This document shows positions 1 to 64,000 of a DNA stretch of 64,000 bases, piece by piece; position 1 is the stretch's first letter, and each line of letters opens with the position of its first letter. The stretch comes from Opitutaceae bacterium (lineage in GTDB: Bacteria > Verrucomicrobiota > Verrucomicrobiia > Opitutales > Opitutaceae). Both the position numbers and the translations under genes were made by a program. The stretch lies in NCBI GenBank assembly GCA_027482185.1, contig JAIXWF010000013.1:1240001-1304000 (forward strand). The letters run 5' to 3'. The notes beneath the pieces are model-generated. The model worked only from the letters and a program-made list of their open reading frames with translations. It searched no databases and was not told the DNA's origin.

Positions 1-1
1 A

Positions 2-508
2 TTGCCGAACTTCACCGGCACGGGCCGGGACTGGCCGACCGTGCGCGAGCAGATGCTGCGGACCCTGCGGGTCCCGCGGACCGGCATGGCGATAACGATC
101 GACGTCGGGGAGGCCGGCGACATCCACCCGAAGGACAAACAGAGCGTCGGCCATCGGCTCGCGCTCTGGGCGCTCGGCACGGTTTACGGACGGAAAGTCC
201 CCGCGACCTCGGGACCGTTGCCGGCCGGTCACGCCGTGCGCGGCCACGAGATCGTCGTTTCGTTCCGCCATGTTGACGGCGGCCTGACGGCGAAGGGCGT
301 TTCCCTGGCGGGTTTCGTTGTTGCCGGGGCGGACCGCGTTTGGAAACCGGCGCAGGCGCGGATCGAGGGCGACAACGTCGTGATTTCGTCCCCGGAAGTC
401 GCCGCGCCGGTCGCGGCGCGCTACGCGTGGGAAAACCTGCCGACGGCGACGCTGTTCAATGGCGCGGGTTTGCCCGCCACGCCGTTCCGGACCGACGACT
501 GGGACTGA
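2..508 (+). CDS. Sialate O-acetylesterase-like hydrolase, C-terminal part
   Basis: This is the 3' end of a gene that begins before the window; 168 codons are visible. The segment has the D-I-H-P-x-[DN]-K element followed by VGHRLAL, which in the SASA-type sialate O-acetylesterase family carries the Asp and His of the Ser-Asp-His triad. After it comes a beta-rich C-terminal part (AGADRVWKPAQARIEGDNV) typical of these secreted esterases, which remove acetyl groups from sugars. The gene ends at TGA 508 and converges with iolA, 33 bases away. The substrate cannot be told from this fragment, and the nucleophilic serine block lies outside the window. Confidence 0.75.
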   Translation: MPNFTGTGRDWPTVREQMLRTLRVPRTGMAITIDVGEAGDIHPKDKQSVGHRLALWALGTVYGRKVPATSGPLPAGHAVRGHEIVVSFRHVDGGLTAKGVSLAGFVVAGADRVWKPAQARIEGDNVVISSPEVAAPVAARYAWENLPTATLFNGAGLPATPFRTDDWD

Positions 509-541
509 GCCGCGCCGGCGGGATGTTGCGCGCGGCCCGAT

Positions 542-2035
542 TTACTTTTTCCACACGTCGCCGACGTCGCCGCCGAACCAGCGGGTCGTGACGACCTTTT
601 GCTGCGTGTAGAACTGCACGGCCTCGCGGCCCTGGATGTGCAGGTCGCCGTAGAACGAATCGTCCCAGCCGGTGAAGGGAAACATCGCCATCGTGGCGGG
701 CACGCCGACGTTGATGCCGACCATGCCGGCTTTCACGCGGTGCTTGAACTCGCGCGCGGCGCGGCCGCTTTGGGTGAAGATCGCAGCGCCGTTGCCGAAA
801 GCGGAGGCGTTGGCCTGCGCGATGGCGGCATCGAGGTCGTCCATGCGCATGACATTGAGGACCGGGCCGAAGACTTCCTCGCGGGCGAGCGTCATGTCGG
901 CGCGGACGCCGTCGACGACCGTTGCTCCGAGGTAGAATCCGTGCGGGGCGTCGGCCACGCGGGCGTTGCGGCCGTCGGCGACGACTTTGGCGCCCTCGGC
1001 TTCGCCGCTGGCCACGAGGCCGAGCACGCGCTCGCGGTGCGGCGCGGAGATCAGCGGACCCATGTCGGGTTGCGGCGCGGGCGCGGGCCGGTCGGTGCGG
1101 CCGACGCGGATCGCGCGGGCGGCCGCGACGAGATCGGGCAGCAGCCGTTCGGCGGCGGGGCCGACGGTCAGGGCGGTCGAGCCGGCCATGCAGCGTTCGC
1201 CGGCGCAGCCGAAGGCCGCGGTGGCGAGGGCCTCCACCGACTTCGGGATGTCGGCGTCGGGCATGATGACGATGTAGTTCTTCGCTCCGCCGTTGGCCTG
1301 GACGCGTTTCCCGTGCCGCGTGCCGGTTTCGTAGATGTACTTCGCGATGGGCGTGGAGCCCACGAACGAAACGGCGCGCACCTGCGGATGCGTCAGCAGG
1401 GCGTCGACCGCGGGGCGGCCGCCGTGCACGATATTGAAGACGCCCTTCGGCAGGCCGGCCTGTTCGAGCAATTCGCCGAGCAGCACCGCCGTGAGCGGGA
1501 CCTTTTCGCTGGGCTTCAGGACGAACGTGTTCCCGCAGGCGAGGGCGAGGGGGAACATCCACATCGGGACCATCGCCGGGAAGTTGAAGGGCGTGATGCC
1601 GACGCAAACCCCGAGCGGCTGGTTCAGGGTCTCGCAATCGACGCCGCGGGCGAGGTTCTCGAGGGTGTCGCCGAAAAGCAGGGTCGGCACGCCGCAGGCG
1701 TATTCGACGTTCTCGAGGCCGCGGTGCACATCGCCCCGGGCTTCGGACAGCGTCTTGCCGTGCTCGCGGGAAACCGTGGCGCAGAGCCGGTCGAAGTTTT
1801 GCTCGATCAGCTGGCGGTAGCGGAAGAATACCCGCGCGCGCTCGACGGCCGGCGTCTCGCGCCAGGCGGGAAATGCGGCGTGCGCGGCAGCCACGGCCGC
1901 GTCGACCTCGGCGGCGCCGCCGGCCGGGCACTGGGCGATGACGTCCCCCGTCGACGGGTTGAAGACCGGGGTGGACGCAAGTTCGGGCGAGGTGCGCCAT
2001 TCGCCGGCGAGGTAGTGAGGGACGCGCGGGAGCAT
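542..2035 (-). CDS. iolA: Methylmalonate/malonate-semialdehyde dehydrogenase (CoA-acylating)
   Basis: A 497-residue aldehyde dehydrogenase that oxidises malonate semialdehyde to acetyl-CoA and CO2 with NAD+ and CoA, the last step of myo-inositol catabolism. The catalytic cysteine is visible at about residue 282 (GERCMAGS). The usual ELGGKN block, which carries the general-base Glu in other ALDHs, reads QANGGAKN here, a hallmark of the CoA-acylating MmsA/IolA branch. The NPLG-like (NQPLGVCVGITPFNFP) and FVGST segments also fit. It is the last gene of the leftward iol operon, 31 bases after the transaldolase gene. Its start is preceded by a pure pyrimidine tract rather than a Shine-Dalgarno sequence. 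The same family also serves valine catabolism; the context decides for inositol. Confidence 0.93.
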   Translation of the reverse strand: MLPRVPHYLAGEWRTSPELASTPVFNPSTGDVIAQCPAGGAAEVDAAVAAAHAAFPAWRETPAVERARVFFRYRQLIEQNFDRLCATVSREHGKTLSEARGDVHRGLENVEYACGVPTLLFGDTLENLARGVDCETLNQPLGVCVGITPFNFPAMVPMWMFPLALACGNTFVLKPSEKVPLTAVLLGELLEQAGLPKGVFNIVHGGRPAVDALLTHPQVRAVSFVGSTPIAKYIYETGTRHGKRVQANGGAKNYIVIMPDADIPKSVEALATAAFGCAGERCMAGSTALTVGPAAERLLPDLVAAARAIRVGRTDRPAPAPQPDMGPLISAPHRERVLGLVASGEAEGAKVVADGRNARVADAPHGFYLGATVVDGVRADMTLAREEVFGPVLNVMRMDDLDAAIAQANASAFGNGAAIFTQSGRAAREFKHRVKAGMVGINVGVPATMAMFPFTGWDDSFYGDLHIQGREAVQFYTQQKVVTTRWFGGDVGDVWKK

Positions 2036-2066
2036 GGAAAAGGAGGAAAGGAGAGGAGCGGAGGGT

Positions 2067-3128
2067 TCAGAGCCGGATCATGCGGGAACGGACCGACAGC
2101 AGGAGGTCGTCGTAGCCGCCGAGGAACTGGCCGAGAGTGTGCTGGGTGGCGCCGTAGCCGAGGAAGTCGGCGGGCGCCATGCCGTCGGCGTCGTGGGCGC
2201 GGACAAAGTCCGGAAACTTGGCGCGCAGTTCCGCGAGGATGGCTTCGTCGACGGGCCGCTCGAGGGTAAGCTCGGGCGCGGCGGCGGCGGCGTTGAACTT
2301 CGTCCACCAGCTGTACGGCACGGTCTGCAGCACCTCGCGGCCGATGATTTGGGACCAGTGCCCCTCGTGGCGGTAAGCGGCGGCGAGGAGGGTGCCCGGC
2401 AGGCCGCGGGACTTGAAGATCCGGTGCGCGTGTTTGAAGACTGCGATGCCCGCCCAGTCGAGGACGCCCGGTGCGACGGCGATTTTTTCCTTCTCCGCGA
2501 CGCGCTTCAGCTGGTCGTCGACGCGCCCGATCATGAGCGTGATGTAAGGGCGGATACGATCGGCGTCCCGGCCGGCGGCGCGCGCGCGGGCAAGGCCGCG
2601 TTCCAGCGCGGCGGAGACGGCGAGGGCCTGGGCCACGGAGAAACTGACGGTCGCGTTCACGCGGATGCCGCGGGCGGTCATTTCTTCGATCGCGGCGATG
2701 CCGACCGCGGTTGCCGGCGCCTTGATCGCGATATTCGGGGCGAGGGCGGCGAGCTGCGTCGCCTGCGCGACCATGAGGTCGAAGCTCGGGTAATACTTCG
2801 GGTTCACCTGGGCCGAGAGATAACCCTTTTCGCCGCGGGTCGCCCGGAACACCGGCATGAGCCGCGACGCCGCGTCGACGGCCAGCGTGTGGATCAGTTT
2901 CCAGGCGGTTTCCTCCTCGGTGTCCGCGGGAAAATCCGTCCGCAGCCGGTCGATGATCGGATGGCAGAGCTCGGGGTGCGCCTTGACGGCCTGGGAAACA
3001 ATGACGGGGTTCGACGTGCCGCCGACGGCGCCGAGGGCGACGGCCTCGGAGAGCTCGGCGGGCACGCCGGAGTCGTTCCACCAATCGGCGCCGAGCGCGG
3101 TCATCTGGGCCATGCGGGAAGGATTCAT
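2067..3128 (-). CDS. Transaldolase-family protein within the iol operon
   Basis: A 353-residue class I transaldolase-type TIM barrel. TSNP at residues 38-41 matches the TTNP motif of transaldolases. The Schiff-base lysine is K136 in NIAIKAPAT, followed by GIRVNATVSFSVAQA, the counterpart of INCNLTLLFSFAQA in E. coli TalB. MIGRVDD matches the phosphate-binding VGRILDW block. The E-V-D motif of TalB appears as QVN, so the substrate may differ from a housekeeping transaldolase. The start is taken at the ATG 7 bases after the iolE stop; the open frame extends further upstream but there it is antisense noise inside iolE. It lies between iolE and iolA, where iolC or iolJ would be expected. It may cleave 2-deoxy-5-keto-gluconate to malonate semialdehyde (inference; see findings). 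Confidence 0.85.
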   Translation of the reverse strand: MNPSRMAQMTALGADWWNDSGVPAELSEAVALGAVGGTSNPVIVSQAVKAHPELCHPIIDRLRTDFPADTEEETAWKLIHTLAVDAASRLMPVFRATRGEKGYLSAQVNPKYYPSFDLMVAQATQLAALAPNIAIKAPATAVGIAAIEEMTARGIRVNATVSFSVAQALAVSAALERGLARARAAGRDADRIRPYITLMIGRVDDQLKRVAEKEKIAVAPGVLDWAGIAVFKHAHRIFKSRGLPGTLLAAAYRHEGHWSQIIGREVLQTVPYSWWTKFNAAAAAPELTLERPVDEAILAELRAKFPDFVRAHDADGMAPADFLGYGATQHTLGQFLGGYDDLLLSVRSRMIRL

Positions 3129-3135
3129 GGGAAAA

Positions 3136-4047
3136 TCAGAGGCCCGTTTGCCGGCGGACGTAGTCGCGGGCGAGGCGCGCCTTGGGCAGCGCGGGCACTT
3201 CGTCCGGATGCTCCTCGGCTTCGACGACGAGCCAACCGCGGTAGTCGGCGGCGGCGAGCAGGGCGAAGATCGCGGGATAGTCGACGCAGCCGTCGCCCGC
3301 CACGGTGAAGACGCCGGCGGCCACGGCCCGGTAGAACGACCAGCCTTCGCGGCGCACGCGGCCGGCGATTTCCGGCCGCACGCTCTTGAGGTGGACGTGG
3401 CCGATGCGCGCGAGGTGGCGCCGGGCGACGGCGACGGGATCGATGCCCGCGAACGCGAGGTGCCCCGCGTCGAGGACGAGCGCGAGTTCCGGCACGTCGC
3501 CGAGCAAGCGGTCCAGTTCGGCCTCGGTCTGGATGACCGTGCCCATGTGGTGGTGGTAGACGACCTTGATCTCGCGGGCCGCGGCCTGGGTGCAGAGCAC
3601 GCGCAGGCCGGCGACGAGCCGCGACCACTCCGCGGCGTCGAGGGTGCGCCGGTCGGCGATGCCGAACCCGAGGGCGTGCTGCCGGTCGCCGTGGCAGCAA
3701 TGGCTGCACTCGGCAACGATGGCCACGCGGGCGCCGAGGGTCTTGAGGAGCGTGAGGTGGGCGGCGAATGCCGCTTGCTCGGCCGCGAGGTCGCGCGTCG
3801 CGAGATGGGTCGAGTGCCAGCCGCTGACGAGACGCAGGTCGTGCCGGCTCAGCGGTTCGGCGAGGGCCGCCGCGGTGCGCGGGTAGGCGTGGCCGAGTTC
3901 GCTGCCGGCGAAGCCGGCGGCGCGCATTTCGCGCAGGATGGTGTCGAGCGGGACGTCGCCGGCGAGGTCGTCGAAATCGTCGTTGCTCCAGATGATGGGG
4001 TTGGCCCCGACGAGACAGTCGGGATGAAGGCGGACGGGGGCGGGCAT
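3136..4047 (-). CDS. iolE: myo-Inosose-2 dehydratase
   Basis: A 303-residue protein of the xylose-isomerase-like TIM-barrel superfamily. The N-terminal GANPIIWSNDDFDDL segment is highly typical of IolE, which dehydrates scyllo-inosose (2-keto-myo-inositol) to the diketo compound cut by IolD. Metal-ligand blocks are seen as VVYHHHMGTVIQTEAE, LVLDAGHLAFAG and HVHLKSV. It sits third in the leftward operon, 25 bases after iolD and 7 bases before the transaldolase gene. Full length for the family and no damage seen. Confidence 0.93.
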   Translation of the reverse strand: MPAPVRLHPDCLVGANPIIWSNDDFDDLAGDVPLDTILREMRAAGFAGSELGHAYPRTAAALAEPLSRHDLRLVSGWHSTHLATRDLAAEQAAFAAHLTLLKTLGARVAIVAECSHCCHGDRQHALGFGIADRRTLDAAEWSRLVAGLRVLCTQAAAREIKVVYHHHMGTVIQTEAELDRLLGDVPELALVLDAGHLAFAGIDPVAVARRHLARIGHVHLKSVRPEIAGRVRREGWSFYRAVAAGVFTVAGDGCVDYPAIFALLAAADYRGWLVVEAEEHPDEVPALPKARLARDYVRRQTGL

Positions 4048-4072
4048 GAAAACGGGGTCGGACCGGGCGGGC

Positions 4073-5941
4073 TCAGTAGTAGAAGCGCTGTTTCCGCAGG
4101 GCGCGCTCGTAGGCCGCGCGGGCGGCCTTCACGCCGGGCAATTTCGACGTGGCCGAAACCGGCACGTCCCACCACGAGTAGCCGGGCAGGCGGATGTCGG
4201 CGGGCACGGGCACGTGGATGACGACGACGCCGTCGGCTGCGCGGGCCTGCGCGAGCGCGGCGCGGAGTTCGCCGACGGTCTCGGCGCGGAGCCCGGTGGC
4301 GCCGAGGCTCTCGGCGTTCAGCGCGAAGTCGACCGCGACGGGCGGCCCCTCGAGGCGGGCGGCGGTGCCGGCGCGGTGGCGGAACTCGTTGCCGAAACTG
4401 CGGCCGCCGCTGCCGCGCTGCAGACCGTGGATGCAGCCGAAGCCGTGGTTGTCGCAGACGACGACGGTGAGCCGCAGGCCTTCCTGCACGGCGGTGACGA
4501 TCTCGGTGTGCAGCATGAGGTAGCTGCCGTCGCCGAGGAACGCGTACACTTCGCGTTTCGGGTCCGCCAGCTTGAGGCCGAGGGCGCCGGCGATCTCGTA
4601 GCCCATGCACGAATAACCGTATTCGGAGTGGTAGTCCTGGGTGGCCTGCGAGCGCCACAGTTTGTGGATGTCGCCCGGGATGCCGCCGCTGGCGTGGATC
4701 ACGGTGCCGGTTTCGCCGCAGGCGCGGTTGAGTTCGTCGATCACCTGGGCCTGCGTGAGCGGCACGCCTCGGCGCGGGGCGACGAGTGCGGCGCGGGTTT
4801 GGTCCCAGCGGGCGCGCTCGCGGACGATCGCGGCGGCGTAGGCGGCGGAAACTTTCCAGCCGGCCAGTGCGCGCGAGAGTTGCGCGAGCACCGCGCGGGC
4901 GTCGCCCACGAGCGGCAAGGCACCGTGCTTGCGCGCGTCCGCGGCGACGATGTTCACGCCGAGGAAGCGCACGCGCGGGTTCTGCCATTGGCTCTTGGAC
5001 GCGGTCGTGAAGTCGCTGAGGCGCGTGCCGACGTTGATCACGAGGTCGGCGCCGAGCGCGAGGGCGTTGGCGGCGGCGGTGCCCGTCACGCCGACGGCGC
5101 CGAGGCAGGACGGGTGCGAATCGAGCAGGGCGCCTTTGCCGGCCTGCGTGACGCCGACGGGAATCCCCGTGGCGGCGCAGAACTTGGCGAGCGCCTCGGT
5201 GGCGTCGGAGTAGTGCACCCCGCCGCCCGCCACGAGGAAGGGCCGTTTGGCGGCGCGGATCGCGGCGACGGCCTCCCGCAGGGTCTCGGTTGAGCAGCCG
5301 GGCCGGCCGATGTCGTACACGCGCTTTTCGAAGAAGTGCTCCGGGAACAGTCCCGTCTCGGCCTGGACGTCCTCGGGCAGGGCGAGGGTGACGGCGCCTG
5401 TTTCGGCCGGATCGGCGAGGACGCGCATCGCCTCCGGCAGCGCGGTCAGGAGCTGTTCCGGGCGGTTGATGCGGTCCCAATACCGCGAGACGGGCCGGAA
5501 GCAGTCGTTGACGGAGACGTCCTGGCTGCCCGGATACTCGAGTTGCTGCAGGACGGGGCCGGGGCGGCGGTTGGCGAAAATGTCGCCGGGCAGGAGCAGC
5601 ACGGGCAGGCGGTTGACGGTGGCGACGGCGGCGCCGGTGACCATGTTGGTGGCGCCGGGACCGATCGAGCTGGTGCAGGCGTAGGTGCCGAGACGGCGCC
5701 GGGCCTTGGCGAAGGCGACCGCGGCGTGGACCATGCCCTGTTCGTTCTTGGCCTGGTGGTAGGGGAGGGCGCGGCCGCCGAACTCCTCGAGCGCCTGGCC
5801 GAAGCCGGTGACGTTGCCGTGGCCGAAGATGCCCCAGACGCCGTGGATCAGGCGGTGTTCGACGCCGTCGCGGCGGACATATTGCCGCTGGAGAAACCGC
5901 ACCAAGGCGGCCGCCATGCTGAGGGGAACGGTTTTTTTCAT
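4073..5941 (-). CDS. iolD: 3D-(3,5/4)-trihydroxycyclohexane-1,2-dione hydrolase
   Basis: A 622-residue thiamine-diphosphate enzyme that opens the inositol-derived ring to 5-deoxy-glucuronate. The N-terminal pyrimidine-binding part has YHQAKNEQGMVHAA (with the catalytic Glu) and TSSIGPGATNMVTGAA. The central domain has VTGTAAANALALGADLVINVGTR-like sequence, and the C-terminal diphosphate-binding part has GDGSYLMLHTEIVTA and VCDNHGFGCI. The start ATG overlaps the iolB stop in ATGA, giving translational coupling. The frame stays open far upstream inside iolB, but homology begins only at MKKTVPLS. Confidence 0.94.
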   Translation of the reverse strand: MKKTVPLSMAAALVRFLQRQYVRRDGVEHRLIHGVWGIFGHGNVTGFGQALEEFGGRALPYHQAKNEQGMVHAAVAFAKARRRLGTYACTSSIGPGATNMVTGAAVATVNRLPVLLLPGDIFANRRPGPVLQQLEYPGSQDVSVNDCFRPVSRYWDRINRPEQLLTALPEAMRVLADPAETGAVTLALPEDVQAETGLFPEHFFEKRVYDIGRPGCSTETLREAVAAIRAAKRPFLVAGGGVHYSDATEALAKFCAATGIPVGVTQAGKGALLDSHPSCLGAVGVTGTAAANALALGADLVINVGTRLSDFTTASKSQWQNPRVRFLGVNIVAADARKHGALPLVGDARAVLAQLSRALAGWKVSAAYAAAIVRERARWDQTRAALVAPRRGVPLTQAQVIDELNRACGETGTVIHASGGIPGDIHKLWRSQATQDYHSEYGYSCMGYEIAGALGLKLADPKREVYAFLGDGSYLMLHTEIVTAVQEGLRLTVVVCDNHGFGCIHGLQRGSGGRSFGNEFRHRAGTAARLEGPPVAVDFALNAESLGATGLRAETVGELRAALAQARAADGVVVIHVPVPADIRLPGYSWWDVPVSATSKLPGVKAARAAYERALRKQRFYY

Positions 5942-6780
5942 GCGAGGTCGGGAGGGAGGTCGGAGGGCCGCCAGCCCTGGCGGGCGGGGTCGAGGGTCCA
6001 GCGGTGCTCGGGGGCGAAGGTGAAGCCCGTGTACGGGTTGCCCGGCAGATGGCGGATCATCCAGAGATAGTACATGCCGTAGCCCGGAGCGGAGACTTGG
6101 GCGTGGTCGAGGCCGGGAGGAATGACGACGGTATCGAACTCGCGGACCTTCACGACGTCGTCGCCCAGCTCGGCGTGTCCGTAGCCGTCGGGGTGGGTAA
6201 AGCGGTAGTGGTAGATTTCCGGCTGGTCGTGGTGGTGCGGCGGGTAGCTCGACCAGCGGCCCGGGTAATTGACGACCTCGCCGAGCACGAGGTTCGACTC
6301 GGGCCGCGTCGTGGCGTCGAAGATGAGGCGCACGTTGCGGAGGCAGGCGTTCTGCACCAACCCGGCGCCGCGGTACTCGGGCCGGAGGTCGGCGGGCAGG
6401 TAAAGCCGGGCGCCGAAACTCCGGACGTTGGCTGTGCGCACGACGGCCCATTCGGCGCCGTTGGAGCCGGCGCGAACGGTGACCGGAGAGCCCGGGCCGC
6501 CGTGCCAGACGGTCGGCGGTTCGTCGAAGAGACTGCGGCGCGAAACGGCGACGGTGCGCCCGTCGAATTCGAGCACCGCCGCGCCGTCGAGCAGCACCCA
6601 GGCGGATTCGCGCGGATGCGATTCGGCGCAGGCTTCGCCCGGAGCCAGCCGGCGGATGCCGAAATCGAGCTCGGGCTCGGCCGTGGCGACGACGCCGGGC
6701 CGGGTCGCGGCCGTGATCGCGGAGTAGCCGGGACCGAAGCCGGCGCGCGGGCCGCGGAGGAATGCGTCGGAAAGGGGCAT
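5938..6780 (-). CDS. iolB: 5-Deoxy-glucuronate isomerase
   Basis: A 280-residue double-cupin protein that isomerises 5-deoxy-glucuronate to 2-deoxy-5-keto-gluconate. The cupin metal ligands are visible in SSYPPHHHDQPEIYHYRF and in IPPGLDHAQVSAPGYGMYYLWMIRH, both very close to the family pattern. It is the first gene of the leftward iol operon, and its ATG lies 31 bases from the LacI-type palindrome at 6811-6824. Its TGA overlaps the iolD start. Confidence 0.93.
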   Translation of the reverse strand: MPLSDAFLRGPRAGFGPGYSAITAATRPGVVATAEPELDFGIRRLAPGEACAESHPRESAWVLLDGAAVLEFDGRTVAVSRRSLFDEPPTVWHGGPGSPVTVRAGSNGAEWAVVRTANVRSFGARLYLPADLRPEYRGAGLVQNACLRNVRLIFDATTRPESNLVLGEVVNYPGRWSSYPPHHHDQPEIYHYRFTHPDGYGHAELGDDVVKVREFDTVVIPPGLDHAQVSAPGYGMYYLWMIRHLPGNPYTGFTFAPEHRWTLDPARQGWRPSDLPPDLA

Positions 6781-6810
6781 GGGGTGGGCCGCAGGGGAAA
6801 CGGCCGAAAA

Positions 6811-6824
6811 TGTAAACGTTCTCA
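6811..6824. promoter_or_regulatory. LacI-family operator upstream of the iol operon
   Basis: The sequence TGTAAACGTTCTCA lies between the divergent iolB and SDR starts. It has the central CG and A/T-rich arms typical of LacI-family operators and is preceded by AAAA. A second copy differing in one base lies before the ABC importer (10098-10111). The LacI-type regulator encoded at 9050 is the likely ligand. Confidence 0.6.
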
Positions 6825-6922
6825 TTGAACCGCGGGTCAATCTCTTTTTCGTCGCGGTCGGCCCGGTGCCGCGGTGCGCTGGCAACGGGCCGGCTGCCGG
6901 TCCTTCCCCTTCCGCTTTACCG

Positions 6923-7712
6923 ATGAATTCCCCGTCTCCCGTCCCGTCCGGTTCCGCGCTCTTCTCGCTCGCCGGTTCACGCGCCCTCATCACCGGTTCC
7001 GGCCAGGGCATCGGGCTAACGCTCGCGCGGGGGCTGGCGGCGGCCGGGGCCGAACTCGTCCTCAACGACCGCGATGCGGACCGGCTCGGGCAGGCAGTCG
7101 CGGCGCTGCGGGCGGAAGGCATGAGCGTGCAGGGGCGGTGCTTCGACGTGGCTCGCGAGGACTCGGTTGCGGCGGGTTTGGCCGAGCTCGAAGCGGAGGC
7201 CGGGCCGATCGACATTTTGGTCAACAACGCCGGCATCCACGCGCGCGCCGCTCGAGTCGATGCCGCTCGCGGCGTGGCAGGCCGTCCTCGACGTCAACCT
7301 GACGAGCGCGTTTCTCGTCTCGCGGGCCGTGGTGCCCGCGATGATCCGGCGCGGGCGGGGCAAAATCATCAATCTCTGCTCGCTCAATTGCGAAATCTCG
7401 CGGCCGACGATCGCCAACTACGCCGCCGCGAAAGGCGGGCTGAAGATGCTCACGCGAGCGATGGCGGTGGAGTGGGGGCGCCACGGCATCCGGGCCAACG
7501 GTCTCGGCCCCGGCTACATCCGCACCTCGCTGACGGTCCCCGTCGTGGCGGATCCGGATTTGGCCAAACACATTCTGGCCCGGACCCCGGCCGGGCGTTG
7601 GGGCGAGCCGTCCGACCTTGTCGGTGCGGCGGTCTTTCTCGCGGCGCCGGCTTCGGACTTCGTGAACGGGCAGATTCTCTACGTCGACGGCGGCCTGCTG
7701 GCGGCGCTCTGA
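6923..7712 (+). pseudogene. Short-chain dehydrogenase, frameshifted (gluconate 5-dehydrogenase-like)
   Basis: The N-terminal frame from ATG 6923 encodes LFSLAGSRALITGSGQGIGL (the TGxxxGIG nucleotide site) and runs to ILVNNAGIHARA. The rest of the protein continues in another frame: MPLAAWQAVLDVNLTSAFLVSRAV, the catalytic serine region IINLCSLN, the Y-A-A-A-K motif (NYAAAKGG) and a normal C-terminus ending at 7712. The break is in the alternating run GCGCGCGCC at 7241-7250 and fits one extra base or two missing ones. Repaired, it is a full-length classical SDR closest in style to gluconate/polyol 5-dehydrogenases. It is divergent to iolB and shares the operator region. It may be a true mutation, a phase-variable tract or a sequencing error. 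Confidence 0.75.
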
Positions 7713-7847
7713 AGCGGACCCGGCACGCGACGCGGGCCAGTCCCGGAGCCGGAGGTGGCACCGAAGGGCCGGGCCGGGCGGCCGCCGCGGAATCGTAACA
7801 CTCGCGTCCTTGCCGGGGAGAGGGCCGGCGGCATTCCGTTCCGCGCC

Positions 7848-8945
7848 ATGGGATCCATTTTCGCCCGCCGCCGCCTTCCGTCCATTTGTTCGCTGGCGCT
7901 TTTGCCGTGGCTCGCCGCCTGCGATCCGGGACCGGCGCCGGTGGCGCCCGATGCCATCAAGCCGCGCGTGGTCACGGAGCCGACGCGCCACGACACCGAC
8001 GACCCCGCGCTGTGGATCCCCGCCGATCGGGCGCGCACGCTGGTGCTCGGCACGGACAAGGACACCGACGGCGCTCTGTACGCCTATGATCTCGACGGCC
8101 GCATCGTGCAGCGGGTGGGTGGACTCAAGCGGCCCAACAACGTCGACGTGGTCCAGGGCTTCAGGCTCGGCGGGAAATCGACCGACCTCGCCGTCCTCAC
8201 CGAGCGCGAACTCAACCGCCTGCGCGTGTTTTCTCTGCCCGCGCTGGAGCCGGCCGATGCCGGCAACCTCACGGTGTTCGGCGGCGATCCGAACCGGGCC
8301 CCGATGGGCGTGGCGCTCTACCGGCGGCCAAAGGACGGCGCGGTCTTCGTCATCGTGGGCGGCAAGGGCGGACCGGCGGACGGATATTTGGCCCAGTACC
8401 GGTTGGCCGACGACGGCAAGGGGCGGGTCGGCATGAGTCTGGTGCGCATGTTCGGGCGCTACTCCGGCAAGAAGGAGATCGAGGCGATCGCGGTGGATGC
8501 GGAACTGGGCTACGTCTACTATTCCGACGAGACGTTCGGGGTGCGGAAGTACGCCGCGGATCCCGATGCGCCGGATGCCGGCAAGGAACTCGCAACGATC
8601 GGCACGGCCGGATATGCCGGCGACCACGAGGGCATCTCGATCTACAAATTCGACGACGGCACCGGCTACCTGATCGTTTCCGACCAGCAGGCCAACCGCT
8701 TCCGGATCTACCGGCGCGAAGGCGAACCGGGCCGGCCGCACGAGCACGTGTTGCTCCGGACGGTCCCGGTCTCGGCGATCGAGAGCGACGGCTCCGAGGT
8801 CACGAGCGCGAACCTCGGGCCGAAATTCCCCCACGGCCTCTTCGTGGCGATGAGCAACGGCAAGGTCTTCCACTATTATGCGTGGGAGGATCTCGCGGGT
8901 CCGGAACTGCGGCGCGCGCCGGCCGCGATTCCGCCGGCGAAGTAG
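7848..8945 (+). CDS. Beta-propeller phytase, lipoprotein
   Basis: A 365-residue predicted lipoprotein with a signal sequence ending in the lipobox LAAC (about residues 23-26). The mature part begins with TEPTRHDTDDPALWIP and LGTDKDTDGALYAYDLDG, which match the opening blades of Bacillus-type beta-propeller phytases. IEAIAVDAELGYVYYSDE and DHEGISIY supply acidic calcium/phosphate-site residues. These enzymes remove phosphates from phytate in a calcium-dependent way outside the cytoplasm. It lies inside an inositol-use locus, which supports a role in releasing inositol phosphates for uptake. Earlier in-frame starts exist, but the signal peptide fixes this one. Confidence 0.85.
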   Translation: MGSIFARRRLPSICSLALLPWLAACDPGPAPVAPDAIKPRVVTEPTRHDTDDPALWIPADRARTLVLGTDKDTDGALYAYDLDGRIVQRVGGLKRPNNVDVVQGFRLGGKSTDLAVLTERELNRLRVFSLPALEPADAGNLTVFGGDPNRAPMGVALYRRPKDGAVFVIVGGKGGPADGYLAQYRLADDGKGRVGMSLVRMFGRYSGKKEIEAIAVDAELGYVYYSDETFGVRKYAADPDAPDAGKELATIGTAGYAGDHEGISIYKFDDGTGYLIVSDQQANRFRIYRREGEPGRPHEHVLLRTVPVSAIESDGSEVTSANLGPKFPHGLFVAMSNGKVFHYYAWEDLAGPELRRAPAAIPPAK

Positions 8946-9049
8946 GGCGGGGGGCGGCGGCGCGACGCATCCGTTTCGGCACTACAGGCCGCGGCCGGGC
9001 GCCGACAAATGCGTGGACAACGGCCGCGCCGGGCCGGATATGTTCGCCC

Positions 9050-10045
9050 ATGGCCAGCCTGCAAGAAGTCGCCCGCCGCGCGAAGGTCTCGATCGCGACG
9101 GTTTCGCGCGTGCTGAACCGGTCGGACAAAGTGGTGCCGGAGACGCGGGCGATCGTGGAGCAGGCGCTGCGGGACCTCGGCTACCGGCCGAGCCGCGTGG
9201 CGCGCCGGCTGCGGATGAAGGACGGCCGCGCCCATCTCGTCGGGTTGATCATTCCCGACATCCAGAATCCGTTCTACGCGGAAATCGCGCGCGGGGTGGA
9301 GGACGCGGCCTATGCCGCGGAGTACGCATTGCTGCTGTGCAACTCGGACGAGAACCCCGACAAGGAAAGCTTCTACCTCGGCGTGATGCGCGACGAGTCG
9401 GTCGACGGGATCATTTTGCCGCCGTTCGACGAGGCCGACGCGGCCGTGGCGGACACGATCAAGACGGGTATTCCGGTGGTCTGCGTGGATCGCAGCCTGG
9501 CCCGCGCCCGCACCGATCTGGTCGAGGTGGACAACTACCGCGGCGCCCACGAGGCCGTTTCGCACCTCATCGCCCGCGGCCACCGGCACATCGGCCTGAT
9601 CGAGGGCCGCACGCAGGTTTCGACCAGCCGCGAACGCCGCCGCGGCTACCTCGACGCCCTGGCCGAACACGGCTTGGCGCCGAAGAAGGAGTTCATGCGC
9701 GCCGGCGACTTTAAGCAGGAGAGCGGCCGCATCCTCGCCAACGAACTCCTCGGCCTCCGCAAGCCGCCGACCGCGCTCTTCGTCTGCAACAACCTCATGA
9801 CCGTCGGGGCGCTCGCGGCCATCCACCAACGCGGCCTGCGCGTGCCACAGGAGGTGGCGGTCGTAGGCTTCGACGATCTGCCCTGGGCGGAGGCGCTCGA
9901 TCCGCCGCCGACCGTGGTGCGGCAGCCCGCGTACAATGTGGGCCAGCAGGCCATGGAACTGCTGCTGAAGCGGATCATGGAGCCGACACGGCCGCCGGTG
10001 ACGGTGCGGCTGCTGCCGGAGTTGGTGATCCGGCGTTCCAGCTGA
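9050..10045 (+). CDS. LacI-family transcriptional regulator of the inositol locus
   Basis: A 331-residue LacI-family repressor. The N-terminal helix-turn-helix reads [21 protein letters not shown], followed by the hinge [12 protein letters not shown] and a periplasmic-binding-protein-like ligand domain ([38 protein letters not shown]). It lies between the phytase gene and the ABC importer. Two palindromes of LacI type flank it, before the iol operon and before the importer. Inference: it senses inositol or a breakdown product and controls both units. Confidence 0.9.
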
Positions 10046-10097
10046 GCGGCCGGCGGAGCGGCGGCACGGGCCGATTTGGGCTTGCGCCGCGAAAAAA

Positions 10098-10111
10098 TGT
10101 AAACGTTATCA
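10098..10111. promoter_or_regulatory. LacI-family operator upstream of the sugar ABC importer
   Basis: The sequence TGTAAACGTTATCA, preceded by an A run, matches the element before iolB in 13 of 14 bases. It lies in the 206-base gap between the lacI stop and the importer ATPase start, and the rest of that gap shows nothing recognisable. Confidence 0.6.
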
Positions 10112-10251
10112 CGCCGATTGTTCCCCCGCCGGCCGCTCCCCTCGGCCGTACCCTGTGCCTGTCGCTTTCCGCAGTTTCTTTCCCCATGGGCGGCGCCTTC
10201 CGGGCGCGGCGCCGGCGCGACGCGCGGCCGCGGGGACGGGTTTGTTCTGAC

Positions 10252-11769
10252 ATGGTCGACTCCGCCGACAGCGTCGTCCTCTCGCTCCGCGGCATCCGCA
10301 AGTCGTATCCCGGCGTGGTGGCCCTCGACGGCGTCGATCTTGCGCTGCACCGCGGCGAAGTCCACGTGCTGCTCGGGGAAAACGGCGCCGGCAAATCGAC
10401 GCTGATGAAGATCATCAGCGGCGCCGTGGCCCGCGATGCCGGCGAAATCCTGATCGACGGCCGGCCGGCGGAGCTCCGCGGCCCGCGGGACGCGCAGGCG
10501 CGGGGCATCGGGATCATCTACCAGGAATTCAACCTGATCCCGCACCTGACGGCCGCGGAAAACATCTTTCTCGGCCGGGAGCCGCGGCTCGCGCCCGGGA
10601 TCATCGACCAGCGCGCCCTGCGCGCGGCGGCGGGGCGCCTTTTGGGCGAGCTCGGCGTGGCCATCGAGCCCGGCGCGGTCGTCGGCCGCCTGAGCGTGGC
10701 CCAGCAGCAGATGGTCGAGGTGGCGAAGGCACTCTCCCTCGACGCCCGCGTGCTGATCATGGACGAGCCGACCTCGGCGCTCACGGAGCAGGAGATCCGG
10801 GAACTGTTCGCCACCATCGCGCGGCTCAAGGCCCGGGGCGTGGCGCTGGTCTACATTTCGCACCGCATGGAGGAACTGTTCGCGATCGGCGACCGCGTGA
10901 CGGTGCTCCGCGACGGCCGGCACGTCGGGACCCGTTTGATCCGCGAGACGACGATGCCGGAGCTCGTGCGCCTGATGGTCGGGCGCGATCTGCACGACCA
11001 GTTCCCGAAGCAGGCCGCGCCGCTCGGGGCCGAGGCGCTGCGCGTCGAGGGCCTGCGGCGCGCCGGCGTGCTGCACGACATCGGGTTCACGCTGCGCCGC
11101 GGCGAAGTCGTCGGCGTGGCGGGCCTCATGGGCTCGGGGCGGACGGAACTGGCGCGGGCGTTGTTCGGCGCGGACCGGATCGACGGCGGCCGGATCTTTG
11201 TGCGCGGCGAAGAGCGCACGATCGCGTCGCCGCGGGCTGCGATCGACCTCGGGTTGGGTTTCCTGACCGAAGACCGCAAGCACCAGGGACTCGTGCTCGG
11301 TCTGTCGGTGCAGGAGAACACCTGCCTCCCGAGCATCGGGGCGCTGTCGCGGCTCGGGCTCATGCAGCCGGCGCGCGAGGCCGAGGTCACGGCCCGGCGG
11401 ATCGCGGAATTGCGGATCAAGACGCCGGGACCGCACCAGCGGGTCGTCAACCTGAGCGGCGGCAACCAGCAGAAAGTCGTGCTCGCCAAGTGGCTCACGA
11501 CCGAGGCGGACGTCCTGATTTTCGACGAGCCGACCCGCGGCATCGATGTCGGGGCCAAAGTCGAGATCTACCAGTTGATCAACCAGCTCGCCGCCCGCGG
11601 CACGGCGATCCTGATGATTTCCTCGGAGCTGCCCGAGGTGCTCGGGATGAGCGACCGCATTCTGGTGATGCACGCCGGCCGGATCGCCGGGGAGTTCACG
11701 GCGGCCGAAGCCACGCCGGAAAAATTGCTCGCGGCGGCCCTCGGCCGCACCGGGCTTGCCGCCGCATGA
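10252..11769 (+). CDS. Sugar ABC transporter, double ATPase subunit
   Basis: A 505-residue RbsA/XylG-type protein with two ATPase halves. The first has Walker [10 protein letters not shown] (about residues 43-51), signature [15 protein letters not shown] and Walker [12 protein letters not shown]. The second is typically degenerate at Walker A (GLMGSGRTE) but has LSGGNQQKV and [11 protein letters not shown]. It powers import of a monosaccharide or polyol. The stop overlaps the permease start (ATGA). The start chosen is the ATG nearest the ATPase domain; an upstream in-frame ATG at 10186 would add 22 residues of low-complexity arginine-rich sequence. Confidence 0.92.
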
Positions 11770-12713
11770 AGGCCCGCGAACTCATGGCGCACTACGGCCG
11801 GCAGTTCGGCACGCTGGCGGGCCTGCTGGTGCTCTGCGGTGTCCTGTGGGCGCTCACGCCGCATTTTCTGACCGTTTCCAATCTGCTCAATATCGCGCAG
11901 CAGACTTCGATCAACGCCGTCATCGCCGTCGGTCTCACCTTCGTCATCATCAGCGGCGGCATCGACCTGTCGGTCGGTTCGATCGTGGCCTTCGCGGGCG
12001 TGGTGATGGCGACGTTGCTGCAGCGCGACGTGCCGGTGCCGCTCGCGATCGGCGCGGGGTTGGTCTTTGGTTTCGGCTGCGGCTTGCTGAACGGCCTGCT
12101 GGTGTCGTTCGGCCGCCTGCCGCCCTTCATCGCGACGCTCGGGATGATGAGCATGGCGCGAGGCGGCGGTCTGCTGTTCACCGAAGGCCGGCCGGTCTCC
12201 GGTTTCGCGGCGGATTTCCGGTGGCTGGCGACGGGCGAGATTTTCCACGTGCCGGTGCCCGTCGTGATCATGCTCGGCGTCTATGCGGCCGCGCACTTCG
12301 TCCTGCGGCGGACGCCGTTCGGGCGCTACGTATTCGCGATGGGCGGCAACGAGGAAGCCGCGGTGCTGTCCGGCGTGCAGGTGCGTTTCCACAAGACGCT
12401 CGTCTACGGCGTCTGCGGCCTGCTGAGCGCGCTGGCGTCGGTGCTGCTGACGGCGCGCCTCAATTCCGCGCAGCCCATCGCGGGCATCAACTACGAGCTG
12501 GATGCGATCGCCGCGACGGTGATCGGCGGCACGAGCCTGATGGGCGGGCAGGGCAGCGTGGTCGGCACGCTGATCGGCGCGCTGATCATGGGCGTGCTGC
12601 GCAACGGCCTCAATTTGCTCGGAGTCTCGTCGTTCGTGCAGCAGGTCGTGATCGGCGCCGTCATCATTCTGGCCGTGCTGCTGGACACGGCGTTCAGGCG
12701 CCCGAAGCGCTGA
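11766..12713 (+). CDS. Sugar ABC transporter permease
   Basis: A 315-residue RbsC-type inner-membrane permease with many hydrophobic helices. The family blocks are present: [25 protein letters not shown] near residues 40-75 and [22 protein letters not shown], the conserved coupling region, near residues 240-265. It is translationally coupled to the ATPase gene through ATGA. Given the neighbours the probable cargo is myo-inositol, but substrate cannot be read from a permease sequence alone. Confidence 0.92.
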
Positions 12714-12733
12714 CGCGAATTTCCCCCAACCCC

Positions 12734-13687
12734 ATGAAAGCCTCCCGTTTCCTCCCCGGTCTCCTCGCGCTCGGCCTGCTGGCCGGCGTCGCTGCCTGCA
12801 ACCGCCATGATCCCGCCGCGGCGCCGGCGGGCGCGGCGCCCGGGCGCCCCACCGTCGCGCTCGTGGTGAAGACCCTGAACAACCCGTTTTTCATCGATAT
12901 GCAGAAGGGCGCCGAGGCGGCCGCGGCGAAGGCGGGCGTGAACCTCGTCGTCCAGGCCGCCGACCGCGAAATCGACGTCGAGCGCCAGATGCAGATCATC
13001 GAGAACCTGATCGAGCGCAAAGTCTCCGCGCTGTGCATCGCGCCGAGCGGGTCGCGCGAGATCGTGCCGGTGATCGTGAAGGCGAACAAAGCCGGCATCC
13101 CGGTGCTGATCGTCGACACGCGCGCCGACGAAAAAGCGCTGGCGGCCGCGGGCGGGAAGATCGCGACGTTCATCGGGTCCGACAATTTCGACGGCGGCCG
13201 GCTGGCCGGGGCATTCGTGGCCGAGCGCCTGCAGGGCAGCGGCCGCATCGCCGTCCTTGAAGGCATCCCGGGCCATGAGACGGGCGACGCGCGCCTGCGC
13301 GGGTTTCGCGAGGCGGTCGCGAAGTTTCCCGGCCTGAAGATCGTCGCTTCGCAGCCGGCCAACTGGGAGCGCGACCAAGGATTCAACGTGTTCCAGAACA
13401 TCCTGCAGTCCAATCCCGGCGTGAACGCGCTCTTCGCGTGCAACGACCTGATGGCGCTTGGCGCGACCGAGGCGATCGCGGCCGCGGGCAAGACCGGCAA
13501 GATCCTCGTCGTCGGTTTCGACGCCCAGCCCGAGGCCCGCGAGGCGATCAAGCAGGGCAAGATGGCCGCGACGGTCGCGCAATTTGCGTCCCGCATGGGC
13601 GGCGCGGCGATCGAGAACGCGCAGAAGCTGCTTGCCGGGGAAAAGATCCCGGAGTTCACGCCCGTCGCCATCGAACTCGTGAAGTGA
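12734..13687 (+). CDS. Sugar ABC transporter substrate-binding lipoprotein
   Basis: A 317-residue RbsB-like periplasmic-binding protein of the type 1 fold. The N-terminus is a lipoprotein signal peptide ending VAAC. The mature domain starts VALVVKTLNNPFFIDMQKGAE, the standard opening of ribose/inositol-type binding proteins, and carries IDVERQMQIIENLI and a DNFDGGRLAG block. It follows the permease by 20 bases. Context points to myo-inositol. Confidence 0.9.
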   Translation: MKASRFLPGLLALGLLAGVAACNRHDPAAAPAGAAPGRPTVALVVKTLNNPFFIDMQKGAEAAAAKAGVNLVVQAADREIDVERQMQIIENLIERKVSALCIAPSGSREIVPVIVKANKAGIPVLIVDTRADEKALAAAGGKIATFIGSDNFDGGRLAGAFVAERLQGSGRIAVLEGIPGHETGDARLRGFREAVAKFPGLKIVASQPANWERDQGFNVFQNILQSNPGVNALFACNDLMALGATEAIAAAGKTGKILVVGFDAQPEAREAIKQGKMAATVAQFASRMGGAAIENAQKLLAGEKIPEFTPVAIELVK

Positions 13688-13725
13688 ACCGCGTCCGCGC
13701 GCCCCCCTGACCTTTCCCTTTTGCC

Positions 13726-14730
13726 ATGAAATCCAAACTCAATCTCGCCCTCGTCGGCACCGGTCGCATGGGCATCGCCTACGCCCGCTACCTTGCGAAC
13801 CGCGTCCCCGGCGCGGCGCTTTACGCCGTCGCCGACGTGCGCGCCGACGTCGCCGAATCCGTCCGGGCCGAATTCGGCGCGGCCCGCGCCGTCGCGGACT
13901 ACCGCGACCTGCTCGGCGATCCGAACGTCGACGCCGTCGTCGTCATGACGCCGACCAAGTTGCACAAGGACGTCGTGATCGATGCCGCCCGCGCGAAGAA
14001 GGCGATTTTCTGCGAGAAGCCGCTGTCGCTCGACCTCGCCGAGGCCGAGGCGATGAACGACGCCGTCGCGAAGTCCGGCGTGTTTTTCCAGCTCGGGTTC
14101 ATGCGGCGTTTCGACGCCGGCTACTCGGCCGCCAAGAAAAAGATCGCCGAGGGCGCGATCGGCAAACCCTGCGTCTTCAAGTCGTCCTCGAAAGACAAGG
14201 CGCGGCCGAGCGTCGACTACCTGCGGCCCGAGAACAGCGGCGGCCTCTTCATCGACATGGGCATCCACGATTTCGATCTGGCCCGCTGGTTCATGGGCGA
14301 CGTGACGAGCGTGCACAGCGTGGGCGGGGTGCTGGCGTATCCGGAAATGGACGGCATCGGCGATTGGGACAACGCGATCGCGACCCTGCGGTTTGCCAAC
14401 GGCTGCATCGGCTCCGTGTCGCTCAGCCGCAACGGCGTTTACGGCTACGGCATCCACACGGAGATTCTCGGCACCGAGGGCACGCTGCAGATCGGCTACG
14501 ACCGCGAGACGCCGGTGCTGGTGATGAAGGACAACGTGATCGCGCACGACACGGTGCCGGGCTTCTACGAGCGCTTCGAGAACGCATACATCGTCCAGCT
14601 GCAGGACTTCGTGCAGAACCTGCTGCTGCGCCGGCCGCCGCCGATCACGTGCGCCGACGGCATCGCCGCGCAGAAGATCGCGCTCGCCGCGACGCGCTCG
14701 GCGCGCGAGGGCGCGGTGGTGTCAGTCTGA
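13726..14730 (+). CDS. iolG: myo-Inositol 2-dehydrogenase
   Basis: A 334-residue Gfo/Idh/MocA oxidoreductase that oxidises myo-inositol to 2-keto-inositol, the entry step of the pathway. NAD-binding GTGRMG lies at residues 11-16, the conserved EKP lysine at K98, and the catalytic Asp/His pair at D177 and H181 (FIDMGIHDFDLARW), as in Bacillus IolG. It is the last gene of the rightward importer operon, while the later enzymes are in the leftward operon; the shared operator motif could coordinate both. The leader is pyrimidine-rich with no Shine-Dalgarno sequence. Confidence 0.9.
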   Translation: MKSKLNLALVGTGRMGIAYARYLANRVPGAALYAVADVRADVAESVRAEFGAARAVADYRDLLGDPNVDAVVVMTPTKLHKDVVIDAARAKKAIFCEKPLSLDLAEAEAMNDAVAKSGVFFQLGFMRRFDAGYSAAKKKIAEGAIGKPCVFKSSSKDKARPSVDYLRPENSGGLFIDMGIHDFDLARWFMGDVTSVHSVGGVLAYPEMDGIGDWDNAIATLRFANGCIGSVSLSRNGVYGYGIHTEILGTEGTLQIGYDRETPVLVMKDNVIAHDTVPGFYERFENAYIVQLQDFVQNLLLRRPPPITCADGIAAQKIALAATRSAREGAVVSV

Positions 14731-14782
14731 CGGCCCCGCGCCGCGGCCGCCCGTACCTTCGGGGCAGCGCGATCCCCGCGTC

Positions 14783-16384
14783 CTATTGGGGTTTGTGCGC
14801 GCCGCGGCCGGCGGCGGCGTCGCGTTCCGCCGCGCTCAAGGTGCGGTTGTAGGTGGCGCCGAAGCCGACCGTCTGGCGATAGGCGTAGCCCTGCCACGGG
14901 TCGCGGCCCTCGAGCCGAGGATCGCCGGTGCGGCGAAGGTAGCCGCGGAGTTCATCCCACAGCCGTGCCTTGACCGCCGCGTAGGCGGGATCGGCGGCGA
15001 GGTTGTTGATTTGGTGTGGGTCGGAGCGGACATCGTACAATTCCTCGAGAGGCCGCTTGCCGTAGCACAACGCGAATTCCCGCGGGAACCGGCGCTGGTT
15101 CTCCGGGCTTTCCATGAAGTCCTTGATCGGGGCGCCGTCGACGTCGCCGTGGAACGTCTTGTTCGAGGAAACGAATTCCGGCCCGCCGGTGGGCCAGCGG
15201 TCGGGCTCGAAATTGCGCAGGTAAAGGAAGTCGTGGGTGCGCAGGCCGCGGATCGGATACGTGGCGCCGTCCGGCCGGCACCAGGTGTGGCGTTCGAGCG
15301 CGAAATGCGCGCGGTCGCGGCCGGGTTCCACGCGGCCCGAGCGCTCCGAGGCGAGCAACGGCAGCAGGCTGCGGCCGGCGTAGGAGTCGGGGATCGGGAG
15401 CCCCGCCGCGGCGAGCAGCGTGGGCGCAAGGTCGATGTGCGCCGCGAAGTCGTCGACGACTCGGCCGCCGGGAATGCGCCCGGGCCAACGGATCGCCAAC
15501 GGCATGCGCACGCCGGGGTCGTACAGGCTGACCTTGGCGCGGGGGAAGGGCATGCCGTTGTCGCTGGTGACGACGACGACGGTGCGGTCGAGTTCGCCCG
15601 CGGCCTCGAGGCGGGCGAGGACCTTGGCGAGCTGGGCGTCGAACCAGTCGATCTCCTGCGCGTAGTCGAGGAGGTCGTCGCGGACGAGGTCCGTGTCCGG
15701 CCAATACGGCGGCACGACGACGTCCGCGCGCCGCTTGCCCGCGCGCCCGCCGGCCCCTGCTTCGTAGACGCGGTGAGGTTCGGTGGCGCCGAGCCAGAAA
15801 AAGAACGGCCGGCCGGCGGGGCGCTCGCGGAGGAAATCGTCGAAGTTCGCGGCGTAGTCGCGGGCGTCGAGCGCGGGGGACACGGCCGGCCGGTGGAGGC
15901 GGGCGTTGTACTCGCGGCCGAGCGGATGGCGCGGCAGGCCGCCGGCTTCCCACTCGCCCGGGCCCCAGCCCTTGCCGGTCCAGCCGGCGTGGTAGCCGGC
16001 ATCCTGCAGGGCGTGCGTGAACGGCGGATACGTGGGGGGCAGCGTGCCGTAGAGGACGCCGCCCTCGCCGATCTGCCAGATGTGCCGGCCGGTGAGGAGC
16101 GCGCTGCGCGCGGGCGTGCACGACGGGCTCGAGGTGAACGCGTGCGTGAACCGCACGCCCTCGCGGGCGACGCGGTCGAAGGCCGGGGTGCGGACGGTCG
16201 GGTTGCCGGCGGCGCCGGTCCCGTCCCAGGATTGGTCGTCGCTGACGACGAGCAGGATGTTCGGGCGGGGATCGGCCGCGGCGAGGCCGGCGGAGCAGAG
16301 GGCGAACGAGGCGAGGCAAAAGCCCAGCCGACGGGCCGCGCCGGGGGCGGGGCGGGCCCAACAGAACGATGTCGGGGCGATCAT
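14783..16384 (-). CDS. Secreted sulfatase (S1 family)
   Basis: A 533-residue formylglycine-dependent sulfatase. A signal peptide-like N-terminus (hydrophobic core LGFCLASFALCSAGLAA) precedes the metal-binding block NILLVVSDDQSW and the sulfatase signature SCTPARSALLTGR, where C89 would be turned into formylglycine. VVVTSDNGMPFPRAKVSLYDPG supplies the downstream metal and substrate region. The start is set by the signal peptide; an upstream in-frame ATG at 16471 would add 29 basic residues. It is the last gene of a leftward unit with a cytochrome/propeller protein, an oxidoreductase, a second sulfatase and a TonB receptor. It probably trims sulfate from a glycan in the periplasm. Confidence 0.9.
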   Translation of the reverse strand: MIAPTSFCWARPAPGAARRLGFCLASFALCSAGLAAADPRPNILLVVSDDQSWDGTGAAGNPTVRTPAFDRVAREGVRFTHAFTSSPSCTPARSALLTGRHIWQIGEGGVLYGTLPPTYPPFTHALQDAGYHAGWTGKGWGPGEWEAGGLPRHPLGREYNARLHRPAVSPALDARDYAANFDDFLRERPAGRPFFFWLGATEPHRVYEAGAGGRAGKRRADVVVPPYWPDTDLVRDDLLDYAQEIDWFDAQLAKVLARLEAAGELDRTVVVVTSDNGMPFPRAKVSLYDPGVRMPLAIRWPGRIPGGRVVDDFAAHIDLAPTLLAAAGLPIPDSYAGRSLLPLLASERSGRVEPGRDRAHFALERHTWCRPDGATYPIRGLRTHDFLYLRNFEPDRWPTGGPEFVSSNKTFHGDVDGAPIKDFMESPENQRRFPREFALCYGKRPLEELYDVRSDPHQINNLAADPAYAAVKARLWDELRGYLRRTGDPRLEGRDPWQGYAYRQTVGFGATYNRTLSAAERDAAAGRGAHKPQ

Positions 16385-16495
16385 CGCCACCCAGCGGGAC
16401 AAGCCGGTCCGGGCGCGGCAAGCCCAACCTGCGCGGGACCGCGGGGGACAGGCGCGCGCGGCGGGCCGCAACGCCAGCCTGCCGGGCGGCCGGGA

Positions 16496-19225
16496 CTAGC
16501 GTCGGATCGTGGGGGCCGGGTCGGGCACGCGGTGCACGGTGCCGGCGATGACGCGGACGACCTCTTGGCCGGCGGCGTCGCGCAGACGGCACGTGAGTTC
16601 GAAGATGGTCGCCGGGGCCAGAGTCGGGATCGAGAGACGGATCCGGCGCGGGTCGGAGAGGACTGCGGCGCCGGTGACCGCGAGGGCGCGTTCGTTGATC
16701 CGGGGGCTGCCGTAGTTGGCGCTGCGCTTGAGTTCCCAGACTTTGAATCCGTAGCGGGAAAGTTCGGGCACGGCTTCGGCTGCGAGCGGTTCGCTGAACG
16801 TCAGTTCGATGCCGCCGGGGACGACGTGCCAGGCGGTGGGCAACGCGGCGGGGCGGCCGGTCGGCCGCAGGCGATAGAAGCCGCCTTCCTGTTCCGTCTG
16901 CGAGGTGGCCCAGGCCGATAGGCCGCAGAGATAGAGTTGGCCGTCGGTCGGATGGATCCGGCCGCGCATGATGCCGGTGGGGAAATCGGGAATCGGCAGA
17001 CGGCACAGCGCGCCTTGGGCGACGTCGCCGGTGCCGTCGGCCACCACAATTTCGATGCGGCCCTGGCCGTAGGACAAATTGACCAGGGCGCCGTCGAGCG
17101 TGCCCCAGCGCGGATGTTTGATCCAAAGGAGTTCGCCGGGGGAGCGGTCGATGGCCTTGTCGACCCAGAGCAGCGGCGGCGCCATGGCGGCATCGGAGGT
17201 ATCGGCCGGCGCGCCGTGGCTCCACAGGTTGCCGAAGAATTTGCCGGGGGTGACGCGGTTGATCCGGTTCATCGGCATCCAGTGGCCCTCCTGGTCGGTG
17301 ACGTAGAACGAACCGTCGGGATTGAGGCAGACGCCGTTGGCGGCGCGGAATCCGTTCGCGAGAATGTCGGTGCGGGTGCCGTCGGAGGAAATTTTCAACA
17401 ACGTGCCGTGCTGCGGGACCAACGGGGTCCGGGCGTGGCGCGCGCTCTTCGCGTAGTAGAAATTGCCGGCGGCATCGGTCTGCAGGCCCATCGCGAATTC
17501 GTGGAAGTGATTCGTGACCTGGTGGTCGCTGTTCACGTTCTCGTGGAAGTCGGCCTCGCCGTCGCCGTCGAGATCGCGGAGGGCCACGAGTTGGTCGCGG
17601 CACATGACGTGGACCGTGCCGGCGTGCACCTTGAGGCCGAGGGGCTGGAACAGGCCGGCGGCGATGCGGCGCCAACGGGTCGAGGACGCGGCGGCTTCGA
17701 GGCCGTCGACGCGCCACACGTCGCCGTCCCAGGTGCAGACAAACGCGGACTTGCCGTCGGGGCTGAAGTCGAGGCCGCTGGGACGGACGCGCGCGCGCCA
17801 TGGGTTGGTTTGCGGGAGCGTGAACCGTTCCCAGGCAAAGGCACCGCCGGTGTCGCTGCGCACGATCGGCGTCTCAATCACCTCGGGCCAACGCGCGGGA
17901 CCGCCGCGGGTGAACGGCGCAAGCTCCCTCGGCGCGGCGGCCGCGGCCAGGGCCTCGAGCCCGGCGGTGCCGGGGGCCGCCAGCCGTACCGCGAAACGCA
18001 GCGGGGTGGCCGCTGCGGGTACGTGGAGCACCACGAAATCGGAATCGGCGCGGAGGGTGACCGAGCGCGAACCCGAGAGCGCGGCCGACGTGCCGGCGTT
18101 TGCCACCCGCACGCGCAGGTCGCGGGACGATTTTCCGATTTCGAAGGTGCGGACGAAGACGGGACGGCCGCCCGCGTTTTCAAGGTCGTGGCTCTCGAGA
18201 ATCGCGGCGTCGCCGACGGCGTACGAGAAGACGACGCGGTCGCCGGAGCGGTAGAGACCGCGGAAGCGCTGGCGCGCACGCGGCAAAGGTCCGTAGCGCA
18301 GACCGTCCTCGCCGACGAGCCGCGGATCAGCGAAGTCGCCCGTCGCGGGATCGGCCCAGGCGGGAACGTCGGCGGTTTCCCAACTTGGCTCGCCGACCGT
18401 GCGCGGGTGGACGACGTGGCGGCCGTTGAAGTTGATGCCTTCCCAGTCGATGAAGCCGGCGCCGGTCCACGCGCCGGCGACGCGCAGCGTGTCGTGTTCG
18501 AAGACGAGCCAGGCTTGGCCCGCGGCCACCCCGCCGGAACCGGAATCGAGCCGGACGGCGATGCCTTTGTAGGCCAGATTGGAGCCGGGGGTGATGGTAT
18601 CGAGGGCGTTGCCGGGCAACTTGGCGGCGGCGGCGCGGCGAGCGGAATCGGCCAACTCGAACGTGCCGGTGAGAAAGGAGCCGTAGTCCATGTCGCGCCA
18701 CGGCTCGCGTTTCACCGGCACGGGGCCGGTTGTGCGACCCTTGGGGAGGCCGGCGAGGTAGGCGGGCGTGACGGCGAAGAGCTGCGCGGGATTGCGGTCG
18801 CGGAGGTAGGTTTCGCGAATGTAGTGGATGACGTCGTACTTTTCGCGCGGCACGAGTTGCACCTGCGGCGGCATCTGGCGCCAGCCGCGGGTCAGAGTCC
18901 GGTACATCGTCAACGGATCCGCGCCGTGGGCAAATTTGCCCTCGGCGAAACGCAGCGCTGCGGGCAGGGAGCCGGCGAGATTCAGGTCGCCGTGGCAAGC
19001 GTGGCAGACCTGCTGGTAGATCTTTTCGCCGCGGGCGAGGGCGGCCTTGTTCCAGCCGCCGATCAGGCCGGCGTGGTCGAGGTCGCGTTCGTAGTCGGGC
19101 AGGGCGGATTCCGGCAGCAGTGGTTCGCCCGGAGGCAACGTGGAGTCCTGCGCGAAGCCGGGCGTGAAGCCGGCGACAACGAGGACGAGGGCGGCCAGGG
19201 CCGCGGGGCGGGGGCGGAAAAACAT
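16496..19225 (-). CDS. Secreted cytochrome c / beta-propeller protein (DUF6797-like)
   Basis: A 909-residue exported protein. A signal peptide ends near GFAQ. A cytochrome c domain follows, with the haem motif C74-H-A-C77-H78 and a distal-Met candidate in WRQMPPQVQLV. The middle (about 150-430) is a beta-rich carbohydrate-binding-like region, and the part from about residue 450 resembles the PQQ/NHL propellers seen in Verrucomicrobiota and Planctomycetota haem proteins (DFSPDGKSAFVCTWDGDVWRVDGL, GFRAANGVCLNPDGSFYVTDQ). Its ATG overlaps the stop of the FAD oxidoreductase gene (TGATG), which suggests a functional pair in which the dehydrogenase passes electrons to the haem protein. The family name is from memory and less certain than the domains. 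Confidence 0.75.
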   Translation of the reverse strand: MFFRPRPAALAALVLVVAGFTPGFAQDSTLPPGEPLLPESALPDYERDLDHAGLIGGWNKAALARGEKIYQQVCHACHGDLNLAGSLPAALRFAEGKFAHGADPLTMYRTLTRGWRQMPPQVQLVPREKYDVIHYIRETYLRDRNPAQLFAVTPAYLAGLPKGRTTGPVPVKREPWRDMDYGSFLTGTFELADSARRAAAAKLPGNALDTITPGSNLAYKGIAVRLDSGSGGVAAGQAWLVFEHDTLRVAGAWTGAGFIDWEGINFNGRHVVHPRTVGEPSWETADVPAWADPATGDFADPRLVGEDGLRYGPLPRARQRFRGLYRSGDRVVFSYAVGDAAILESHDLENAGGRPVFVRTFEIGKSSRDLRVRVANAGTSAALSGSRSVTLRADSDFVVLHVPAAATPLRFAVRLAAPGTAGLEALAAAAAPRELAPFTRGGPARWPEVIETPIVRSDTGGAFAWERFTLPQTNPWRARVRPSGLDFSPDGKSAFVCTWDGDVWRVDGLEAAASSTRWRRIAAGLFQPLGLKVHAGTVHVMCRDQLVALRDLDGDGEADFHENVNSDHQVTNHFHEFAMGLQTDAAGNFYYAKSARHARTPLVPQHGTLLKISSDGTRTDILANGFRAANGVCLNPDGSFYVTDQEGHWMPMNRINRVTPGKFFGNLWSHGAPADTSDAAMAPPLLWVDKAIDRSPGELLWIKHPRWGTLDGALVNLSYGQGRIEIVVADGTGDVAQGALCRLPIPDFPTGIMRGRIHPTDGQLYLCGLSAWATSQTEQEGGFYRLRPTGRPAALPTAWHVVPGGIELTFSEPLAAEAVPELSRYGFKVWELKRSANYGSPRINERALAVTGAAVLSDPRRIRLSIPTLAPATIFELTCRLRDAAGQEVVRVIAGTVHRVPDPAPTIRR

Positions 19226-20844
19226 CACGGCTGCAGAATCTGTTTCGCGGCGAGCAGCCGCTCGCGCAAGACCGGATACGGCAGGTCCTGCACGCCGACG
19301 TCCCGGTCGAGCGCCGCCCCGGCCGCGAGGGCGGCGCTGTGGCCGAGGGCCATGAAAACGGGCTCCATGCGGATCGAGCCGTGGGCAACGTGGGTCGCGG
19401 AAACGCAGATCGGCACCAGCAGATTTTCGCACTCCCCGCGGCGCGGGACGATCGCACGGTAGGAGATACCGTAGGGCTTGGGCGGGACGCGCCAGATGAC
19501 GCCGTCGCTGAGCGCGAAACCGCGTTCGGTGACGAAGTGCTGGACGACGTGGGAATCCATGCCGAAGGAGCCGAGGCCGACGGGATCGGGGGCGGCGCGT
19601 TTCCCTTCGCAGTCGTGCTGGGTCATCACGTAGTCGCCGACCATGCGGCGGGCTTCGCGGATGTAGATCATGTAGGGCCAGCCGCCGTTGTCGGTGAACT
19701 CGTCCTTGCTCAGTCCGTAGGCGGCGACCTTGGTCCGGATCGCCGCGGGCACGCGTGGGCTGTGGGCGAGGGTCCAGAGGAAGCCGCGGATGTAGGTCTC
19801 GTGCTCGCGTTCGATTTCGCGGCGGCGGGCGTAGTCGGCCTCGGGGTAGTCCCAATTGGCGCCGGGCAGATCGGAGCCGACGGCGTGCATGTTGTTCCAA
19901 TCGACTTTGGAGCCGCGGCCGGCGAGCGGTTCGATGAGAGCCGGCAGGCGCGGGTCGCCCGCCTCGAAATTGCGCAGAAGCAATTCGTGGTCGATCTCGC
20001 GGTAGCCGGGCGGTTTTTCAATCGGGATGCGCAGCGCGGGATCGGTCGTGAGACAAACGCGGTAGTTGTAAGCCTGGATCTTTCGGTCGCCTTGGCCGTT
20101 GGCGAGGCCTTCGATGCGGAAGACATAGGGCAGGAGGCCGCTGGCGGGATCGCCGGGCCGGACGTAGGGATCGACGTCCTTGATGAAATGGTCCTTGTCG
20201 CGCTGCGTGTAGTGGACGCGCGGCTGGGTGTCGCCGCGGCGGACGCCGGCCATGTCTTCGCCGTACTGCGATTCCGCTTCGCGGCCGACGGTGTAGCTCA
20301 CGCCGGCGGCGGCCATGAGGTCGCCGACATAGGTGGCATCGATGAACATGCGGCCGCGGTAGGTCTTGCCGGACAGCGTGGTAATCGCGGCGATCCGTTT
20401 GCCGGCCATGGTCACGCCTTTCCCCGGGGTGCGGTCGAGGACCTCGTTGTAGACGACGGTGAGGCCGGCGTCGGCGATCATTTTCTCGAAGACGCGCCGG
20501 CCGACGTGCGGCTCGAAACTGCGGATGTATTTCTCGCCGTAGGCCGCGGCGATGGCGTCGTAGAATTCGGACGCGATGCCGCCGAAAGTGTTGCGCTTGC
20601 CGAGGAAGTCGCTGGCGCCGAGCCCGCTGGCGCTCATGCCGCCCGGGAAACCCGTGGGATTGACGAGAATCACGGAACGGCCCTCGCGTTGGGCCGAGAT
20701 CGCCGCGGTAACGGCGCCGGAGGAATCGCCGTAGACGACGACATCGTAGATCGGCGGATTGACCGTGGCGTTGGCCGGAGCGGCCGAGGCGGGGACGGCG
20801 GCGAGAGCAAGGACGAGCAGTGTGGGCAGCAGGCGGGGGTTCAT
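19225..20844 (-). CDS. Exported FAD-dependent oxidoreductase
   Basis: A 539-residue flavoprotein with an N-terminal signal peptide (LLPTLLVLALAAVPASAA). The FAD-binding dinucleotide fold reads YDVVVYGDSSGAVTAAISA, a variant of the GxxxxGxxxA pattern in the FAD_oxidored family, followed by FIDATYVGDLMAAAGV, a strong family signature. The C-terminus has RMEPVFMALGHSAALAAGAAL, also typical. Its stop overlaps the start of the cytochrome c gene. The substrate is unknown; the operon suggests a sugar or glycan-derived compound. Confidence 0.85.
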   Translation of the reverse strand: MNPRLLPTLLVLALAAVPASAAPANATVNPPIYDVVVYGDSSGAVTAAISAQREGRSVILVNPTGFPGGMSASGLGASDFLGKRNTFGGIASEFYDAIAAAYGEKYIRSFEPHVGRRVFEKMIADAGLTVVYNEVLDRTPGKGVTMAGKRIAAITTLSGKTYRGRMFIDATYVGDLMAAAGVSYTVGREAESQYGEDMAGVRRGDTQPRVHYTQRDKDHFIKDVDPYVRPGDPASGLLPYVFRIEGLANGQGDRKIQAYNYRVCLTTDPALRIPIEKPPGYREIDHELLLRNFEAGDPRLPALIEPLAGRGSKVDWNNMHAVGSDLPGANWDYPEADYARRREIEREHETYIRGFLWTLAHSPRVPAAIRTKVAAYGLSKDEFTDNGGWPYMIYIREARRMVGDYVMTQHDCEGKRAAPDPVGLGSFGMDSHVVQHFVTERGFALSDGVIWRVPPKPYGISYRAIVPRRGECENLLVPICVSATHVAHGSIRMEPVFMALGHSAALAAGAALDRDVGVQDLPYPVLRERLLAAKQILQP

Positions 20845-20857
20845 GGACGGGAAGGAA

Positions 20858-22216
20858 TTATCTGCGGCCGACGCCGGCGAGCCAGGTGCGGTGCAGCGCC
20901 GTGAGTTCGTCGACCAGCGACGGCTGCGCGGCGAGGAGATTGTCTTTTTCGCCGAGGTCGCGGCCGAGGTGATGGAGCGCGCGGGGTCGGTCGCCTTCGC
21001 CGATCAGTTTCCAATCGCCGCGGCGGACGGCCCAGGCATTGCCGAAAAGCCAATGGATCGGACGCGGTGCGAGCGGGCCGGTGCCGCGGAGCAACGGCAT
21101 GAGGTCCGTGCCGTCGATGGTGAGGTCCGCCGGGAGCGACGCGCCGGCCAAGCGGGCAAAGGTGGGCAACAGGTCCATCGACGCCGCGGTGGAGTCGGTC
21201 ACTCCGCCCGGCGCGATCACGCCCGGCCAGACAGCGATGAACGGCACGCGGTGACCGCCCTCGTGCATGCCGCCCTTCCGGCCCTGCAGCGGGCGGTTGG
21301 CGGGGACGCCGCGCGGGGCGGCGGCGCCGTTGTCGGAACAGAAAATCAGCAGCGTGTCGCGCTCGAGGCCGTGGGTGCGCAGCGCCGCGGCGACGGCGCC
21401 GACGGAGGCGTCGAGGCCCTCGATCATTTCCCGGTAGGCTTCGGCCGGAGGCAAGGGCCGGGCCGGATCGCGGCTCTGCCAGGGGTCGTGGGGCGCCGCG
21501 TGGGTCAGATAGAGGAAGAACGGCTGCGTGCGGTGGCGCGCGATGAACTCCGTGGCATGGCGCGTGAGCAGTTCCGTGGTGTAGCCGGATTCGGGCGCGA
21601 GCGTTTTGCCGTGCCACCAATCCGGTTCCTTGCGGCCGTAGCCGGCCACGTGGGTGTGGTAGTCGACGTTGCCGCCCATGAAACCGCGGAATTCGTCGAA
21701 GCCGAAATTGAGCGGATGGAATTTGAAATCGTAGCCGAGGTGCCATTTGCCGACGAGGGCGGTGCGGTAACCGGCCGAGCGCAGCACGGCGGGCAAAGTG
21801 AGCTCGGCGGGCGAAATTCCCCAGGCCCAACGTTGGGCGGGGTTGGCCTGGCGCTGGGCGCGGTAGTCGGGGGAAAGGTCCTCGTCGGGCACCCAGGCGC
21901 AGCGCTGCGGATAGCGTCCGGTCAACAAGGCGGCGCGCGTGGGCGAGCACATCGGGCCGTTGCTGTGGAAATCCGTAAAACGCAGGCCGGCGGCGGCGAG
22001 TCGATCGAGGTGCGGCGTGCGTGCGTCGCCGCCGTAGCAACCGAGCGAACCGTAGCCGAGATCGTCGGCCATGATCAGGACGACGTTGGGCGGCGAAGCG
22101 GGCGCGGCGGCCGCCGCGAAGGCAGCCGCCGGCCAAACCGACATGGCCCAGCCGGCGAGCGCGGCGCTCCAAAGCCGCCGTAGGGAATGGGCGAAAGACG
22201 ACGAACTCGCGGTCAC
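20858..22216 (-). CDS. Secreted sulfatase (S1 family, arylsulfatase type)
   Basis: A 452-residue sulfatase. After a signal region come NVVLIMADDLGYGSLGCYG (metal-binding DD at 51-52) and the signature MCSPTRAALLTGRYPQR with C90 as the formylglycine precursor. ALVGKWHLG and SDNGAAAPRG are the expected downstream active-site blocks. It lies 13 bases upstream of the FAD oxidoreductase gene and 40 bases after the TonB receptor. No sulfatase-maturing enzyme is encoded in the window. Confidence 0.92.
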   Translation of the reverse strand: MTASSSSFAHSLRRLWSAALAGWAMSVWPAAAFAAAAAPASPPNVVLIMADDLGYGSLGCYGGDARTPHLDRLAAAGLRFTDFHSNGPMCSPTRAALLTGRYPQRCAWVPDEDLSPDYRAQRQANPAQRWAWGISPAELTLPAVLRSAGYRTALVGKWHLGYDFKFHPLNFGFDEFRGFMGGNVDYHTHVAGYGRKEPDWWHGKTLAPESGYTTELLTRHATEFIARHRTQPFFLYLTHAAPHDPWQSRDPARPLPPAEAYREMIEGLDASVGAVAAALRTHGLERDTLLIFCSDNGAAAPRGVPANRPLQGRKGGMHEGGHRVPFIAVWPGVIAPGGVTDSTAASMDLLPTFARLAGASLPADLTIDGTDLMPLLRGTGPLAPRPIHWLFGNAWAVRRGDWKLIGEGDRPRALHHLGRDLGEKDNLLAAQPSLVDELTALHRTWLAGVGRR

Positions 22217-22256
22217 GGGGCGGGGCCGGGATTGCGGGGCGACGCGCGAAACGCGA

Positions 22257-25256
22257 TCAGAACGCGACGGTCGTCGTGACGGCCAGTTTGCGCGGGGAGT
22301 TGAGCCATTGCGCGTAGCGCAGCGTGCCGTTGGTGGCGCGGACGAGGTAGACGACTTCGTTCGCGTCGAGGAGATTGGAGATGTTCACCTGAAGCGTGGT
22401 GCGAATCTTGCCGATGGGTTTGAAGCGGTAGACGGCGAACACGTCGTGCAGCAGACGGTCGGGGAAGTAGTACATCTTCCGTCGGCCGGCATCGGCGGCA
22501 TCGGTGTACATGTAGCCGCGCTGGTTGTCGCGCAGGCTGCTGCTGAGGCCGAGGACGAGCCCGCGGAGTTTGCCCTCGGTGAACTGGTAGCGGTTGATCA
22601 GGCTGTAGCTGCGCTCGGCGTAGCCGAAGGTCTTTTCGCCCGCCCGGCGCACGATGAGCGAGCCGCCGGAGGGGGAGGTGAAGCCGAGTTGATGCTGCGA
22701 CAGCGGAAGTCCGGTGACGCCGGTGCCGACGCCCGGAACGAGGAGGCGGAGCGCCTGGGCGTTGAGGATCTGGCCGGATTCCGGGTCGAGTTGCGCGACG
22801 TAGGGACTCGCCGGATCCTTGAGCATCGCGAGCGAGAGAGGGATCGGGGCGGAGGCCGGATTGGCGGGATCGGAAGGGACGAGCAGGGGTGTGACGGCGC
22901 CGCCGGCTGCGCGGACGCCGACGACGGTCTGGCCGTTGACGGTCGTGGTGTTGAATTGGTCGTTGTAGAACTGGGGCAGGTCGACGTCCGTGCGTTCGCT
23001 GCCGTTGGCCGTGGCGAAGTTCACGCGGATCTCCCAGCCTTTGCGCGGCCGCGCGGAGAGGGTGAGGTTGTAGCCGTCGGACGTTTTGCTGTACGTGTAG
23101 GACGGGCCGCCGTTGCGGCCGTTGATGCCGTCGGGATCGACATCGTTGCGGTTGCCGATCGTGGCGGTGAAATTCTGGGCCTCGGACCGGTAGTAGTTGA
23201 AATTGCCCGAGACGCGGTCGTCCCAGAGCCCGAACTTGAGACCGATGTCTTTGCTCACGCCTTTGCCCGGCGGCAGGGGCTGGTTGAAGATGTCGCGGGT
23301 GGTGTCGAAGTTGATCTTGGCGTTGGTCGCATAGTTGAGCGAAAGGCGGACGCCTTTGAGCGGCGTGTCGATGACGGCGCCGGTGGTCAGGCTGTCGTAG
23401 GAAATCGGGCCGCGCTTCAGGCCGGTGTTGGTGCGGAGGCCGGCGGCTTCCTCGGTGCGGTAGCCGACCATGGTGTCGATGCGGCTCTTCCACCATTCGC
23501 TGAAGAGGCTGAAACCGTAGCTGCGTTCGTCGACGTCCTCGTGCGAGTAACCGGTGACGGTGCTCTGGCCGGTGGCGGCGTTGATTGGGCCGGAGAGGCC
23601 GAGGGGATTGCCCGCGGTGGGCGGGACGGCGCCGGCGAAGACCTGGGGCTGCGACACGTAGGTTTTGCCGTTGGGGTGGAGGAGGGAGGAGAAGGGCCAC
23701 TTCTTGCCGCCGACGAGGCCGGTGGGATTGATGGGCACCCAGATCGACGGAATCGGAATGCGGCCGGAGTCGGCCAACGCGATCTGCGCGGGATTCACAG
23801 GGACGTTGCCGGAGGCGTCGGCCTCGTAGAAACGCCAGAGATCCTGGTTGGTCCAGGATTCCATGTCCTGGAAAAACGCACTGGCCTGGTGCGAGCCCCA
23901 GCGGCCGAGGTTCTTTTGGTAGGCCACGGCGGCGCGGTAGCCGCGGGCGCCGGTGTGGAACGGATTCAGCACCGGGAAATTCATGTTGAACGCCCACTTC
24001 GTCCCGACCTGGCCGGTGGCGGGATCGACGTAGAGGTTGCCCGCGGCGCCGGGGGCGAAGATCGAGTTGTTGGCGGTGGAGAGGGCGTTGTTGACGCGGG
24101 CGTCGTGGCCGTAGCGCACCTGCACACCGAGGCCCTCGGCGAGCTTGGCTTCGGCGACGACGGACTTGCTGAGATTCTTGAACGCAAACGCGTAGTAGGG
24201 GCCGAAGAGGGTGTCGGCTTTGGTGACGTCGATGACGCCGCCGGTCAGCGCGCCGACGTTCGGGAACGCGGCAAGGTAGCGGGTGCTCTGGTTGTCCACG
24301 CGTTCGCCGGTCGGCAACAGGAGCGACAGCGGGGCGCGCACGATGCCGGAATTGGGATAGGTCGTGTCGCGGACGAGGTGGCGCCATTCGCCGCGGACCT
24401 CGAGGTTCTTCCAGGGCCGCACCGTTGTCGCGAGCGTGAGGCCTTCGTTGAGCTGGCGGTTGGCGGGACGGAAATACTTCGTGTCGCCTTGGACCGCGTT
24501 GACGCGGAAACCCCAGTATCTGAAACCGGCGCCCACATCGACGGTGTAGCGGCGGCTGCCCTCGGAATCGGCGGAGGCGGAGAGCGTGCCGCGCAGCGGG
24601 CGGTCGAGCGCGGCGCGTTTGGAATTGGTGGTGATGACGCCGCCGGCGTCGCCGGAACCGAAGAGCAGGGAGTTGGAGCCGCCGAGGGCGTCGACGCGCT
24701 CGACGTCGTACGAATCCATAAGCGCGGTGTCGGCGCGGAGGAAACCGTCGCGGCGGGGATTGTTGATCGTGAGCCCGCGCATGGTCATGCTCTTCGGGTC
24801 CTGACGGTCGCCCTCGAGGTCGCCGCGGACCTCTTCGTTGCCGCCGGCGATGATGGCGGAGCCGAGGCCGCCGAGTTTCGAAAGCATCTCGGTCATGTCG
24901 ACGACGCCGAGTTCGTCCATCAGCTGGCGGTTGAAAACTTTGGCGTCGAGGGGGGTCTTGCCGAGGGCGGTGTTGGTGCCGGTGACGGAATTCGTATTCA
25001 TCGCCTGGTAGGTGTCGGACGCGTCGGCGACGACCTCGAAGGGAGTGAGGGCGACGATGCCGTTCGCCGGGGCAGCGTTTCCGGCGGCGGCCTGGGCGGC
25101 GAGTTCGTCGGGATCGAGGCGGCCGTTCTTGTTCGCATCCCAGCGGGCGAGGGTGGCGGGGTCGACGGGCGCGGGGGCGGTCTGGGCCGACCCGGGCAGG
25201 CCGGGCAAGAAGCAGGCGGCAACGGCGAGGAGACGAAGGCGGTGGGGGGCGGACAT
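22257..25256 (-). CDS. TonB-dependent receptor with N-terminal EF-hand
   Basis: A 999-residue outer-membrane receptor. After the signal peptide (CFLPGLPGSAQ) comes a canonical EF-hand loop, D40-A-N-K-N-G-R-L-D-P-D-E51, then the VALTPFEVVADAS element typical of Verrucomicrobial receptors. The plug domain (LLFGSGDAGGVITTNSK) and a long beta-barrel follow, ending in a terminal aromatic Phe. It heads the leftward sulfatase/oxidoreductase unit and is divergent from an AraC-type regulator 75 bases away, which probably controls it. It probably imports a sulfated oligosaccharide (inference). The frame is open well upstream but without receptor sequence. Confidence 0.9.
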   Translation of the reverse strand: MSAPHRLRLLAVAACFLPGLPGSAQTAPAPVDPATLARWDANKNGRLDPDELAAQAAAGNAAPANGIVALTPFEVVADASDTYQAMNTNSVTGTNTALGKTPLDAKVFNRQLMDELGVVDMTEMLSKLGGLGSAIIAGGNEEVRGDLEGDRQDPKSMTMRGLTINNPRRDGFLRADTALMDSYDVERVDALGGSNSLLFGSGDAGGVITTNSKRAALDRPLRGTLSASADSEGSRRYTVDVGAGFRYWGFRVNAVQGDTKYFRPANRQLNEGLTLATTVRPWKNLEVRGEWRHLVRDTTYPNSGIVRAPLSLLLPTGERVDNQSTRYLAAFPNVGALTGGVIDVTKADTLFGPYYAFAFKNLSKSVVAEAKLAEGLGVQVRYGHDARVNNALSTANNSIFAPGAAGNLYVDPATGQVGTKWAFNMNFPVLNPFHTGARGYRAAVAYQKNLGRWGSHQASAFFQDMESWTNQDLWRFYEADASGNVPVNPAQIALADSGRIPIPSIWVPINPTGLVGGKKWPFSSLLHPNGKTYVSQPQVFAGAVPPTAGNPLGLSGPINAATGQSTVTGYSHEDVDERSYGFSLFSEWWKSRIDTMVGYRTEEAAGLRTNTGLKRGPISYDSLTTGAVIDTPLKGVRLSLNYATNAKINFDTTRDIFNQPLPPGKGVSKDIGLKFGLWDDRVSGNFNYYRSEAQNFTATIGNRNDVDPDGINGRNGGPSYTYSKTSDGYNLTLSARPRKGWEIRVNFATANGSERTDVDLPQFYNDQFNTTTVNGQTVVGVRAAGGAVTPLLVPSDPANPASAPIPLSLAMLKDPASPYVAQLDPESGQILNAQALRLLVPGVGTGVTGLPLSQHQLGFTSPSGGSLIVRRAGEKTFGYAERSYSLINRYQFTEGKLRGLVLGLSSSLRDNQRGYMYTDAADAGRRKMYYFPDRLLHDVFAVYRFKPIGKIRTTLQVNISNLLDANEVVYLVRATNGTLRYAQWLNSPRKLAVTTTVAF

Positions 25257-25331
25257 GGGTGGTCGAGAGTAGCAGGCGTCGACCGGCGCAAGAAATGGAC
25301 AATCGGGGATAAACCTGTATTTTTGCGGCCA

Positions 25332-26276
25332 ATGAGTCGGACGAAAAAGGAAACCGTCCCGCCGGCGACCGGGATGCATGCGGCGGTCTGCCGTGCCGGT
25401 GCTTTCCAATTCGCCGCGGAGCAGCGTTTCACCAACGGCTGCGTGCAACGCCGGGGGTTGTTTTGGTGCAAAAGCGGACGCGGCAGTTTCGTCGTCGACG
25501 GCCGGGAGTACCCGTTGGAACCCCAGGACCTGTACGTCCTGCCGTGGGGCCGGAAGATCTCCTATCTGCCGTCGGCAAGAGAACCGATGTTCACCACGCA
25601 TGTGCATCTCGTGCCTTGGTACCGGCCCGGCGCGCGTTGGGTGGCGAACGTGCCCCACGAGCGGGGCGAGGCGGGCTTTGATTCGCCGGACCGGCGCGAT
25701 GCGGACTGGCCCGGGCTGGGCGGCGTCGTGCGCCTGCGGCTGGAGGCGGACCGGTCGCTGGCGCGGCTGATCGACTTCGCCGTGCGCTGGTACCTGCACT
25801 CGCCGCGGGACGAGGCGGAAGCGCGCGCGCTGGGCCTGCTGCTGGTGCGCGAAGTACTGCGGCAGGCGGCGCAGACGGTGGTCCCGGCCCGGAGCCGCCC
25901 GGAGGAACTGGAGCGGCTGCTGGTGCAGGTCGAACGCGGATTCCAACTCGGGCCGCGGATCGGCGAAATGGCCGCGTTGGTCGGGCGCAGCCGATCGCAC
26001 GTGCTGAAGCTGTTCCGGCGGCACCTCGGCGTATCGGCGAAGCAGTACGTGATCGCGCGGCAGCTGCAGGAGGCGCGCGAGTTGCTGCTGGGCACGACGC
26101 TGCCGATCGCCGAAGTGGGCAAGGCGGCGGGACTCGCCGATCCCTACCACTTCTCGAAGCTGTTCCGGCGGCACGTCGGGTTGTCGCCGCGGGCCTTCCG
26201 CGCGGCACAGGGGCCGTTCGCCGCGCGGCCCGAGCCGTCGCGCCACCGCCGCTCGCCGCCCGGCCGATGGACCTGA
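25332..26276 (+). CDS. AraC-family transcriptional regulator
   Basis: A 314-residue regulator with an N-terminal cupin-like sensor (CVQRRGLFWCKSGRGSFVVDG, YPLEPQDLYVLPWG) and a C-terminal double helix-turn-helix of AraC type (IGEMAALVGRSRSHVLKLFRRHLG and LPIAEVGKAAGLADPYHFSKLFRRHVGLSP). It is divergent from the TonB receptor with a 75-base shared promoter region, so it likely senses a glycan product and activates that operon. An upstream open frame continues through the whole receptor on the opposite strand and is not coding. Confidence 0.9.
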   Translation: MSRTKKETVPPATGMHAAVCRAGAFQFAAEQRFTNGCVQRRGLFWCKSGRGSFVVDGREYPLEPQDLYVLPWGRKISYLPSAREPMFTTHVHLVPWYRPGARWVANVPHERGEAGFDSPDRRDADWPGLGGVVRLRLEADRSLARLIDFAVRWYLHSPRDEAEARALGLLLVREVLRQAAQTVVPARSRPEELERLLVQVERGFQLGPRIGEMAALVGRSRSHVLKLFRRHLGVSAKQYVIARQLQEARELLLGTTLPIAEVGKAAGLADPYHFSKLFRRHVGLSPRAFRAAQGPFAARPEPSRHRRSPPGRWT

Positions 26277-26307
26277 TGGCGCCCGCAGTTGGGCGGAGGC
26301 GCGGGAG

Positions 26308-28452
26308 TCAGCGCGGGGCGGGCACGGGGCCCGGGTGGTGCACCTCGCTCCAGTCGGCGACGCCGACGAGCGGCAACGCGAACGCGGTCGCGGCCGCTTC
26401 CGCGGGGGTATCGAGGGCACGGTAGACATGCCAGACCGGCTTGCGGCCGAACGGCTCGTCGGGGTCGTCGGGAAAACGCCGGAGCCCGAGGCGCAGGCCG
26501 CCTTCGAGGCGGTGGTCGATCCAATTGTGATACTGGAAGCCCTCGATCGCGCCGAGCCGGCGGACTTTCTGCCAGACGTAGGCCAGCGCGGCGGCCTGCT
26601 CCTCCAGGGCGCGCGGGCTGTAGTCGGGGGAATTGGGACCCTGCTCCGTGAGGTGCACGGAGCGCACGTGCAGGCCGAGGAAGCGCTGGGCCGGCTCCCG
26701 CACCCACGCATCCAGCACCTCGAGATTCCGGAAGGTGATGAGCGGCGTGTCGTAGGTGAAGTCGGTGTTCCGGTCCCGCCAGGTCTTCGGCTCGCGGAGC
26801 GATTCCGGATACGGGTGATGGGCGATGCCCCAGTCGAAATCTCCCTCGGTCCGCGAGTAGGCGAGCAGGTTTTCCAAGACTTGGCGCCCGGGCGTGAAGC
26901 GGTGGCTTGCCGTCGTGGTCCAGTGGTGCGTCAGCGAAATGTACGCGCGGGCGTGCGGGTCGTACTGCCGGGCGACGAGGTGGGCGAGGCGCATGGACTT
27001 GTGGTACTGGTCCAGGTACACGAGCGGCGGTTTTTCGCCGCAGTTGGTCCAGACCCAGCCGGCGTCGACTTCGTTGTGCACGATCCAATGGTGGATCCGG
27101 CCGTGGGGCGCGGCGGGCAGGCTGTAGCGGGCCGCGAGAAAATCGAGCAGCGCGACGTAGGCGCCGACGCCGGCGGCGTCCGCGACGTTGGCCATGCTGT
27201 AGGTGCCGGCCGGGTCGTAGTCCGGATGCTGGAAGACGGCGCCGAGCGGGCCGTCCCACGCGGCCGCGGGCGGCACGAGCAGAATGCCGAAAACCAACGC
27301 GTCCCGCTCGGCAGCCAGCGCGAGGGTGCGGTCGAGCTTCCCGAGTTCCTCCCGGTCGACGTGGTAGGTCCGGCCCTGATACGTAAACGGCAGCGTCGCG
27401 GGACCGGCGGCGGCGCGGAGGTAGCGGGCGAGGAAGAGGTTCACGGTGACGCTGTCGATGCCGAGGTCGGCGAGTTCCGAGTCCGGGACGCCGCGCCGGG
27501 CGGTGAAGCCGCCGAGTCCTTTTTTGGAACGGGCCTTCTTCTCGGGCCAGGGGTGGCGGGCCGCGACGGCATCGGCGTAGCGGGCCGGGGAAAGCAGTTC
27601 GTCGCGGTCCGGTCCGGCGCGGACCACAAGCCAGCGGGAAAACAACCGGTCCGCGTCGCCGTCCCGGCGCGGCACCGCGACCGCGAAGGTGCCGTCGGCG
27701 CCCGGCGTCAGCGGAATGACGCGGCGGAAGCGGCGAACCCGGGTCACCGTTTCCCAGACGGGAGATTCCGCGAGGAACAATTCGCCGGCGGCATCGGGCG
27801 CGCGGCCGGCGAGTTCGATGCGGTCCGCGGTCACCGCGATGCGCGTGAGCGCGGCGGGAAAAGCGCGGGCGAGGTAGGTTTGGTATTCGGCGGCGAGGAC
27901 GAGATCGGCGGCCGCGCGGGCGCGGCGGGCGGCGGTGCGTTCCTGTTCGCCCGGGTCGGGGGCGCGCAGGCGGACGTTGCGGACCTGCAGCAGATGGCCG
28001 GCCGTGCGGCCGAAATCGAGCCGGAGCCGGGCGGGCGGCGCGGCGGCGCGTTCCCACGCGGGGGCGAGATCGAGCGCGAAGGTCGACCAGGTTTCGCGCG
28101 GCGGCAGTTCCGCGGCGGCCTGGACGCGCGACTCGTGCCAGGGTGTGCCGACGTAGACGCTGAAGTCCGGCACGGCCGCGACCGCGATGTAGTCGAAAAC
28201 CAGCACGGTGCGCGGCCCGGCCGGTTCCGGGAACGGCCGTGTGGCGATCCACGGATCCGCGCCCGTTGTCCGGAGCTCCAGCACGGCGGACTCCGGCCGG
28301 GCGGCCGTGAGGTCGTGCACCGCGGCCGGATCCAGCTCGAGGGCGAGCGGCGGGGGCGCGGCGGCGGTTTGGCCGACGGCGGGCCTGCCGCCGGCGCCAA
28401 GGAGCAGCGCCACGGCGGCGACGCGGAGCGGCGGAAAGAAACGGAGCAACAT
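26308..28452 (-). CDS. Secreted glycoside-hydrolase-like protein (DUF5722-like)
   Basis: A 714-residue exported protein. The first 160 residues after the signal peptide form a beta-rich, carbohydrate-binding-like region. From about 310 a TIM barrel follows with the clan GH-A pattern: N460-E461 in IVHNEVDAGWVWTN as the acid/base and E603 in HLTEQGPNSPD as the likely nucleophile. The sequence resembles the DUF5722 family of Bacteroidota and Verrucomicrobiota from memory; its substrate is not known to me. It is followed by the AraC gene (convergent, 31 bases) and preceded by a second TonB receptor transcribed in the same direction. Confidence 0.7.
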   Translation of the reverse strand: MLLRFFPPLRVAAVALLLGAGGRPAVGQTAAAPPPLALELDPAAVHDLTAARPESAVLELRTTGADPWIATRPFPEPAGPRTVLVFDYIAVAAVPDFSVYVGTPWHESRVQAAAELPPRETWSTFALDLAPAWERAAAPPARLRLDFGRTAGHLLQVRNVRLRAPDPGEQERTAARRARAAADLVLAAEYQTYLARAFPAALTRIAVTADRIELAGRAPDAAGELFLAESPVWETVTRVRRFRRVIPLTPGADGTFAVAVPRRDGDADRLFSRWLVVRAGPDRDELLSPARYADAVAARHPWPEKKARSKKGLGGFTARRGVPDSELADLGIDSVTVNLFLARYLRAAAGPATLPFTYQGRTYHVDREELGKLDRTLALAAERDALVFGILLVPPAAAWDGPLGAVFQHPDYDPAGTYSMANVADAAGVGAYVALLDFLAARYSLPAAPHGRIHHWIVHNEVDAGWVWTNCGEKPPLVYLDQYHKSMRLAHLVARQYDPHARAYISLTHHWTTTASHRFTPGRQVLENLLAYSRTEGDFDWGIAHHPYPESLREPKTWRDRNTDFTYDTPLITFRNLEVLDAWVREPAQRFLGLHVRSVHLTEQGPNSPDYSPRALEEQAAALAYVWQKVRRLGAIEGFQYHNWIDHRLEGGLRLGLRRFPDDPDEPFGRKPVWHVYRALDTPAEAAATAFALPLVGVADWSEVHHPGPVPAPR

Positions 28453-28614
28453 TGGAGGGGCGGTTGCCCCCGCGGGGAGCGGCGAGAGCGTCCGCGCCGG
28501 TGCCGCCGTTTCAAGGTGAATTCCGCCCGCGACATTGCAGGGAAAAGGCGGGCCGCGCCCGCAGCGGGGAAATCGGGCCGGCGGGCGTCGCGGATCGCCG
28601 CCGGCCCGGACGGA

Positions 28615-31599
28615 TCAGAAGCGGCCGTTGATGCCCACGTTGATCGTGACGAAGTTGTAGTTGATCGTGGAGGGCTGGTTGCGGAAGCCGCGGTAGATCT
28701 CCTGGTAGGAATTGAAGAGGTTGGAGATATCGAGCGTGAGCGTCGCCTCGGGGCGGACCTGGTAGGCGAGGCCGAGGTTGACGGTGTCGAAGGCGGCGCG
28801 CCAACGGTTGCGGCCGACGGTGGCGGCCGAGTACTCGACGATGTAGTCGCTGGTCCAGTTGTAGAGCAGGCGCGTGCTGAACTTCCGGTAGCGCCAGGAC
28901 AGCATGACGTTCGCGGATTCGGGAATGAAGCCGACGACCTCGCGGCCGGTGATGCCGGTCGTGCCGCCGAAGTCGCCGTGCGTGTCGATCCGGGTGTAGT
29001 TCACGGAGCCGCTCAGGCCCTTGAGCAGGCCGGGCAGGCCGGTGAATTGCTGCTGGTAGCTGAACTCCCAGCCCTGGACGTAGGCGGTGCCGGCATTGGC
29101 GGACGTGAGGAGCGTGAAGCCCGGGTACTCGCCGTTGAAGCCGTTGTCGGTGCCGGTCGGGACGGTGCCGCTGTTGATGTTGCGGACGATGAAGTCGCGG
29201 ATCGTTTTGTGGAAGAAGCCGACGGACAGGTTGCCGACGGGTTCGAAATAGTAGTCGAGGGAGGCGTCCCAGTTCTTCGCGCTCTGGGGCAGGAGACCGG
29301 CGTTGTTGACCGTGAGGGTGCTCGAGGTCTCGTTGACGGATTCGCTCGGGAGAAGTTCGCCGAAGCCGGGCCGGCCGAAGCTGGTGGACCAGGCGAGGCG
29401 GGCCTTGAGGTTGGGCGTGAGATCGTGGGTGAGGTGGACGCTGGGGAAGGACTTGGTGTAGCTGCCCTTGATCGCGCGGCGAGTGTTGGCGTAGTCGCGG
29501 GCGATGGCGCCGGCGGGATCGGCGACCTGCTGCGCGGCGGTGCTGCCGCTGCGGGCGCGGACCCAGCCCCAGCTGTCGTCGTCGGTGTTCTCGAGGCGCA
29601 CGCCGCCGAGGTAGCTGGTGCGGCCGAGGAAGCCGTCGCGGCCGAATTTGCCCTGGGCCATGGCGTAGCCGGCGGTGACCGCTTCGGTGACGCTGCGGGC
29701 GCCGGTGTAGCGCTGCTGCAGCCCGAAATAGACGTCCTCGCTCCAGAGCGCGGGATCGATGGGTTGGCGGTCGCGGATGAACATCGACGTGGTCCATTGC
29801 GGAATGGTGCGGCCGGTCACGACCCGGTCGTAGGTGATCAGGGACGGGTCGGCGGGAAGCGGACCGGTGCCGCGGTAGTTCCAGCGGCGGCTCTTGCTGC
29901 GGGTGCGGGCGAGGGTTTCGCGCCATTGGCCGCCGGCCTTGAGCGAAACCGGGACGGCGGTCGGGAGTTTGTAGAGGGCGTTGAAGCGGGCCTCGCGCAC
30001 GCGCTGGTCGTTTTCGCCGTCGCTGTTGAGCAGCGGGGTGCTGGGGCGGTAGTTGTTGGGATCGGTGAAATCGAGGCCGCCGTTGGGCAGGAACTTCGGG
30101 TGGAGCTCGGACTGGGAGCGGTCGAGGATCCAGCCGGTGTTGGCGATGCGCATGGTGAGTTCGCCGCCCTGGCCGTTGCCGTTGTTGAGATTGGTGCGGG
30201 CGTAGTAGGCCGCGTAGTCGAGCTGGAGCGGGCCGAAGTCCTGCTCGGCCGAGAAGTCGAGGCGGCGCATGCGCACGGCGTAATTGTTGGGGCCGCGGTT
30301 CTGCATCTCGATCAGCGACGTGGCGACGGGGCGGATGACGGTGACTTTGTCGGTCCAGCCGGGCACGACGCTGGTCGTGGCGCCGGGGACGGTGTTCTGG
30401 TTCTGCGAGGAGTAGGCGCGCGTGATGTAGCGGCGGCGGTAGTCCTCGTAGTTGTCGTTGGCGGTGGCGTTGACGGAAATGCGCGTGCTGGGGGAGACGC
30501 GGTAGTCGGCTTTGAGGCTGACGCTGGCCTGCTTGCGGTTGTTGTAGTTGTCGAAGGTCTGGTAGCTCCAGACGTAGGCCGGCTGGACGGTGGTGTTCTG
30601 GTAGTCGCGGTCGGTCTGGAAGAAACCGACGGCGTTCTCGCTGTAGAACGTGGAGAGGTTGAGGCCGAGATTGCGCGTGCCGCCGAAGACATCGAAGAGC
30701 TCCTGGTAGCTCAGATTGATCATCGGGTGCGCGCGGTGCTGTTCGCGCAGGGGAATCTGGTCGGTGAACGACGGGGCGACGCGGGCCGAGACGCTGTAGG
30801 TGACGCGGCGGCGCTCGCGCATATTGAGCGAGGAACGGGTCTTGAGGTTGACGGTGCCGCCGAGGGAGTCGGCGTTCTTGTCGGGGCGGTGGCCCTTGGT
30901 GAGCTCGAGTTGGTCGAAGAGGGCGCCGGAAATGCTCTGCATCTCGAAGGCGCGGCTGGTGCCGAGGGAGGTGACGAGGCCGCCGTCGATGGTGACGGTA
31001 TTGAGGCCGGCGCCCATGCCGCGGATGTTGAAATTGTAGGCGAGGCCCTCGTCGGTCGGGCTGCCGGCGACGCCGGGGAGGCGCATGAGCACCTCGCCGG
31101 CGCTCATGTTGGGCAGATTGCCGAACGAATCCATGGCGACGACGTTGGTGACGTTGGGGGCGTTGCGCTGGGCGGTGATCGCCGCGGCGCCGCCCTCGCG
31201 CTCGCCGGTGACCTTGAACGCATCCAGTTTATAAATACCGGTGGTGAGATCGAAGTCCCGCACCTGGCGCTGGCCGGCGGCGGCGGCGACGGGGGCGCGG
31301 GCGGTGTCGAGGCCGATGTAGCTGACGACGAGCTCGTGGGTGCCGGCGGGGACGCCGGCCAGGACGTAGCGGCCGGTGTCGTCGGTGAGGGCGGAAAGGC
31401 CCAGCGCGGGAATCTCCACGCGCGCGCCCTGGAGCAGGTTGCGCGTGGCGGTGTTGCTGACCGTTCCGGAAATCGTCCCCGTCGCTTCGGCGGCGCGGGC
31501 CGGCAGCAGGGGGAGGAGAACGAGGGCGGCGACCGGCAAACAGCGGACAAGGGTCCGCGCAAAAGCGGATGCCAAGCATCCGCAAACGGAGGTCTTCAT
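28615..31599 (-). CDS. TonB-dependent receptor with N-terminal CarbopepD-like domain
   Basis: A 994-residue outer-membrane receptor. After the signal peptide comes a carboxypeptidase-regulatory-like beta-sandwich (GTISGTVSNTATRNLLQGARVEI, about 40-120). The plug (VLMRLPGVAG, FNIRGMGAGLNTVTIDGG, GHRPDKNADSLGGTVNLKTRS) and a long barrel ending NVGINGRF follow. This architecture is the TonB/SusC-like or CarboxypepD-plug type that imports oligosaccharides or siderophores. A palindrome of LacI type (31641-31654) lies 42 bases upstream. The glycosidase gene downstream in the same direction is a likely partner. Confidence 0.92.
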   Translation of the reverse strand: MKTSVCGCLASAFARTLVRCLPVAALVLLPLLPARAAEATGTISGTVSNTATRNLLQGARVEIPALGLSALTDDTGRYVLAGVPAGTHELVVSYIGLDTARAPVAAAAGQRQVRDFDLTTGIYKLDAFKVTGEREGGAAAITAQRNAPNVTNVVAMDSFGNLPNMSAGEVLMRLPGVAGSPTDEGLAYNFNIRGMGAGLNTVTIDGGLVTSLGTSRAFEMQSISGALFDQLELTKGHRPDKNADSLGGTVNLKTRSSLNMRERRRVTYSVSARVAPSFTDQIPLREQHRAHPMINLSYQELFDVFGGTRNLGLNLSTFYSENAVGFFQTDRDYQNTTVQPAYVWSYQTFDNYNNRKQASVSLKADYRVSPSTRISVNATANDNYEDYRRRYITRAYSSQNQNTVPGATTSVVPGWTDKVTVIRPVATSLIEMQNRGPNNYAVRMRRLDFSAEQDFGPLQLDYAAYYARTNLNNGNGQGGELTMRIANTGWILDRSQSELHPKFLPNGGLDFTDPNNYRPSTPLLNSDGENDQRVREARFNALYKLPTAVPVSLKAGGQWRETLARTRSKSRRWNYRGTGPLPADPSLITYDRVVTGRTIPQWTTSMFIRDRQPIDPALWSEDVYFGLQQRYTGARSVTEAVTAGYAMAQGKFGRDGFLGRTSYLGGVRLENTDDDSWGWVRARSGSTAAQQVADPAGAIARDYANTRRAIKGSYTKSFPSVHLTHDLTPNLKARLAWSTSFGRPGFGELLPSESVNETSSTLTVNNAGLLPQSAKNWDASLDYYFEPVGNLSVGFFHKTIRDFIVRNINSGTVPTGTDNGFNGEYPGFTLLTSANAGTAYVQGWEFSYQQQFTGLPGLLKGLSGSVNYTRIDTHGDFGGTTGITGREVVGFIPESANVMLSWRYRKFSTRLLYNWTSDYIVEYSAATVGRNRWRAAFDTVNLGLAYQVRPEATLTLDISNLFNSYQEIYRGFRNQPSTINYNFVTINVGINGRF

Positions 31600-31640
31600 G
31601 GGGTGGGGTTCCGAAGCCCGGGATGGGGTAGCGGCTTCGG

Positions 31641-31654
31641 CTAAATCGTTTTAG
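31641..31654. promoter_or_regulatory. Candidate operator upstream of the second TonB receptor
   Basis: CTAAATCGTTTTAG is an imperfect palindrome with a central CG, the architecture of LacI-family operators, placed 42 bases before the receptor ATG on the minus strand. It differs from the TGTAAACGTT elements of the inositol locus, so another regulator, not encoded here, probably binds it. Confidence 0.45.
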
Positions 31655-31780
31655 GACAGATGGAAAGCGGTCCGTCAAGGCCGGGCTGGGGCGGTCCCCG
31701 CCAAATCGCCGGCGTGGTCCGCGGGGCAGCGCAGGGAACGGAGGCCGGCTGGGCAGCCGCAGTGGCGCCTGCCAGGAGGT

Positions 31781-31882
31781 TTGAAAATCAGCGCGAAGAG
31801 GGCTGAACAGGCCGGCAGACCCCGAAAAGCAACGACTTAGGAAAAATCAGCGCCGTTGCGGCAATTTGAGAAGGAATCAGCC
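31781..31882 (+). repeat. Putative transposase-binding repeats at the prophage left end
   Basis: AAAATCAGCGC occurs at 31784-31794 and again at 31843-31853, and a related GAATCAGCC lies at 31874-31882. Each is embedded in an A-rich block in GC-rich surroundings. Three same-orientation, unevenly spaced sites recall the L1-L2-L3 transposase sites of Mu. The first copy begins just after a TG at 31782-31783, which fits the TG terminus of Mu-type elements. Confidence 0.45.
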
Positions 31883-31985
31883 AATCCGGGCCGGAATGAC
31901 AGAGGTTTGATAAAAATCCCGGTTCGCGGCCGCGGTGGGACAGCGGATGACCCACCCATCGGGTATCGTGAGCAGCGTTCCACTC

Positions 31986-32174
31986 ATGAAACCGAAACGC
32001 ACGACAGGCTTCGGCCTCCAAGATACCGCGCGAAAGATCGCGCGTCGCCGGCAGCAAGTGATCGAAGAAACCGAAACTCCACCGCCCCCGCCCATGCGGC
32101 TCTCCTTGGACAGCGTACTGGGACGGGACGTGTTTGCCTACGCCCGCCAATTCAAGCGGCCGCTCGCGGCCTGA
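31986..32174 (+). CDS. Hypothetical small protein near the prophage left end
   Basis: 62 codons from ATG 31986. The product is basic at the N-terminus (KPKRTTGFGLQDTARKIARRR) with a run of five prolines in the middle. No family is recognised. It is followed after 9 bases by a second small frame on the same strand, which favours a real two-gene unit, but no Shine-Dalgarno sequence or homology supports it. Its direction is opposite to the early operon. Confidence 0.35.
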   Translation: MKPKRTTGFGLQDTARKIARRRQQVIEETETPPPPPMRLSLDSVLGRDVFAYARQFKRPLAA

Positions 32175-32183
32175 AAGACCACC

Positions 32184-32411
32184 ATGCCTCGCTGGGTCAG
32201 CCCTGAACTTTACGCAGAACACCGGCGCGCTTGGCGCCGCGAACGCTTTGGCGCTGCTCGTGGTCCGTTGCCTGTAATCCTGTCGGCCGCTGCCTACCCG
32301 GCACGGCTGCCGGGTGACCGTGCACCGGAACACACCAAACCGTCCGGTGCGTCGGAAACGAAGTCGCCTCTGGTGACGGCTACCGACGCGCCGGCCGGAA
32401 ATGTGCCCTGA
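32184..32411 (+). CDS. Hypothetical small protein near the prophage left end
   Basis: 75 codons from ATG 32184. The N-terminus (PRWVSPELYAEHRRAWRRERFG) looks like a folded, basic helical segment; the remainder is low in complexity. No family is recognised. It ends just before the end of the leftward early operon, so the two transcripts converge at about 32411-32432. Confidence 0.35.
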   Translation: MPRWVSPELYAEHRRAWRRERFGAARGPLPVILSAAAYPARLPGDRAPEHTKPSGASETKSPLVTATDAPAGNVP

Positions 32412-32413
32412 CG

Positions 32414-32430
32414 GCGCCGTGCAAGGGCCG
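32414..32430 (+). repeat. 17-base repeat, copy 1
   Basis: GCGCCGTGCAAGGGCCG, identical to 51928-51944. A shorter inverted copy of its core (GTGCAAGGCC) lies 30 bases away at 32460-32469. It sits between the two convergent transcripts. Confidence 0.6.
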
Positions 32431-32431
32431 A

Positions 32432-33049
32432 TCATAGCAGCTTGGGCTGCCGTGCATCGGCCTTGCACGCGGCCGCACGAGCCCGCTGCCGGGCCAATTT
32501 TTCGCGCAGGGATGCATCCTTGGCCTTCGTGACCTCGTCCGCCCTCTGGGCTACCAATTCGGGCATGGATGGGCCGCTGGCAGGGCGTTTAACGCCCAAC
32601 GCGGCGAGGAGTTGGCCTGCGTGCGAGCCGACCCGCATCGCCTCGCCGCGGATTTCCTCCGCGTTGGCGCCGACGTAGCGGTCGACGCAGGCCCGGAAGT
32701 AGGGCCAGAACTCGACCACTTTTCCGGCGCGCTGGTAGGTGCCAACGGCGTCGAGAACCTTCTCGATGTGGGCGGCCAGCCGTTTGCCATCCAGCATCCA
32801 GCCCCGGCGCCACATTTCGAGCACGAGGCGTTCGAGGTACACCCGGCATTGCTCGATCCGTTTCGCCTTCGCGGCGCCGGCCCAGGTCCAATCGAGCCGG
32901 GTGGCGAGCTGTTCGCCCGCCCAGGCATCGAACTTGAGCAGCCGCACTTCGGGTGGGTTGGCTTGGTTCAGCCAGGCCACCAACGCGTCATCCGCCCGGC
33001 CCTCCGCCGGCTTGGCGCGCTCGTCCAGAAACTCGTTGAAGACGTTCAC
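32432..33049 (-). CDS. Hypothetical phage protein, last gene of the early operon
   Basis: 205 codons starting at a GTG that overlaps the upstream stop in GTGA. The product is mostly helical and charged, with a basic C-terminal tail (EKLARQRARAAACKADARQPKLL). I do not recognise a family. A tryptophan-rich central part (WAGEQLATRLDWTWAGAAKAKRIEQCR) suggests a compact helical domain. The GTG start is chosen for the overlap, as in many neighbours. Confidence 0.65.
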   Translation of the reverse strand: MNVFNEFLDERAKPAEGRADDALVAWLNQANPPEVRLLKFDAWAGEQLATRLDWTWAGAAKAKRIEQCRVYLERLVLEMWRRGWMLDGKRLAAHIEKVLDAVGTYQRAGKVVEFWPYFRACVDRYVGANAEEIRGEAMRVGSHAGQLLAALGVKRPASGPSMPELVAQRADEVTKAKDASLREKLARQRARAAACKADARQPKLL

Positions 33050-33387
33050 GGTGCCACCGCCGGCCGGCGGTAGTAGATCCGGTCCGTACGGATCACCTTC
33101 GCGATCATGTCGCGCGCCTGACTGCGGCGAGCCAGCCGGTAACGCTCGTATTCCTCGTGCGTGCAATCGGCCATCAACTCATAGCCGGGGCTGCCGGGGT
33201 AGCTGATCACGTGGTCGCTGGCCGCCGCCAGCTTGCGGACGTGGCGCTCGTCCCATCCGGTCGCCGCCGAGATCTGCGTTCGTTCCAGCCAGCCCTTGCC
33301 TTTGAGGAACGCCTCCAAATCGGCCACCTCGGGCTTGGAGGCCTTCGGACGGTCGAACACGAGCGGGATCTGTTCCTCTACATCCAT
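33046..33387 (-). CDS. Winged-helix DNA-binding-like phage protein
   Basis: 113 codons. The central part, LKGKGWLERTQISAATGWDERHVRKLAAAS followed by ISYPGSPGYELM, has the helix-turn-helix plus wing layout seen in small phage wHTH proteins. A basic C-terminal region (RSQARDMIAKVIRTDRIYYRR) may contact DNA. Five bases after the GemA-like gene and GTGA-coupled to the next one. Confidence 0.65.
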   Translation of the reverse strand: MDVEEQIPLVFDRPKASKPEVADLEAFLKGKGWLERTQISAATGWDERHVRKLAAASDHVISYPGSPGYELMADCTHEEYERYRLARRSQARDMIAKVIRTDRIYYRRPAVAP

Positions 33388-33391
33388 CGAA

Positions 33392-33850
33392 TCAGAACGG
33401 CTGGCCTTCGGCCGGTGCCAGCTGCTTCGCGCGCCGGCCAAGGATGCCGGCAACCTTCTCGAGATCGCGCTCGGTCAGGTCCCCCCAGCTCCGGCCTTTC
33501 AAAAAGTTCTTCAGGTAGGCGCCGAGCGCCTCCTCGCCGCCTTCGATTCCGCAGGCCTCGGCCAGCTGCGCAATTCGGGCGTGCAACGCGCGCAGCCGTG
33601 CCTCGGGCTGGTCGAGCTGGCGCATCTGAGCGTCGAGATTGCCGCCGTCCCACACCGCGCGGAACGCCGCGATGACCTTGTCGAGGTCGGGATTCGTCAG
33701 GCTTTTCGAGGATTTGTCGCGCCCGAGTGCCTTCACGTGCAGATCGTGCCGCTTCTGGTCGGCGGCCTCGTGCGTCAAACCGCGACCGATGTAGTAGGTC
33801 CGGGCGCGGCCCCACTCCCACCAGTACTTTTTAGTTTGCGCGGCGTTCAT
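33392..33850 (-). CDS. GemA-like early phage protein (Mu gp16 type, tentative)
   Basis: 152 codons. The layout, with basic N-terminal helices, LDKVIAAFRAVWDGGNLDAQMRQLDQPEARL in the middle and YLKNFLKGRSWGDLTERDLEKVAGIL at the end, recalls the gemA/DUF1018 regulatory proteins of Mu-like phages. The match is judged by eye and is not firm. Its place near the distal end of the early operon also fits gemA in Mu relatives. Confidence 0.5.
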   Translation of the reverse strand: MNAAQTKKYWWEWGRARTYYIGRGLTHEAADQKRHDLHVKALGRDKSSKSLTNPDLDKVIAAFRAVWDGGNLDAQMRQLDQPEARLRALHARIAQLAEACGIEGGEEALGAYLKNFLKGRSWGDLTERDLEKVAGILGRRAKQLAPAEGQPF

Positions 33851-33859
33851 GAGGGTCGT

Positions 33860-34159
33860 TCAACCGCGAAAAACCCACCAGTCGTCGGCCGGCGTCCAGC
33901 GGGTCAGCTTTGGTCTGCGCCACATCCACCGGGCGCCGTTTTGTCCGCCGGTGGCTGTCTGCCAGCAATAGTAACCGCAGGTCGGATACCAGGCGCGCCA
34001 AAACACGAACCGCCACCACTTTGGAAACCGGTACGCGGCGTCACTGAGAACATTTCCGAAGAAACTTGCAGGTGCCAGTTCGACGGTAGCCAAACAGGCA
34101 AAGAAGGTCGCGACGAACGGGCTCAAGATCCGGTACGTCCAACGCCGCCGGGCGGTCAT
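33860..34159 (-). CDS. Hypothetical tryptophan-rich membrane-associated protein
   Basis: 99 codons starting at an ATG that overlaps the upstream stop. One hydrophobic segment near the N-terminus (RILSPFVATFFACLATVEL) is followed by a segment rich in Trp, Tyr and Arg (WWRFVFWRAWYPTCGYYCW). No family is recognised. The single membrane segment and aromatic tail suggest a small phage membrane protein. Confidence 0.55.
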   Translation of the reverse strand: MTARRRWTYRILSPFVATFFACLATVELAPASFFGNVLSDAAYRFPKWWRFVFWRAWYPTCGYYCWQTATGGQNGARWMWRRPKLTRWTPADDWWVFRG

Positions 34160-34398
34160 ATCGTCGTCTCCCGCAGCCAGGCGTTGTAACGCTTCACCAA
34201 TTCTTCCGGCGTCTTCGCTTTGGCCCATACCGTCCGCCCGAATTTGATTTGGTAGCCGCGTTTCGAACTCGAGATCGTCACGCTCTGGGGGCCTCTACGA
34301 CCGTAGCTGAGGCAGCCGATAATCAAGGCGCAGGCCTCGGAACAAAGCCCGATTGCATCAGGGGTTGCGTACGGAGATGATTTCTTGGGTTTGCTCAT
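34156..34398 (-). CDS. Hypothetical small phage protein
   Basis: 80 codons beginning MSKPKKSS, overlapped with the methyltransferase stop as ATGA. The C-terminal half (SVTISSSKRGYQIKFGRTVWAKAKTPEELVKRYNAWLRE) looks like a small mixed alpha/beta domain. No known family. Confidence 0.55.
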   Translation of the reverse strand: MSKPKKSSPYATPDAIGLCSEACALIIGCLSYGRRGPQSVTISSSKRGYQIKFGRTVWAKAKTPEELVKRYNAWLRETTI

Positions 34399-35270
34399 TT
34401 GGAAAAATATCGCTGCACCTCGCGGCCGACCCATTCGGCAACCGGGACGCTGACGCCGAGGCCAATCATTCGATAGGCGTGCGCGTCCGAGCATCCGAAT
34501 CGGAAGGTGTCCGGGACACCTTGGAGCCGCGCGTACTCACGAACCGAGTACGGACGCACGCCATGCGGAAAACGGCGGTCGGCTAGGAGCCGGGTGCCCC
34601 GGTCTTTGTGGTAGTGCGCGACGCACGTCGGCGCCACGTCGTCACGCGCCGGGTCGCTGATGATCGGGCGGTCGCGGTACTTACCTTTGAGGCGTTTGAT
34701 GACGTACGGCGGGATGTGGACGGTCGGCTCCGCCTCGACGATCTCGCGGAGGCGCACACGGCGTTTTACTTCCGGTGCGCGCCAGGAAAACGGGCGGCGC
34801 GAGCCCAAAATGATCAGCCGGTCGCGCCGCTGCGGAAGCCACAGCTCGCTCTTCACCGGACATTCGACGTGCACATAGTATTCCGGCAGATGCGTCATCG
34901 CTTCCATCACGACGGGGAACTTCCGCATTCCAGGAACGTTCTCGACGACGTAGACCTCGGGCCGGCGGATCGCGAGGTGCCGAAAGAAGTGGAGAAACAG
35001 GTCGTCGCCACTTCGGGTACCGTGCAGATCCGCGGCGCTGGAGTAGTGGTTGCACGGGTAGGTCGCCACCATGACGTCGCATTCCGCGTCTGCCGCGACG
35101 ACCTTCTCCCGCAGATCGCACTCGCGTACGGGATGGCTGAAATTGAGCCGGTGATTCGCCACGCACGCCCGGTCGATCTCGAAGCTCTCCTGTAGGTGAA
35201 GGCCGGCGTTGCGCAGCCCGATTTCCATCAGGCCCGTGCCGGCGAAGTAGCTGTTTACGACCGGACTCAT
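34395..35270 (-). CDS. DNA (cytosine-5-)-methyltransferase
   Basis: A 291-residue C5-cytosine methyltransferase. Motif I is FAGTG (residues 9-13), motif IV has the catalytic P72-C73 in ATYPCNHYS, motif VI E110-N-V, motif VIII QRRDR (147-151), and motif X is in GLGVSVPVAEWVG. It is short for the family, so the target-recognition region must be small. No matching endonuclease gene is adjacent, so it is probably a solitary methylase protecting phage DNA. It is coupled by ATGA to the ASCH gene upstream. Confidence 0.9.
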   Translation of the reverse strand: MSPVVNSYFAGTGLMEIGLRNAGLHLQESFEIDRACVANHRLNFSHPVRECDLREKVVAADAECDVMVATYPCNHYSSAADLHGTRSGDDLFLHFFRHLAIRRPEVYVVENVPGMRKFPVVMEAMTHLPEYYVHVECPVKSELWLPQRRDRLIILGSRRPFSWRAPEVKRRVRLREIVEAEPTVHIPPYVIKRLKGKYRDRPIISDPARDDVAPTCVAHYHKDRGTRLLADRRFPHGVRPYSVREYARLQGVPDTFRFGCSDAHAYRMIGLGVSVPVAEWVGREVQRYFSK

Positions 35271-35692
35271 GGCTGCCAGCGGATCAATTGGCCGTGGAAA
35301 TCAAGGTGGAGTCCGAAGGGCGTTCGCTTCGCGTAGGTGGAAGCGAAGAACTCGTAGAACTCCTCGGCGCTTGAGAATCCGTCCGCCTTGGCCAAGGCCT
35401 CGACTGCAGCAGATCCGATTCCCGCGGAATCGTAGCCAAGGCAAACGTTGGTGATCCGAAAGGAGCGCCCCTCTTTTACGCTGACGTTAATCGGCTGCTT
35501 CTCGCAGACCATCGACTCGCGCAGCTTCCTTTGTTTCGAGCGGTAGGGCAGACCGATCCACGCCCGCAAATCCGCAATATCACCGGTATCGATCATGCGT
35601 GCCCGCCACGGCCGGATCGTCTGGAGCTTTTGCCCCGACTCAACCAGCGCGGCGAAGCGCGGCTGAAACATGATGACGTGGCGCTTGCTCAC
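35267..35692 (-). CDS. ASCH-domain-like protein
   Basis: 141 codons from a GTG that overlaps the upstream stop (GTGA). The N-terminus MFQPRFAALVESGQKLQTIRP then GDIADLRAWIGLPYRSKQRKL follows the pattern of ASCH/PUA-like small proteins of phages, in which the first strand and the KxxTIR motif line a nucleic-acid groove. Iyer and colleagues proposed ASCH domains as readers of modified bases. Here it is directly coupled to a cytosine methyltransferase gene, which fits that idea. Domain call by eye. Confidence 0.65.
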   Translation of the reverse strand: MSKRHVIMFQPRFAALVESGQKLQTIRPWRARMIDTGDIADLRAWIGLPYRSKQRKLRESMVCEKQPINVSVKEGRSFRITNVCLGYDSAGIGSAAVEALAKADGFSSAEEFYEFFASTYAKRTPFGLHLDFHGQLIRWQP

Positions 35693-36177
35693 GATGATTG
35701 CAGGGCCGTTGCACACACCGCCCGCAGGGTTCCGACGCGGGCGGCGAAGGCCGCGCTGGTGTCGCACTGGTCGCGGACCGAATCGACCGCGTGAATCACG
35801 GTGCCGTGGTCGCGCCCGAACAGGTCGCCGATCACTGCCAGCGGCGCGTTCGTGAGTTCCCGCGCCAGCGCGAAGGCAACCCGGCGGGCCGTGGCGAGCG
35901 GTTCGCTGCGGTCGCGCGCGGCGAGGTCCTCGACCGTCACGCCGAAATCGCCGGCCACCACGGCCGCAACTTTCCGCACGCTCTCGGCGTTGCTCAGGTC
36001 CGGATGCAGCCACGCCCAAGCTTCGGCTAGGGCCGCCGGACGGTTGATCGCGCCGAGATCGTGCGCGCGTTTTCGCAGCTCGTAGCCGTGGGGATACACG
36101 AGGGCGAATCGGTCGCCGTCCTGGACGATGGCACAGTTGCGCAGGGCGAGCGCTTGTTCGAGTTCGGCGGTCGTCAT
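35689..36177 (-). CDS. Phage protein with DnaA domain IV-like DNA-binding region
   Basis: A 162-residue protein. The C-terminal part reads ATARRVAFALARELTNAPLAVIGDLFGRDHGTVIHAVDSV; the RDHGTVIHA segment (122-130) matches the DnaA signature GRDHTTVxHA that recognises DnaA boxes. There is no AAA+ domain, so it is only the DNA-binding module of an initiator, fused to about 85 residues of unknown N-terminal sequence. It may compete with or recruit the host replication system at DnaA boxes (inference). Confidence 0.75.
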   Translation of the reverse strand: MTTAELEQALALRNCAIVQDGDRFALVYPHGYELRKRAHDLGAINRPAALAEAWAWLHPDLSNAESVRKVAAVVAGDFGVTVEDLAARDRSEPLATARRVAFALARELTNAPLAVIGDLFGRDHGTVIHAVDSVRDQCDTSAAFAARVGTLRAVCATALQSS

Positions 36178-36320
36178 CGCGGCAGCGGGTAAGAGGCCGG
36201 CGCCGAGGGACGCCAGACTTGGGGATCGTTCGAGGCGGGCGCGGGTGCCGGCGCGGTGGCGCAGCCGCCGAACAGCAGGGCTGCAACGGCCGTGCAGATC
36301 AGACAGCGATGCCGAACCAT
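36174..36320 (-). CDS. Small predicted lipoprotein
   Basis: 48 codons. The N-terminus VRHRCLICTAVAALLFGGC is a lipoprotein signal with lipobox LFGGC, followed by a proline/alanine-rich short tail. It overlaps the end of the preceding gene by 22 bases in another frame and the next start by ATGA. In size and make-up it resembles an o-spanin, but it lies in the early operon and no i-spanin partner is next to it. Confidence 0.55.
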   Translation of the reverse strand: MVRHRCLICTAVAALLFGGCATAPAPAPASNDPQVWRPSAPASYPLPR

Positions 36321-36802
36321 GAGCTCCCCCTTTCTTCCGGATTGAGGTCGACGAGCACGCCGCGGCCGGGCTCGAAGAAGTTCGCGTTCCGGCTGTGGTC
36401 CACGAACCAGTTGATCGCGTGTCCGCCGGCGATGTTGAAGTTTGCCGGCCGGGCCGGGCCGGCGGTGTAGAAGAAGAACCCGTAGGCGATGCCACCGCGG
36501 GCCACGGGCACCAGCTGTGCCGCGAGCGCGTTGCCGACCTGGGCGTGGGCCGTGGTGCCGAGGGCGAGGTTGTCGCAGTCCGACGAATCCGCGATCCACA
36601 GCGGAGCGACGCGCACCCGTTTGCCGCCGGCGTCCTGCGTGACGCACAGTTCCGCCGGCCGGGCGGCGAGCCACGCGCGCCAATTTTCGACGGCCCAGCC
36701 GCTGCTCACGGTCTCGTAGGTTTCGTCCGGCAGTTGCCACGCCCAGGCAGGGAGCCCGGCGAGCGTGAGCACGCCGCGCAGTTCAGTATTGGTTAGTTTC
36801 AT
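36299..36802 (-). CDS. Predicted papain-like cysteine peptidase (MOA C-terminal-like)
   Basis: 167 codons. The pattern D-C76-D near the middle, GHAINWFVDHSRN (H128) and NFFEPGRGVLVDL (E144) follows the Cys-His-Glu triad spacing of the C-terminal protease domain of the fungal lectin MOA (H to E 16 residues). Phage relatives are often labelled lectin MOA-related. No lectin part is present. Role in the phage unknown; it could process a host or virion protein. The call rests on pattern only. Confidence 0.5.
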   Translation of the reverse strand: MKLTNTELRGVLTLAGLPAWAWQLPDETYETVSSGWAVENWRAWLAARPAELCVTQDAGGKRVRVAPLWIADSSDCDNLALGTTAHAQVGNALAAQLVPVARGGIAYGFFFYTAGPARPANFNIAGGHAINWFVDHSRNANFFEPGRGVLVDLNPEERGSSWFGIAV

Positions 36803-36813
36803 GCTGATGCCGG

Positions 36814-37125
36814 TTACCGGCGGGGGGATTGGTTCGCGCGGCGCAGGATCAGGTCCGCCCAGTCCTGGGCGACCGCGGCGACGTCGATCAACTCCGCGAG
36901 CAGCTTCGCCTCGTCGTCTTCGCAGGCGACTTCGGCGACCTCTTCGCGCAGGATCTGGAAGTAGGTCACGGTGCCGTTGCGCATACCGGCATCGGTCTCC
37001 TTCTGGGCAGCATCGCGCTTCCGCTTGCGGCGTTCGGTCGGGCCGGTGCCGTCGGGCCAGTTCTGTTCGCCCCACTTGAGGCGGTTCTTTTCGCGGCGGA
37101 GCCGCGTGAGCAGTTCCGCGGTCAT
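36814..37125 (-). CDS. MazG-like nucleotide pyrophosphohydrolase-related protein (tentative)
   Basis: 103 codons. The segment ILREEVAEVACEDDEAKLLAELIDVAAVAQDW matches the EExxE...ExxD metal-binding helices of MazG-like all-alpha pyrophosphatases, of which phages often carry small forms. The N-terminus is basic. ATGA overlap with the Gam-like gene upstream. Confidence 0.55.
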   Translation of the reverse strand: MTAELLTRLRREKNRLKWGEQNWPDGTGPTERRKRKRDAAQKETDAGMRNGTVTYFQILREEVAEVACEDDEAKLLAELIDVAAVAQDWADLILRRANQSPRR

Positions 37126-37679
37126 TCGACGGAGCCGGGAGCCTGCGCGCCCTCCTTGAGGATCTTCGCCACGAGCTTGTCGACCGCGGTATCGGCCGAC
37201 TTCACGACGACCATTTCCCCGGTTCCCTCCATGCGCACGCCCAGCTTGGCGAGATCGCGCGCGTCGAGGTTCTTCAGGGCGTCGGCCGAGGGCTTCTCTT
37301 CGACGATGACGAGCAAGTCGGCCTGGTCCGGCAGGTGTTTGCGGATCAACGCGACGACCTTGGCGTCGTCCTCCCAGTTCAGTTTGCCGGCGCCCTTGCG
37401 GAACCCGACCGTGATGCCGTGCAGCGTGAACGTCTTCGGCTTCTCGAAGAGGTGCGGCGCCGCTTCGACGGTGTTGCGCAGCTCGGCGCCGATGGTGGCG
37501 GCGTTGGCGGCCGCTTCCTTGATGCCGGCCATGTGTTTGCGCTGCAGCGCGGCGACTTCGGCTTCGAGTTCGCCGACGCGCTTTGAGAGCGTTTCGCGGG
37601 CCTTGGCGTAGCGTTTGGCCAGCGTGTCGATTTCGGCGAGGCTGGTTTCGGTGGCGGGACGGGACGGGAATGCGATCAT
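37122..37679 (-). CDS. Host-nuclease inhibitor Gam-like protein
   Basis: 185 codons beginning MIAFPSRP. A long coiled coil (about 20-75) is followed by the KTFTLHGITVGFRKGAGKLNWEDDAKVVALIRKHLPD block and EKPSADALKNLDARDLAKLGVRM, closely matching Mu Gam, which binds DNA ends and blocks exonucleases. Standard early gene of Mu-like phages. ATGA overlaps on both sides. Confidence 0.88.
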   Translation of the reverse strand: MIAFPSRPATETSLAEIDTLAKRYAKARETLSKRVGELEAEVAALQRKHMAGIKEAAANAATIGAELRNTVEAAPHLFEKPKTFTLHGITVGFRKGAGKLNWEDDAKVVALIRKHLPDQADLLVIVEEKPSADALKNLDARDLAKLGVRMEGTGEMVVVKSADTAVDKLVAKILKEGAQAPGSVE

Positions 37680-37879
37680 GATTTGTCTTGTTTGGAGGGT
37701 TCGGTGGAAAAGGAGCCTTCGGCGGCGTGGTGGGCGTCGTGGACGGCCGCGAGGATGTCGCGGGCGCATTTGATATTGCCGAGCGCCAGGTCGGCGCGCC
37801 CGCGGGCGCGGGCCTCCTGGGCGACGGTGATGTTTTCGGCTGCCTTGCGCAGGAGCCGGTCGACGGAATTCGGGGTCAC
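37676..37879 (-). CDS. Hypothetical small helical protein
   Basis: 67 codons from a GTG that overlaps the upstream stop (GTGA). The product (TPNSVDRLLRKAAENITVAQ...) is one amphipathic helical stretch ending in an acidic/basic tail. No family recognised. The start is chosen from the overlap pattern. Confidence 0.55.
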   Translation of the reverse strand: MTPNSVDRLLRKAAENITVAQEARARGRADLALGNIKCARDILAAVHDAHHAAEGSFSTEPSKQDKS

Positions 37880-38052
37880 GGTTGAAAGCGGGAGCGGAGG
37901 AGTTGAATGATGCGGCGCCAGCAGCTGGGCCGCTGGTCGGGGTAGAGGTCCCACGTGTCGACGATGACGGGCGGTGGCGGCAGCGGCACCGGCACCGCAG
38001 CGCCGCGGAGATCGGCGGCGAACAGAACCGCGACGAGGAAGAGGATCTTCAT
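37876..38052 (-). CDS. Small exported protein
   Basis: 58 codons. A signal peptide or membrane helix (KILFLVAVLFAADLRGAAV) precedes a proline-rich segment and a basic tail (RRIIQLLRSRFQP). No family recognised. Coupled through ATGA and GTGA to its neighbours. Confidence 0.5.
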   Translation of the reverse strand: MKILFLVAVLFAADLRGAAVPVPLPPPPVIVDTWDLYPDQRPSCWRRIIQLLRSRFQP

Positions 38053-38216
38053 GACGGGAGCGGCAGCAGGCCGCAGATGAAGGCGACGACGGTGAGGGCC
38101 GAGAAGAAGCCGGCGGCGAACCAACCGGCGCGACTGACGACGCGGCCGGAGATCCGCGGCCAGCGGCTGGGCGCACGCGTGTGCTCCAGCGGCAGAGGCA
38201 CGTGGCAGCGGATCAT
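38049..38216 (-). CDS. Small membrane protein
   Basis: 55 codons. One C-terminal hydrophobic helix (AGWFAAGFFSALTVVAFICGLLPL) follows a basic N-terminus. It forms with the next gene a pair of tiny membrane proteins in the early operon. No family recognised. Confidence 0.5.
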   Translation of the reverse strand: MIRCHVPLPLEHTRAPSRWPRISGRVVSRAGWFAAGFFSALTVVAFICGLLPLPS

Positions 38217-38434
38217 AGCGGCGATCCTCCCTTGAGGGCCACGAGTTGGCCCGACGGCGTCACGAGGCTCACGATATCGAGCGGGTGCTCGGCACCGTCT
38301 TCGCGCCATTGGCCGTCCTCTTGCCAGAGTTCCAGCACGCCGCTCGGCTGCCGTCCGACCAGGGCGAACGGTGCCACGTCGACCCGGCCGGTGACGTGCG
38401 CCGTGGCGCCGTTGCGGAGAAACACCGGGGTCAT
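38213..38434 (-). CDS. Hypothetical small beta-rich protein
   Basis: 73 codons beginning MTPVFLRNG. The composition (ATAHVTGRVDVAPFALVG, LELWQEDGQW, DIVSLVTPSGQLVALKGG) suggests a small all-beta domain. No family recognised. ATGA overlaps on both sides. Confidence 0.55.
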   Translation of the reverse strand: MTPVFLRNGATAHVTGRVDVAPFALVGRQPSGVLELWQEDGQWREDGAEHPLDIVSLVTPSGQLVALKGGSPL

Positions 38435-38799
38435 GATGGGCCTCCCGCTGGAGCGACCGGTCGCGTCATGAGGATGTCGCCGTCGCCGAAGTGAAAAGCG
38501 GCCATGAAGCCGAGGCGGGTGTAGAACAGGATCGCGCGTTTGTTCTCGGGGTGCACCGCGCACGAGATCGAGCTGCAGCCGGCCTTCTGCGCGACCTCGA
38601 CGGCGCGGTTGATCAGCGCCCGACCGACGCCGCGCCGGCGCTCGCCTTCGCGCACAAAGAAGCGCGCGAACTCGGCGACGTGTACGCCGGCGCGTTTCAC
38701 GAAGACGGTGCCGATCACCGCACCGGCGTCGTCGGTGGCAAAGACAAGCGCCATGTCGCCCTCGCCGGGGAAGTTCATATTGAACTGGTCGATCTTCAC
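38431..38799 (-). CDS. GNAT-family N-acetyltransferase
   Basis: 122 codons with a compact GNAT fold. The acetyl-CoA motif is seen as FARFFVREGERRRGVGRALINRAVEVA (RRRGVGRA), and the C-terminal NKRAILFYTRLGFM is the typical last strand and helix. The substrate is unknown. Phages use such enzymes for protein or small-molecule acetylation. ATGA overlaps with both neighbours. Confidence 0.85.
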   Translation of the reverse strand: MKIDQFNMNFPGEGDMALVFATDDAGAVIGTVFVKRAGVHVAEFARFFVREGERRRGVGRALINRAVEVAQKAGCSSISCAVHPENKRAILFYTRLGFMAAFHFGDGDILMTRPVAPAGGPS

Positions 38800-39086
38800 A
38801 GGGCACCGCCTTTCCGGCCACGCTTCCCGGCGGCCGTGCGCTCCCGATGCTTTTTCAGAATCGCACGCGCGGCGCGGTCGATGAACTCCGGCGTCATCCG
38901 CGGCGCCATCGCATCGCGCGCGAGTTTATCCGCCGCCAGCAAATCGTTCAGGGAATAGTCGCCGCCGTGCCGCACGGCATTTTCGGTGGCGAATCGGATC
39001 GAACGGCACGCGGCAAACGCCGCGTCGCGCTGCGCCGTCACTTCGTTCAGCTCGTTGACGAGTTCGGCTACGGTTTTCTTTTCCAT
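38796..39086 (-). CDS. Hypothetical phage protein with N-terminal coiled coil
   Basis: 96 codons. A heptad-like N-terminus (KKTVAELVNELNEVTAQRDAAF) is followed by helices and a very basic tail (KKHRERTAAGKRGRKGG), which may bind nucleic acid. Thirteen bases after the MuB-like gene. No family recognised. Confidence 0.55.
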   Translation of the reverse strand: MEKKTVAELVNELNEVTAQRDAAFAACRSIRFATENAVRHGGDYSLNDLLAADKLARDAMAPRMTPEFIDRAARAILKKHRERTAAGKRGRKGGAL

Positions 39087-39099
39087 CGTAGGATCCTCC

Positions 39100-40248
39100 T
39101 CAGACGGCCTTCCGCGCGCTCAGGGTGTCGTAGCTGGCTTGGACGGCGATGACGTCGGCCCAGGTGAGCGCGCGCGGATCGGGCTTCGCTTTGCGGGCTC
39201 GGATATTCCCGTCCTTGAAGACCGACACCAAGTGTTTCACGCCGGCGTTGTAGGCGATGTGCTCGCTGACCTTCAGGCCTTCGAACATCGGGTGCGCGGC
39301 ATTGAGCCGCTTCCAGGTGTCGTCGCCGGTTTCCGGCGCGGCCGGGAAGTCGAGGCCGTAGGCGGTGGCGAAGGCGCGCACGTCGCCGACCCGCAGCGCC
39401 TCGGGCAACTGCAGCTTGATCGTGCCGCGGCGCCAGAGCTGCTTCATCAGCTTCGCCTCGTGCCCGCGGCCCTCCTCGAATTCCTCGCGGGCGACGTCGG
39501 TCGCGCAGATCACCATCGCGCAGCCGGTCTTGTCTTTGATGGCCTTCAGGGCGTTCACCATCTTGATCGCGCCGCCCTTCTGGTAGGCGTAGGTGATGTG
39601 GTGGAACTCGTCGACGATCACGAGATTCGTGCGGTCGATTGCGTTCATGACCCGTACCGCGAGCTTGTTCGGCGAGACGTTCGGGCTGATCCGGAGCGCG
39701 CGGGCGAAGGCGCGGTAAATGTCCTGCACGCCACCGACGCCCTGCAGGTCCACGTAGATCGTCGCGCCGTGGTTGTTTTCGTCGCGGAACCAGACGAGCG
39801 CCTCGGTCTTGCCGATGTGCGACTCGCCGAAGACGAACGCAATGCTCTGGTCGGTCCACGCCTTCCGGCAGACCGCGTGGATCTCCGCGACGGTCGGCGT
39901 CATGACGCGGCCCTTGTTCCGGCCCTCGGCGTTCTCCCGTTCCTGCGTCCTGACGACACGGATACGGGAAAGCATCTTGGCCGGCGGCGGGAGGAGCAGC
40001 CCTTCGGCGTTGCGGTACTCGCCGCGGAAAACCTTGCTGTAGGTGCCGCCGTCGACGCCGAGCACGCGCGCGGCCTCGGCCTGCGACATGTCTTTCTCGC
40101 CGCTGTACCGGTACCACCAGCGCAGGTCCTCGTGGTACTCCGGCTTGTGCTTGCGGATGCCGGCTTCGACGATGTCGCCGGCGAGGTTCGTGCCGTTCCA
40201 CTCGGAAGTGTCGGCGGGTTGTTGGTTCTGGGAATCGCTGTCTGCCAT
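39100..40248 (-). CDS. MuB-like transposition ATPase
   Basis: A 382-residue AAA-type ATPase that in Mu chooses the target DNA and activates the transposase. An N-terminal helix-turn-helix (DMSQAEAARVLGVDGGTYSKVFRGEY, about 53-78) precedes Walker A G141-E-S-H-I-G-K-T148 and Walker B LVIVDEFHH (209-217). Mu B likewise has an N-terminal HTH domain. It follows the transposase gene by 43 bases. The open frame extends upstream into the transposase gene, but homology starts at MADSDSQN. Confidence 0.85.
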   Translation of the reverse strand: MADSDSQNQQPADTSEWNGTNLAGDIVEAGIRKHKPEYHEDLRWWYRYSGEKDMSQAEAARVLGVDGGTYSKVFRGEYRNAEGLLLPPPAKMLSRIRVVRTQERENAEGRNKGRVMTPTVAEIHAVCRKAWTDQSIAFVFGESHIGKTEALVWFRDENNHGATIYVDLQGVGGVQDIYRAFARALRISPNVSPNKLAVRVMNAIDRTNLVIVDEFHHITYAYQKGGAIKMVNALKAIKDKTGCAMVICATDVAREEFEEGRGHEAKLMKQLWRRGTIKLQLPEALRVGDVRAFATAYGLDFPAAPETGDDTWKRLNAAHPMFEGLKVSEHIAYNAGVKHLVSVFKDGNIRARKAKPDPRALTWADVIAVQASYDTLSARKAV

Positions 40249-40291
40249 TGTGGTTTTCGGTTGAGGTTGAGTGACGGGAAACGGTTCGGGA

Positions 40292-42415
40292 TCAGTCCTC
40301 GGAGAGGTCGGCGAGGGCTTCGCCGGCCGCGCTTGCGGAGACCCCGCGTTCGGCGCGGGCAGCGGCCTTGGCTTCGGCGCGGGCCGCGTTGTCGGCGACC
40401 GCGTTGACGATCTGCTTCGCGCCGGTGGCGGCGCGGTGCTCGGCCGCGATGGCTTCGTTGTGCGCGCGGTCGACGGCGAGCTGGGCGTCCTTGTCGGCAT
40501 GGCGCTCGCGCAGTTCGGCCACGGCCCGGTTTACAATCGTGGCCTGCACGGCGCCGGCTTGCTTGAGCGCGTCCTTGTCGCGGAGATCGACCGCCCCGCG
40601 TTTGCCGCCGAGGCGGGACAGGGAGCCGGCGTAGGCGCCCTTGAGGTCGGCGAGGTGGAGCTGTTCGGGCTGCGCGGTGTCGAAGTAGCCGAGGAATTCG
40701 GTGCCGTCCGCCACACCGCGGAGGACGTCGCCCTTCGTGTCGACGTAGGTGTAGGCGACCTTGTCGTGCGCGAACGTGACCTGGTGGTTGCGGTACGTGA
40801 CGCGCTTCGGTGTCAGGAGCAGCAGCGCCAGCACCGCGGGCGGGATCGGCCGCAGCGGGCACGTGGCGGCGAGGCGCGACCAGCGTTCAATCGGCGCCTC
40901 CATCCGCTGCACGACCTGGACGTGCGGCTGCTGCTCCACCGGCACAAGGGCCAGCTCCGAGAACGGCCGCGGGTCGCCGCCCTCTTCGAGGAGAAATTCC
41001 GTGACCTGGTCGAAGCCCAGATACTTGTGATCCGTGCGGGCGTCCTGCGCGGCGCAGGCCCACGCAAACGCGCGCTCGACGGCCTCCGGCGACGGGAACG
41101 GCAGGCGCAGCAACGCGATCTTTTCGGGCGGCAGGTTGAGCGCCTTTTCGCCCTGGCCGAGGAAGAGCTTCGTGTAGGCGATGGCGTCGTCGAGTCCCGC
41201 CGGGGAATTGAGGCGCTGGTTGGAGCCCTTGTAGCCGGGCATCCCGCCGAGCTTGTTCCAGAGCCCGTTGAACGCGGATTCGATCCAGCCTTTTTCCCAC
41301 GGTTTGCCGCCGCGTTCGCAGAAGCCGTTCGTCAGCGTCTTGTGGTTGATCAGGCCGGTCCGCTCGACCCGCACCCGGCCGTCGAACATCGTGGACAGCG
41401 CCAGCTCCAGCTCGGCCGAGATCGCGGCCGTCGCGTTTTCGCAGAGGATCGTCACGGTGTACTCCGGCAGGCCGAACTTCGCGAAGAGGCCGTGGAGCAG
41501 CGTCTGCACGTCGATGCGCCGGATGCCGCAACGCACCAACTTCGTGCTGCCGTCGGGCTGCTTTTCCTCGCGCGTGACCTGGGCGCCGATGCCCCAGACA
41601 AGGTTCCTGCGGGTGCCGACATCCTTCGCCAGGAGCCCGGCCACCGGCGCAATCTGCGGCGCGGTTTTCCCGTCGCCGGGGAAGACGCACAGGCAATCGA
41701 GGTTGAAGTCGTCGATGACGATCAACTCGAACGGACGCAGGCCGGACGGGTCGCGGGTGACGCTCGGGAAGTAACGTTTCGCGGCGGCGAGACCGCGTTG
41801 AATGAGCACGCGCGCGCCCTTGTTCGGGGCTTTCCGGTAGAGGTTGCGCTTGCTCCAGCCGACCGGGAAGAACCCGCGCGGGCAGGTTTTCGGAAGCGGG
41901 TGGGTCGGGTAGGTCTTCGCGTAGTACTCGATCCAGTTGCCGTATCCGGGCACGGGTTGGCCGCTCGGCCAGATCTCGGTGCGGAGCAGCTCCCACGCTT
42001 CCGCCATGCTGCGGTGGTTGTCTTCCGCGAGCCGCTTCACGAATTCGACGAACTCCTCCGGCTGCGCGTTCGGCCCCTTGTAGTTCTTCACGAGCACCCG
42101 CCAGTTGCCGGCCGGGTGGGTATCCGTCACCGAGCCGAGGAAGGCGTAGTACTTCCGCAACAGCGACGGCGCCGAGCAGCCGGCCATCTGGTGCCGGTGG
42201 TTGGCCGCGATCACCTGGGCGGCGACCGTCACGTTGCCCTCGCCCCGCAGCGCGTGCAGCTGCTCCAGCCGGCGCAGGAAGAACTGCACCTCCGTACGGC
42301 GCGCCTCCGGCAGCGCGGAGTACTCCGCCATGTCGTCGAGCGGGACCGAGAAGCGCGGTCCGTTGACCAGCGCGGCGGATTGGGACGGGGAGACGGTGAC
42401 GGCGGTGCTGCTCAT
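40292..42415 (-). CDS. MuA-like DDE transposase
   Basis: A 707-residue transposase of the rve-integrase type, similar in length to MuA (663). A DNA-binding N-terminal half is followed by the catalytic core: D235/D236 in LIVIDDFNLD as first acid and E379 in KGWIESAFN as last, spaced as in the family. The segment where the second Asp is expected reads ILCENATA, with Glu326 in place of Asp. The C-terminal 150 residues are helical, charged and alanine-rich, as in the domain III of MuA that contacts MuB. It leads the transposition pair in the early operon. Confidence 0.85.
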   Translation of the reverse strand: MSSTAVTVSPSQSAALVNGPRFSVPLDDMAEYSALPEARRTEVQFFLRRLEQLHALRGEGNVTVAAQVIAANHRHQMAGCSAPSLLRKYYAFLGSVTDTHPAGNWRVLVKNYKGPNAQPEEFVEFVKRLAEDNHRSMAEAWELLRTEIWPSGQPVPGYGNWIEYYAKTYPTHPLPKTCPRGFFPVGWSKRNLYRKAPNKGARVLIQRGLAAAKRYFPSVTRDPSGLRPFELIVIDDFNLDCLCVFPGDGKTAPQIAPVAGLLAKDVGTRRNLVWGIGAQVTREEKQPDGSTKLVRCGIRRIDVQTLLHGLFAKFGLPEYTVTILCENATAAISAELELALSTMFDGRVRVERTGLINHKTLTNGFCERGGKPWEKGWIESAFNGLWNKLGGMPGYKGSNQRLNSPAGLDDAIAYTKLFLGQGEKALNLPPEKIALLRLPFPSPEAVERAFAWACAAQDARTDHKYLGFDQVTEFLLEEGGDPRPFSELALVPVEQQPHVQVVQRMEAPIERWSRLAATCPLRPIPPAVLALLLLTPKRVTYRNHQVTFAHDKVAYTYVDTKGDVLRGVADGTEFLGYFDTAQPEQLHLADLKGAYAGSLSRLGGKRGAVDLRDKDALKQAGAVQATIVNRAVAELRERHADKDAQLAVDRAHNEAIAAEHRAATGAKQIVNAVADNAARAEAKAAARAERGVSASAAGEALADLSED

Positions 42416-42424
42416 GGCGGATGG

Positions 42425-43261
42425 TTAGGCGGGGGACTGCTGCCCGAGGATCGGTTTGGCTGCGGCTTCGACCCGGTCGGCGAGCGCGCGGAGACTGGTG
42501 ACCACGCCCCGAACTTCCTCCGGGTGCTTGGCGAGGAACTGCAGGCGATTCTCCTTCACGAGGAGCTCCTCCGCCCGCGTGAGCGCGCCGCCGATCTCGT
42601 CGCGGGCGAGTTGATACATCTGCTCCTCGTCGGGCGCTTCGGCCGGCGCCTCGGGCTCGGGTGTCCGCTTGCCGCCGAGCTTCGCGGCATCGCGGATGGA
42701 GTGCTTGTCCAGGAGCTCGCCCCAGGTGAGGTCGCCGACAAACTTTTCCGCCGCCGCGACGATCTTCTGCGACGCCGCATCCTTGCCGGTGGGTTCGATG
42801 GCGTGATCCGAACCCGTGAGCGCCAGCACCTCGGGCTTCGCGAGCCGGGCGCTGTCGATGAACGCGGTCGCGGCCCGCATCATCAGGTTGACCTGGTTGT
42901 GCCCGGCGGCGACGTGCTTCTTGAGCCACGGGCCGAACTCACCGTGCTTGAGCGACGCTTTGATGCGCCAGAGGGCGAGGCCGACGAAGATCCGGCGCAG
43001 CACGTTCTCGGATTCGGTCTTGTGGATCAGCGCGAGCTGCGACGCGGTGTGGGCCTGGAATTTGGCCAACACCTTTTTGTCGGTAATGATCGCGCCGCCG
43101 TCGCTCAGCACGACGAGGGCAGATTGATTTTTGGGAGTCTTGGCTTTCGACATGGGAGAGGGGGCAGCCGCGCGATCCGGGCGGCAGACGTGGGCCTTCA
43201 GTCCGCGCGCGGTGAAGTTCTCGCGGCCGCAATTCGGGCAGTTGTGGAGGAGCTCGGTCAT
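42425..43261 (-). CDS. Phage protein with zinc-finger-like N-terminus and DUF3102-like centre
   Basis: 278 codons. The N-terminus CPNCGRENFTARGLKAHVC looks like a C2HC zinc finger. The centre GLALWRIKASLKHGEFGPWLKKH resembles the DUF3102-like regions of phage and plasmid proteins. The C-terminal part is a charged helical stretch (TRAEELLVKENRLQFLAKHPEEVRG). Its position just before the transposase suggests a role in early regulation or replication (inference). ATGA overlap with the upstream HTH gene. Confidence 0.6.
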   Translation of the reverse strand: MTELLHNCPNCGRENFTARGLKAHVCRPDRAAAPSPMSKAKTPKNQSALVVLSDGGAIITDKKVLAKFQAHTASQLALIHKTESENVLRRIFVGLALWRIKASLKHGEFGPWLKKHVAAGHNQVNLMMRAATAFIDSARLAKPEVLALTGSDHAIEPTGKDAASQKIVAAAEKFVGDLTWGELLDKHSIRDAAKLGGKRTPEPEAPAEAPDEEQMYQLARDEIGGALTRAEELLVKENRLQFLAKHPEEVRGVVTSLRALADRVEAAAKPILGQQSPA

Positions 43262-43581
43262 TCGGTTTTGAGGTACTCGTTCAGCTCGCGGACCAGCTCG
43301 CGCAGCACCGGCTTCGGCAGCTTGCGGAGGAGCTCGATGCGCTTCGGCCCGGTCATGCGGGCGACGACGAAGTCGCGGTACGATTCGACCGGCACGCGGT
43401 ACGAACCGCGGCTGGCGTCCTTGCCCTTGCCGTCGATCCCCGGCAGCTCGCCGTCCGTGATGAGGTTGCGGACGTGCTTCTCGTCCCAGCCCAAGCGCTC
43501 AGCGATTTCGGCGGCCGTCAGCGTCGTGCGGCCGGGGAAATCGAGGGACGGGAAAGGGAACTGGAGTTGCTCGTTCGACAT
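43258..43581 (-). CDS. Helix-turn-helix DNA-binding phage protein
   Basis: 107 codons. LTAAEIAERLGWDEKHVRNLITDGELPGIDG is an excisionase/MerR-like winged HTH, and RVPVESYRDFVVARM follows the usual pattern of such domains. Coupled by ATGA to the next gene. It may regulate the early promoter or assist the transposase. Confidence 0.75.
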   Translation of the reverse strand: MSNEQLQFPFPSLDFPGRTTLTAAEIAERLGWDEKHVRNLITDGELPGIDGKGKDASRGSYRVPVESYRDFVVARMTGPKRIELLRKLPKPVLRELVRELNEYLKTE

Positions 43582-43625
43582 GGTTTCGCGTTGTGCGGAT
43601 CGTCGATTCGCTCAGAGGTACGGGG

Positions 43626-44105
43626 ATGAGTCTTCCGCCTCAGAACCCACCAACTCCGAAAGTTCACCCGGCGGTTGAGCACTGGCTGAAGACGGCTGCG
43701 ATTTGCCGAGCGCAGCTGAAGAATTTGCCGCCGCTCGAACGGCCGGCATTGGTCCCCTTGAGTCCAGGCGACGAATGGAAGGAAGGCAGCTACCGTGCAG
43801 CCGTGGAGGCAGAATCCGCTCTGCAAGTCCAAGAAGCTTTCGCGCACTGCAAATCAACAGGGCAATGGCCCACGATGACGCCCACAGCCGCGTTTTTTGT
43901 AGCCGACCGGCTGGAGTGGGCTGCACGCTTCGCAGAGCTACTCGCCATGCCGCCGCATGCTGACGCGGCGACGACAGCTGTACCCACGTTTCCGATGGGC
44001 AGCCGTCGGATCGATATTGTGCTGTGGCTGGCGGTTGATCTCTACGACCGCTACCGGCCGCTGCCGCGGTGGTGCGACCAACGCTCAGGCGACTTGTACC
44101 AATGA
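43626..44105 (+). CDS. Hypothetical protein, inserted in opposite direction within the early region
   Basis: 159 codons from ATG 43626. The product is helical and acidic (PGDEWKEGSYRAAVEAESALQVQEAF, TAAFFVADRLEWAARFAELLAMPP). No family recognised. It faces against the early operon between the HTH gene and the small genes next to ner, which would block a single early transcript. Either it is a moron-like insertion with its own promoter or the strand is wrong; the opposite strand is open too but low in quality. Confidence 0.45.
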   Translation: MSLPPQNPPTPKVHPAVEHWLKTAAICRAQLKNLPPLERPALVPLSPGDEWKEGSYRAAVEAESALQVQEAFAHCKSTGQWPTMTPTAAFFVADRLEWAARFAELLAMPPHADAATTAVPTFPMGSRRIDIVLWLAVDLYDRYRPLPRWCDQRSGDLYQ

Positions 44106-44117
44106 GGGCCACGGGCT

Positions 44118-44333
44118 TCATCCGCGCGCCCTCCGTTTGAAGTTCAGGACGAGTTGCTCGTGGCGCTCCTCGTGCGCGGAAAGCTCGGCCGCCATTTCAT
44201 TGAGCTCGGCCCGCAGCTTCTCGGTCGGCGCGATCTCAGCCAAAGCCTCAGCGAGGACGATTCGCTGGCGAAGGGGTTCTTCGCCCATGCGCTCCAGGAC
44301 GTACCGAACTACGGTGAGTGCCGGCTTAGACAT
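44118..44333 (-). CDS. Hypothetical small early protein
   Basis: 71 codons beginning MSKPALTVVRYVLERMGEEP. Mostly helical with a leucine/glutamate-rich middle (KLRAELNEMAAELSAHEERHEQL) suggesting a coiled coil. It overlaps the ner-like gene by 8 bases. No family recognised. Confidence 0.55.
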   Translation of the reverse strand: MSKPALTVVRYVLERMGEEPLRQRIVLAEALAEIAPTEKLRAELNEMAAELSAHEERHEQLVLNFKRRARG

Positions 44334-44535
44334 GGCGAAGCGCCTCCTCCGCCAGATGTGCCTCGGCGACTGCCTTGCGCACTTTCGCGTGGCGCCCCGG
44401 ACGGTTGCCCGAGAGCACCGCGTAGAGGGTTTTGTCACTGACCCCGTGTTTCTGCGCCAGCTTGGGAACGCTCAGCTTCCTGAGCTTGAGCGCGGCGAGG
44501 ATTCGGTGGGTCGGCTTTGCGGTTGACTGCGGCAC
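44326..44535 (-). CDS. Ner-like early regulator
   Basis: 69 codons from GTG. The sequence ILAALKLRKLSVPKLAQKHGVSDKTLYAVLSGNRPG has the Ner/Nlp-type helix-turn-helix layout, and the small size and first position in the leftward early operon match Mu ner, which represses early transcription and the repressor gene. The start lies 18 bases from the palindromic operator at 44553-44569. GTG is chosen because no ATG fits; an ATG further upstream would cross the operator. Confidence 0.65.
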   Translation of the reverse strand: MPQSTAKPTHRILAALKLRKLSVPKLAQKHGVSDKTLYAVLSGNRPGRHAKVRKAVAEAHLAEEALRHV

Positions 44536-44552
44536 GGGGAATTTAGAGGTTC

Positions 44553-44569
44553 TGTAGAAGACTTCTACA
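44553..44569. promoter_or_regulatory. Immunity-region operator between ner-like and repressor genes
   Basis: TGTAGAAG-A-CTTCTACA is a perfect 8+8 palindrome around one base, in the 47-base gap between two divergent regulators. A further half-site, ACTTCTGT, lies at 44572-44579, beside the repressor start. It is the obvious binding site for the repressor and/or Ner. Confidence 0.7.
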
Positions 44570-44582
44570 AAACTTCTGTCTC

Positions 44583-45242
44583 GTGCAAGCCGAAAATGCA
44601 GAATTTCTAACTGCGTTTGCATTCCGCCTGAATGCACGCGCCGAGATGTGCGGCCTCTCCCAAGCCGAGATCGCGTCGCGCCTAGGGATCAAGCCGCCGC
44701 GCGTGAACCACTGGTTCAAGGGGAACAACTTTCCCCGCTCGAGAGAACGCGCGGAGCTGGCGAAGCTGCTCGGCTGCCGTTCCGGATGGTTGTTTGAGGG
44801 CGAAGGTTCCCCCGAAGGAAATACAGAAAAGCTGGATATTCCCGATGAAGGTCTGGCGGTCCGCTCCGTTCCTCTCGTTTCCTGGGCGCATGCCGGATCG
44901 GCTGCGACCTACGAAGAGCTGCCGAAGCATTGGCGCGGGAGTGTTTCGAGTATGAGCCGGGATCGCCGGGCTTTTGCTGTTGCTGTTGAAGGCGACAGCA
45001 TGGAGCCGAAATTTCTGCCGGGCGATAGGATCGTTTTGGAGCCGAGCAATCCGCCGTGCAACGGGAAGCCTGTCGTCGCCAAGTTCGCGCACGACGAATC
45101 GGTCCAGCTTCGAATCTACTTCAAGCTTCCCAGCGGCCGAATTCGTCTCGCTCCGATCAACCCGATTTACCCTACCCTCGAACACAAGGCATCCGATTTT
45201 GCCTGGATATTTCCGGTAGCCGAGCTCAACAGGGCCATTTAG
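44583..45242 (+). CDS. Phage repressor, XRE HTH plus S24 peptidase-like domain
   Basis: 219 codons from GTG. The HTH (MCGLSQAEIASRLGIKPPRVNHWFKG, about 22-47) is of the XRE/cI type. The C-terminal part is a LexA/cI-like S24 domain: an Ala-Gly pair at 104-105 (SWAHAGSA) where self-cleavage would occur and the nucleophile S139 in VEGDSMEPKFLPGDRI. In the region of the usual catalytic Lys (TVKR in relatives) the sequence is SVQLR, which suggests Arg177 instead. It maintains lysogeny by binding the adjacent operator. Mu's own repressor lacks this domain, so this is more lambda-like. Confidence 0.85.
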   Translation: MQAENAEFLTAFAFRLNARAEMCGLSQAEIASRLGIKPPRVNHWFKGNNFPRSRERAELAKLLGCRSGWLFEGEGSPEGNTEKLDIPDEGLAVRSVPLVSWAHAGSAATYEELPKHWRGSVSSMSRDRRAFAVAVEGDSMEPKFLPGDRIVLEPSNPPCNGKPVVAKFAHDESVQLRIYFKLPSGRIRLAPINPIYPTLEHKASDFAWIFPVAELNRAI

Positions 45243-45289
45243 TAGTGCGAATTCGGATACAATCGGAGCTGCGCCAAACCTCCCCAGAC

Positions 45290-45523
45290 ATGAAAAAGAC
45301 TGCACCGGCCCTCGTTCGTTGCTGCGCCTGCGGACGGGACATTTCCGAACACGCAGAGACCTGTCCAAATTGTGGCCAGCCCCACGGCGTCGCCGCGGGC
45401 TTGGCCGGCAAGCGTCCTCTCACCAAGAGCGAAAAGTACGCCATCGCTTTGGCGACCGCTACACTTGGCGGCGTGCTCATTTACTACGCTGCGACAGGGG
45501 AGATTCAGCGTTGGTTGACCTAG
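45290..45523 (+). CDS. Small zinc-ribbon membrane protein
   Basis: 77 codons. CCACGRDISEHAETCPNCGQPHG is a four-cysteine zinc ribbon of the double-zinc-ribbon type, followed by a single membrane helix (KYAIALATATLGGVLIYYA). It follows the repressor on the same strand and may be a lysogenic-conversion gene (inference). Confidence 0.7.
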   Translation: MKKTAPALVRCCACGRDISEHAETCPNCGQPHGVAAGLAGKRPLTKSEKYAIALATATLGGVLIYYAATGEIQRWLT

Positions 45524-45604
45524 GCCAGCTCGGCGTTGTTCTCCCGACCGCCCGGTTGCACCAGCTGCACCGGGCCGCTTGTTTTTCCGGGTCTCGGGGC
45601 CGTC

Positions 45605-45629
45605 CAAATTTCCTCAATGAGGAAATTTG
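45605..45629. promoter_or_regulatory. Perfect 12-bp inverted repeat before the late operon
   Basis: CAAATTTCCTCA and TGAGGAAATTTG form a perfect palindrome around one A. Outer arms GCCGTCC (45599-45605) and GGACGGC (45636-45642) add a further inverted pair. It sits in the 175-base gap between the zinc-ribbon gene and the late genes, 70 bases before the first late start. No T-run follows, so an activator or repressor site for late transcription is more likely than a terminator. Confidence 0.6.
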
Positions 45630-45698
45630 AGGAACGGACGGCATAGGCGGGTTGGGCGGGGTGACCTCCACATAGCCGCCTGATATTGTCGGGGCACT

Positions 45699-45935
45699 GT
45701 GCCGCGCCCGACTCCGCTTCTCGGCTTCAAAGCACCCTTCGTCAAGGGCGGAGAAATTGTCGTGCCCGTCCTGGTCGGTTCCGGCGATTGGGCCGAGCTC
45801 GTCGCCACGCCGCGCACCTGGAGCGGCATCGCCCAGGGCTTGGCCGCGTTGGGCGTGCCCGCCCCGACCGCGGCACCGTGCCGCCCGGTTTGCGTGCGCG
45901 TGCCGCACCCGAAACCCGCGCAACCGCAGGGCTGA
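45699..45935 (+). CDS. Hypothetical small protein, first late gene
   Basis: 78 codons from GTG. The product PTPLLGFKAPFVKGGEIVVP begins with a beta-like segment and continues VLVGSGDWAELVATPRTWSGIAQGLAALG. No family recognised. It ends 12 bases before the next gene. The GTG start is the only reasonable one in the frame. Confidence 0.5.
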   Translation: MPRPTPLLGFKAPFVKGGEIVVPVLVGSGDWAELVATPRTWSGIAQGLAALGVPAPTAAPCRPVCVRVPHPKPAQPQG

Positions 45936-45947
45936 TCCTTTCCCGCC

Positions 45948-46388
45948 ATGAACCAAACTCGCATCCTCCGCCCGTTCCTGTTCCTCGCCGCGTGCTTCAC
46001 GCTCTGCCTCGCCGCCGTTTTCTTTGCCAGCACCGCCTCCGGGCAGACCGCCGACCAATCCGCTGCCATCGGCACCGCCGCCCTCGAAACCGCCGGCACC
46101 GTCGCGCAGCCGTTCATCGTCGGCTTCGCCGCGAAGTACCCGTGGCTGGTCACCGTGCTCGCGGTGGTCGCCACGCTGCGCTTGGTCTTCAAGCCGATCA
46201 TGTCGGCGGCCGCCGTGTACGTGAAGTCGACGGCGAGCCCGGATGACGACGCGTTGCTCGAACGCGTCGAGCACAGCCGGGCCTTCAAGGTCGCCGCGTG
46301 GCTCCTGGACTACCTGGGCTCGATCAAGGTCGGCCCGCAACTGGCGCCGGTGCAACCCGCCCCGAAGCCGCAGCCGGCCGCCGAGTGA
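45948..46388 (+). CDS. Membrane protein with signal peptide, holin-like position
   Basis: 146 codons. A signal peptide-like N-terminus (FLFLAACFTLCLAAVFFASTASG) is followed by a second hydrophobic helix (YPWLVTVLAVVATLRLVFKPI) and a proline/alanine-rich tail. Placed ahead of a nested pair that looks like spanins, it may be part of a lysis cassette. No clear holin family match. Confidence 0.55.
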   Translation: MNQTRILRPFLFLAACFTLCLAAVFFASTASGQTADQSAAIGTAALETAGTVAQPFIVGFAAKYPWLVTVLAVVATLRLVFKPIMSAAAVYVKSTASPDDDALLERVEHSRAFKVAAWLLDYLGSIKVGPQLAPVQPAPKPQPAAE

Positions 46389-46633
46389 GCCTCGCCGCGC
46401 TCGCCTCCGCGTTGGTCACGATTGCCAAGGCGCTACCCGCCCTGGCTGCGCTCTCGGACCATTTCGCGGCGGCATGGCGCGAACACCGCCGCACCGCCGC
46501 CCATGGCCGCATCGATCAGGCCGTCGCCGAAGCGCAGCGCGCTCCTTGGGAGTGCCCTGCTGCTTGTCCTCACCGGCTGCACCGCTCCGGGCCGGAGTCC
46601 GAGCCAGATCGACCGGCTCCTCAATCACCCTGA
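46385..46633 (+). CDS. Small late protein overlapping a lipoprotein gene (i-spanin-like position)
   Basis: 82 codons from a GTG that overlaps the upstream stop (GTGA). A hydrophobic N-terminal segment (LAALASALVTIAKALPALAAL) is followed by a basic helical part and a low-complexity end. The second half overlaps the following lipoprotein gene in another frame, the layout of Rz/Rz1 pairs. It is shorter than known i-spanins, so the role is uncertain. Confidence 0.4.
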   Translation: MSLAALASALVTIAKALPALAALSDHFAAAWREHRRTAAHGRIDQAVAEAQRAPWECPAACPHRLHRSGPESEPDRPAPQSP

Positions 46634-46718
46634 ATTCCGCGCCGCGGCGCAAAGCGCGCCCGCCTTCACCAACGACGCCCTCAAGACCATCGCCGATCTC
46701 GAAGCCCGCCGCCCATGA
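46503..46718 (+). CDS. Small lipoprotein nested in another frame (o-spanin-like)
   Basis: 71 codons. The N-terminus SALLGSALLLVLTGC is a lipoprotein signal with lipobox LTGC; the mature part (QIDRLLNHPEFRAAAQSAP) is short and helical. Its first 131 bases overlap the upstream gene in a different frame. Small size, lipobox and overlap fit Rz1-type o-spanins. Start chosen at the ATG that leaves the signal peptide intact. Confidence 0.5.
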   Translation: MAASIRPSPKRSALLGSALLLVLTGCTAPGRSPSQIDRLLNHPEFRAAAQSAPAFTNDALKTIADLEARRP

Positions 46719-47137
46719 CGCTAATCCCCATGCTCGCCCAGCTGCCTGATCCGAAGTCCGCCGAGTCCATCGGCTGGGTGCTGATCGTCATCGTGGCTAT
46801 CATCGCCGGCATCAACCAGGCGATGCGGCTCTTCCGCTCATTCAAGGAGAGCCCGCCGCCGCACCAGACCTACGCGACGAAGGAACAACACCGGGAGCTG
46901 GAGCTCAAGCTCGACGCCGAGCTGGGCCGCGAACGCTCGGCCCGCAAACGGATCCACGAGGAAATCGCCGCGCTGCAGGCCAACGTGGCGGCCATCAAAG
47001 TCGCGACCGACAGCCAGGCCACGGACACGGCCGAACTCAAGGAGAGGGTGGCGGAGATCAACTCGCGGATCGACACGATGCCGCAGCGGATCGTGTCCCT
47101 GCTTCGCGAAACGCAGCAGCTCCACCAGGCGAAATGA
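46715..47137 (+). CDS. Membrane-anchored coiled-coil protein
   Basis: 140 codons. An N-terminal membrane helix (IGWVLIVIVAIIAGINQAM) precedes a long coiled coil (EQHRELELKLDAELGRERSARKRIHEEIAAL, ELKERVAEINSRIDTM). This layout resembles i-spanin or Mu-phage proteins located between lysis and terminase genes; it could be the true partner of the upstream lipoprotein. ATGA overlaps on both sides. Confidence 0.65.
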   Translation: MTLIPMLAQLPDPKSAESIGWVLIVIVAIIAGINQAMRLFRSFKESPPPHQTYATKEQHRELELKLDAELGRERSARKRIHEEIAALQANVAAIKVATDSQATDTAELKERVAEINSRIDTMPQRIVSLLRETQQLHQAK

Positions 47138-47385
47138 CGACGCTGCACATCGACACGTTGCTCGCGCTCAACGCGGCCGGCGACCAGGGCCTGCCGGTCG
47201 ATACGATCCTCGCGGATCTTCGCCGGGGCCGGCACCGCCAGCTCGCGTTGCCCGAGGCCGAGCGGATGCTGCGCGATCTTGCGGACCGCACGTTTGCGAC
47301 CGCCTACGACACCGAGCTCGGCGCCCGGCGCTGGCGGATCACCGCGCGCGGCAAGTCCGCGCTGCACGAGGAGGGCCTCGGATGA
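47134..47385 (+). CDS. Winged-helix-like small late protein
   Basis: 83 codons. DTLLALNAAGDQGLPVDTILADLRRG and ERMLRDLADRTFATAYDTELGARRWRITARGKSALHE have the layout of a small winged helix seen ahead of gp27-like terminase genes in Mu relatives. ATGA overlaps with both neighbours. Confidence 0.65.
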   Translation: MTTLHIDTLLALNAAGDQGLPVDTILADLRRGRHRQLALPEAERMLRDLADRTFATAYDTELGARRWRITARGKSALHEEGLG

Positions 47386-47624
47386 CGTCCCGGCCCGCCC
47401 AATCCATTTCCACGGCAATCGCGGCAACGGGAGACACACGCCTCGGAACGAAGCCCCGCTCCATTGCCCGCCGTGGATTCCCTCGCGCCACGCGCGCTCA
47501 CCACCCGGCCGGTGTCCTCACGGCCCCGGATTCGCCATCTGGTCCGGCAAGCGATGCGGCGAGTTGTAGCGACAAAGCTGCCGGCCGGGTGCAAGCGCGC
47601 GGCGCCGTCACGCCCCATGTATGA
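47382..47624 (+). CDS. Hypothetical small late protein
   Basis: 80 codons of low-complexity, basic and serine/alanine-rich sequence. No family. It is supported only by ATGA overlaps at both ends, which fit the coupling of all other late genes; without it a 235-base hole would interrupt the operon. Confidence 0.45.
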   Translation: MTSRPAQSISTAIAATGDTRLGTKPRSIARRGFPRATRAHHPAGVLTAPDSPSGPASDAASCSDKAAGRVQARGAVTPHV

Positions 47625-48172
47625 GCAACCGGAAAACACGCGGAGACTCGAAGCTCGATGCGCTGCAGCCGGCGCAACAGGAGCAGCTGGCCGAGTGGCT
47701 GACGGTCGAGAATATCACGTACGCCGAAGCCCGCGCGCGCTGCGCGGATCAGTTCGGGGTGTCCACCTCGCTCTCCGCCTTGCAGGCCTTCTATGCGCGC
47801 TTTGCGGCGCCGTGGAAGTACACGCGGGCGCGGGGCGAAGCGGAGACGTTTGCGCAGCTGATGGAGGGCCAGTTCGACGCGGCCACGATCAAGAGGGCGA
47901 AGCAGCTCGCGTTCGACGCCCTGGCGAATCCGAAGCCGGATCTGAACAGCGCGCAGACGCTGCTCAAGATCGTCGGCGAGTCGGCGAAGCTCTCGCTCCA
48001 GGAGCGCAAGCTTTTGCTCGATGCGGAGAAGTTCCGGCAGATGGTGAAGAGCGAGGCGGAGAAGGGCCTCGATGCGCTGCACGCGGAGCTGGCGCACGAT
48101 CCGGTGGCGCTCGCGCTCTTCGAGCAGATGCGCGCCCGCGTGATGGCGACTTTGGAGGCGAAGTCGAAGTGA
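47621..48172 (+). CDS. Terminase small subunit-like (DUF3486/Mu gp27 type)
   Basis: 183 codons. RGDSKLDALQPAQQEQLAEWL followed by ITYAEARARCADQFGVSTSLSALQAFYARF matches the two-helix HTH layout of Mu gp27-like proteins that bind phage DNA for packaging. The C-terminal half is a coiled coil. The stop overlaps the large terminase GTG (GTGA). Confidence 0.75.
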   Translation: MSNRKTRGDSKLDALQPAQQEQLAEWLTVENITYAEARARCADQFGVSTSLSALQAFYARFAAPWKYTRARGEAETFAQLMEGQFDAATIKRAKQLAFDALANPKPDLNSAQTLLKIVGESAKLSLQERKLLLDAEKFRQMVKSEAEKGLDALHAELAHDPVALALFEQMRARVMATLEAKSK

Positions 48173-50313
48173 GAACCGCCTTCGGCAAACTTTCGGCCAA
48201 GATCACGCCGCCGCCCGCGGTGAACGCTCCGCGCGTGACGACCTTTCGCCAGTTCCTCCTGGAGGTGGCCCGCGTGCGCGTACAGAGCGGGGCCGGTGCC
48301 GGCACCTACGTGCCTTACACCTTCCGCGGCCGCGCCGCGCTGGAGGAGGTTGTGCGGCTGATCGATCACGTGCTCGGATCGGAAACCGGCGAGCCGTTGA
48401 AGGATGCCCGACTCGGCCTCGCCGGCGGCGCGCAGTTCGGGAAGACCACGCTCGAGCTGAATCTCGCGGCCTACGTCGCCTCGTGCCGGTTCCTGAATCC
48501 GATTGTTTTCCTGCCCGACGACAAACTCGCCGACGAGATCGTCGACGCGAAGTTCCGTCCCGATGTCCTCGACCAGATTCCGTGGCTCGCGGAAATGACG
48601 AAGGTCGGTCGCGCCGTGAACGAGTCCGGCAAAGCGGTCAACACCAAGGGCGCGTTCCTCGTGACCGATGGTCGGCGCAAAGCAGTCGGGATGTTCCGCG
48701 GCTTGCAGAAGCCGCCGACCACGTTCACCGCCGACATCGTCATCGAGGACGAGAAGGACGACATCAAGCGGGCGAATTCGAAGTTCGTCTCGGGCCGCAT
48801 GACGGCGTCGGCGCTGCGGTTCCACCTGGAGGTCGGCACGCAGCGCATCCATGGCGCCGGCCAGAACTTGGTTTGGAAGAACGGCAGTCAGGGCGTCGTG
48901 CTGCTCGCCTCGTCCTCGGTCTGGAAAACCTTCGACCGCGCCGCGTACCTCCGCACGGCCCACGGGCACACGCACGTCGAATCCGTGCCGCCCGGATTCC
49001 TGAACCCGGAGGAGGCGTGGCCGCAGATTTGCCGCTGCGCCGTCACGGGCACGCCGCGGCCCGACGATCCGAAACTGGGCTTCGAAGGCGACTTTCGCCG
49101 CGAAGGCTCGCCCGAGGTCGTCGCCACCTTCGAGCCCGGCGGCCGGTACTACTACGCCGATCCGGCGACCGGCGAACCGCTCGATTGCGAACGCCCGCTC
49201 TGGCACCACCGCGTGCCGGCCATGCTCGCGCAGCGGAAATACACCGTCCGTTTCGCGCAGATCGGCACGCCCGCTATCGACCTCGCGCAGATCGTCGCCC
49301 ACTGGACGCGCGCCGTCGGCGACAACGAGGAAATGGTAACCTTCCGCTGCGACCGGCAGGCCCTGCCCAAGAGCGCCGCGCAGGCGTTGACGCCAGAGAT
49401 CCTCGCCCGCTCGCGGGCCGCCGGCGGGTTCTACTTCGGCGAGGGCCGGGCCGATGTGCCGCGGTTCGCGGGCCTCGATATGGGCGACCGCTGCTGGTAC
49501 GTGTGCCGCGAGACCGCGAGCGCGGCCGACAAGCGGATCGTGAACGCCGCCCAAATCGCCATCGGCGACGTCGTCGGTCGGGTGCTCGGCCTCTGCAAGG
49601 CCGACCGCGTCGGCACGCTCTTCATCGACGAGCGCCCTGCGGTCAGCGAAGCGCGCACCCTCGCACTGGCACTGAACGGCCTGGGCGAGCTCACCGCGTG
49701 GCCGACCATCGACTGGAAAAACCGCGACACGTACATGGCCTTGCCGGGCGGGCTCGTCTGGGACGGCCGCAATCAGAAATGGCTCAACCTGCGGTGCGCG
49801 GTCGTCCGCTTCACGAAGAACCAGCTGGGCGCGGGCATCGAGCAGGGTGCCGCCGAGTTCCAGGAGAACGGCATCACGAAGTTCGTCCCGGTGGTGGCGT
49901 GCAATCGTTTCGAAACCATCGACCGCGTCGTGCGCGAGTTCCTCACGCCGGCGGAGAATGTCGTTGAGATTGTGCGCGGTGCCGACGGCCGGAATGCGGT
50001 GCGGACCGATCCGGCGATGCGTCTGCCGCTGAAGGCCGCCGGAGCGCCGCGGATTCTCGAAGCGGTGGAGGCGCACTTCCTAGCCGGTTCGCAGCGCGTG
50101 AAGGACGACAAGACGAACGAACTCGGCGAATACATCGACGGGGTCGACAACCACCTTCTCTTTGCGAACGGCTACAGTGCCCTCGCCGAAACCATCGGCG
50201 GCACCGCCCGCGCCGTGCCGTTCAACTACGAGCGGATCGAGCGGCGCGAGGACCGCAACCGCCTTGTCCCGACCGCCGGCGACTACCTCGCCTCGGGCGG
50301 CATCTACCTCTGA
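48169..50313 (+). CDS. Phage terminase large subunit
   Basis: A 714-residue packaging ATPase from GTG in GTGA. Walker A-like GGAQFGKT lies at 86-93 and Walker B IVIEDE at 190-195; the GxQxGKT form is typical of GpA/Mu-like packaging motors. The C-terminal nuclease-type part includes FAGLDMGDRCWYVC and VGTLFIDERPAVSEAR, supplying the acidic residues. It drives DNA into proheads. The frame is open 705 bases upstream, but that region is covered by three other genes. Confidence 0.85.
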   Translation: MRTAFGKLSAKITPPPAVNAPRVTTFRQFLLEVARVRVQSGAGAGTYVPYTFRGRAALEEVVRLIDHVLGSETGEPLKDARLGLAGGAQFGKTTLELNLAAYVASCRFLNPIVFLPDDKLADEIVDAKFRPDVLDQIPWLAEMTKVGRAVNESGKAVNTKGAFLVTDGRRKAVGMFRGLQKPPTTFTADIVIEDEKDDIKRANSKFVSGRMTASALRFHLEVGTQRIHGAGQNLVWKNGSQGVVLLASSSVWKTFDRAAYLRTAHGHTHVESVPPGFLNPEEAWPQICRCAVTGTPRPDDPKLGFEGDFRREGSPEVVATFEPGGRYYYADPATGEPLDCERPLWHHRVPAMLAQRKYTVRFAQIGTPAIDLAQIVAHWTRAVGDNEEMVTFRCDRQALPKSAAQALTPEILARSRAAGGFYFGEGRADVPRFAGLDMGDRCWYVCRETASAADKRIVNAAQIAIGDVVGRVLGLCKADRVGTLFIDERPAVSEARTLALALNGLGELTAWPTIDWKNRDTYMALPGGLVWDGRNQKWLNLRCAVVRFTKNQLGAGIEQGAAEFQENGITKFVPVVACNRFETIDRVVREFLTPAENVVEIVRGADGRNAVRTDPAMRLPLKAAGAPRILEAVEAHFLAGSQRVKDDKTNELGEYIDGVDNHLLFANGYSALAETIGGTARAVPFNYERIERREDRNRLVPTAGDYLASGGIYL

Positions 50314-50315
50314 CC

Positions 50316-51848
50316 ATGGCCGGCAAAAAGAAACTTCCTCCCGGCCGCACCGACTCCCGCGTCGACGCCGAGCGCGTCAAGCAGGCCCTGCAGTCCGGCG
50401 TGGGCATGGTTCGCGGCCTCACGGCCCCGGTGCTCGCGCACGATCTCGAAATGTTCTCGCTCGGCTACCTGCGCCAGATGGCCATGCGCTGGTCGCTGAT
50501 CCGGGAGCGCGACGACACGATCAAAGCGGTCGCCGAGAAGCGCGAGCTCGATGCCGCGCTCCTCGAATGGGAGGTGCTGACGCTCGACGATTCGCCCGAG
50601 GCCGCGGCGCACCAGAGCGCGCTGGAGGACTTCTACAACGGCCTCGTGGCCACCCACGTTCTCGACCAGAACCAGCGCGGCGGAGTCTCTGGCCTGATCC
50701 GCCAAATGATGCGCTGCATGGGCGACAAGTACGCCGTGCACGAGATTGTCTGGCGCCCGGCGCCGACGGGACTCACGGCGGAATTTCGGTACTGCCCGCT
50801 GCAGTTCTTCGAGAACACGACGGGGCGGCTGCGCTTCCTCGCCCAGGACAACGTCTATCCGGGTGAAGAGTTGGAGGAGGGCGGCTGGATGGTGACGGTC
50901 GGCTCCGGCCTGATGGAGGCGACCAGCATCGCCTATCTGTTCAAGAACCTGCCGCTGAAGAGCTGGCTCACGTTCTGCGACAAGTACGGCCTGCCCGGCC
51001 TTCACGGGGAAACGACGGCCGCGCCCGGCTCCGAGGAATGGAACCGCTTCCGCGATGCGCTGGGCAGCTTCGCCCAGGACTGGGCGCTCCTGACGTCCGC
51101 GGGCGGGAAGATCAACCCAATCGAAATCAATGCATCGGGCACGTCCCCCCACAAAGACCTGGTGGACCGGATGGACCGGGCCATCTCGCGGCTGTGGCGC
51201 GGGGCGGATCTCGGCACCATGAGCCAGGACGGTGCGGCGGTAGGCTCGAACCCGCAGGAAAGCGAGACGGACATTCTCAGCGCGGCCGATGCCCTGGTCA
51301 TCACCGAGACGCTTCAGCATTACGTGGACGCGTTCGTCATCCGCTACCGCTTCGGCGTCGAGCCGAAGGCGTACTTCAAGCTGCAGCCGAAAACGAAGGT
51401 CAACCAGGAGCTCGAACTCAAGATCGACGAAGCCCTCGTGCGGTGGGGCGTGCCTCGCAGCAAGCGCGAGTTGCTGGCCCGCTACGGCCGTCCCGAAGCC
51501 GAGGCCGGCGAAGAACTCGCCAGCGAACCGCAACCGGCGCCGGTCAACCCGCTGGGCAACGAGCGCCGGGCGCAGCGGGCCGAGTTCGTGGCCCGCGCCA
51601 CGGCCGAGCTGGACGCCGCCCAGCGCGAGCTGTTGAGCCCGGTCCTCGTTCGTCTGGCCCGGATCGAACAGATCGCCGATCCGGTGGCGCAGCGGGCCGC
51701 CCTGGAGCAGTTCCAGGCCACGCTGCCGGCCACCGGCCGCGAGATCGTGCGCCGTGCTCCGGCCCTCGCCCCGGTTTTCGAGAAGATCATCGGCCCGGCC
51801 CTGGCCGACGGCTTTGCCGCGGCTGCGGCCAAACCCTCCAAATCATGA
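50316..51848 (+). CDS. Portal protein (DUF935, Mu gp29 type)
   Basis: 510 codons. The sequence DLEMFSLGYLRQMAMRWSLIRERDDTIKAVAEKRELDAALLEWEV opens like Mu gp29 relatives, and YAVHEIVWRP, GLPGLHGETTAAPGSEE and ISRLWRGADLGTMSQDG are blocks of the DUF935 portal family. The portal forms the DNA channel at one head vertex. Two bases after the terminase; ATGA overlap with the protease gene. Confidence 0.85.
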   Translation: MAGKKKLPPGRTDSRVDAERVKQALQSGVGMVRGLTAPVLAHDLEMFSLGYLRQMAMRWSLIRERDDTIKAVAEKRELDAALLEWEVLTLDDSPEAAAHQSALEDFYNGLVATHVLDQNQRGGVSGLIRQMMRCMGDKYAVHEIVWRPAPTGLTAEFRYCPLQFFENTTGRLRFLAQDNVYPGEELEEGGWMVTVGSGLMEATSIAYLFKNLPLKSWLTFCDKYGLPGLHGETTAAPGSEEWNRFRDALGSFAQDWALLTSAGGKINPIEINASGTSPHKDLVDRMDRAISRLWRGADLGTMSQDGAAVGSNPQESETDILSAADALVITETLQHYVDAFVIRYRFGVEPKAYFKLQPKTKVNQELELKIDEALVRWGVPRSKRELLARYGRPEAEAGEELASEPQPAPVNPLGNERRAQRAEFVARATAELDAAQRELLSPVLVRLARIEQIADPVAQRAALEQFQATLPATGREIVRRAPALAPVFEKIIGPALADGFAAAAAKPSKS

Positions 51849-53071
51849 AATTCGTCCCCCGTTTCCTTTCGTTTTTAGGCCGGACCCCCGCTCCTGATGC
51901 GGCCGGCCGGACTTTCCGGCCTGTTTTGCGCCGTGCAAGGGCCGTGCAAGGCCTTGGTTGCCGGCTTGCCGGCGGGCTTCACCCCCTCGCCAACGAGGCG
52001 GCCGGGATTCCGATGACCGGTCTCAGCAACGAAATCGATGCGGCGACCGGCGACGGCTGGGCGCGCATCCCGTACGGCGAATGGCCGCACGCCGAGGGGC
52101 TGCAGCGTTTCGGCCGGGAAGAGGCAGATGCGATGGTCGGCTACTTCAAGAGCACCTGGAACCGCATCAAGCGGGCCGTGGTGGGCATGCCGATCTTCCG
52201 CGGGCATCCCGATCTTGCCGCCGTCGCGAACGAGTACCCCGACAAGGCGGTCTACGGCACCATCGCCGACTTGGAAGCCCGCGATGACGGACTGTACCTG
52301 CGGCCGATTCTATCCGAAGCGGGCGCCGCCCTGGTGAACGAGAAGGGGCTCAAGTTTTTCTCGCCTCATTGGCTGGCCCGAAAACTCGAGCCCAAGAACG
52401 GCCGGCCCGTCTTCGCGCCCGCCTTCCTCGTGAGCATCGGCCTGACCGACCGCCCCAACATTTCCGGGACCTCTCTCGTCAACGACCAAACGAAATCCGC
52501 ATCCACCATGCCTACCTGGCTCCTCGCTCTCCTCGGCCTCGCGAATGAAGCGACCGAGGCCCAAGTCAAAACGAAGGTCACCGACCTTCTCGCGCGCCCG
52601 GAAACGACCGCGCTCGCCAACGAAACCACCGCCCGCAACGCGGCCGAGTCCAAGGCAACCGAGCTGGCCGGCAAGCTCACCGCTGCCGAAACCGCGCTCG
52701 CCAACGAACGCACCGCCCTGGTCAACGCCCGGAAGGCGCACGCCGAGACGCTGGTCGCCGGCGCCGTGCGCGATGGCCGTATCACCGAGGCCTCCCGCGC
52801 CGTCTGGCTCGGCCGCCTGGAGCGCGACTTCGCCGCGGAGTCGACCGCCCTCGCCAACGAGCGCGTCGGTGGCGCGGTGAAGACTGCGCCCCGCACGGCC
52901 GACCTCGGCAACCGCAAGGCGGCCAGCCCGGCGAGCGACCGCTTCGTCGCGCTCGTCAACGAGCGCACCGCCAAGGGCGAATCGTGGGAATCCGCGTGGG
53001 CGGCCGTGAAGGCCTCCAAAGAAGGCAAGGCGCTGTTCGAGCAGATGAACGCTCCGGCCGCGACCGCCTGA
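51845..53071 (+). CDS. Phage prohead protease/scaffold (Mu gpI type)
   Basis: 408 codons. VGMPIFRGHPDLAAVANEYPDKAVYGTIADLEARDDGLYLRPILSEAG and FFSPHWLARK follow the Mu I protease pattern. The second half is a long alanine/glutamate-rich helix that serves as the scaffold in Mu (gpZ is made from an internal start; an ATG at 52508, MPTWLLALLGL, is a plausible one here). The N-terminal 60 residues carry an arginine-rich stretch that contains the 17-base repeat. Confidence 0.8.
   Translation: MKFVPRFLSFLGRTPAPDAAGRTFRPVLRRARAVQGLGCRLAGGLHPLANEAAGIPMTGLSNEIDAATGDGWARIPYGEWPHAEGLQRFGREEADAMVGYFKSTWNRIKRAVVGMPIFRGHPDLAAVANEYPDKAVYGTIADLEARDDGLYLRPILSEAGAALVNEKGLKFFSPHWLARKLEPKNGRPVFAPAFLVSIGLTDRPNISGTSLVNDQTKSASTMPTWLLALLGLANEATEAQVKTKVTDLLARPETTALANETTARNAAESKATELAGKLTAAETALANERTALVNARKAHAETLVAGAVRDGRITEASRAVWLGRLERDFAAESTALANERVGGAVKTAPRTADLGNRKAASPASDRFVALVNERTAKGESWESAWAAVKASKEGKALFEQMNAPAATA
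51928..51944 (+). repeat. 17-base repeat, copy 2
   Basis: Identical to 32414-32430, inside the protease coding sequence, and followed at once by a second GTGCAAGGCC (51943-51952). Confidence 0.6.
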
Positions 53072-53138
53072 CGCCGTCCGGCCGTCCCGACTTTTTCCGA
53101 CCCGTCACCATTCAGCACCCATCATCCAGTCCCAAATC

Positions 53139-53648
53139 ATGAACCTGTTCTTCCTCATCGTTTCGCTTCTCACCGTCGGCATCGCCTGCACTCTCTACGC
53201 GGCGTGGCTCGATTCCCGCCCGCGCGGCGGCAAATTGGTCGCCCTAGGCAACGTGGGCGAGGGCTTCCAGCCCGCGGTCAAAACGTACCTGACCGACGCC
53301 GCTTTCGCCTCGCGCAACCTGTGCGTGAAGATCGGCTCCGCCGCGGACCACGTCGCGCTGTGCGGCGTCGGCGATATCCCGCTTGGCCTGGCGCTCGACG
53401 AGGCCTCCGCGGCCGAGGGCGATGTCGCGGTCGCGCGGTTCGGCCTGCACCGGGACGGCGCCCTCGGTGTGGCCAGCGGTGCCATCGCCGCCGGCGACTA
53501 TCTGGTGCCGGGTGCCAACGGCACGCTGCGCACGCTCCCGGTCGCCGCGGGTACCTACCACATCGTCGGCCGCGCCGAGAAGGCCGCCGCCAACACGGAC
53601 CCCGTGGAGTTCATCCCGTGCTTCCCGATCCAGCGGATCGTCACCTGA
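53139..53648 (+). CDS. Capsid decoration-like protein (DUF2190 type) with N-terminal membrane helix
   Basis: 169 codons. Residues from about 35 (LGNVGEGFQPAVKTYLTDAAFASRNLCVKIG, IPLGLALDEASAAEGDVAVARFGLH, GDYLVPGANGTLRTL) follow the DUF2190/decoration pattern. The first 23 residues, however, are a membrane helix or uncleaved signal (NLFFLIVSLLTVGIACTLYAAW), unusual for a capsid protein. Sixty-seven bases after the protease. Confidence 0.7.
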   Translation: MNLFFLIVSLLTVGIACTLYAAWLDSRPRGGKLVALGNVGEGFQPAVKTYLTDAAFASRNLCVKIGSAADHVALCGVGDIPLGLALDEASAAEGDVAVARFGLHRDGALGVASGAIAAGDYLVPGANGTLRTLPVAAGTYHIVGRAEKAAANTDPVEFIPCFPIQRIVT

Positions 53649-53712
53649 GCCGGATCTGACCGGCCCGACTTCAACCACGCCTCGCAACTCCGATTCGAAA
53701 TCCAAGTCAGCT

Positions 53713-54705
53713 ATGTCCCTGAAAAACATCCCGCTCCTCAGCCTCGGCAACGAAGCGCCCGTCGTGCGCGATTCCGCCGACCTCTCGCCCGGCACCGTCG
53801 CGCTCGCCAACGAAACGCGCTTCAACGCGGCCAACTACTCCGAGTCGCTGACGCAGTTCAGCGGCGGTTACCGCGACCCCGAGAACCTCCTCGCCGCCGT
53901 CGACTACATCGCGCCGCCGATCCCGGTCGGCCGCCGCTTCGATTGGAAGAAGGCGGACAAGTCGAACCACTTCCTCACCGAGGTGGACGACGAGCGCGCC
54001 ATCGGCGCCGGCTTCAAGCGCGTCGAGTACGCCGGCTCCGAGCAGACCTCCAAGACCAAGAACCGCGGTCTCACCTACATCCTCGATCTCGACGAGGACG
54101 GCGGCGCCGTCACCGAAGAGAGCATCGTCGCGATGCTGCAGCAGCGCATCATCCGGAACAAGTACCGGCGCGCCATGACGGCGCTCGCCGGCATCGCCGC
54201 CGGCAATGCTGCGGTCTTCAGCGCCGCCACCCAGCCGGACGAGCTGATCAAGGCGGAGCTTGCGACGGCGCAGCTCGACAGCGGCGTGTTCCCGAACCGC
54301 GGCCTGATCGGTCTCGCCGCCTGGAACCTGCGCAGCGCGGCCTACGCGGCCTCGGACAAGGCCGGTGCGTTCGCGGGTCTCTCCAAGAAGGCAGCCGAAG
54401 TCGCGGGCGACCTCATGCTCGACGATCTGCGCGTCGACAAGGCGCTCTACCAGTCTTCCGGCAACGCGAAGACGCGTATCGTCGGCAGCAACTTCTTCGG
54501 CTTCCTCGCCCGCGACGGCCTGACCAAGGACGACCCGTCGCACCTGAAGCAGTTCTACACGCCTGCCGCGGGCGGCCGCTTCCGCGTCTTCCGGAAGGCC
54601 ACGGGGCCGGCCGACAAGTTCGTCGAGATCACGGTCGAACACTACGAGCAGATCATCGGCACCGGCACGCTCGGCATGGCGCGCCTGAACATCACGGCCG
54701 CCTGA
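53713..54705 (+). CDS. Major capsid protein
   Basis: 330 codons. Place and composition fit the HK97-fold capsid proteins of Mu-like phages: an N-terminal arm, then YILDLDEDGGAVTEESIVAMLQQRI (E-loop area) and KTRIVGSNFFGFLARDG, VEITVEHYEQIIGTGTLGMARLNI at the end. A strong terminator follows it, which would make it the most abundant late transcript. Confidence 0.75.
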   Translation: MSLKNIPLLSLGNEAPVVRDSADLSPGTVALANETRFNAANYSESLTQFSGGYRDPENLLAAVDYIAPPIPVGRRFDWKKADKSNHFLTEVDDERAIGAGFKRVEYAGSEQTSKTKNRGLTYILDLDEDGGAVTEESIVAMLQQRIIRNKYRRAMTALAGIAAGNAAVFSAATQPDELIKAELATAQLDSGVFPNRGLIGLAAWNLRSAAYAASDKAGAFAGLSKKAAEVAGDLMLDDLRVDKALYQSSGNAKTRIVGSNFFGFLARDGLTKDDPSHLKQFYTPAAGGRFRVFRKATGPADKFVEITVEHYEQIIGTGTLGMARLNITAA

Positions 54706-54726
54706 CCAACCTGAGGCCTTTTCGAG

Positions 54727-54752
54727 CTCCGGCTTCGGCCGGGGCTTTTTAA
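54727..54752 (+). terminator. Rho-independent terminator after the major capsid gene
   Basis: AGCTCCGGC, loop TTCG, GCCGGGGCT form a 9-bp stem (one G-T pair) with a stable UUCG tetraloop, followed by TTTT and then an A stretch. It lies 22 bases after the capsid stop and 26 before the next gene. Confidence 0.8.
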
Positions 54753-54777
54753 AGCCCTCCCGCGAACTACCACCACC

Positions 54778-55236
54778 ATGCCTTGGATCTCAATCGCCCT
54801 TCTGGATCTCCAGGACGCCCGCGTCGCCGAGCTGGTCGACAATCTGCGCGAAGAGGCGCTGGGCGACGGTCAGACCGATCCGATGCCGCGCCTCATCCAG
54901 ACGGTGGTGGATGAAGTCCGCCGCTGCATCGCCTACTGCAGCAGCACCCCGCTTGACGCCGATCCGGCCACGATCCCTGCGGGCATGAAGGAGCTCGTGG
55001 TGCAGAAGGTTGCCCGGCTAATGAAGGCGCGGCTCCTGCAGCCGCTTTCGGACGACGAGAAGGACGCCGAGAAATTGTACCAACGCCGGCTGGAGCAGCT
55101 GACCCGCTGCGAGTGGCCGGTCGATGCGCCGACGACGCCGGTCGACGTTTCGCCGGTCGCCGCCTCCACGGGAGCCGAGTTGGCCGGCACCCCGGCCGCC
55201 CGCGCCGCAACACGCGAGTCGCTTTCCGCCCTCTGA
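54778..55236 (+). CDS. Head-tail connector-like protein (DUF1320/Mu gp36 type)
   Basis: 152 codons. ARVAELVDNLREEALGDGQTDPMPRLIQTVVDEVRRCIAYC and ATIPAGMKELVVQKVARLMKARLLQPLSDDEKD are helical blocks matching gp36/DUF1320-like adaptors that follow the capsid gene in Mu relatives. The C-terminal 40 residues are low-complexity. Confidence 0.65.
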   Translation: MPWISIALLDLQDARVAELVDNLREEALGDGQTDPMPRLIQTVVDEVRRCIAYCSSTPLDADPATIPAGMKELVVQKVARLMKARLLQPLSDDEKDAEKLYQRRLEQLTRCEWPVDAPTTPVDVSPVAASTGAELAGTPAARAATRESLSAL

Positions 55237-55238
55237 GC

Positions 55239-55589
55239 ATGGCCGAACGTTTCACAGTCTATCGCGGCGCCAACGAGCTCCTCGTGCGGAATCTCTTCCA
55301 GGCCGACGGGGTCACGGCGCTGCCGACCGCGTCCCTGGTCGTCTGCGAATGCGAGCTGGTGCAGGCCGGGAAGGTTGTTCGCACGTTCGTGCGCGGCACG
55401 CACCCGGAACTGCGGGCGAGTGTTTCCGGCACGGCTCTTGAACTCGAGTTGACGAGCGCCGTCACAGCGGCGCTGAAGCCCGGTCCGCTCACCGAACGCT
55501 ATCGGCTCGGCGTCGCCGGGGCCGCCTACACCGCCGAGCCGGCGAAGAACCTCAAGAAGGTCGTGGTCGACCAGGTGGTGCTTGTATGA
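55239..55589 (+). CDS. Hypothetical late protein
   Basis: 116 codons, beta-rich (ERFTVYRGANELLVRNLFQADG, VCECELVQAGKVVRTFVRGTHP). Resembles small head-completion or neck proteins in place and size, but no family is recognised. ATGA overlap with the next gene. Confidence 0.6.
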   Translation: MAERFTVYRGANELLVRNLFQADGVTALPTASLVVCECELVQAGKVVRTFVRGTHPELRASVSGTALELELTSAVTAALKPGPLTERYRLGVAGAAYTAEPAKNLKKVVVDQVVLV

Positions 55590-55780
55590 ACCCGATGCCG
55601 CTCGTCTTTCCCGCGCCCGCGGCGTCGGCGGCGCTGCGGTTCCCTGCGGCTCCGGCCGCGGTGGCGCTGCGGTTTCCCGGCCCGCTGCCGGCGGTTGGAA
55701 TCACGGTGCCCGTCGTCGCGGGGCCGGTGCTCGGCGACTTCTCGCCGGTGGATTTTGCCCCGGAGGATTTTTCGACATGA
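55586..55780 (+). CDS. Proline/alanine-rich small late protein
   Basis: 64 codons. Three short repeats of the type AALRFPA/VALRFPG are followed by PVLGDFSPVDFAPEDFS. Low complexity and no family; ATGA overlaps at both ends support translation. Confidence 0.5.
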   Translation: MNPMPLVFPAPAASAALRFPAAPAAVALRFPGPLPAVGITVPVVAGPVLGDFSPVDFAPEDFST

Positions 55781-57357
55781 GCAGATTTCTCTTCGCTTTC
55801 CTTGCGCTCGTCGCGGCCCTGCATGGGCAAACTTCCAAGACGCGCGTCGACCTCTACGCGCAGATCGGCGCGCAGCTCGCGAGCGGACAGCAGATCACTG
55901 CGGCGCAGCTCCGCACCGTGCTGCAGGACGTCGTGGCCTCGGCGCAGAACATCCAGACGGACGGCACGGCCGCAACCGTCACGGCGCTCAACGCCCACGC
56001 CGCCGCGACCAACAATCCGCACGCCGTCACGAAGGCCCAGATCGGCCTCGGCAACGCCGACAACACGAGCGACGCCGAGAAGCCGATCTCGACGGCGACG
56101 GCGGCGGCCCTCGCGGGCAAAGCGGCTGCGGTGCACGGTCACAGTATCGCGGATACGACCGGCCTGCAGGCGGCGCTCGATGCCAAAGCCGCCGCGGCGC
56201 ATGGCCACGCGATTGCCGATGTTTCCGGGCTCCAGACCGCCCTCGATGGCAAGAGCGCAACGTCGCACTCGCACGCTGGCGCGACCACGAGCGTTGCCGG
56301 ATTCCTGAGTGCGGCCGACAAGACCAAGCTCGACGGAATCGCGTCCGGGGCGACCGCGAACAGCAGCGACGCGCAGTTGCGCGACCGTGCGACGCACACC
56401 GGCGCGCAGGCGATCTCCACCGTCTCCGGCCTCCAGGCTGCGCTTGATGCCAAGGCATCGACCGCGTCACTCGCGGCCGTCGCTACATCGGGCGCCTATT
56501 CGGATCTCAGCGGCCGACCGACCCTGGGCACGGCCGCTCCGCTTAATGTCGCCGCGGCAGGCGATGCGGCCGCGGGTGAGGTAGTCCGCGGGAATGACAC
56601 GCGGCTCACGAACTCCCGCACGCCGACCACGCACACTCACGCGGCGGCTGACATCGCCGATTCCACCACGGTGGGCCGCGCAGTCATCACGGCATCAACC
56701 CAGGCCGCGGCCCGCACTGCCATTGCCGCCGGAACTTCCAATTTCGACGGTGCGTACGGATCGCTCTCAGGCTTGCCATCGACGTTTACTCCGAGCGCGC
56801 ATACCCACACCGCGAGCGAGGTCACGGACTACGCCGCCGCCGCCCGCGCCCAGGTGGAGTCTATGCTTGTCGCGGGAAGCAACGTAACGCTGACCCCGAG
56901 CGGCACCGGCGCATTGCGTCAAATCACGGTCGCTGCATCGGGTGGCGGTGGTGGGACCGGCGTCCTAGTCGTGAGCCCCGGCTTCCTGAACGGCACCAAT
57001 TTCGGAAACAACGCGTTGATCGGCGGCTCGACCGGCTACGGCTACGGTTCTCGAGTTGACCTGACCAATTTCACGGAATGCCGCCTCGTCGTGATGCGAG
57101 CTACCGGCACGGCTACCACAGGCAGCAAGCTCGTGCTGCGCTACAACACTACGTTCTCCACGAGCGCCGGTTCGTATTCGGACATCGGCACGTCTGAAGT
57201 CAGCGTCGCCATCGATGTGTCTCCGGGCGCCCTCGCGTCGGGTTGGGTGTCGCTCGCATCAGGCGCCAAGGCCGACGTCGTGGTAATGCCCATCGCGGTC
57301 GGCGGCAACGCGGTCGATGACCCCGCGCTCGGCGCAACCTACTTCCAGTTCCGCTGA
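55777..57357 (+). CDS. Repeat-rich tail fibre-like protein with signal peptide-like N-terminus
   Basis: 526 codons. After a signal peptide-like start (SRFLFAFLALVAALHGQ) come repeats of the tail-fibre type H-G-H-x-I-A-D-x-x-G-L-Q-x-A-L-D-x-K (about residues 115-155 and 215-235) and THTHAAADIAD, as in many trimeric phage fibres. The C-terminal 130 residues form a beta-rich probable tip (GTNFGNNALIGGSTGYGYGS). A secretion-type signal on a fibre protein is odd. It lies in the head gene block. Confidence 0.7.
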   Translation: MSRFLFAFLALVAALHGQTSKTRVDLYAQIGAQLASGQQITAAQLRTVLQDVVASAQNIQTDGTAATVTALNAHAAATNNPHAVTKAQIGLGNADNTSDAEKPISTATAAALAGKAAAVHGHSIADTTGLQAALDAKAAAAHGHAIADVSGLQTALDGKSATSHSHAGATTSVAGFLSAADKTKLDGIASGATANSSDAQLRDRATHTGAQAISTVSGLQAALDAKASTASLAAVATSGAYSDLSGRPTLGTAAPLNVAAAGDAAAGEVVRGNDTRLTNSRTPTTHTHAAADIADSTTVGRAVITASTQAAARTAIAAGTSNFDGAYGSLSGLPSTFTPSAHTHTASEVTDYAAAARAQVESMLVAGSNVTLTPSGTGALRQITVAASGGGGGTGVLVVSPGFLNGTNFGNNALIGGSTGYGYGSRVDLTNFTECRLVVMRATGTATTGSKLVLRYNTTFSTSAGSYSDIGTSEVSVAIDVSPGALASGWVSLASGAKADVVVMPIAVGGNAVDDPALGATYFQFR

Positions 57358-57366
57358 CATCATTCC

Positions 57367-57849
57367 ATGAAAACGCTGATCGCATTTCTCTTGGTTCTCG
57401 CGGCTGCTATCGCATCTGCCGAGGAGTCGTATTGGGTCAAAAAGAAGCCCAGCAGCGACACGCTCACTGTTCGGCGAGTCAGCATCGCAAACGAGCCTGA
57501 TCCCCAAAACTGGGAGCGGATGACCGTAGCCCAGATCGCGGCCTACGAGGCCGCCGAAAAGGCGGCAGGTTGGGTCCCGGTCCATACCGTGGAGGCGTTG
57601 CCGGTGCCGACGTCGGTCTCGCGCCGCGCGCTGCTGATCGCGCTTTTCCGCGCAACCGGCAAGAAGGAGGCGGACGTTTTGGCGTTCATCTCCCAGCTGC
57701 CTACCGAGGCCGCGCGCTACGAGGCCTCCATCGAGTTTCAGGCTGCGACCTTCGAGCGCACGCACCCGCTCGTCGCCGCCCTCGCTCAGGCCTTCGCCCT
57801 CACGTCCGCTCAGGTCGACGATATCTTCCGCGCCGCGGCGAACCTGTAA
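57367..57849 (+). CDS. Exported late protein of unknown function
   Basis: 160 codons. A signal peptide (KTLIAFLLVLAAAIASAEES) precedes a helical part with AYEAAEKAAGWVPVHTVEALPVP, FRATGKKEADVLAFISQLPTEAARYEAS. No family recognised. It follows the fibre-like gene by 9 bases and may assist it, since fibre genes are often paired with a small chaperone. Confidence 0.6.
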   Translation: MKTLIAFLLVLAAAIASAEESYWVKKKPSSDTLTVRRVSIANEPDPQNWERMTVAQIAAYEAAEKAAGWVPVHTVEALPVPTSVSRRALLIALFRATGKKEADVLAFISQLPTEAARYEASIEFQAATFERTHPLVAALAQAFALTSAQVDDIFRAAANL

Positions 57850-57850
57850 C

Positions 57851-58012
57851 ATGCCCGCGTCCTCCAAACCCGTCGCGGCCTCGCGCACGTCGACCTTCAA
57901 GTACAAGCCGCAGTTCGGCGTCATCGTCGTTTGCAAGGACGAGCGCGACCAGGCGCGCGTCTACAACCAGCTCCGGCGCGGCCCGCGCAAGGTGAAGGTG
58001 GTCACCGTATGA
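57851..58012 (+). CDS. 53-residue conserved-looking protein before the ABC-acetyltransferase gene
   Basis: 53 codons from ATG, one base after the previous stop; its TGA overlaps the next ATG as ATGA. The product is basic, with the segment YKPQFGVIVVCKDERDQARVYNQL and the end RKVKVVTV, forming a plausible beta-alpha-beta unit. I recall small proteins of this type adjoining ABC/GNAT genes in other phages, but I cannot confirm it here. It is likely part of the cassette that follows. Confidence 0.6.
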   Translation: MPASSKPVAASRTSTFKYKPQFGVIVVCKDERDQARVYNQLRRGPRKVKVVTV

Positions 58013-59151
58013 AGATCTCCGTCGCGCATTCCTGCCGGGATTTCGACAGCTACCGCGCTGCCCGTGTGAAGTCCCTGTTCAACGTCGAGAGCGGCTGTGA
58101 ATTCCGCCGCGAGTTCGACCTGCCGTTCACCGCGGACTGGAAGCTCGGGGTCATCGTCGGGCCGTCCGGATCTGGAAAGACGTCGTGCGGCGCGCGGATC
58201 TTCGAAGGCGTGCCGATCCACGATCTCCGGGCCGATTGGCCGGAGCGCAAACCGATCATCGACGCCATCGCGCCTGCCGGCTCGTTCGATGCCGCCACGG
58301 CCGCGCTCTCCGCCGTCGGCCTTGGCGACGTGCCGGCGTGGCTGCGGCCGTTCCATGTCCTCTCGAATGGTGAACAATTCCGCGCCGGACTCGCGCGGGT
58401 GCTGTGCGACGCGCCGGCCCGTGTCGTCATCGACGAGTTCACGAGCGTCGTCGACCGGCAGATTGCCAAGATCGGCGCCCACGCTTTCGCCAAGGCGTGG
58501 CGACGAACCTACAAGCAGCAGGCGGTGCTGCTATCGTGTCACTACGACATCCTGGAGTGGATCGAACCGGACTGGGTGCTCGACACCGCGACCGGCCGTT
58601 TCACGGAAAGGGGTCTTTGGCGACGCCCGCGCTTCGAGCTCTCGGTACATCAAACCGATTGGCGATTTTGGCCCATGTTTGAGCCGCATCACTATCTGAA
58701 GCTCCCGCGGATGATCGCGGCCTCCTGCTACGTCGGCACTGTCGACGGGGAGCCGGTGTGCCATGTCGCCGTGTCGCCGAAATTCCAGACCGGCCACATG
58801 CGGGCCTGCCGCCTGGTCGTCATGCCCGAGTGGCAGGGCGCCGGGGTCGGCACGCGGTTCCTCGACGCGGTGTGCGAGCACCAGCTGAAGGGCGGCAACC
58901 GCTGGGGCCGGAAATGCATGACCCTTTTCCACACGTCTCACCCCGGCTTGGCGGCGGCTCTGCGGCGCTCGCCGCGTTGGGTTCAGACCTCGGCTGTGCT
59001 CTTCGGCGGGAACAAGCTGAAGAGCGCGCAGAGCATCGAAGCGGCGCGCCTCCGCGACGGCCGCAAGGGCGTCGGCACCGGCTACGGCGGCCACTTCCGC
59101 GCCGTGCAAGGGTTCAAGTACATCGGCGCTGCGGAGGGCATGCAGAACTGA
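58009..59151 (+). CDS. ABC-type ATPase fused to GNAT acetyltransferase
   Basis: 380 codons. The N-terminal half is an ABC ATPase: Walker A GPSGSGKT (51-58), signature LSNGEQ (118-123), Walker B VVIDEF (139-144) and H-loop H178. No membrane partner exists, so it is not a transporter. The second half (about 225-380) is a GNAT domain with VVMPEWQGAGVGTRFL as acetyl-CoA loop. Such fusions have been linked to DNA modification of the Mom type, since Mu Mom itself has the acyltransferase fold. Coupled to the 53-aa gene by ATGA and to the formyltransferase by TGATG. Confidence 0.85.
   Translation: MKISVAHSCRDFDSYRAARVKSLFNVESGCEFRREFDLPFTADWKLGVIVGPSGSGKTSCGARIFEGVPIHDLRADWPERKPIIDAIAPAGSFDAATAALSAVGLGDVPAWLRPFHVLSNGEQFRAGLARVLCDAPARVVIDEFTSVVDRQIAKIGAHAFAKAWRRTYKQQAVLLSCHYDILEWIEPDWVLDTATGRFTERGLWRRPRFELSVHQTDWRFWPMFEPHHYLKLPRMIAASCYVGTVDGEPVCHVAVSPKFQTGHMRACRLVVMPEWQGAGVGTRFLDAVCEHQLKGGNRWGRKCMTLFHTSHPGLAAALRRSPRWVQTSAVLFGGNKLKSAQSIEAARLRDGRKGVGTGYGGHFRAVQGFKYIGAAEGMQN
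59099..59112 (+). repeat. Partial copy of the 17-base repeat
   Basis: GCGCCGTGCAAGGG matches the first 14 bases of the repeat at 32414 and 51928. It lies near the end of the ABC/acetyltransferase gene. Confidence 0.5.
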
Positions 59152-59849
59152 TGCGCGTGGTGCTCACAGGCCAGAAGCGGTTCGGCGCCGACGTGCTGCG
59201 GCTTCTCATGGAGCGCGACGACGAGGTGCTCGGCGTGTCGTGCCCGGCAAAGGATGCCGAGGGCAACCCGGACAAGCTGTGGATCGCCGCGCAAAACGCC
59301 GGCGTGCGCCTCATCCAGGGCGGCAAGCTCACCCAGTACACGATGCCCGAGGGCGCGGACCTGATCGTGGCCGCACACTCGCACGACTTCGTCGGGGCGG
59401 TGACGCGGCGCAAAGCGCGCCTCGGCGCCATCGGTTTCCACCCGTCCGTCCTGCCGCGGCATCGCGGCCGCAGCGCCATCGAATGGGCGATCCGCTTCGG
59501 CGAACGCGTGACCGGCGGCTCGATCTACTGGCTCAACGACGTCGTCGACGGCGGACCGATTGCCGCCCAGGAGCACTGCATGATCCGGCCCGACGACACG
59601 GCGTTGTCGCTCTGGATTCGCGAGCTGGCCCCGATGGGCCTGCGTCTGTTCCGCCAGGTGCTGCGCGATCTCGACCGCGGTCTCGTCATCGCCATCGACC
59701 AGGACAAAGACCTCGCGACGTGGGAGCCGGCAATTGAAGGCGTGCCGCGTTTGCACCGCCCGGACCTCCCGATGCTGGGCGGCCCGGCGGATTTCGTGGT
59801 GATCAAGAGCCGCGAAGAGGCGGACAAACGGAAGGAGCGGTCGGCATGA
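59151..59849 (+). CDS. Formyltransferase-family protein
   Basis: 232 codons. GFHPSVLPRHRGRSAIEWAIRFGERVTGGSIYWLNDVVDGGPIAAQE is the core of the formyl_transf_N fold, with the catalytic His and Asp (DVVDGGPI). The Asn of the usual N-x-H-P motif is replaced by Gly (G-F-H-P), as in the hydrolase domain of 10-formyl-THF dehydrogenases, which lack it too. It may transfer or remove a formyl group, perhaps on a DNA base or an intermediate. There is no tRNA-binding domain, so it is not Met-tRNA formyltransferase. Confidence 0.8.
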   Translation: MRVVLTGQKRFGADVLRLLMERDDEVLGVSCPAKDAEGNPDKLWIAAQNAGVRLIQGGKLTQYTMPEGADLIVAAHSHDFVGAVTRRKARLGAIGFHPSVLPRHRGRSAIEWAIRFGERVTGGSIYWLNDVVDGGPIAAQEHCMIRPDDTALSLWIRELAPMGLRLFRQVLRDLDRGLVIAIDQDKDLATWEPAIEGVPRLHRPDLPMLGGPADFVVIKSREEADKRKERSA

Positions 59850-60646
59850 TCTTCACCGCTCCCATGCCGTTCACAGAGGCCCTGCAGTCGCGCGAGATCC
59901 GCTCGCTGCTGCGGACGACCGGCAAGACCGCCGAGCTCGCGTTGCTGGAACCCGCTGTGCGGGAGCGTGCGATTTTCTCGGCGACGGTCACGAGTGCGGA
60001 GCTGCTCGACGGCATCGCCCGCCGCGTCGACGAAATGCTCGCCGGCAAGACGGACCAGGCCACGGTGCGCCTCGGCCTGAAGCAACTCCTCGAGGAGGAA
60101 GGCTACACCTCCGGCCCCGAGAAGGCCGGCACGCTGGAGGACCTGCGTACGGACGGCCGCCTGAACCTCATCATCGAGACCAACGTGGATCTCGCGCGCG
60201 GATACGGGCAATGGATCCAAGGTCAGCAGCCGGACGTGCTCGACGAGTGGCCCGCACAGGAGCTGGTGCGCGAGCGCAGCTCGCAGCAGCCGCGCGATTG
60301 GGCGAAACGCTGGGTCGACGCGGGCGGGATTTCATTCGGCGGCCGCATGATCGCGCTGAAGAACGACCCGGTGTGGAAGAAGATCTCGCGCTTCCAGCTC
60401 CCGTATCCGCCCTTCGACTTCAACTCGGGCATGGGAGTGCGCGATATCGCCCGCGACGAGGCGGAGGAGCTGCAGCTGCTCGACGCCGGCACGGTGCTGA
60501 TTCCCCAGGACCGCGATTTCAACGCCGACCTCCAGGCGTCGCCGACGATCCGGGCCAACTGGCTGATCGACGCACTGGAAGAAAGCGGCGTGGGCGAGTT
60601 CAACGACCAGGGCGTGTTCGTCTTCGGTCGGGGAGGTGGCGCATGA
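59846..60646 (+). CDS. Putative head morphogenesis protein (MuF-like)
   Basis: 266 codons. The C-terminal half WAKRWVDAGGISFGGRMIALKNDPVWKKISRF with LPYPPFDFNSGMGVRDI recalls the minor head proteins of phages, in which MuF domains end in a P-x-x-P-F-D-F-NSG-type motif. In Mu the F gene follows the portal; here it lies after the capsid, fibre and modification genes. ATGA overlaps on both sides. Confidence 0.5.
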   Translation: MIFTAPMPFTEALQSREIRSLLRTTGKTAELALLEPAVRERAIFSATVTSAELLDGIARRVDEMLAGKTDQATVRLGLKQLLEEEGYTSGPEKAGTLEDLRTDGRLNLIIETNVDLARGYGQWIQGQQPDVLDEWPAQELVRERSSQQPRDWAKRWVDAGGISFGGRMIALKNDPVWKKISRFQLPYPPFDFNSGMGVRDIARDEAEELQLLDAGTVLIPQDRDFNADLQASPTIRANWLIDALEESGVGEFNDQGVFVFGRGGGA

Positions 60647-61311
60647 GCGGCGTGACCATCGCGCTGCCGCTCGGCGGAACCGTGCTTGACCGGGTGAAGA
60701 ACGCCGCGCAGGCGGCCGGGCTTGCGCTGGTCGGCGCCCGCGCCGTCGCCGTCGTCACGAAAGACCACCTCGTGCAGCTCGATCAGGAGCGGCACCGGTA
60801 CGGCCGGCACTACTATCTGCAGGCGGCGCGAAGTGTTGCTTCCCGTGCCGTATTCGGCGCCGCGAGCGGCCTTGCGCTCGTGACGGTCTCGCAGATCGGC
60901 ATCCGCCAGCGCGTGAACGGCGGAACCATCGTTCCGAAGGGCGGCCGCAAGTTCCTCACGTTGCCGGAGGCGCCCGAGGCGCACGCGAAACGTGCGCGCG
61001 AGTTCAGCGACTTGGACTTTGCGATGGCGCTCGACGAGAACGGCTCGCTGCGGCCGGCACTCGTCCAGCGCGCGAGCACCGCCATCACGATTACCCGCCG
61101 AAAGAAGAAAGACGGCACGGTAAAATTCACCGTGAAACCGGGTGAAGTGCAGGGCGGAAAAGTGATGTTCTGGCTGGCCCGCCGCGTGAAGCAAAGGCCC
61201 GACCCGACCGTCTTGCCGCCCGAGCCGCTTGTGCGCGCGACCGCGACCGAAGCGATCCACCGCCGCGTGGTGCGTCTCGAAACCCGCGAGGGAGGCGCTC
61301 CGATTTCATGA
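60643..61311 (+). CDS. Head-tail completion-like protein (Mu gpG-like position)
   Basis: 222 codons. A mixed fold with basic patches (TITRRKKKDGTVKFTVKPGEVQGGKVMFWLARRV). The order minor head gene, this gene, tail terminator, tube matches the F-G-terminator order of Mu-like phages. No direct family match by eye. Confidence 0.5.
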   Translation: MSGVTIALPLGGTVLDRVKNAAQAAGLALVGARAVAVVTKDHLVQLDQERHRYGRHYYLQAARSVASRAVFGAASGLALVTVSQIGIRQRVNGGTIVPKGGRKFLTLPEAPEAHAKRAREFSDLDFAMALDENGSLRPALVQRASTAITITRRKKKDGTVKFTVKPGEVQGGKVMFWLARRVKQRPDPTVLPPEPLVRATATEAIHRRVVRLETREGGAPIS

Positions 61312-61850
61312 GCTTCGTTCCGACCCTCCAGATCCTCGCGGGGCTGCAGCGGCACCTGGAAGCGATCCCGCATCCCGACGGCGGCGAGGGCGCGAAACTC
61401 TTCGAGCGCGTCGACATGCACGAGAACAAGAAGCTGCGCGAGGCCCTGCTCGATCTGACGATCATCAAGCAGCGCGTGTGCATCATCGTGCCCGGTGGCG
61501 ACTCCTACGAAAACTTCAAGGAGGGCCGGACGGTGCGGAGCAAGCTGACGCAAACCTTCGACCTGCTGATCGCGGACCGCGCCTGGACGAAGGGCGGCCA
61601 CGAGGCCGTGTTCGGCGGGGCGAAAAATCTCGGCGTGCTCCGGATGAAGGACCTCGTGCGCGACTACTTCCTGGAACACCCGCAGCTCGAGTTGCCATGG
61701 GTCGCGCTGACGCCCGAGGAGGGCGCGCACATCGAGATCGCCGACAGCGACGCCAAGGACTCACCCGGCCGCGAGTGCTTCGTGCTCAACTACAGCACGC
61801 CCGCCGGCGAGGCCGTGATTCGCCCGACGCAACCGTGGCCTGCCTCCTGA
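61308..61850 (+). CDS. Tail terminator-like protein
   Basis: 180 codons. The place just before a tube-like gene and the composition (FVPTLQILAGLQRHLEAIPHPDGGEGAKLFERV, VIIVPGGDSYENF-like segment) fit a tail terminator that caps the tail tube. ATGA overlap upstream. Family match by position mainly. Confidence 0.5.
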   Translation: MSFVPTLQILAGLQRHLEAIPHPDGGEGAKLFERVDMHENKKLREALLDLTIIKQRVCIIVPGGDSYENFKEGRTVRSKLTQTFDLLIADRAWTKGGHEAVFGGAKNLGVLRMKDLVRDYFLEHPQLELPWVALTPEEGAHIEIADSDAKDSPGRECFVLNYSTPAGEAVIRPTQPWPAS

Positions 61851-61883
61851 GAATTTCCGCCAACCGCAACCCAGCACTAAATC

Positions 61884-62423
61884 ATGAACAAAGCTCGTAC
61901 AGTTATCGGCACGCACGCCTTCTTCTTTCCCGACGGCGCCGCGTTCACCATCCCCGCCGCCGGCACCGCCGGCCGCGCCGCGAAGCCCGGCGCCGCCGAT
62001 CCCGCGTGGTTCGATCTCGGCGTGTCCGATTGGACCGCCGCGCCGCAGAACAAATTCTCCGACTTCATGGCGCCCGCTCCCGGCGCCCGTGTCCTCTACG
62101 ACCGGATCGCGACCGCCAAGGGGCTCAAGCTGAAGGGCAAGATGATGGAGATGTCCAACCCCACCTTCCGGCTGCTGCTCTCTACGCTCAACCTCCCGCT
62201 GACGGGCGTCGGCGGCCAGTACAACCCGCTCGAAGGCGACCCGGTGCTCCGCGGCTGGCTGCAGCTCCAGCAGTACAACCAGGCGAACTCGCTCATCAAC
62301 ACCGTCGACGTGTTCGTCGCGCTCACGGTGCCCGGCGACGTGGAGTTCGGCGAGAACCCGGTCGATGTGAACGTCGAAGCCGACGTGCTCTTCTCGACCC
62401 TAAACACCGGCACGCTCGCCTGA
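61884..62423 (+). CDS. Major tail tube-like protein
   Basis: 179 codons. Beta-rich; WFDLGVSDWTAAPQNKFSDFMAP, FRLLLSTLNLPLTG and NPVDVNVEADVLFSTLN at the end fit the tube protein of siphophage tails. No sheath gene is seen before it, so the tail is probably non-contractile. Confidence 0.55.
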   Translation: MNKARTVIGTHAFFFPDGAAFTIPAAGTAGRAAKPGAADPAWFDLGVSDWTAAPQNKFSDFMAPAPGARVLYDRIATAKGLKLKGKMMEMSNPTFRLLLSTLNLPLTGVGGQYNPLEGDPVLRGWLQLQQYNQANSLINTVDVFVALTVPGDVEFGENPVDVNVEADVLFSTLNTGTLA

Positions 62424-62448
62424 GCGGCCGAATCCAAAGCTCGCAACC

Positions 62449-63282
62449 ATGCCGACGCCAAACTTCGCGCACGACAACACGCCGCCGGGCGGTGTGCCCC
62501 GCGGGGACCAGACGCCCGCCAACGGCGCGCCGAATGGCGTGACGCTGGCGTCGCATGTCTTCGACAACACCCAGCCGGGGGCTGTGCCCGTAGCCACGGG
62601 CGCCCCCGGCAACGGTGCCCCGACCGCAATCGCGCGGCCCTCGCAGGAACAGACCGGCGTGGCACCGGGGCAGGTTGCCGTGGCGACGCCGGAGCCCGCC
62701 AACGGCGCGCCAACGGCCATCGCTCGCGTCGACCAGACTCCCCAAAACGGCGCACCGGACGGCGTCGCGGTCTCGACGGCTGCCCACAACAACGCCGCGC
62801 CCGGCGCGATCCCGCGCCCCGATCAAACGCCCGGCAACGTCGATGCCGGGGCCGTGCCGGTTGCGAACACGGCAGGCACCGCCTCCACGCCGCAACCCAT
62901 CGCGCTCGTCCCTTCCATCCCCGCTCTCTCCGACGAAAACATGCACACCGCCACGCTCTCCGCCGTCGGCAATCTCGCCGTCAACCAGGTCTTCGGCTTC
63001 TACAAGGCGCCCGCCGCCGCCGTGGTCAAAGGCGTGCAACTCGCCGCGCAGAAGGCTCCGGCCGGGGCCGATGTGATCGTCTCCCTGGTCGATGCCGACG
63101 GTATCGCGCTCGGCCGCACGGCCACTCTGCCCGCCGGCCAGGCGTTTGCCGAGGTGACCTTCGGCACGCCGCTGCCGCTGCTCACGGCGGCAGTCGTCCG
63201 CGCCAAGGTCACGCAGATCGGCACCGGCAACACGCCGGGCGCCTACCTCACGGCCAACCTCGTTGTGCAGCTCACCGCCTGA
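62449..63282 (+). CDS. Repeat-rich virion-like protein
   Basis: 277 codons. The first 145 residues are a chain of units of the type D-x-T-P-x-N-G-A-P-x-x-x-A and P-G-A-x-P. The second half (GNLAVNQVFGFYKAPAAAVVKG, AGADVIVSLVDADGIALG) is a folded beta domain. The layout suggests a flexible stalk plus a globular tip, perhaps a fibre or spike. No family recognised. Confidence 0.6.
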   Translation: MPTPNFAHDNTPPGGVPRGDQTPANGAPNGVTLASHVFDNTQPGAVPVATGAPGNGAPTAIARPSQEQTGVAPGQVAVATPEPANGAPTAIARVDQTPQNGAPDGVAVSTAAHNNAAPGAIPRPDQTPGNVDAGAVPVANTAGTASTPQPIALVPSIPALSDENMHTATLSAVGNLAVNQVFGFYKAPAAAVVKGVQLAAQKAPAGADVIVSLVDADGIALGRTATLPAGQAFAEVTFGTPLPLLTAAVVRAKVTQIGTGNTPGAYLTANLVVQLTA

Positions 63283-63291
63283 TCTCCCTCC

Positions 63292-64000
63292 ATGAAACGC
63301 CTCCTCGCTCTCTTCATCCTCGCCGCCGCTGTCGCCTCCGCCCAGGTCACGATTGCGTGGGAGGATATCGCGAAGCCTGCTCCGTTGAACGGGACCTCGA
63401 TCCTCGCCGGCAACGGTGCCGGCGGTTTCACGAGCGTCGTCGTCGGTGGCAACCTGTCCTTCACGGGCGGGACGCTGAACCTCTCGGCAACTCCGAATAT
63501 CGGCGCGGCGACCGGGACGAGCGTCTTGCTCAACCCGCTTCATGCCGCCGTGCGGCGCACCGAGATTCAGATCCCGCATACGGTTTCGACTGAGGACTTC
63601 CTCCGGGTGTCTTCGCTGTTCTCCGGCCAGACCTACGGCGCCGAGTACGGCTACGGTCTAACCGCCGGCGGCTCCCCGCAAATCCGCATCAATCGCCTCC
63701 ACGCCGGCGCTTCTACGCCGTGGCTCACGGTCGCGACGCTCGACGGTGCGGGCACCATCGCGGGCGATCTCACCCTTTCTGGCGCAAGCCGCCGCCTCTT
63801 TCTCACGGACGGCACGAACACCCTGACGTTGGGCCAGCACGATGGGTCGACGAACCGGATCGAGTCGAACGGCCGCGACTTGTACCTGACTAGCTACACG
63901 AACGTCATCCGGGCTGGCGGCAGCGGTGCGACGTGGCTGACGCTCAACAGCGCCGGCCTTTCGCTGACCGGCAATCTCTCGCTGACCGGCGGCTCAGGCC
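63292..64000 (+). CDS. Tail or fibre protein with signal peptide, partial
   Basis: An open frame of 236 codons runs off the window end. It starts MKRLLALFILAAAVASAQ, a strong signal peptide, then beta-rich repeats such as GGNLSFTGGTLNLSATPN and GNLSLTGGSG near the end, as in trimeric fibre or tail-spike proteins. The role of the signal peptide on a phage structural protein is unclear. The 3' end is not visible. Confidence 0.6.
   Translation, partial: MKRLLALFILAAAVASAQVTIAWEDIAKPAPLNGTSILAGNGAGGFTSVVVGGNLSFTGGTLNLSATPNIGAATGTSVLLNPLHAAVRRTEIQIPHTVSTEDFLRVSSLFSGQTYGAEYGYGLTAGGSPQIRINRLHAGASTPWLTVATLDGAGTIAGDLTLSGASRRLFLTDGTNTLTLGQHDGSTNRIESNGRDLYLTSYTNVIRAGGSGATWLTLNSAGLSLTGNLSLTGGSG

Follow-up and report, generated by a model that had tools for sequence, protein, structure and literature searches.

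Free-standing proteins that carry domain IV, the DNA-binding domain of the DnaA initiator, are already annotated in many phages. The protein described here, P0001, has matches in BFVD to 36 models at E <= 0.001, and 24 of the best 50 are named 'Chromosomal replication initiator, DnaA C-terminal'. HTVC010P-related phages have a 'DnaA' in common, according to the accessible part of PMC6811365; the main text of PMC6813254 does not name DnaA. Among the annotated phages, two Pelagibacter phages have a lone DnaA-like gene that follows genes for a nuclease and for single-strand annealing, and a Rhizobium phage carries one beside DUF1376. Virus records with cellular-looking DnaA (two Salmonella by name and an Acinetobacter record, in which DnaA is encoded beside dnaN, recF, and gyrB) are apparently mislabelled bacterial contigs.

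The DnaA residues contacting bases are, in E. coli numbering, R399, P423, D433, H434, T435, and H439, as given in the available text of PMC7561715, and variation in the helix of P423 probably does not determine box recognition among the proteins studied in PMC5043019, in the part of that paper at hand. For the setting of such a domain in the early operon of a Mu-like phage, no description was found in the open-access literature, as far as its accessible texts go; these yielded neither a paper on a Mu-like phage that encodes such a protein nor a functional test of a lone phage DnaA DNA-binding domain.

The P0001 gene and its Mu-like setting

The window, i.e., the whole 64,000-nucleotide stretch of Opitutaceae DNA that was analysed, contains a Mu-like prophage whose left end lies near 31.77 kb (Table 1). 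The right end is outside the window, at about 73900 to 75000 in window coordinates, and homology with a related virus contig continues to 73890. The early operon, on the minus strand, comprises genes for a MuA-like transposase, a MuB-like ATPase, an acetyltransferase, Gam, P0001, a C5 methylase, and a GemA-like protein; the P0001 gene thus shares its strand with MuA, MuB, and Gam and lies downstream of them. The preliminary description had called the gene phage-coded and part of an early operon, and the MuA, MuB, Gam, GemA, and C5 methylase neighbours bear this out. The host genome encodes its own complete DnaA elsewhere.

Table 1. Location of P0001, its domains, and the neighbouring prophage features (window coordinates)
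Feature	Coordinates	Strand	Basis
CDS P0001, free-standing DnaA domain IV protein, 162 aa	35689..36177	-	ORF list, Pfam, PDB, predicted structure
Bac_DnaA_C domain, P0001 residues 68-134	35776..35976	-	Pfam; whole-genome search (G000:C3:1275776-1275976)
N-terminal orphan domain, P0001 residues 1-62	35992..36177	-	predicted structure, 58-61 % identity in two relatives
MuA-like transposase (PHROG 310)	40292..42415	-	PHROG match
MuB-like DNA transposition protein (AAA_22, PHROG 296)	39100..40248	-	Pfam, PHROG
Mu Gam-like end-protection protein	37122..37679	-	Pfam, PHROG
C5-cytosine methylase	34395..35270	-	Pfam, PHROG
GemA-like protein	33392..33850	-	Pfam E 1.2e-4, below gathering cut-off
Prophage left end region	31770..31913	.	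homology with related virus contig reaches here

The late genes (terminase, portal, protease, head) are on the plus strand, the early (minus) and late (plus) genes of the prophage being divergent over window positions 32432-64000; in phage Mu, early and late genes run one way. The MuA-like transposase has no tblastn match at E 1e-5 among 50,697 phage records, and MuA-like matches are present in five of the five virus records queried. The C5 methylase gene, two genes downstream of P0001, has homologues (60-78 %) also in the Mu-like loci L133, L145, and L148, where no DnaA domain IV gene was found. Among the late genes, window positions 58009-59849 (+) encode an ABC-type ATPase fused to GNAT (PHROG 11143, E 1e-150) and, directly after it, a protein resembling formyl transferases (Pfam Formyl_trans_N, E 1e-19); the pair may perhaps be a Mom-like DNA modification unit.

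The P0001 reading frame runs on the minus strand from an ATG at 36177 to a stop at 35689 (162 codons). A longer reading from a GTG start would give 268 aa; the ATG is favoured since two relatives, one in the related virus contig (L003) and one in a prophage of genome G122, align with P0001 from their own Met over nearly the full length. P0001 is 60-61 % identical to the L003 protein, whose gene order is kept, and 51-52 % identical to that of the G122 prophage.

The match of P0001 to DnaA domain IV is far above chance. Bac_DnaA_C (PF08299) is matched at E 4.2e-19 with 68.8 bits, exceeding the curated cut-off of 31.5, and positions 2-69 of the 69 of this Pfam profile are covered. Among solved structures P0001 is nearest in sequence to DnaA proteins, the best phmmer match in PDB being E. 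coli DnaA domain IV (1j1v, E 4.9e-11), and the recognition helix RDHGTVIHA occupies residues 122-130. A lone DnaA domain IV protein had been proposed at this place, and the Pfam match, the 1j1v match, and the helix together confirm it. The proposed absence of an ATPase domain also holds, with neither AAA+ (domain III) nor DnaA domain I matched in P0001 by Pfam or NCBIfam; hits by the DnaA models of NCBIfam are confined to the domain IV region, and the score with the DnaA initiator model TIGR00362 (68.4 bits) is below its cut-off of 343.9. PADLOC gives no defence-protein match for P0001.

An AlphaFold2 model of P0001, based on 18 aligned lone proteins, has a mean pLDDT of 92.9. By Foldseek the model agrees with two DnaA structures solved with box DNA: the DNA-binding domain of the M. 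tuberculosis protein (3pvp), at 0.7 Å over 89 columns, and domain IV of the E. coli protein (1j1v), at 0.8 Å over 86 columns. An earlier reading of P0001 overlooked the existing annotation of comparable lone proteins in other phages, and also the orphan N-terminal domain, in which residues 1-57 are predicted to form an alpha-beta-beta-beta-alpha arrangement. This domain has no PDB match at E <= 0.001, and its identification with DnaA domain I or with any solved fold was rejected on that account; the best weak fold matches, at E 0.1 or worse, include dsRNA-binding proteins. Of 372 genomes of the order, three contain a sequence match to it: its own genome, G122, and a third one weakly, at E 6.7e-4.

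Distribution, selection, and ancestry

Besides the two close relatives, more distant copies lie downstream of MuB in six loci (L004, L013, L015, L041, L042, and L044), and in L045 the lone DnaA gene is situated beside other genes of this phage type; L017 is an exception, with the gene upstream of a MuA match. No conserved partner gene adjoining the lone DnaA gene was noticed among the compared loci. In 11 of 16 viral loci with a lone DnaA protein there is no MuA or MuB match in the stretch examined, and the confinement of such proteins to Mu-like phages was therefore rejected. L043:5989-10729, in a stretch of another genome that also bears an integrase, has a lone DnaA domain IV gene between ParB/DUF5131 and a primase-like gene. 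The number of lone copies in the 150 genomes searched is a lower bound.

A MuB-like match at E 1e-15 is present in 35 of 252 genomes of the host family. Of the 46 MuB places listed, 26 are strong (E 1e-50 or better); the examination covered 25 strong places, the 26th being at a contig edge, and none of the 20 weaker ones. Five of the 25 strong loci carry the lone DnaA gene; the other 20 are without it in the stretch examined, which is short in L140 (5.3 kb), L149 (2.6 kb), L148 (8.5 kb), and L143 (9.8 kb). Two of the 25 loci, both in G239, are near-copies. The lone DnaA gene is thus a recurrent but accessory early gene of divergent Mu-like phages and, given the 20 loci without it, not essential to their lifestyle.

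The pN/pS ratio of the P0001 frame is 0.46 against L003 and 0.53 against G122, and that of its neighbours is lower (MuB 0.32, methylase 0.28). Judged by these ratios, the reading frame is under purifying selection, weaker than that on MuB or the methylase. That P0001 is a dispensable passenger of a variable early region, with little effect, is considered unlikely: the minority of strong MuB loci with the gene (5/25) and the raised pN/pS relative to MuB and the methylase speak for it, but purifying selection on P0001 persists and several divergent Mu-like phages have the gene in their early region. The two parts of the protein differ in this respect. Against L003, pN/pS is 0.56 in domain IV and 0.40 in the N-terminal part; against G122 the values are 0.64 and 0.40, domain IV being 45 % identical and the N-terminal part 61 %. 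The conserved business of P0001 may, on this pattern, reside in the N-terminal domain.

In a tree of 39 domain IV sequences, the DnaAs of 19 host-family genomes together with those of E. coli and B. subtilis are on one side of a branch with 97/91 support and the lone proteins are on the other, several of them on long branches; of the 36 inner branches of this tree 22 are weak, and some rows are long. A recent capture from a host DnaA is rejected for this sample by the 97/91 branch, and the P0001 gene is therefore not a fresh copy of the host gene.

Recognition residues, DnaA boxes, and possible roles

P0001 keeps four of the six E. coli contact residues: R399 (R90), D433 (D123), H434 (H124), and H439 (H129). 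At the T435 position it has G, as does the host DnaA, and at the P423 position A. Its recognition helix RDHGTVIHA is letter-identical to that of the host DnaA, in which two glycines precede RDH, one of them missing from P0001. The 18 aligned lone proteins are those left of 23 after exclusion of the near-duplicates L005, L007, L008, L010, and L018, and all 18 share one residue in each of the columns of R399, R407, H434, and T436; since the 16 viral relatives were collected by peptide patterns that include DHGTVIHA, the conservation of columns 123-130 is partly built in. The same four columns are invariant in all seven rows free of the motif filter (P0001 and six others), where conservation of the contact columns is modestly above random (529 of 20000 random column sets are as conserved). 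D433 is replaced by H or Q in 2 of the 18 proteins and H439 by Y or C in 3. The contact stretches are closer to P0001 than domain IV as a whole, with 83 vs 64 % identity in L003 and 55 vs 45 % in G122.

The preliminary description had also suggested that P0001 could capture the host replication machinery, with DnaA boxes to be sought within the phage. In the window TTWTNCACA occurs twice, vs 0.51 expected (a count reached in 7 of 100 shuffles), one of the two sites, at 58925, being inside the prophage; TTATCCACA with one mismatch occurs four times, vs 1.97 expected (reached in 9 of 100 shuffles), twice inside the prophage. A matrix built from 57 host-family boxes, with the threshold set by choice at 72 % of the top score, gives no site in this phage or in either of two relatives; with 0.2-0.3 sites expected in each, this absence is at chance level and no sign of avoidance. 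At the host dnaA stretch the matrix finds two sites by construction, as the same boxes helped build it, and a third host box is below the threshold. Summed over 13 stretches that surround other lone proteins, TTWTNCACA has 9 occurrences, vs 9.3 expected, and forms no clusters; L041 and L045 have one each, with 0.2 or fewer expected. With no boxes above chance in this phage or the two relatives, the presence of DnaA boxes in the phage was rejected, and capture of host replication through them finds no support: judged by this consensus, the phage DNA is not organised as a target for a protein that reads DnaA boxes.

These counts also bear on P0001 as a phage replication initiator, or as a recruiter of the host replisome to phage DNA. 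Lone DnaA-like genes do lie in replication or recombination regions of other phages (Pelagibacter, Rhizobium) and in L043; nevertheless, no DnaA-box cluster is found in this phage or in the 13 stretches, no DnaA domain I or AAA+ was found in P0001, and replication should, with MuA and MuB present, proceed by transposition. Such a role is regarded as improbable.

In the host, the box just upstream of dnaA is TTATTCACA in 18 of 19 chosen host-family genomes and TTATTAACA in one, and two further boxes lie ca. 300 bp upstream in a conserved block in these 19 genomes. TTATTCACA occurs twice in the 6.4-Mb host genome, once at dnaA. Upstream of the host dnaA (L049:6160-6520), the block conserved in the 19 genomes contains three boxes, mostly TTATNCNCA, TTRTTCACA, and TTATTCACA; it is perhaps the oriC or dnaA control region of the family. 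A block of host initiation at oriC by P0001, the other suggestion of the preliminary description, is compatible with the shared recognition helix and with the boxes upstream of the host dnaA.

The reading put forward, tentatively and with less than even confidence, is that P0001 is an early-region double-strand DNA-binding protein of a Mu-like phage that reads host DnaA boxes in trans and dampens initiation or dnaA expression. P0001 would read the same 9-bp sites as the host DnaA, with TTATTCACA / TTGTTCACA as candidate boxes, and would act in trans at a few host sites, above all the boxes upstream of the host dnaA. As it has neither the ATPase nor domain I, it would sit on boxes but open no origin, and in the lytic phase this occupation would dampen dnaA expression or the initiation of host replication. 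Mu-type replication proceeds by transposition followed by PriA-type restart and is not known to use DnaA boxes; the phage would on that ground be unharmed. The N-terminal domain would provide a second contact, e.g., dimerisation or a partner. In favour of this reading are the domain IV match and fold, the contact residues kept in P0001 and the lone proteins, the closer likeness of the contact stretches, the boxes near the host dnaA, the lack of matrix sites in three phages, and the place of the gene downstream of MuA, MuB, and Gam. Against it speak the faster change of domain IV than of the N-terminal part, the altered contact residues of some relatives, the missing glycine before RDH, the modest conservation of the contact columns in the seven unfiltered rows, the chance-level nature of the box absence, and the 20 strong MuB loci without the gene. 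Action in trans on the host oriC or dnaA seems to fit somewhat better than capture at phage boxes, and altered specificity would be nearly as likely.

That last alternative, somewhat less favoured and likewise short of probable, is a DnaA fold retargeted to another sequence and controlling phage genes or transposition. It would agree with the lack of a DnaA-box excess in the phage and its relatives, with the split of the lone proteins from the sampled host DnaAs (97/91) and the long branches of several of them, with the faster change of domain IV than of the N-terminal part, and with the variation of contact residues in some relatives. There is also a precedent in the TnpA-REP transposase-like proteins, whose subgroup 2.1.2 has Bac_DnaA_C-like domains and in which the flanking repeats of subclass 2.1 are unlike DnaA boxes, according to the accessible part of PMC6006769. 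Against retargeting stand the RDHGTVIHA letters of P0001, the same as in the host DnaA, and the failure to identify an alternative site among the 20 largest of at least 60 repeat families in 31000-64000. If P0001 reads host boxes, its expected motif is TTATNCACA; another motif would be expected if it is retargeted.

More doubtful than any of the foregoing is a combination in which an old, non-host DnaA-box reader of transposable phages would mark the host origin in trans, either silencing oriC during replication by transposition or steering insertions to, or barring them from, the vicinity of the origin, and its N-terminal domain would contact the transposition machinery or a host factor.

Comparison with known systems

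P0001 resembles DnaA domain IV (PF08299; 1j1v, 3pvp) in its fold, over about 86-89 columns at 0.7-0.8 Å, and in the equivalents of R399, R407, D433, H434, T436, and H439. It differs in being free-standing, without AAA+ or domain I, in having an N-terminal domain of its own, and in the G at the T435 position, found also in the host DnaA. The PRK06030 models (NF004688 and NF004687; profiles of 123 and 140 positions) match its domain IV region at E about 1e-5, but P0001 is not a member of that family, as its score of 25.5 bits falls short of both cut-offs (136 and 181). The PRK06030 proteins are presumably alphaproteobacterial.

With respect to the role favoured here, that of reading host boxes in trans, a described counterpart is YfdR, which is encoded by a cryptic prophage in E. 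coli and has been linked to a restraint on initiation at the host oriC; it binds the DnaA protein itself, and its abstract states no resemblance to a DnaA domain (PMC4776307). The role of lone DnaA domains can be addressed cleanly in a Mu-like phage, because its replication should need no origin, and an effect on the host oriC or dnaA, if real, would point to host takeover and not to phage initiation.

The nearest likeness in architecture is to the 'Chromosomal replication initiator, DnaA C-terminal' proteins of uncultured Caudovirales phages and to the DnaA-like proteins of Pelagibacter phages, which are also short and consist of a lone domain IV. In the annotated phages examined, however, the lone DnaA gene is located in a replication or recombination region, whereas that of P0001 belongs to a Mu-like early operon and codes for a different N-terminal domain.
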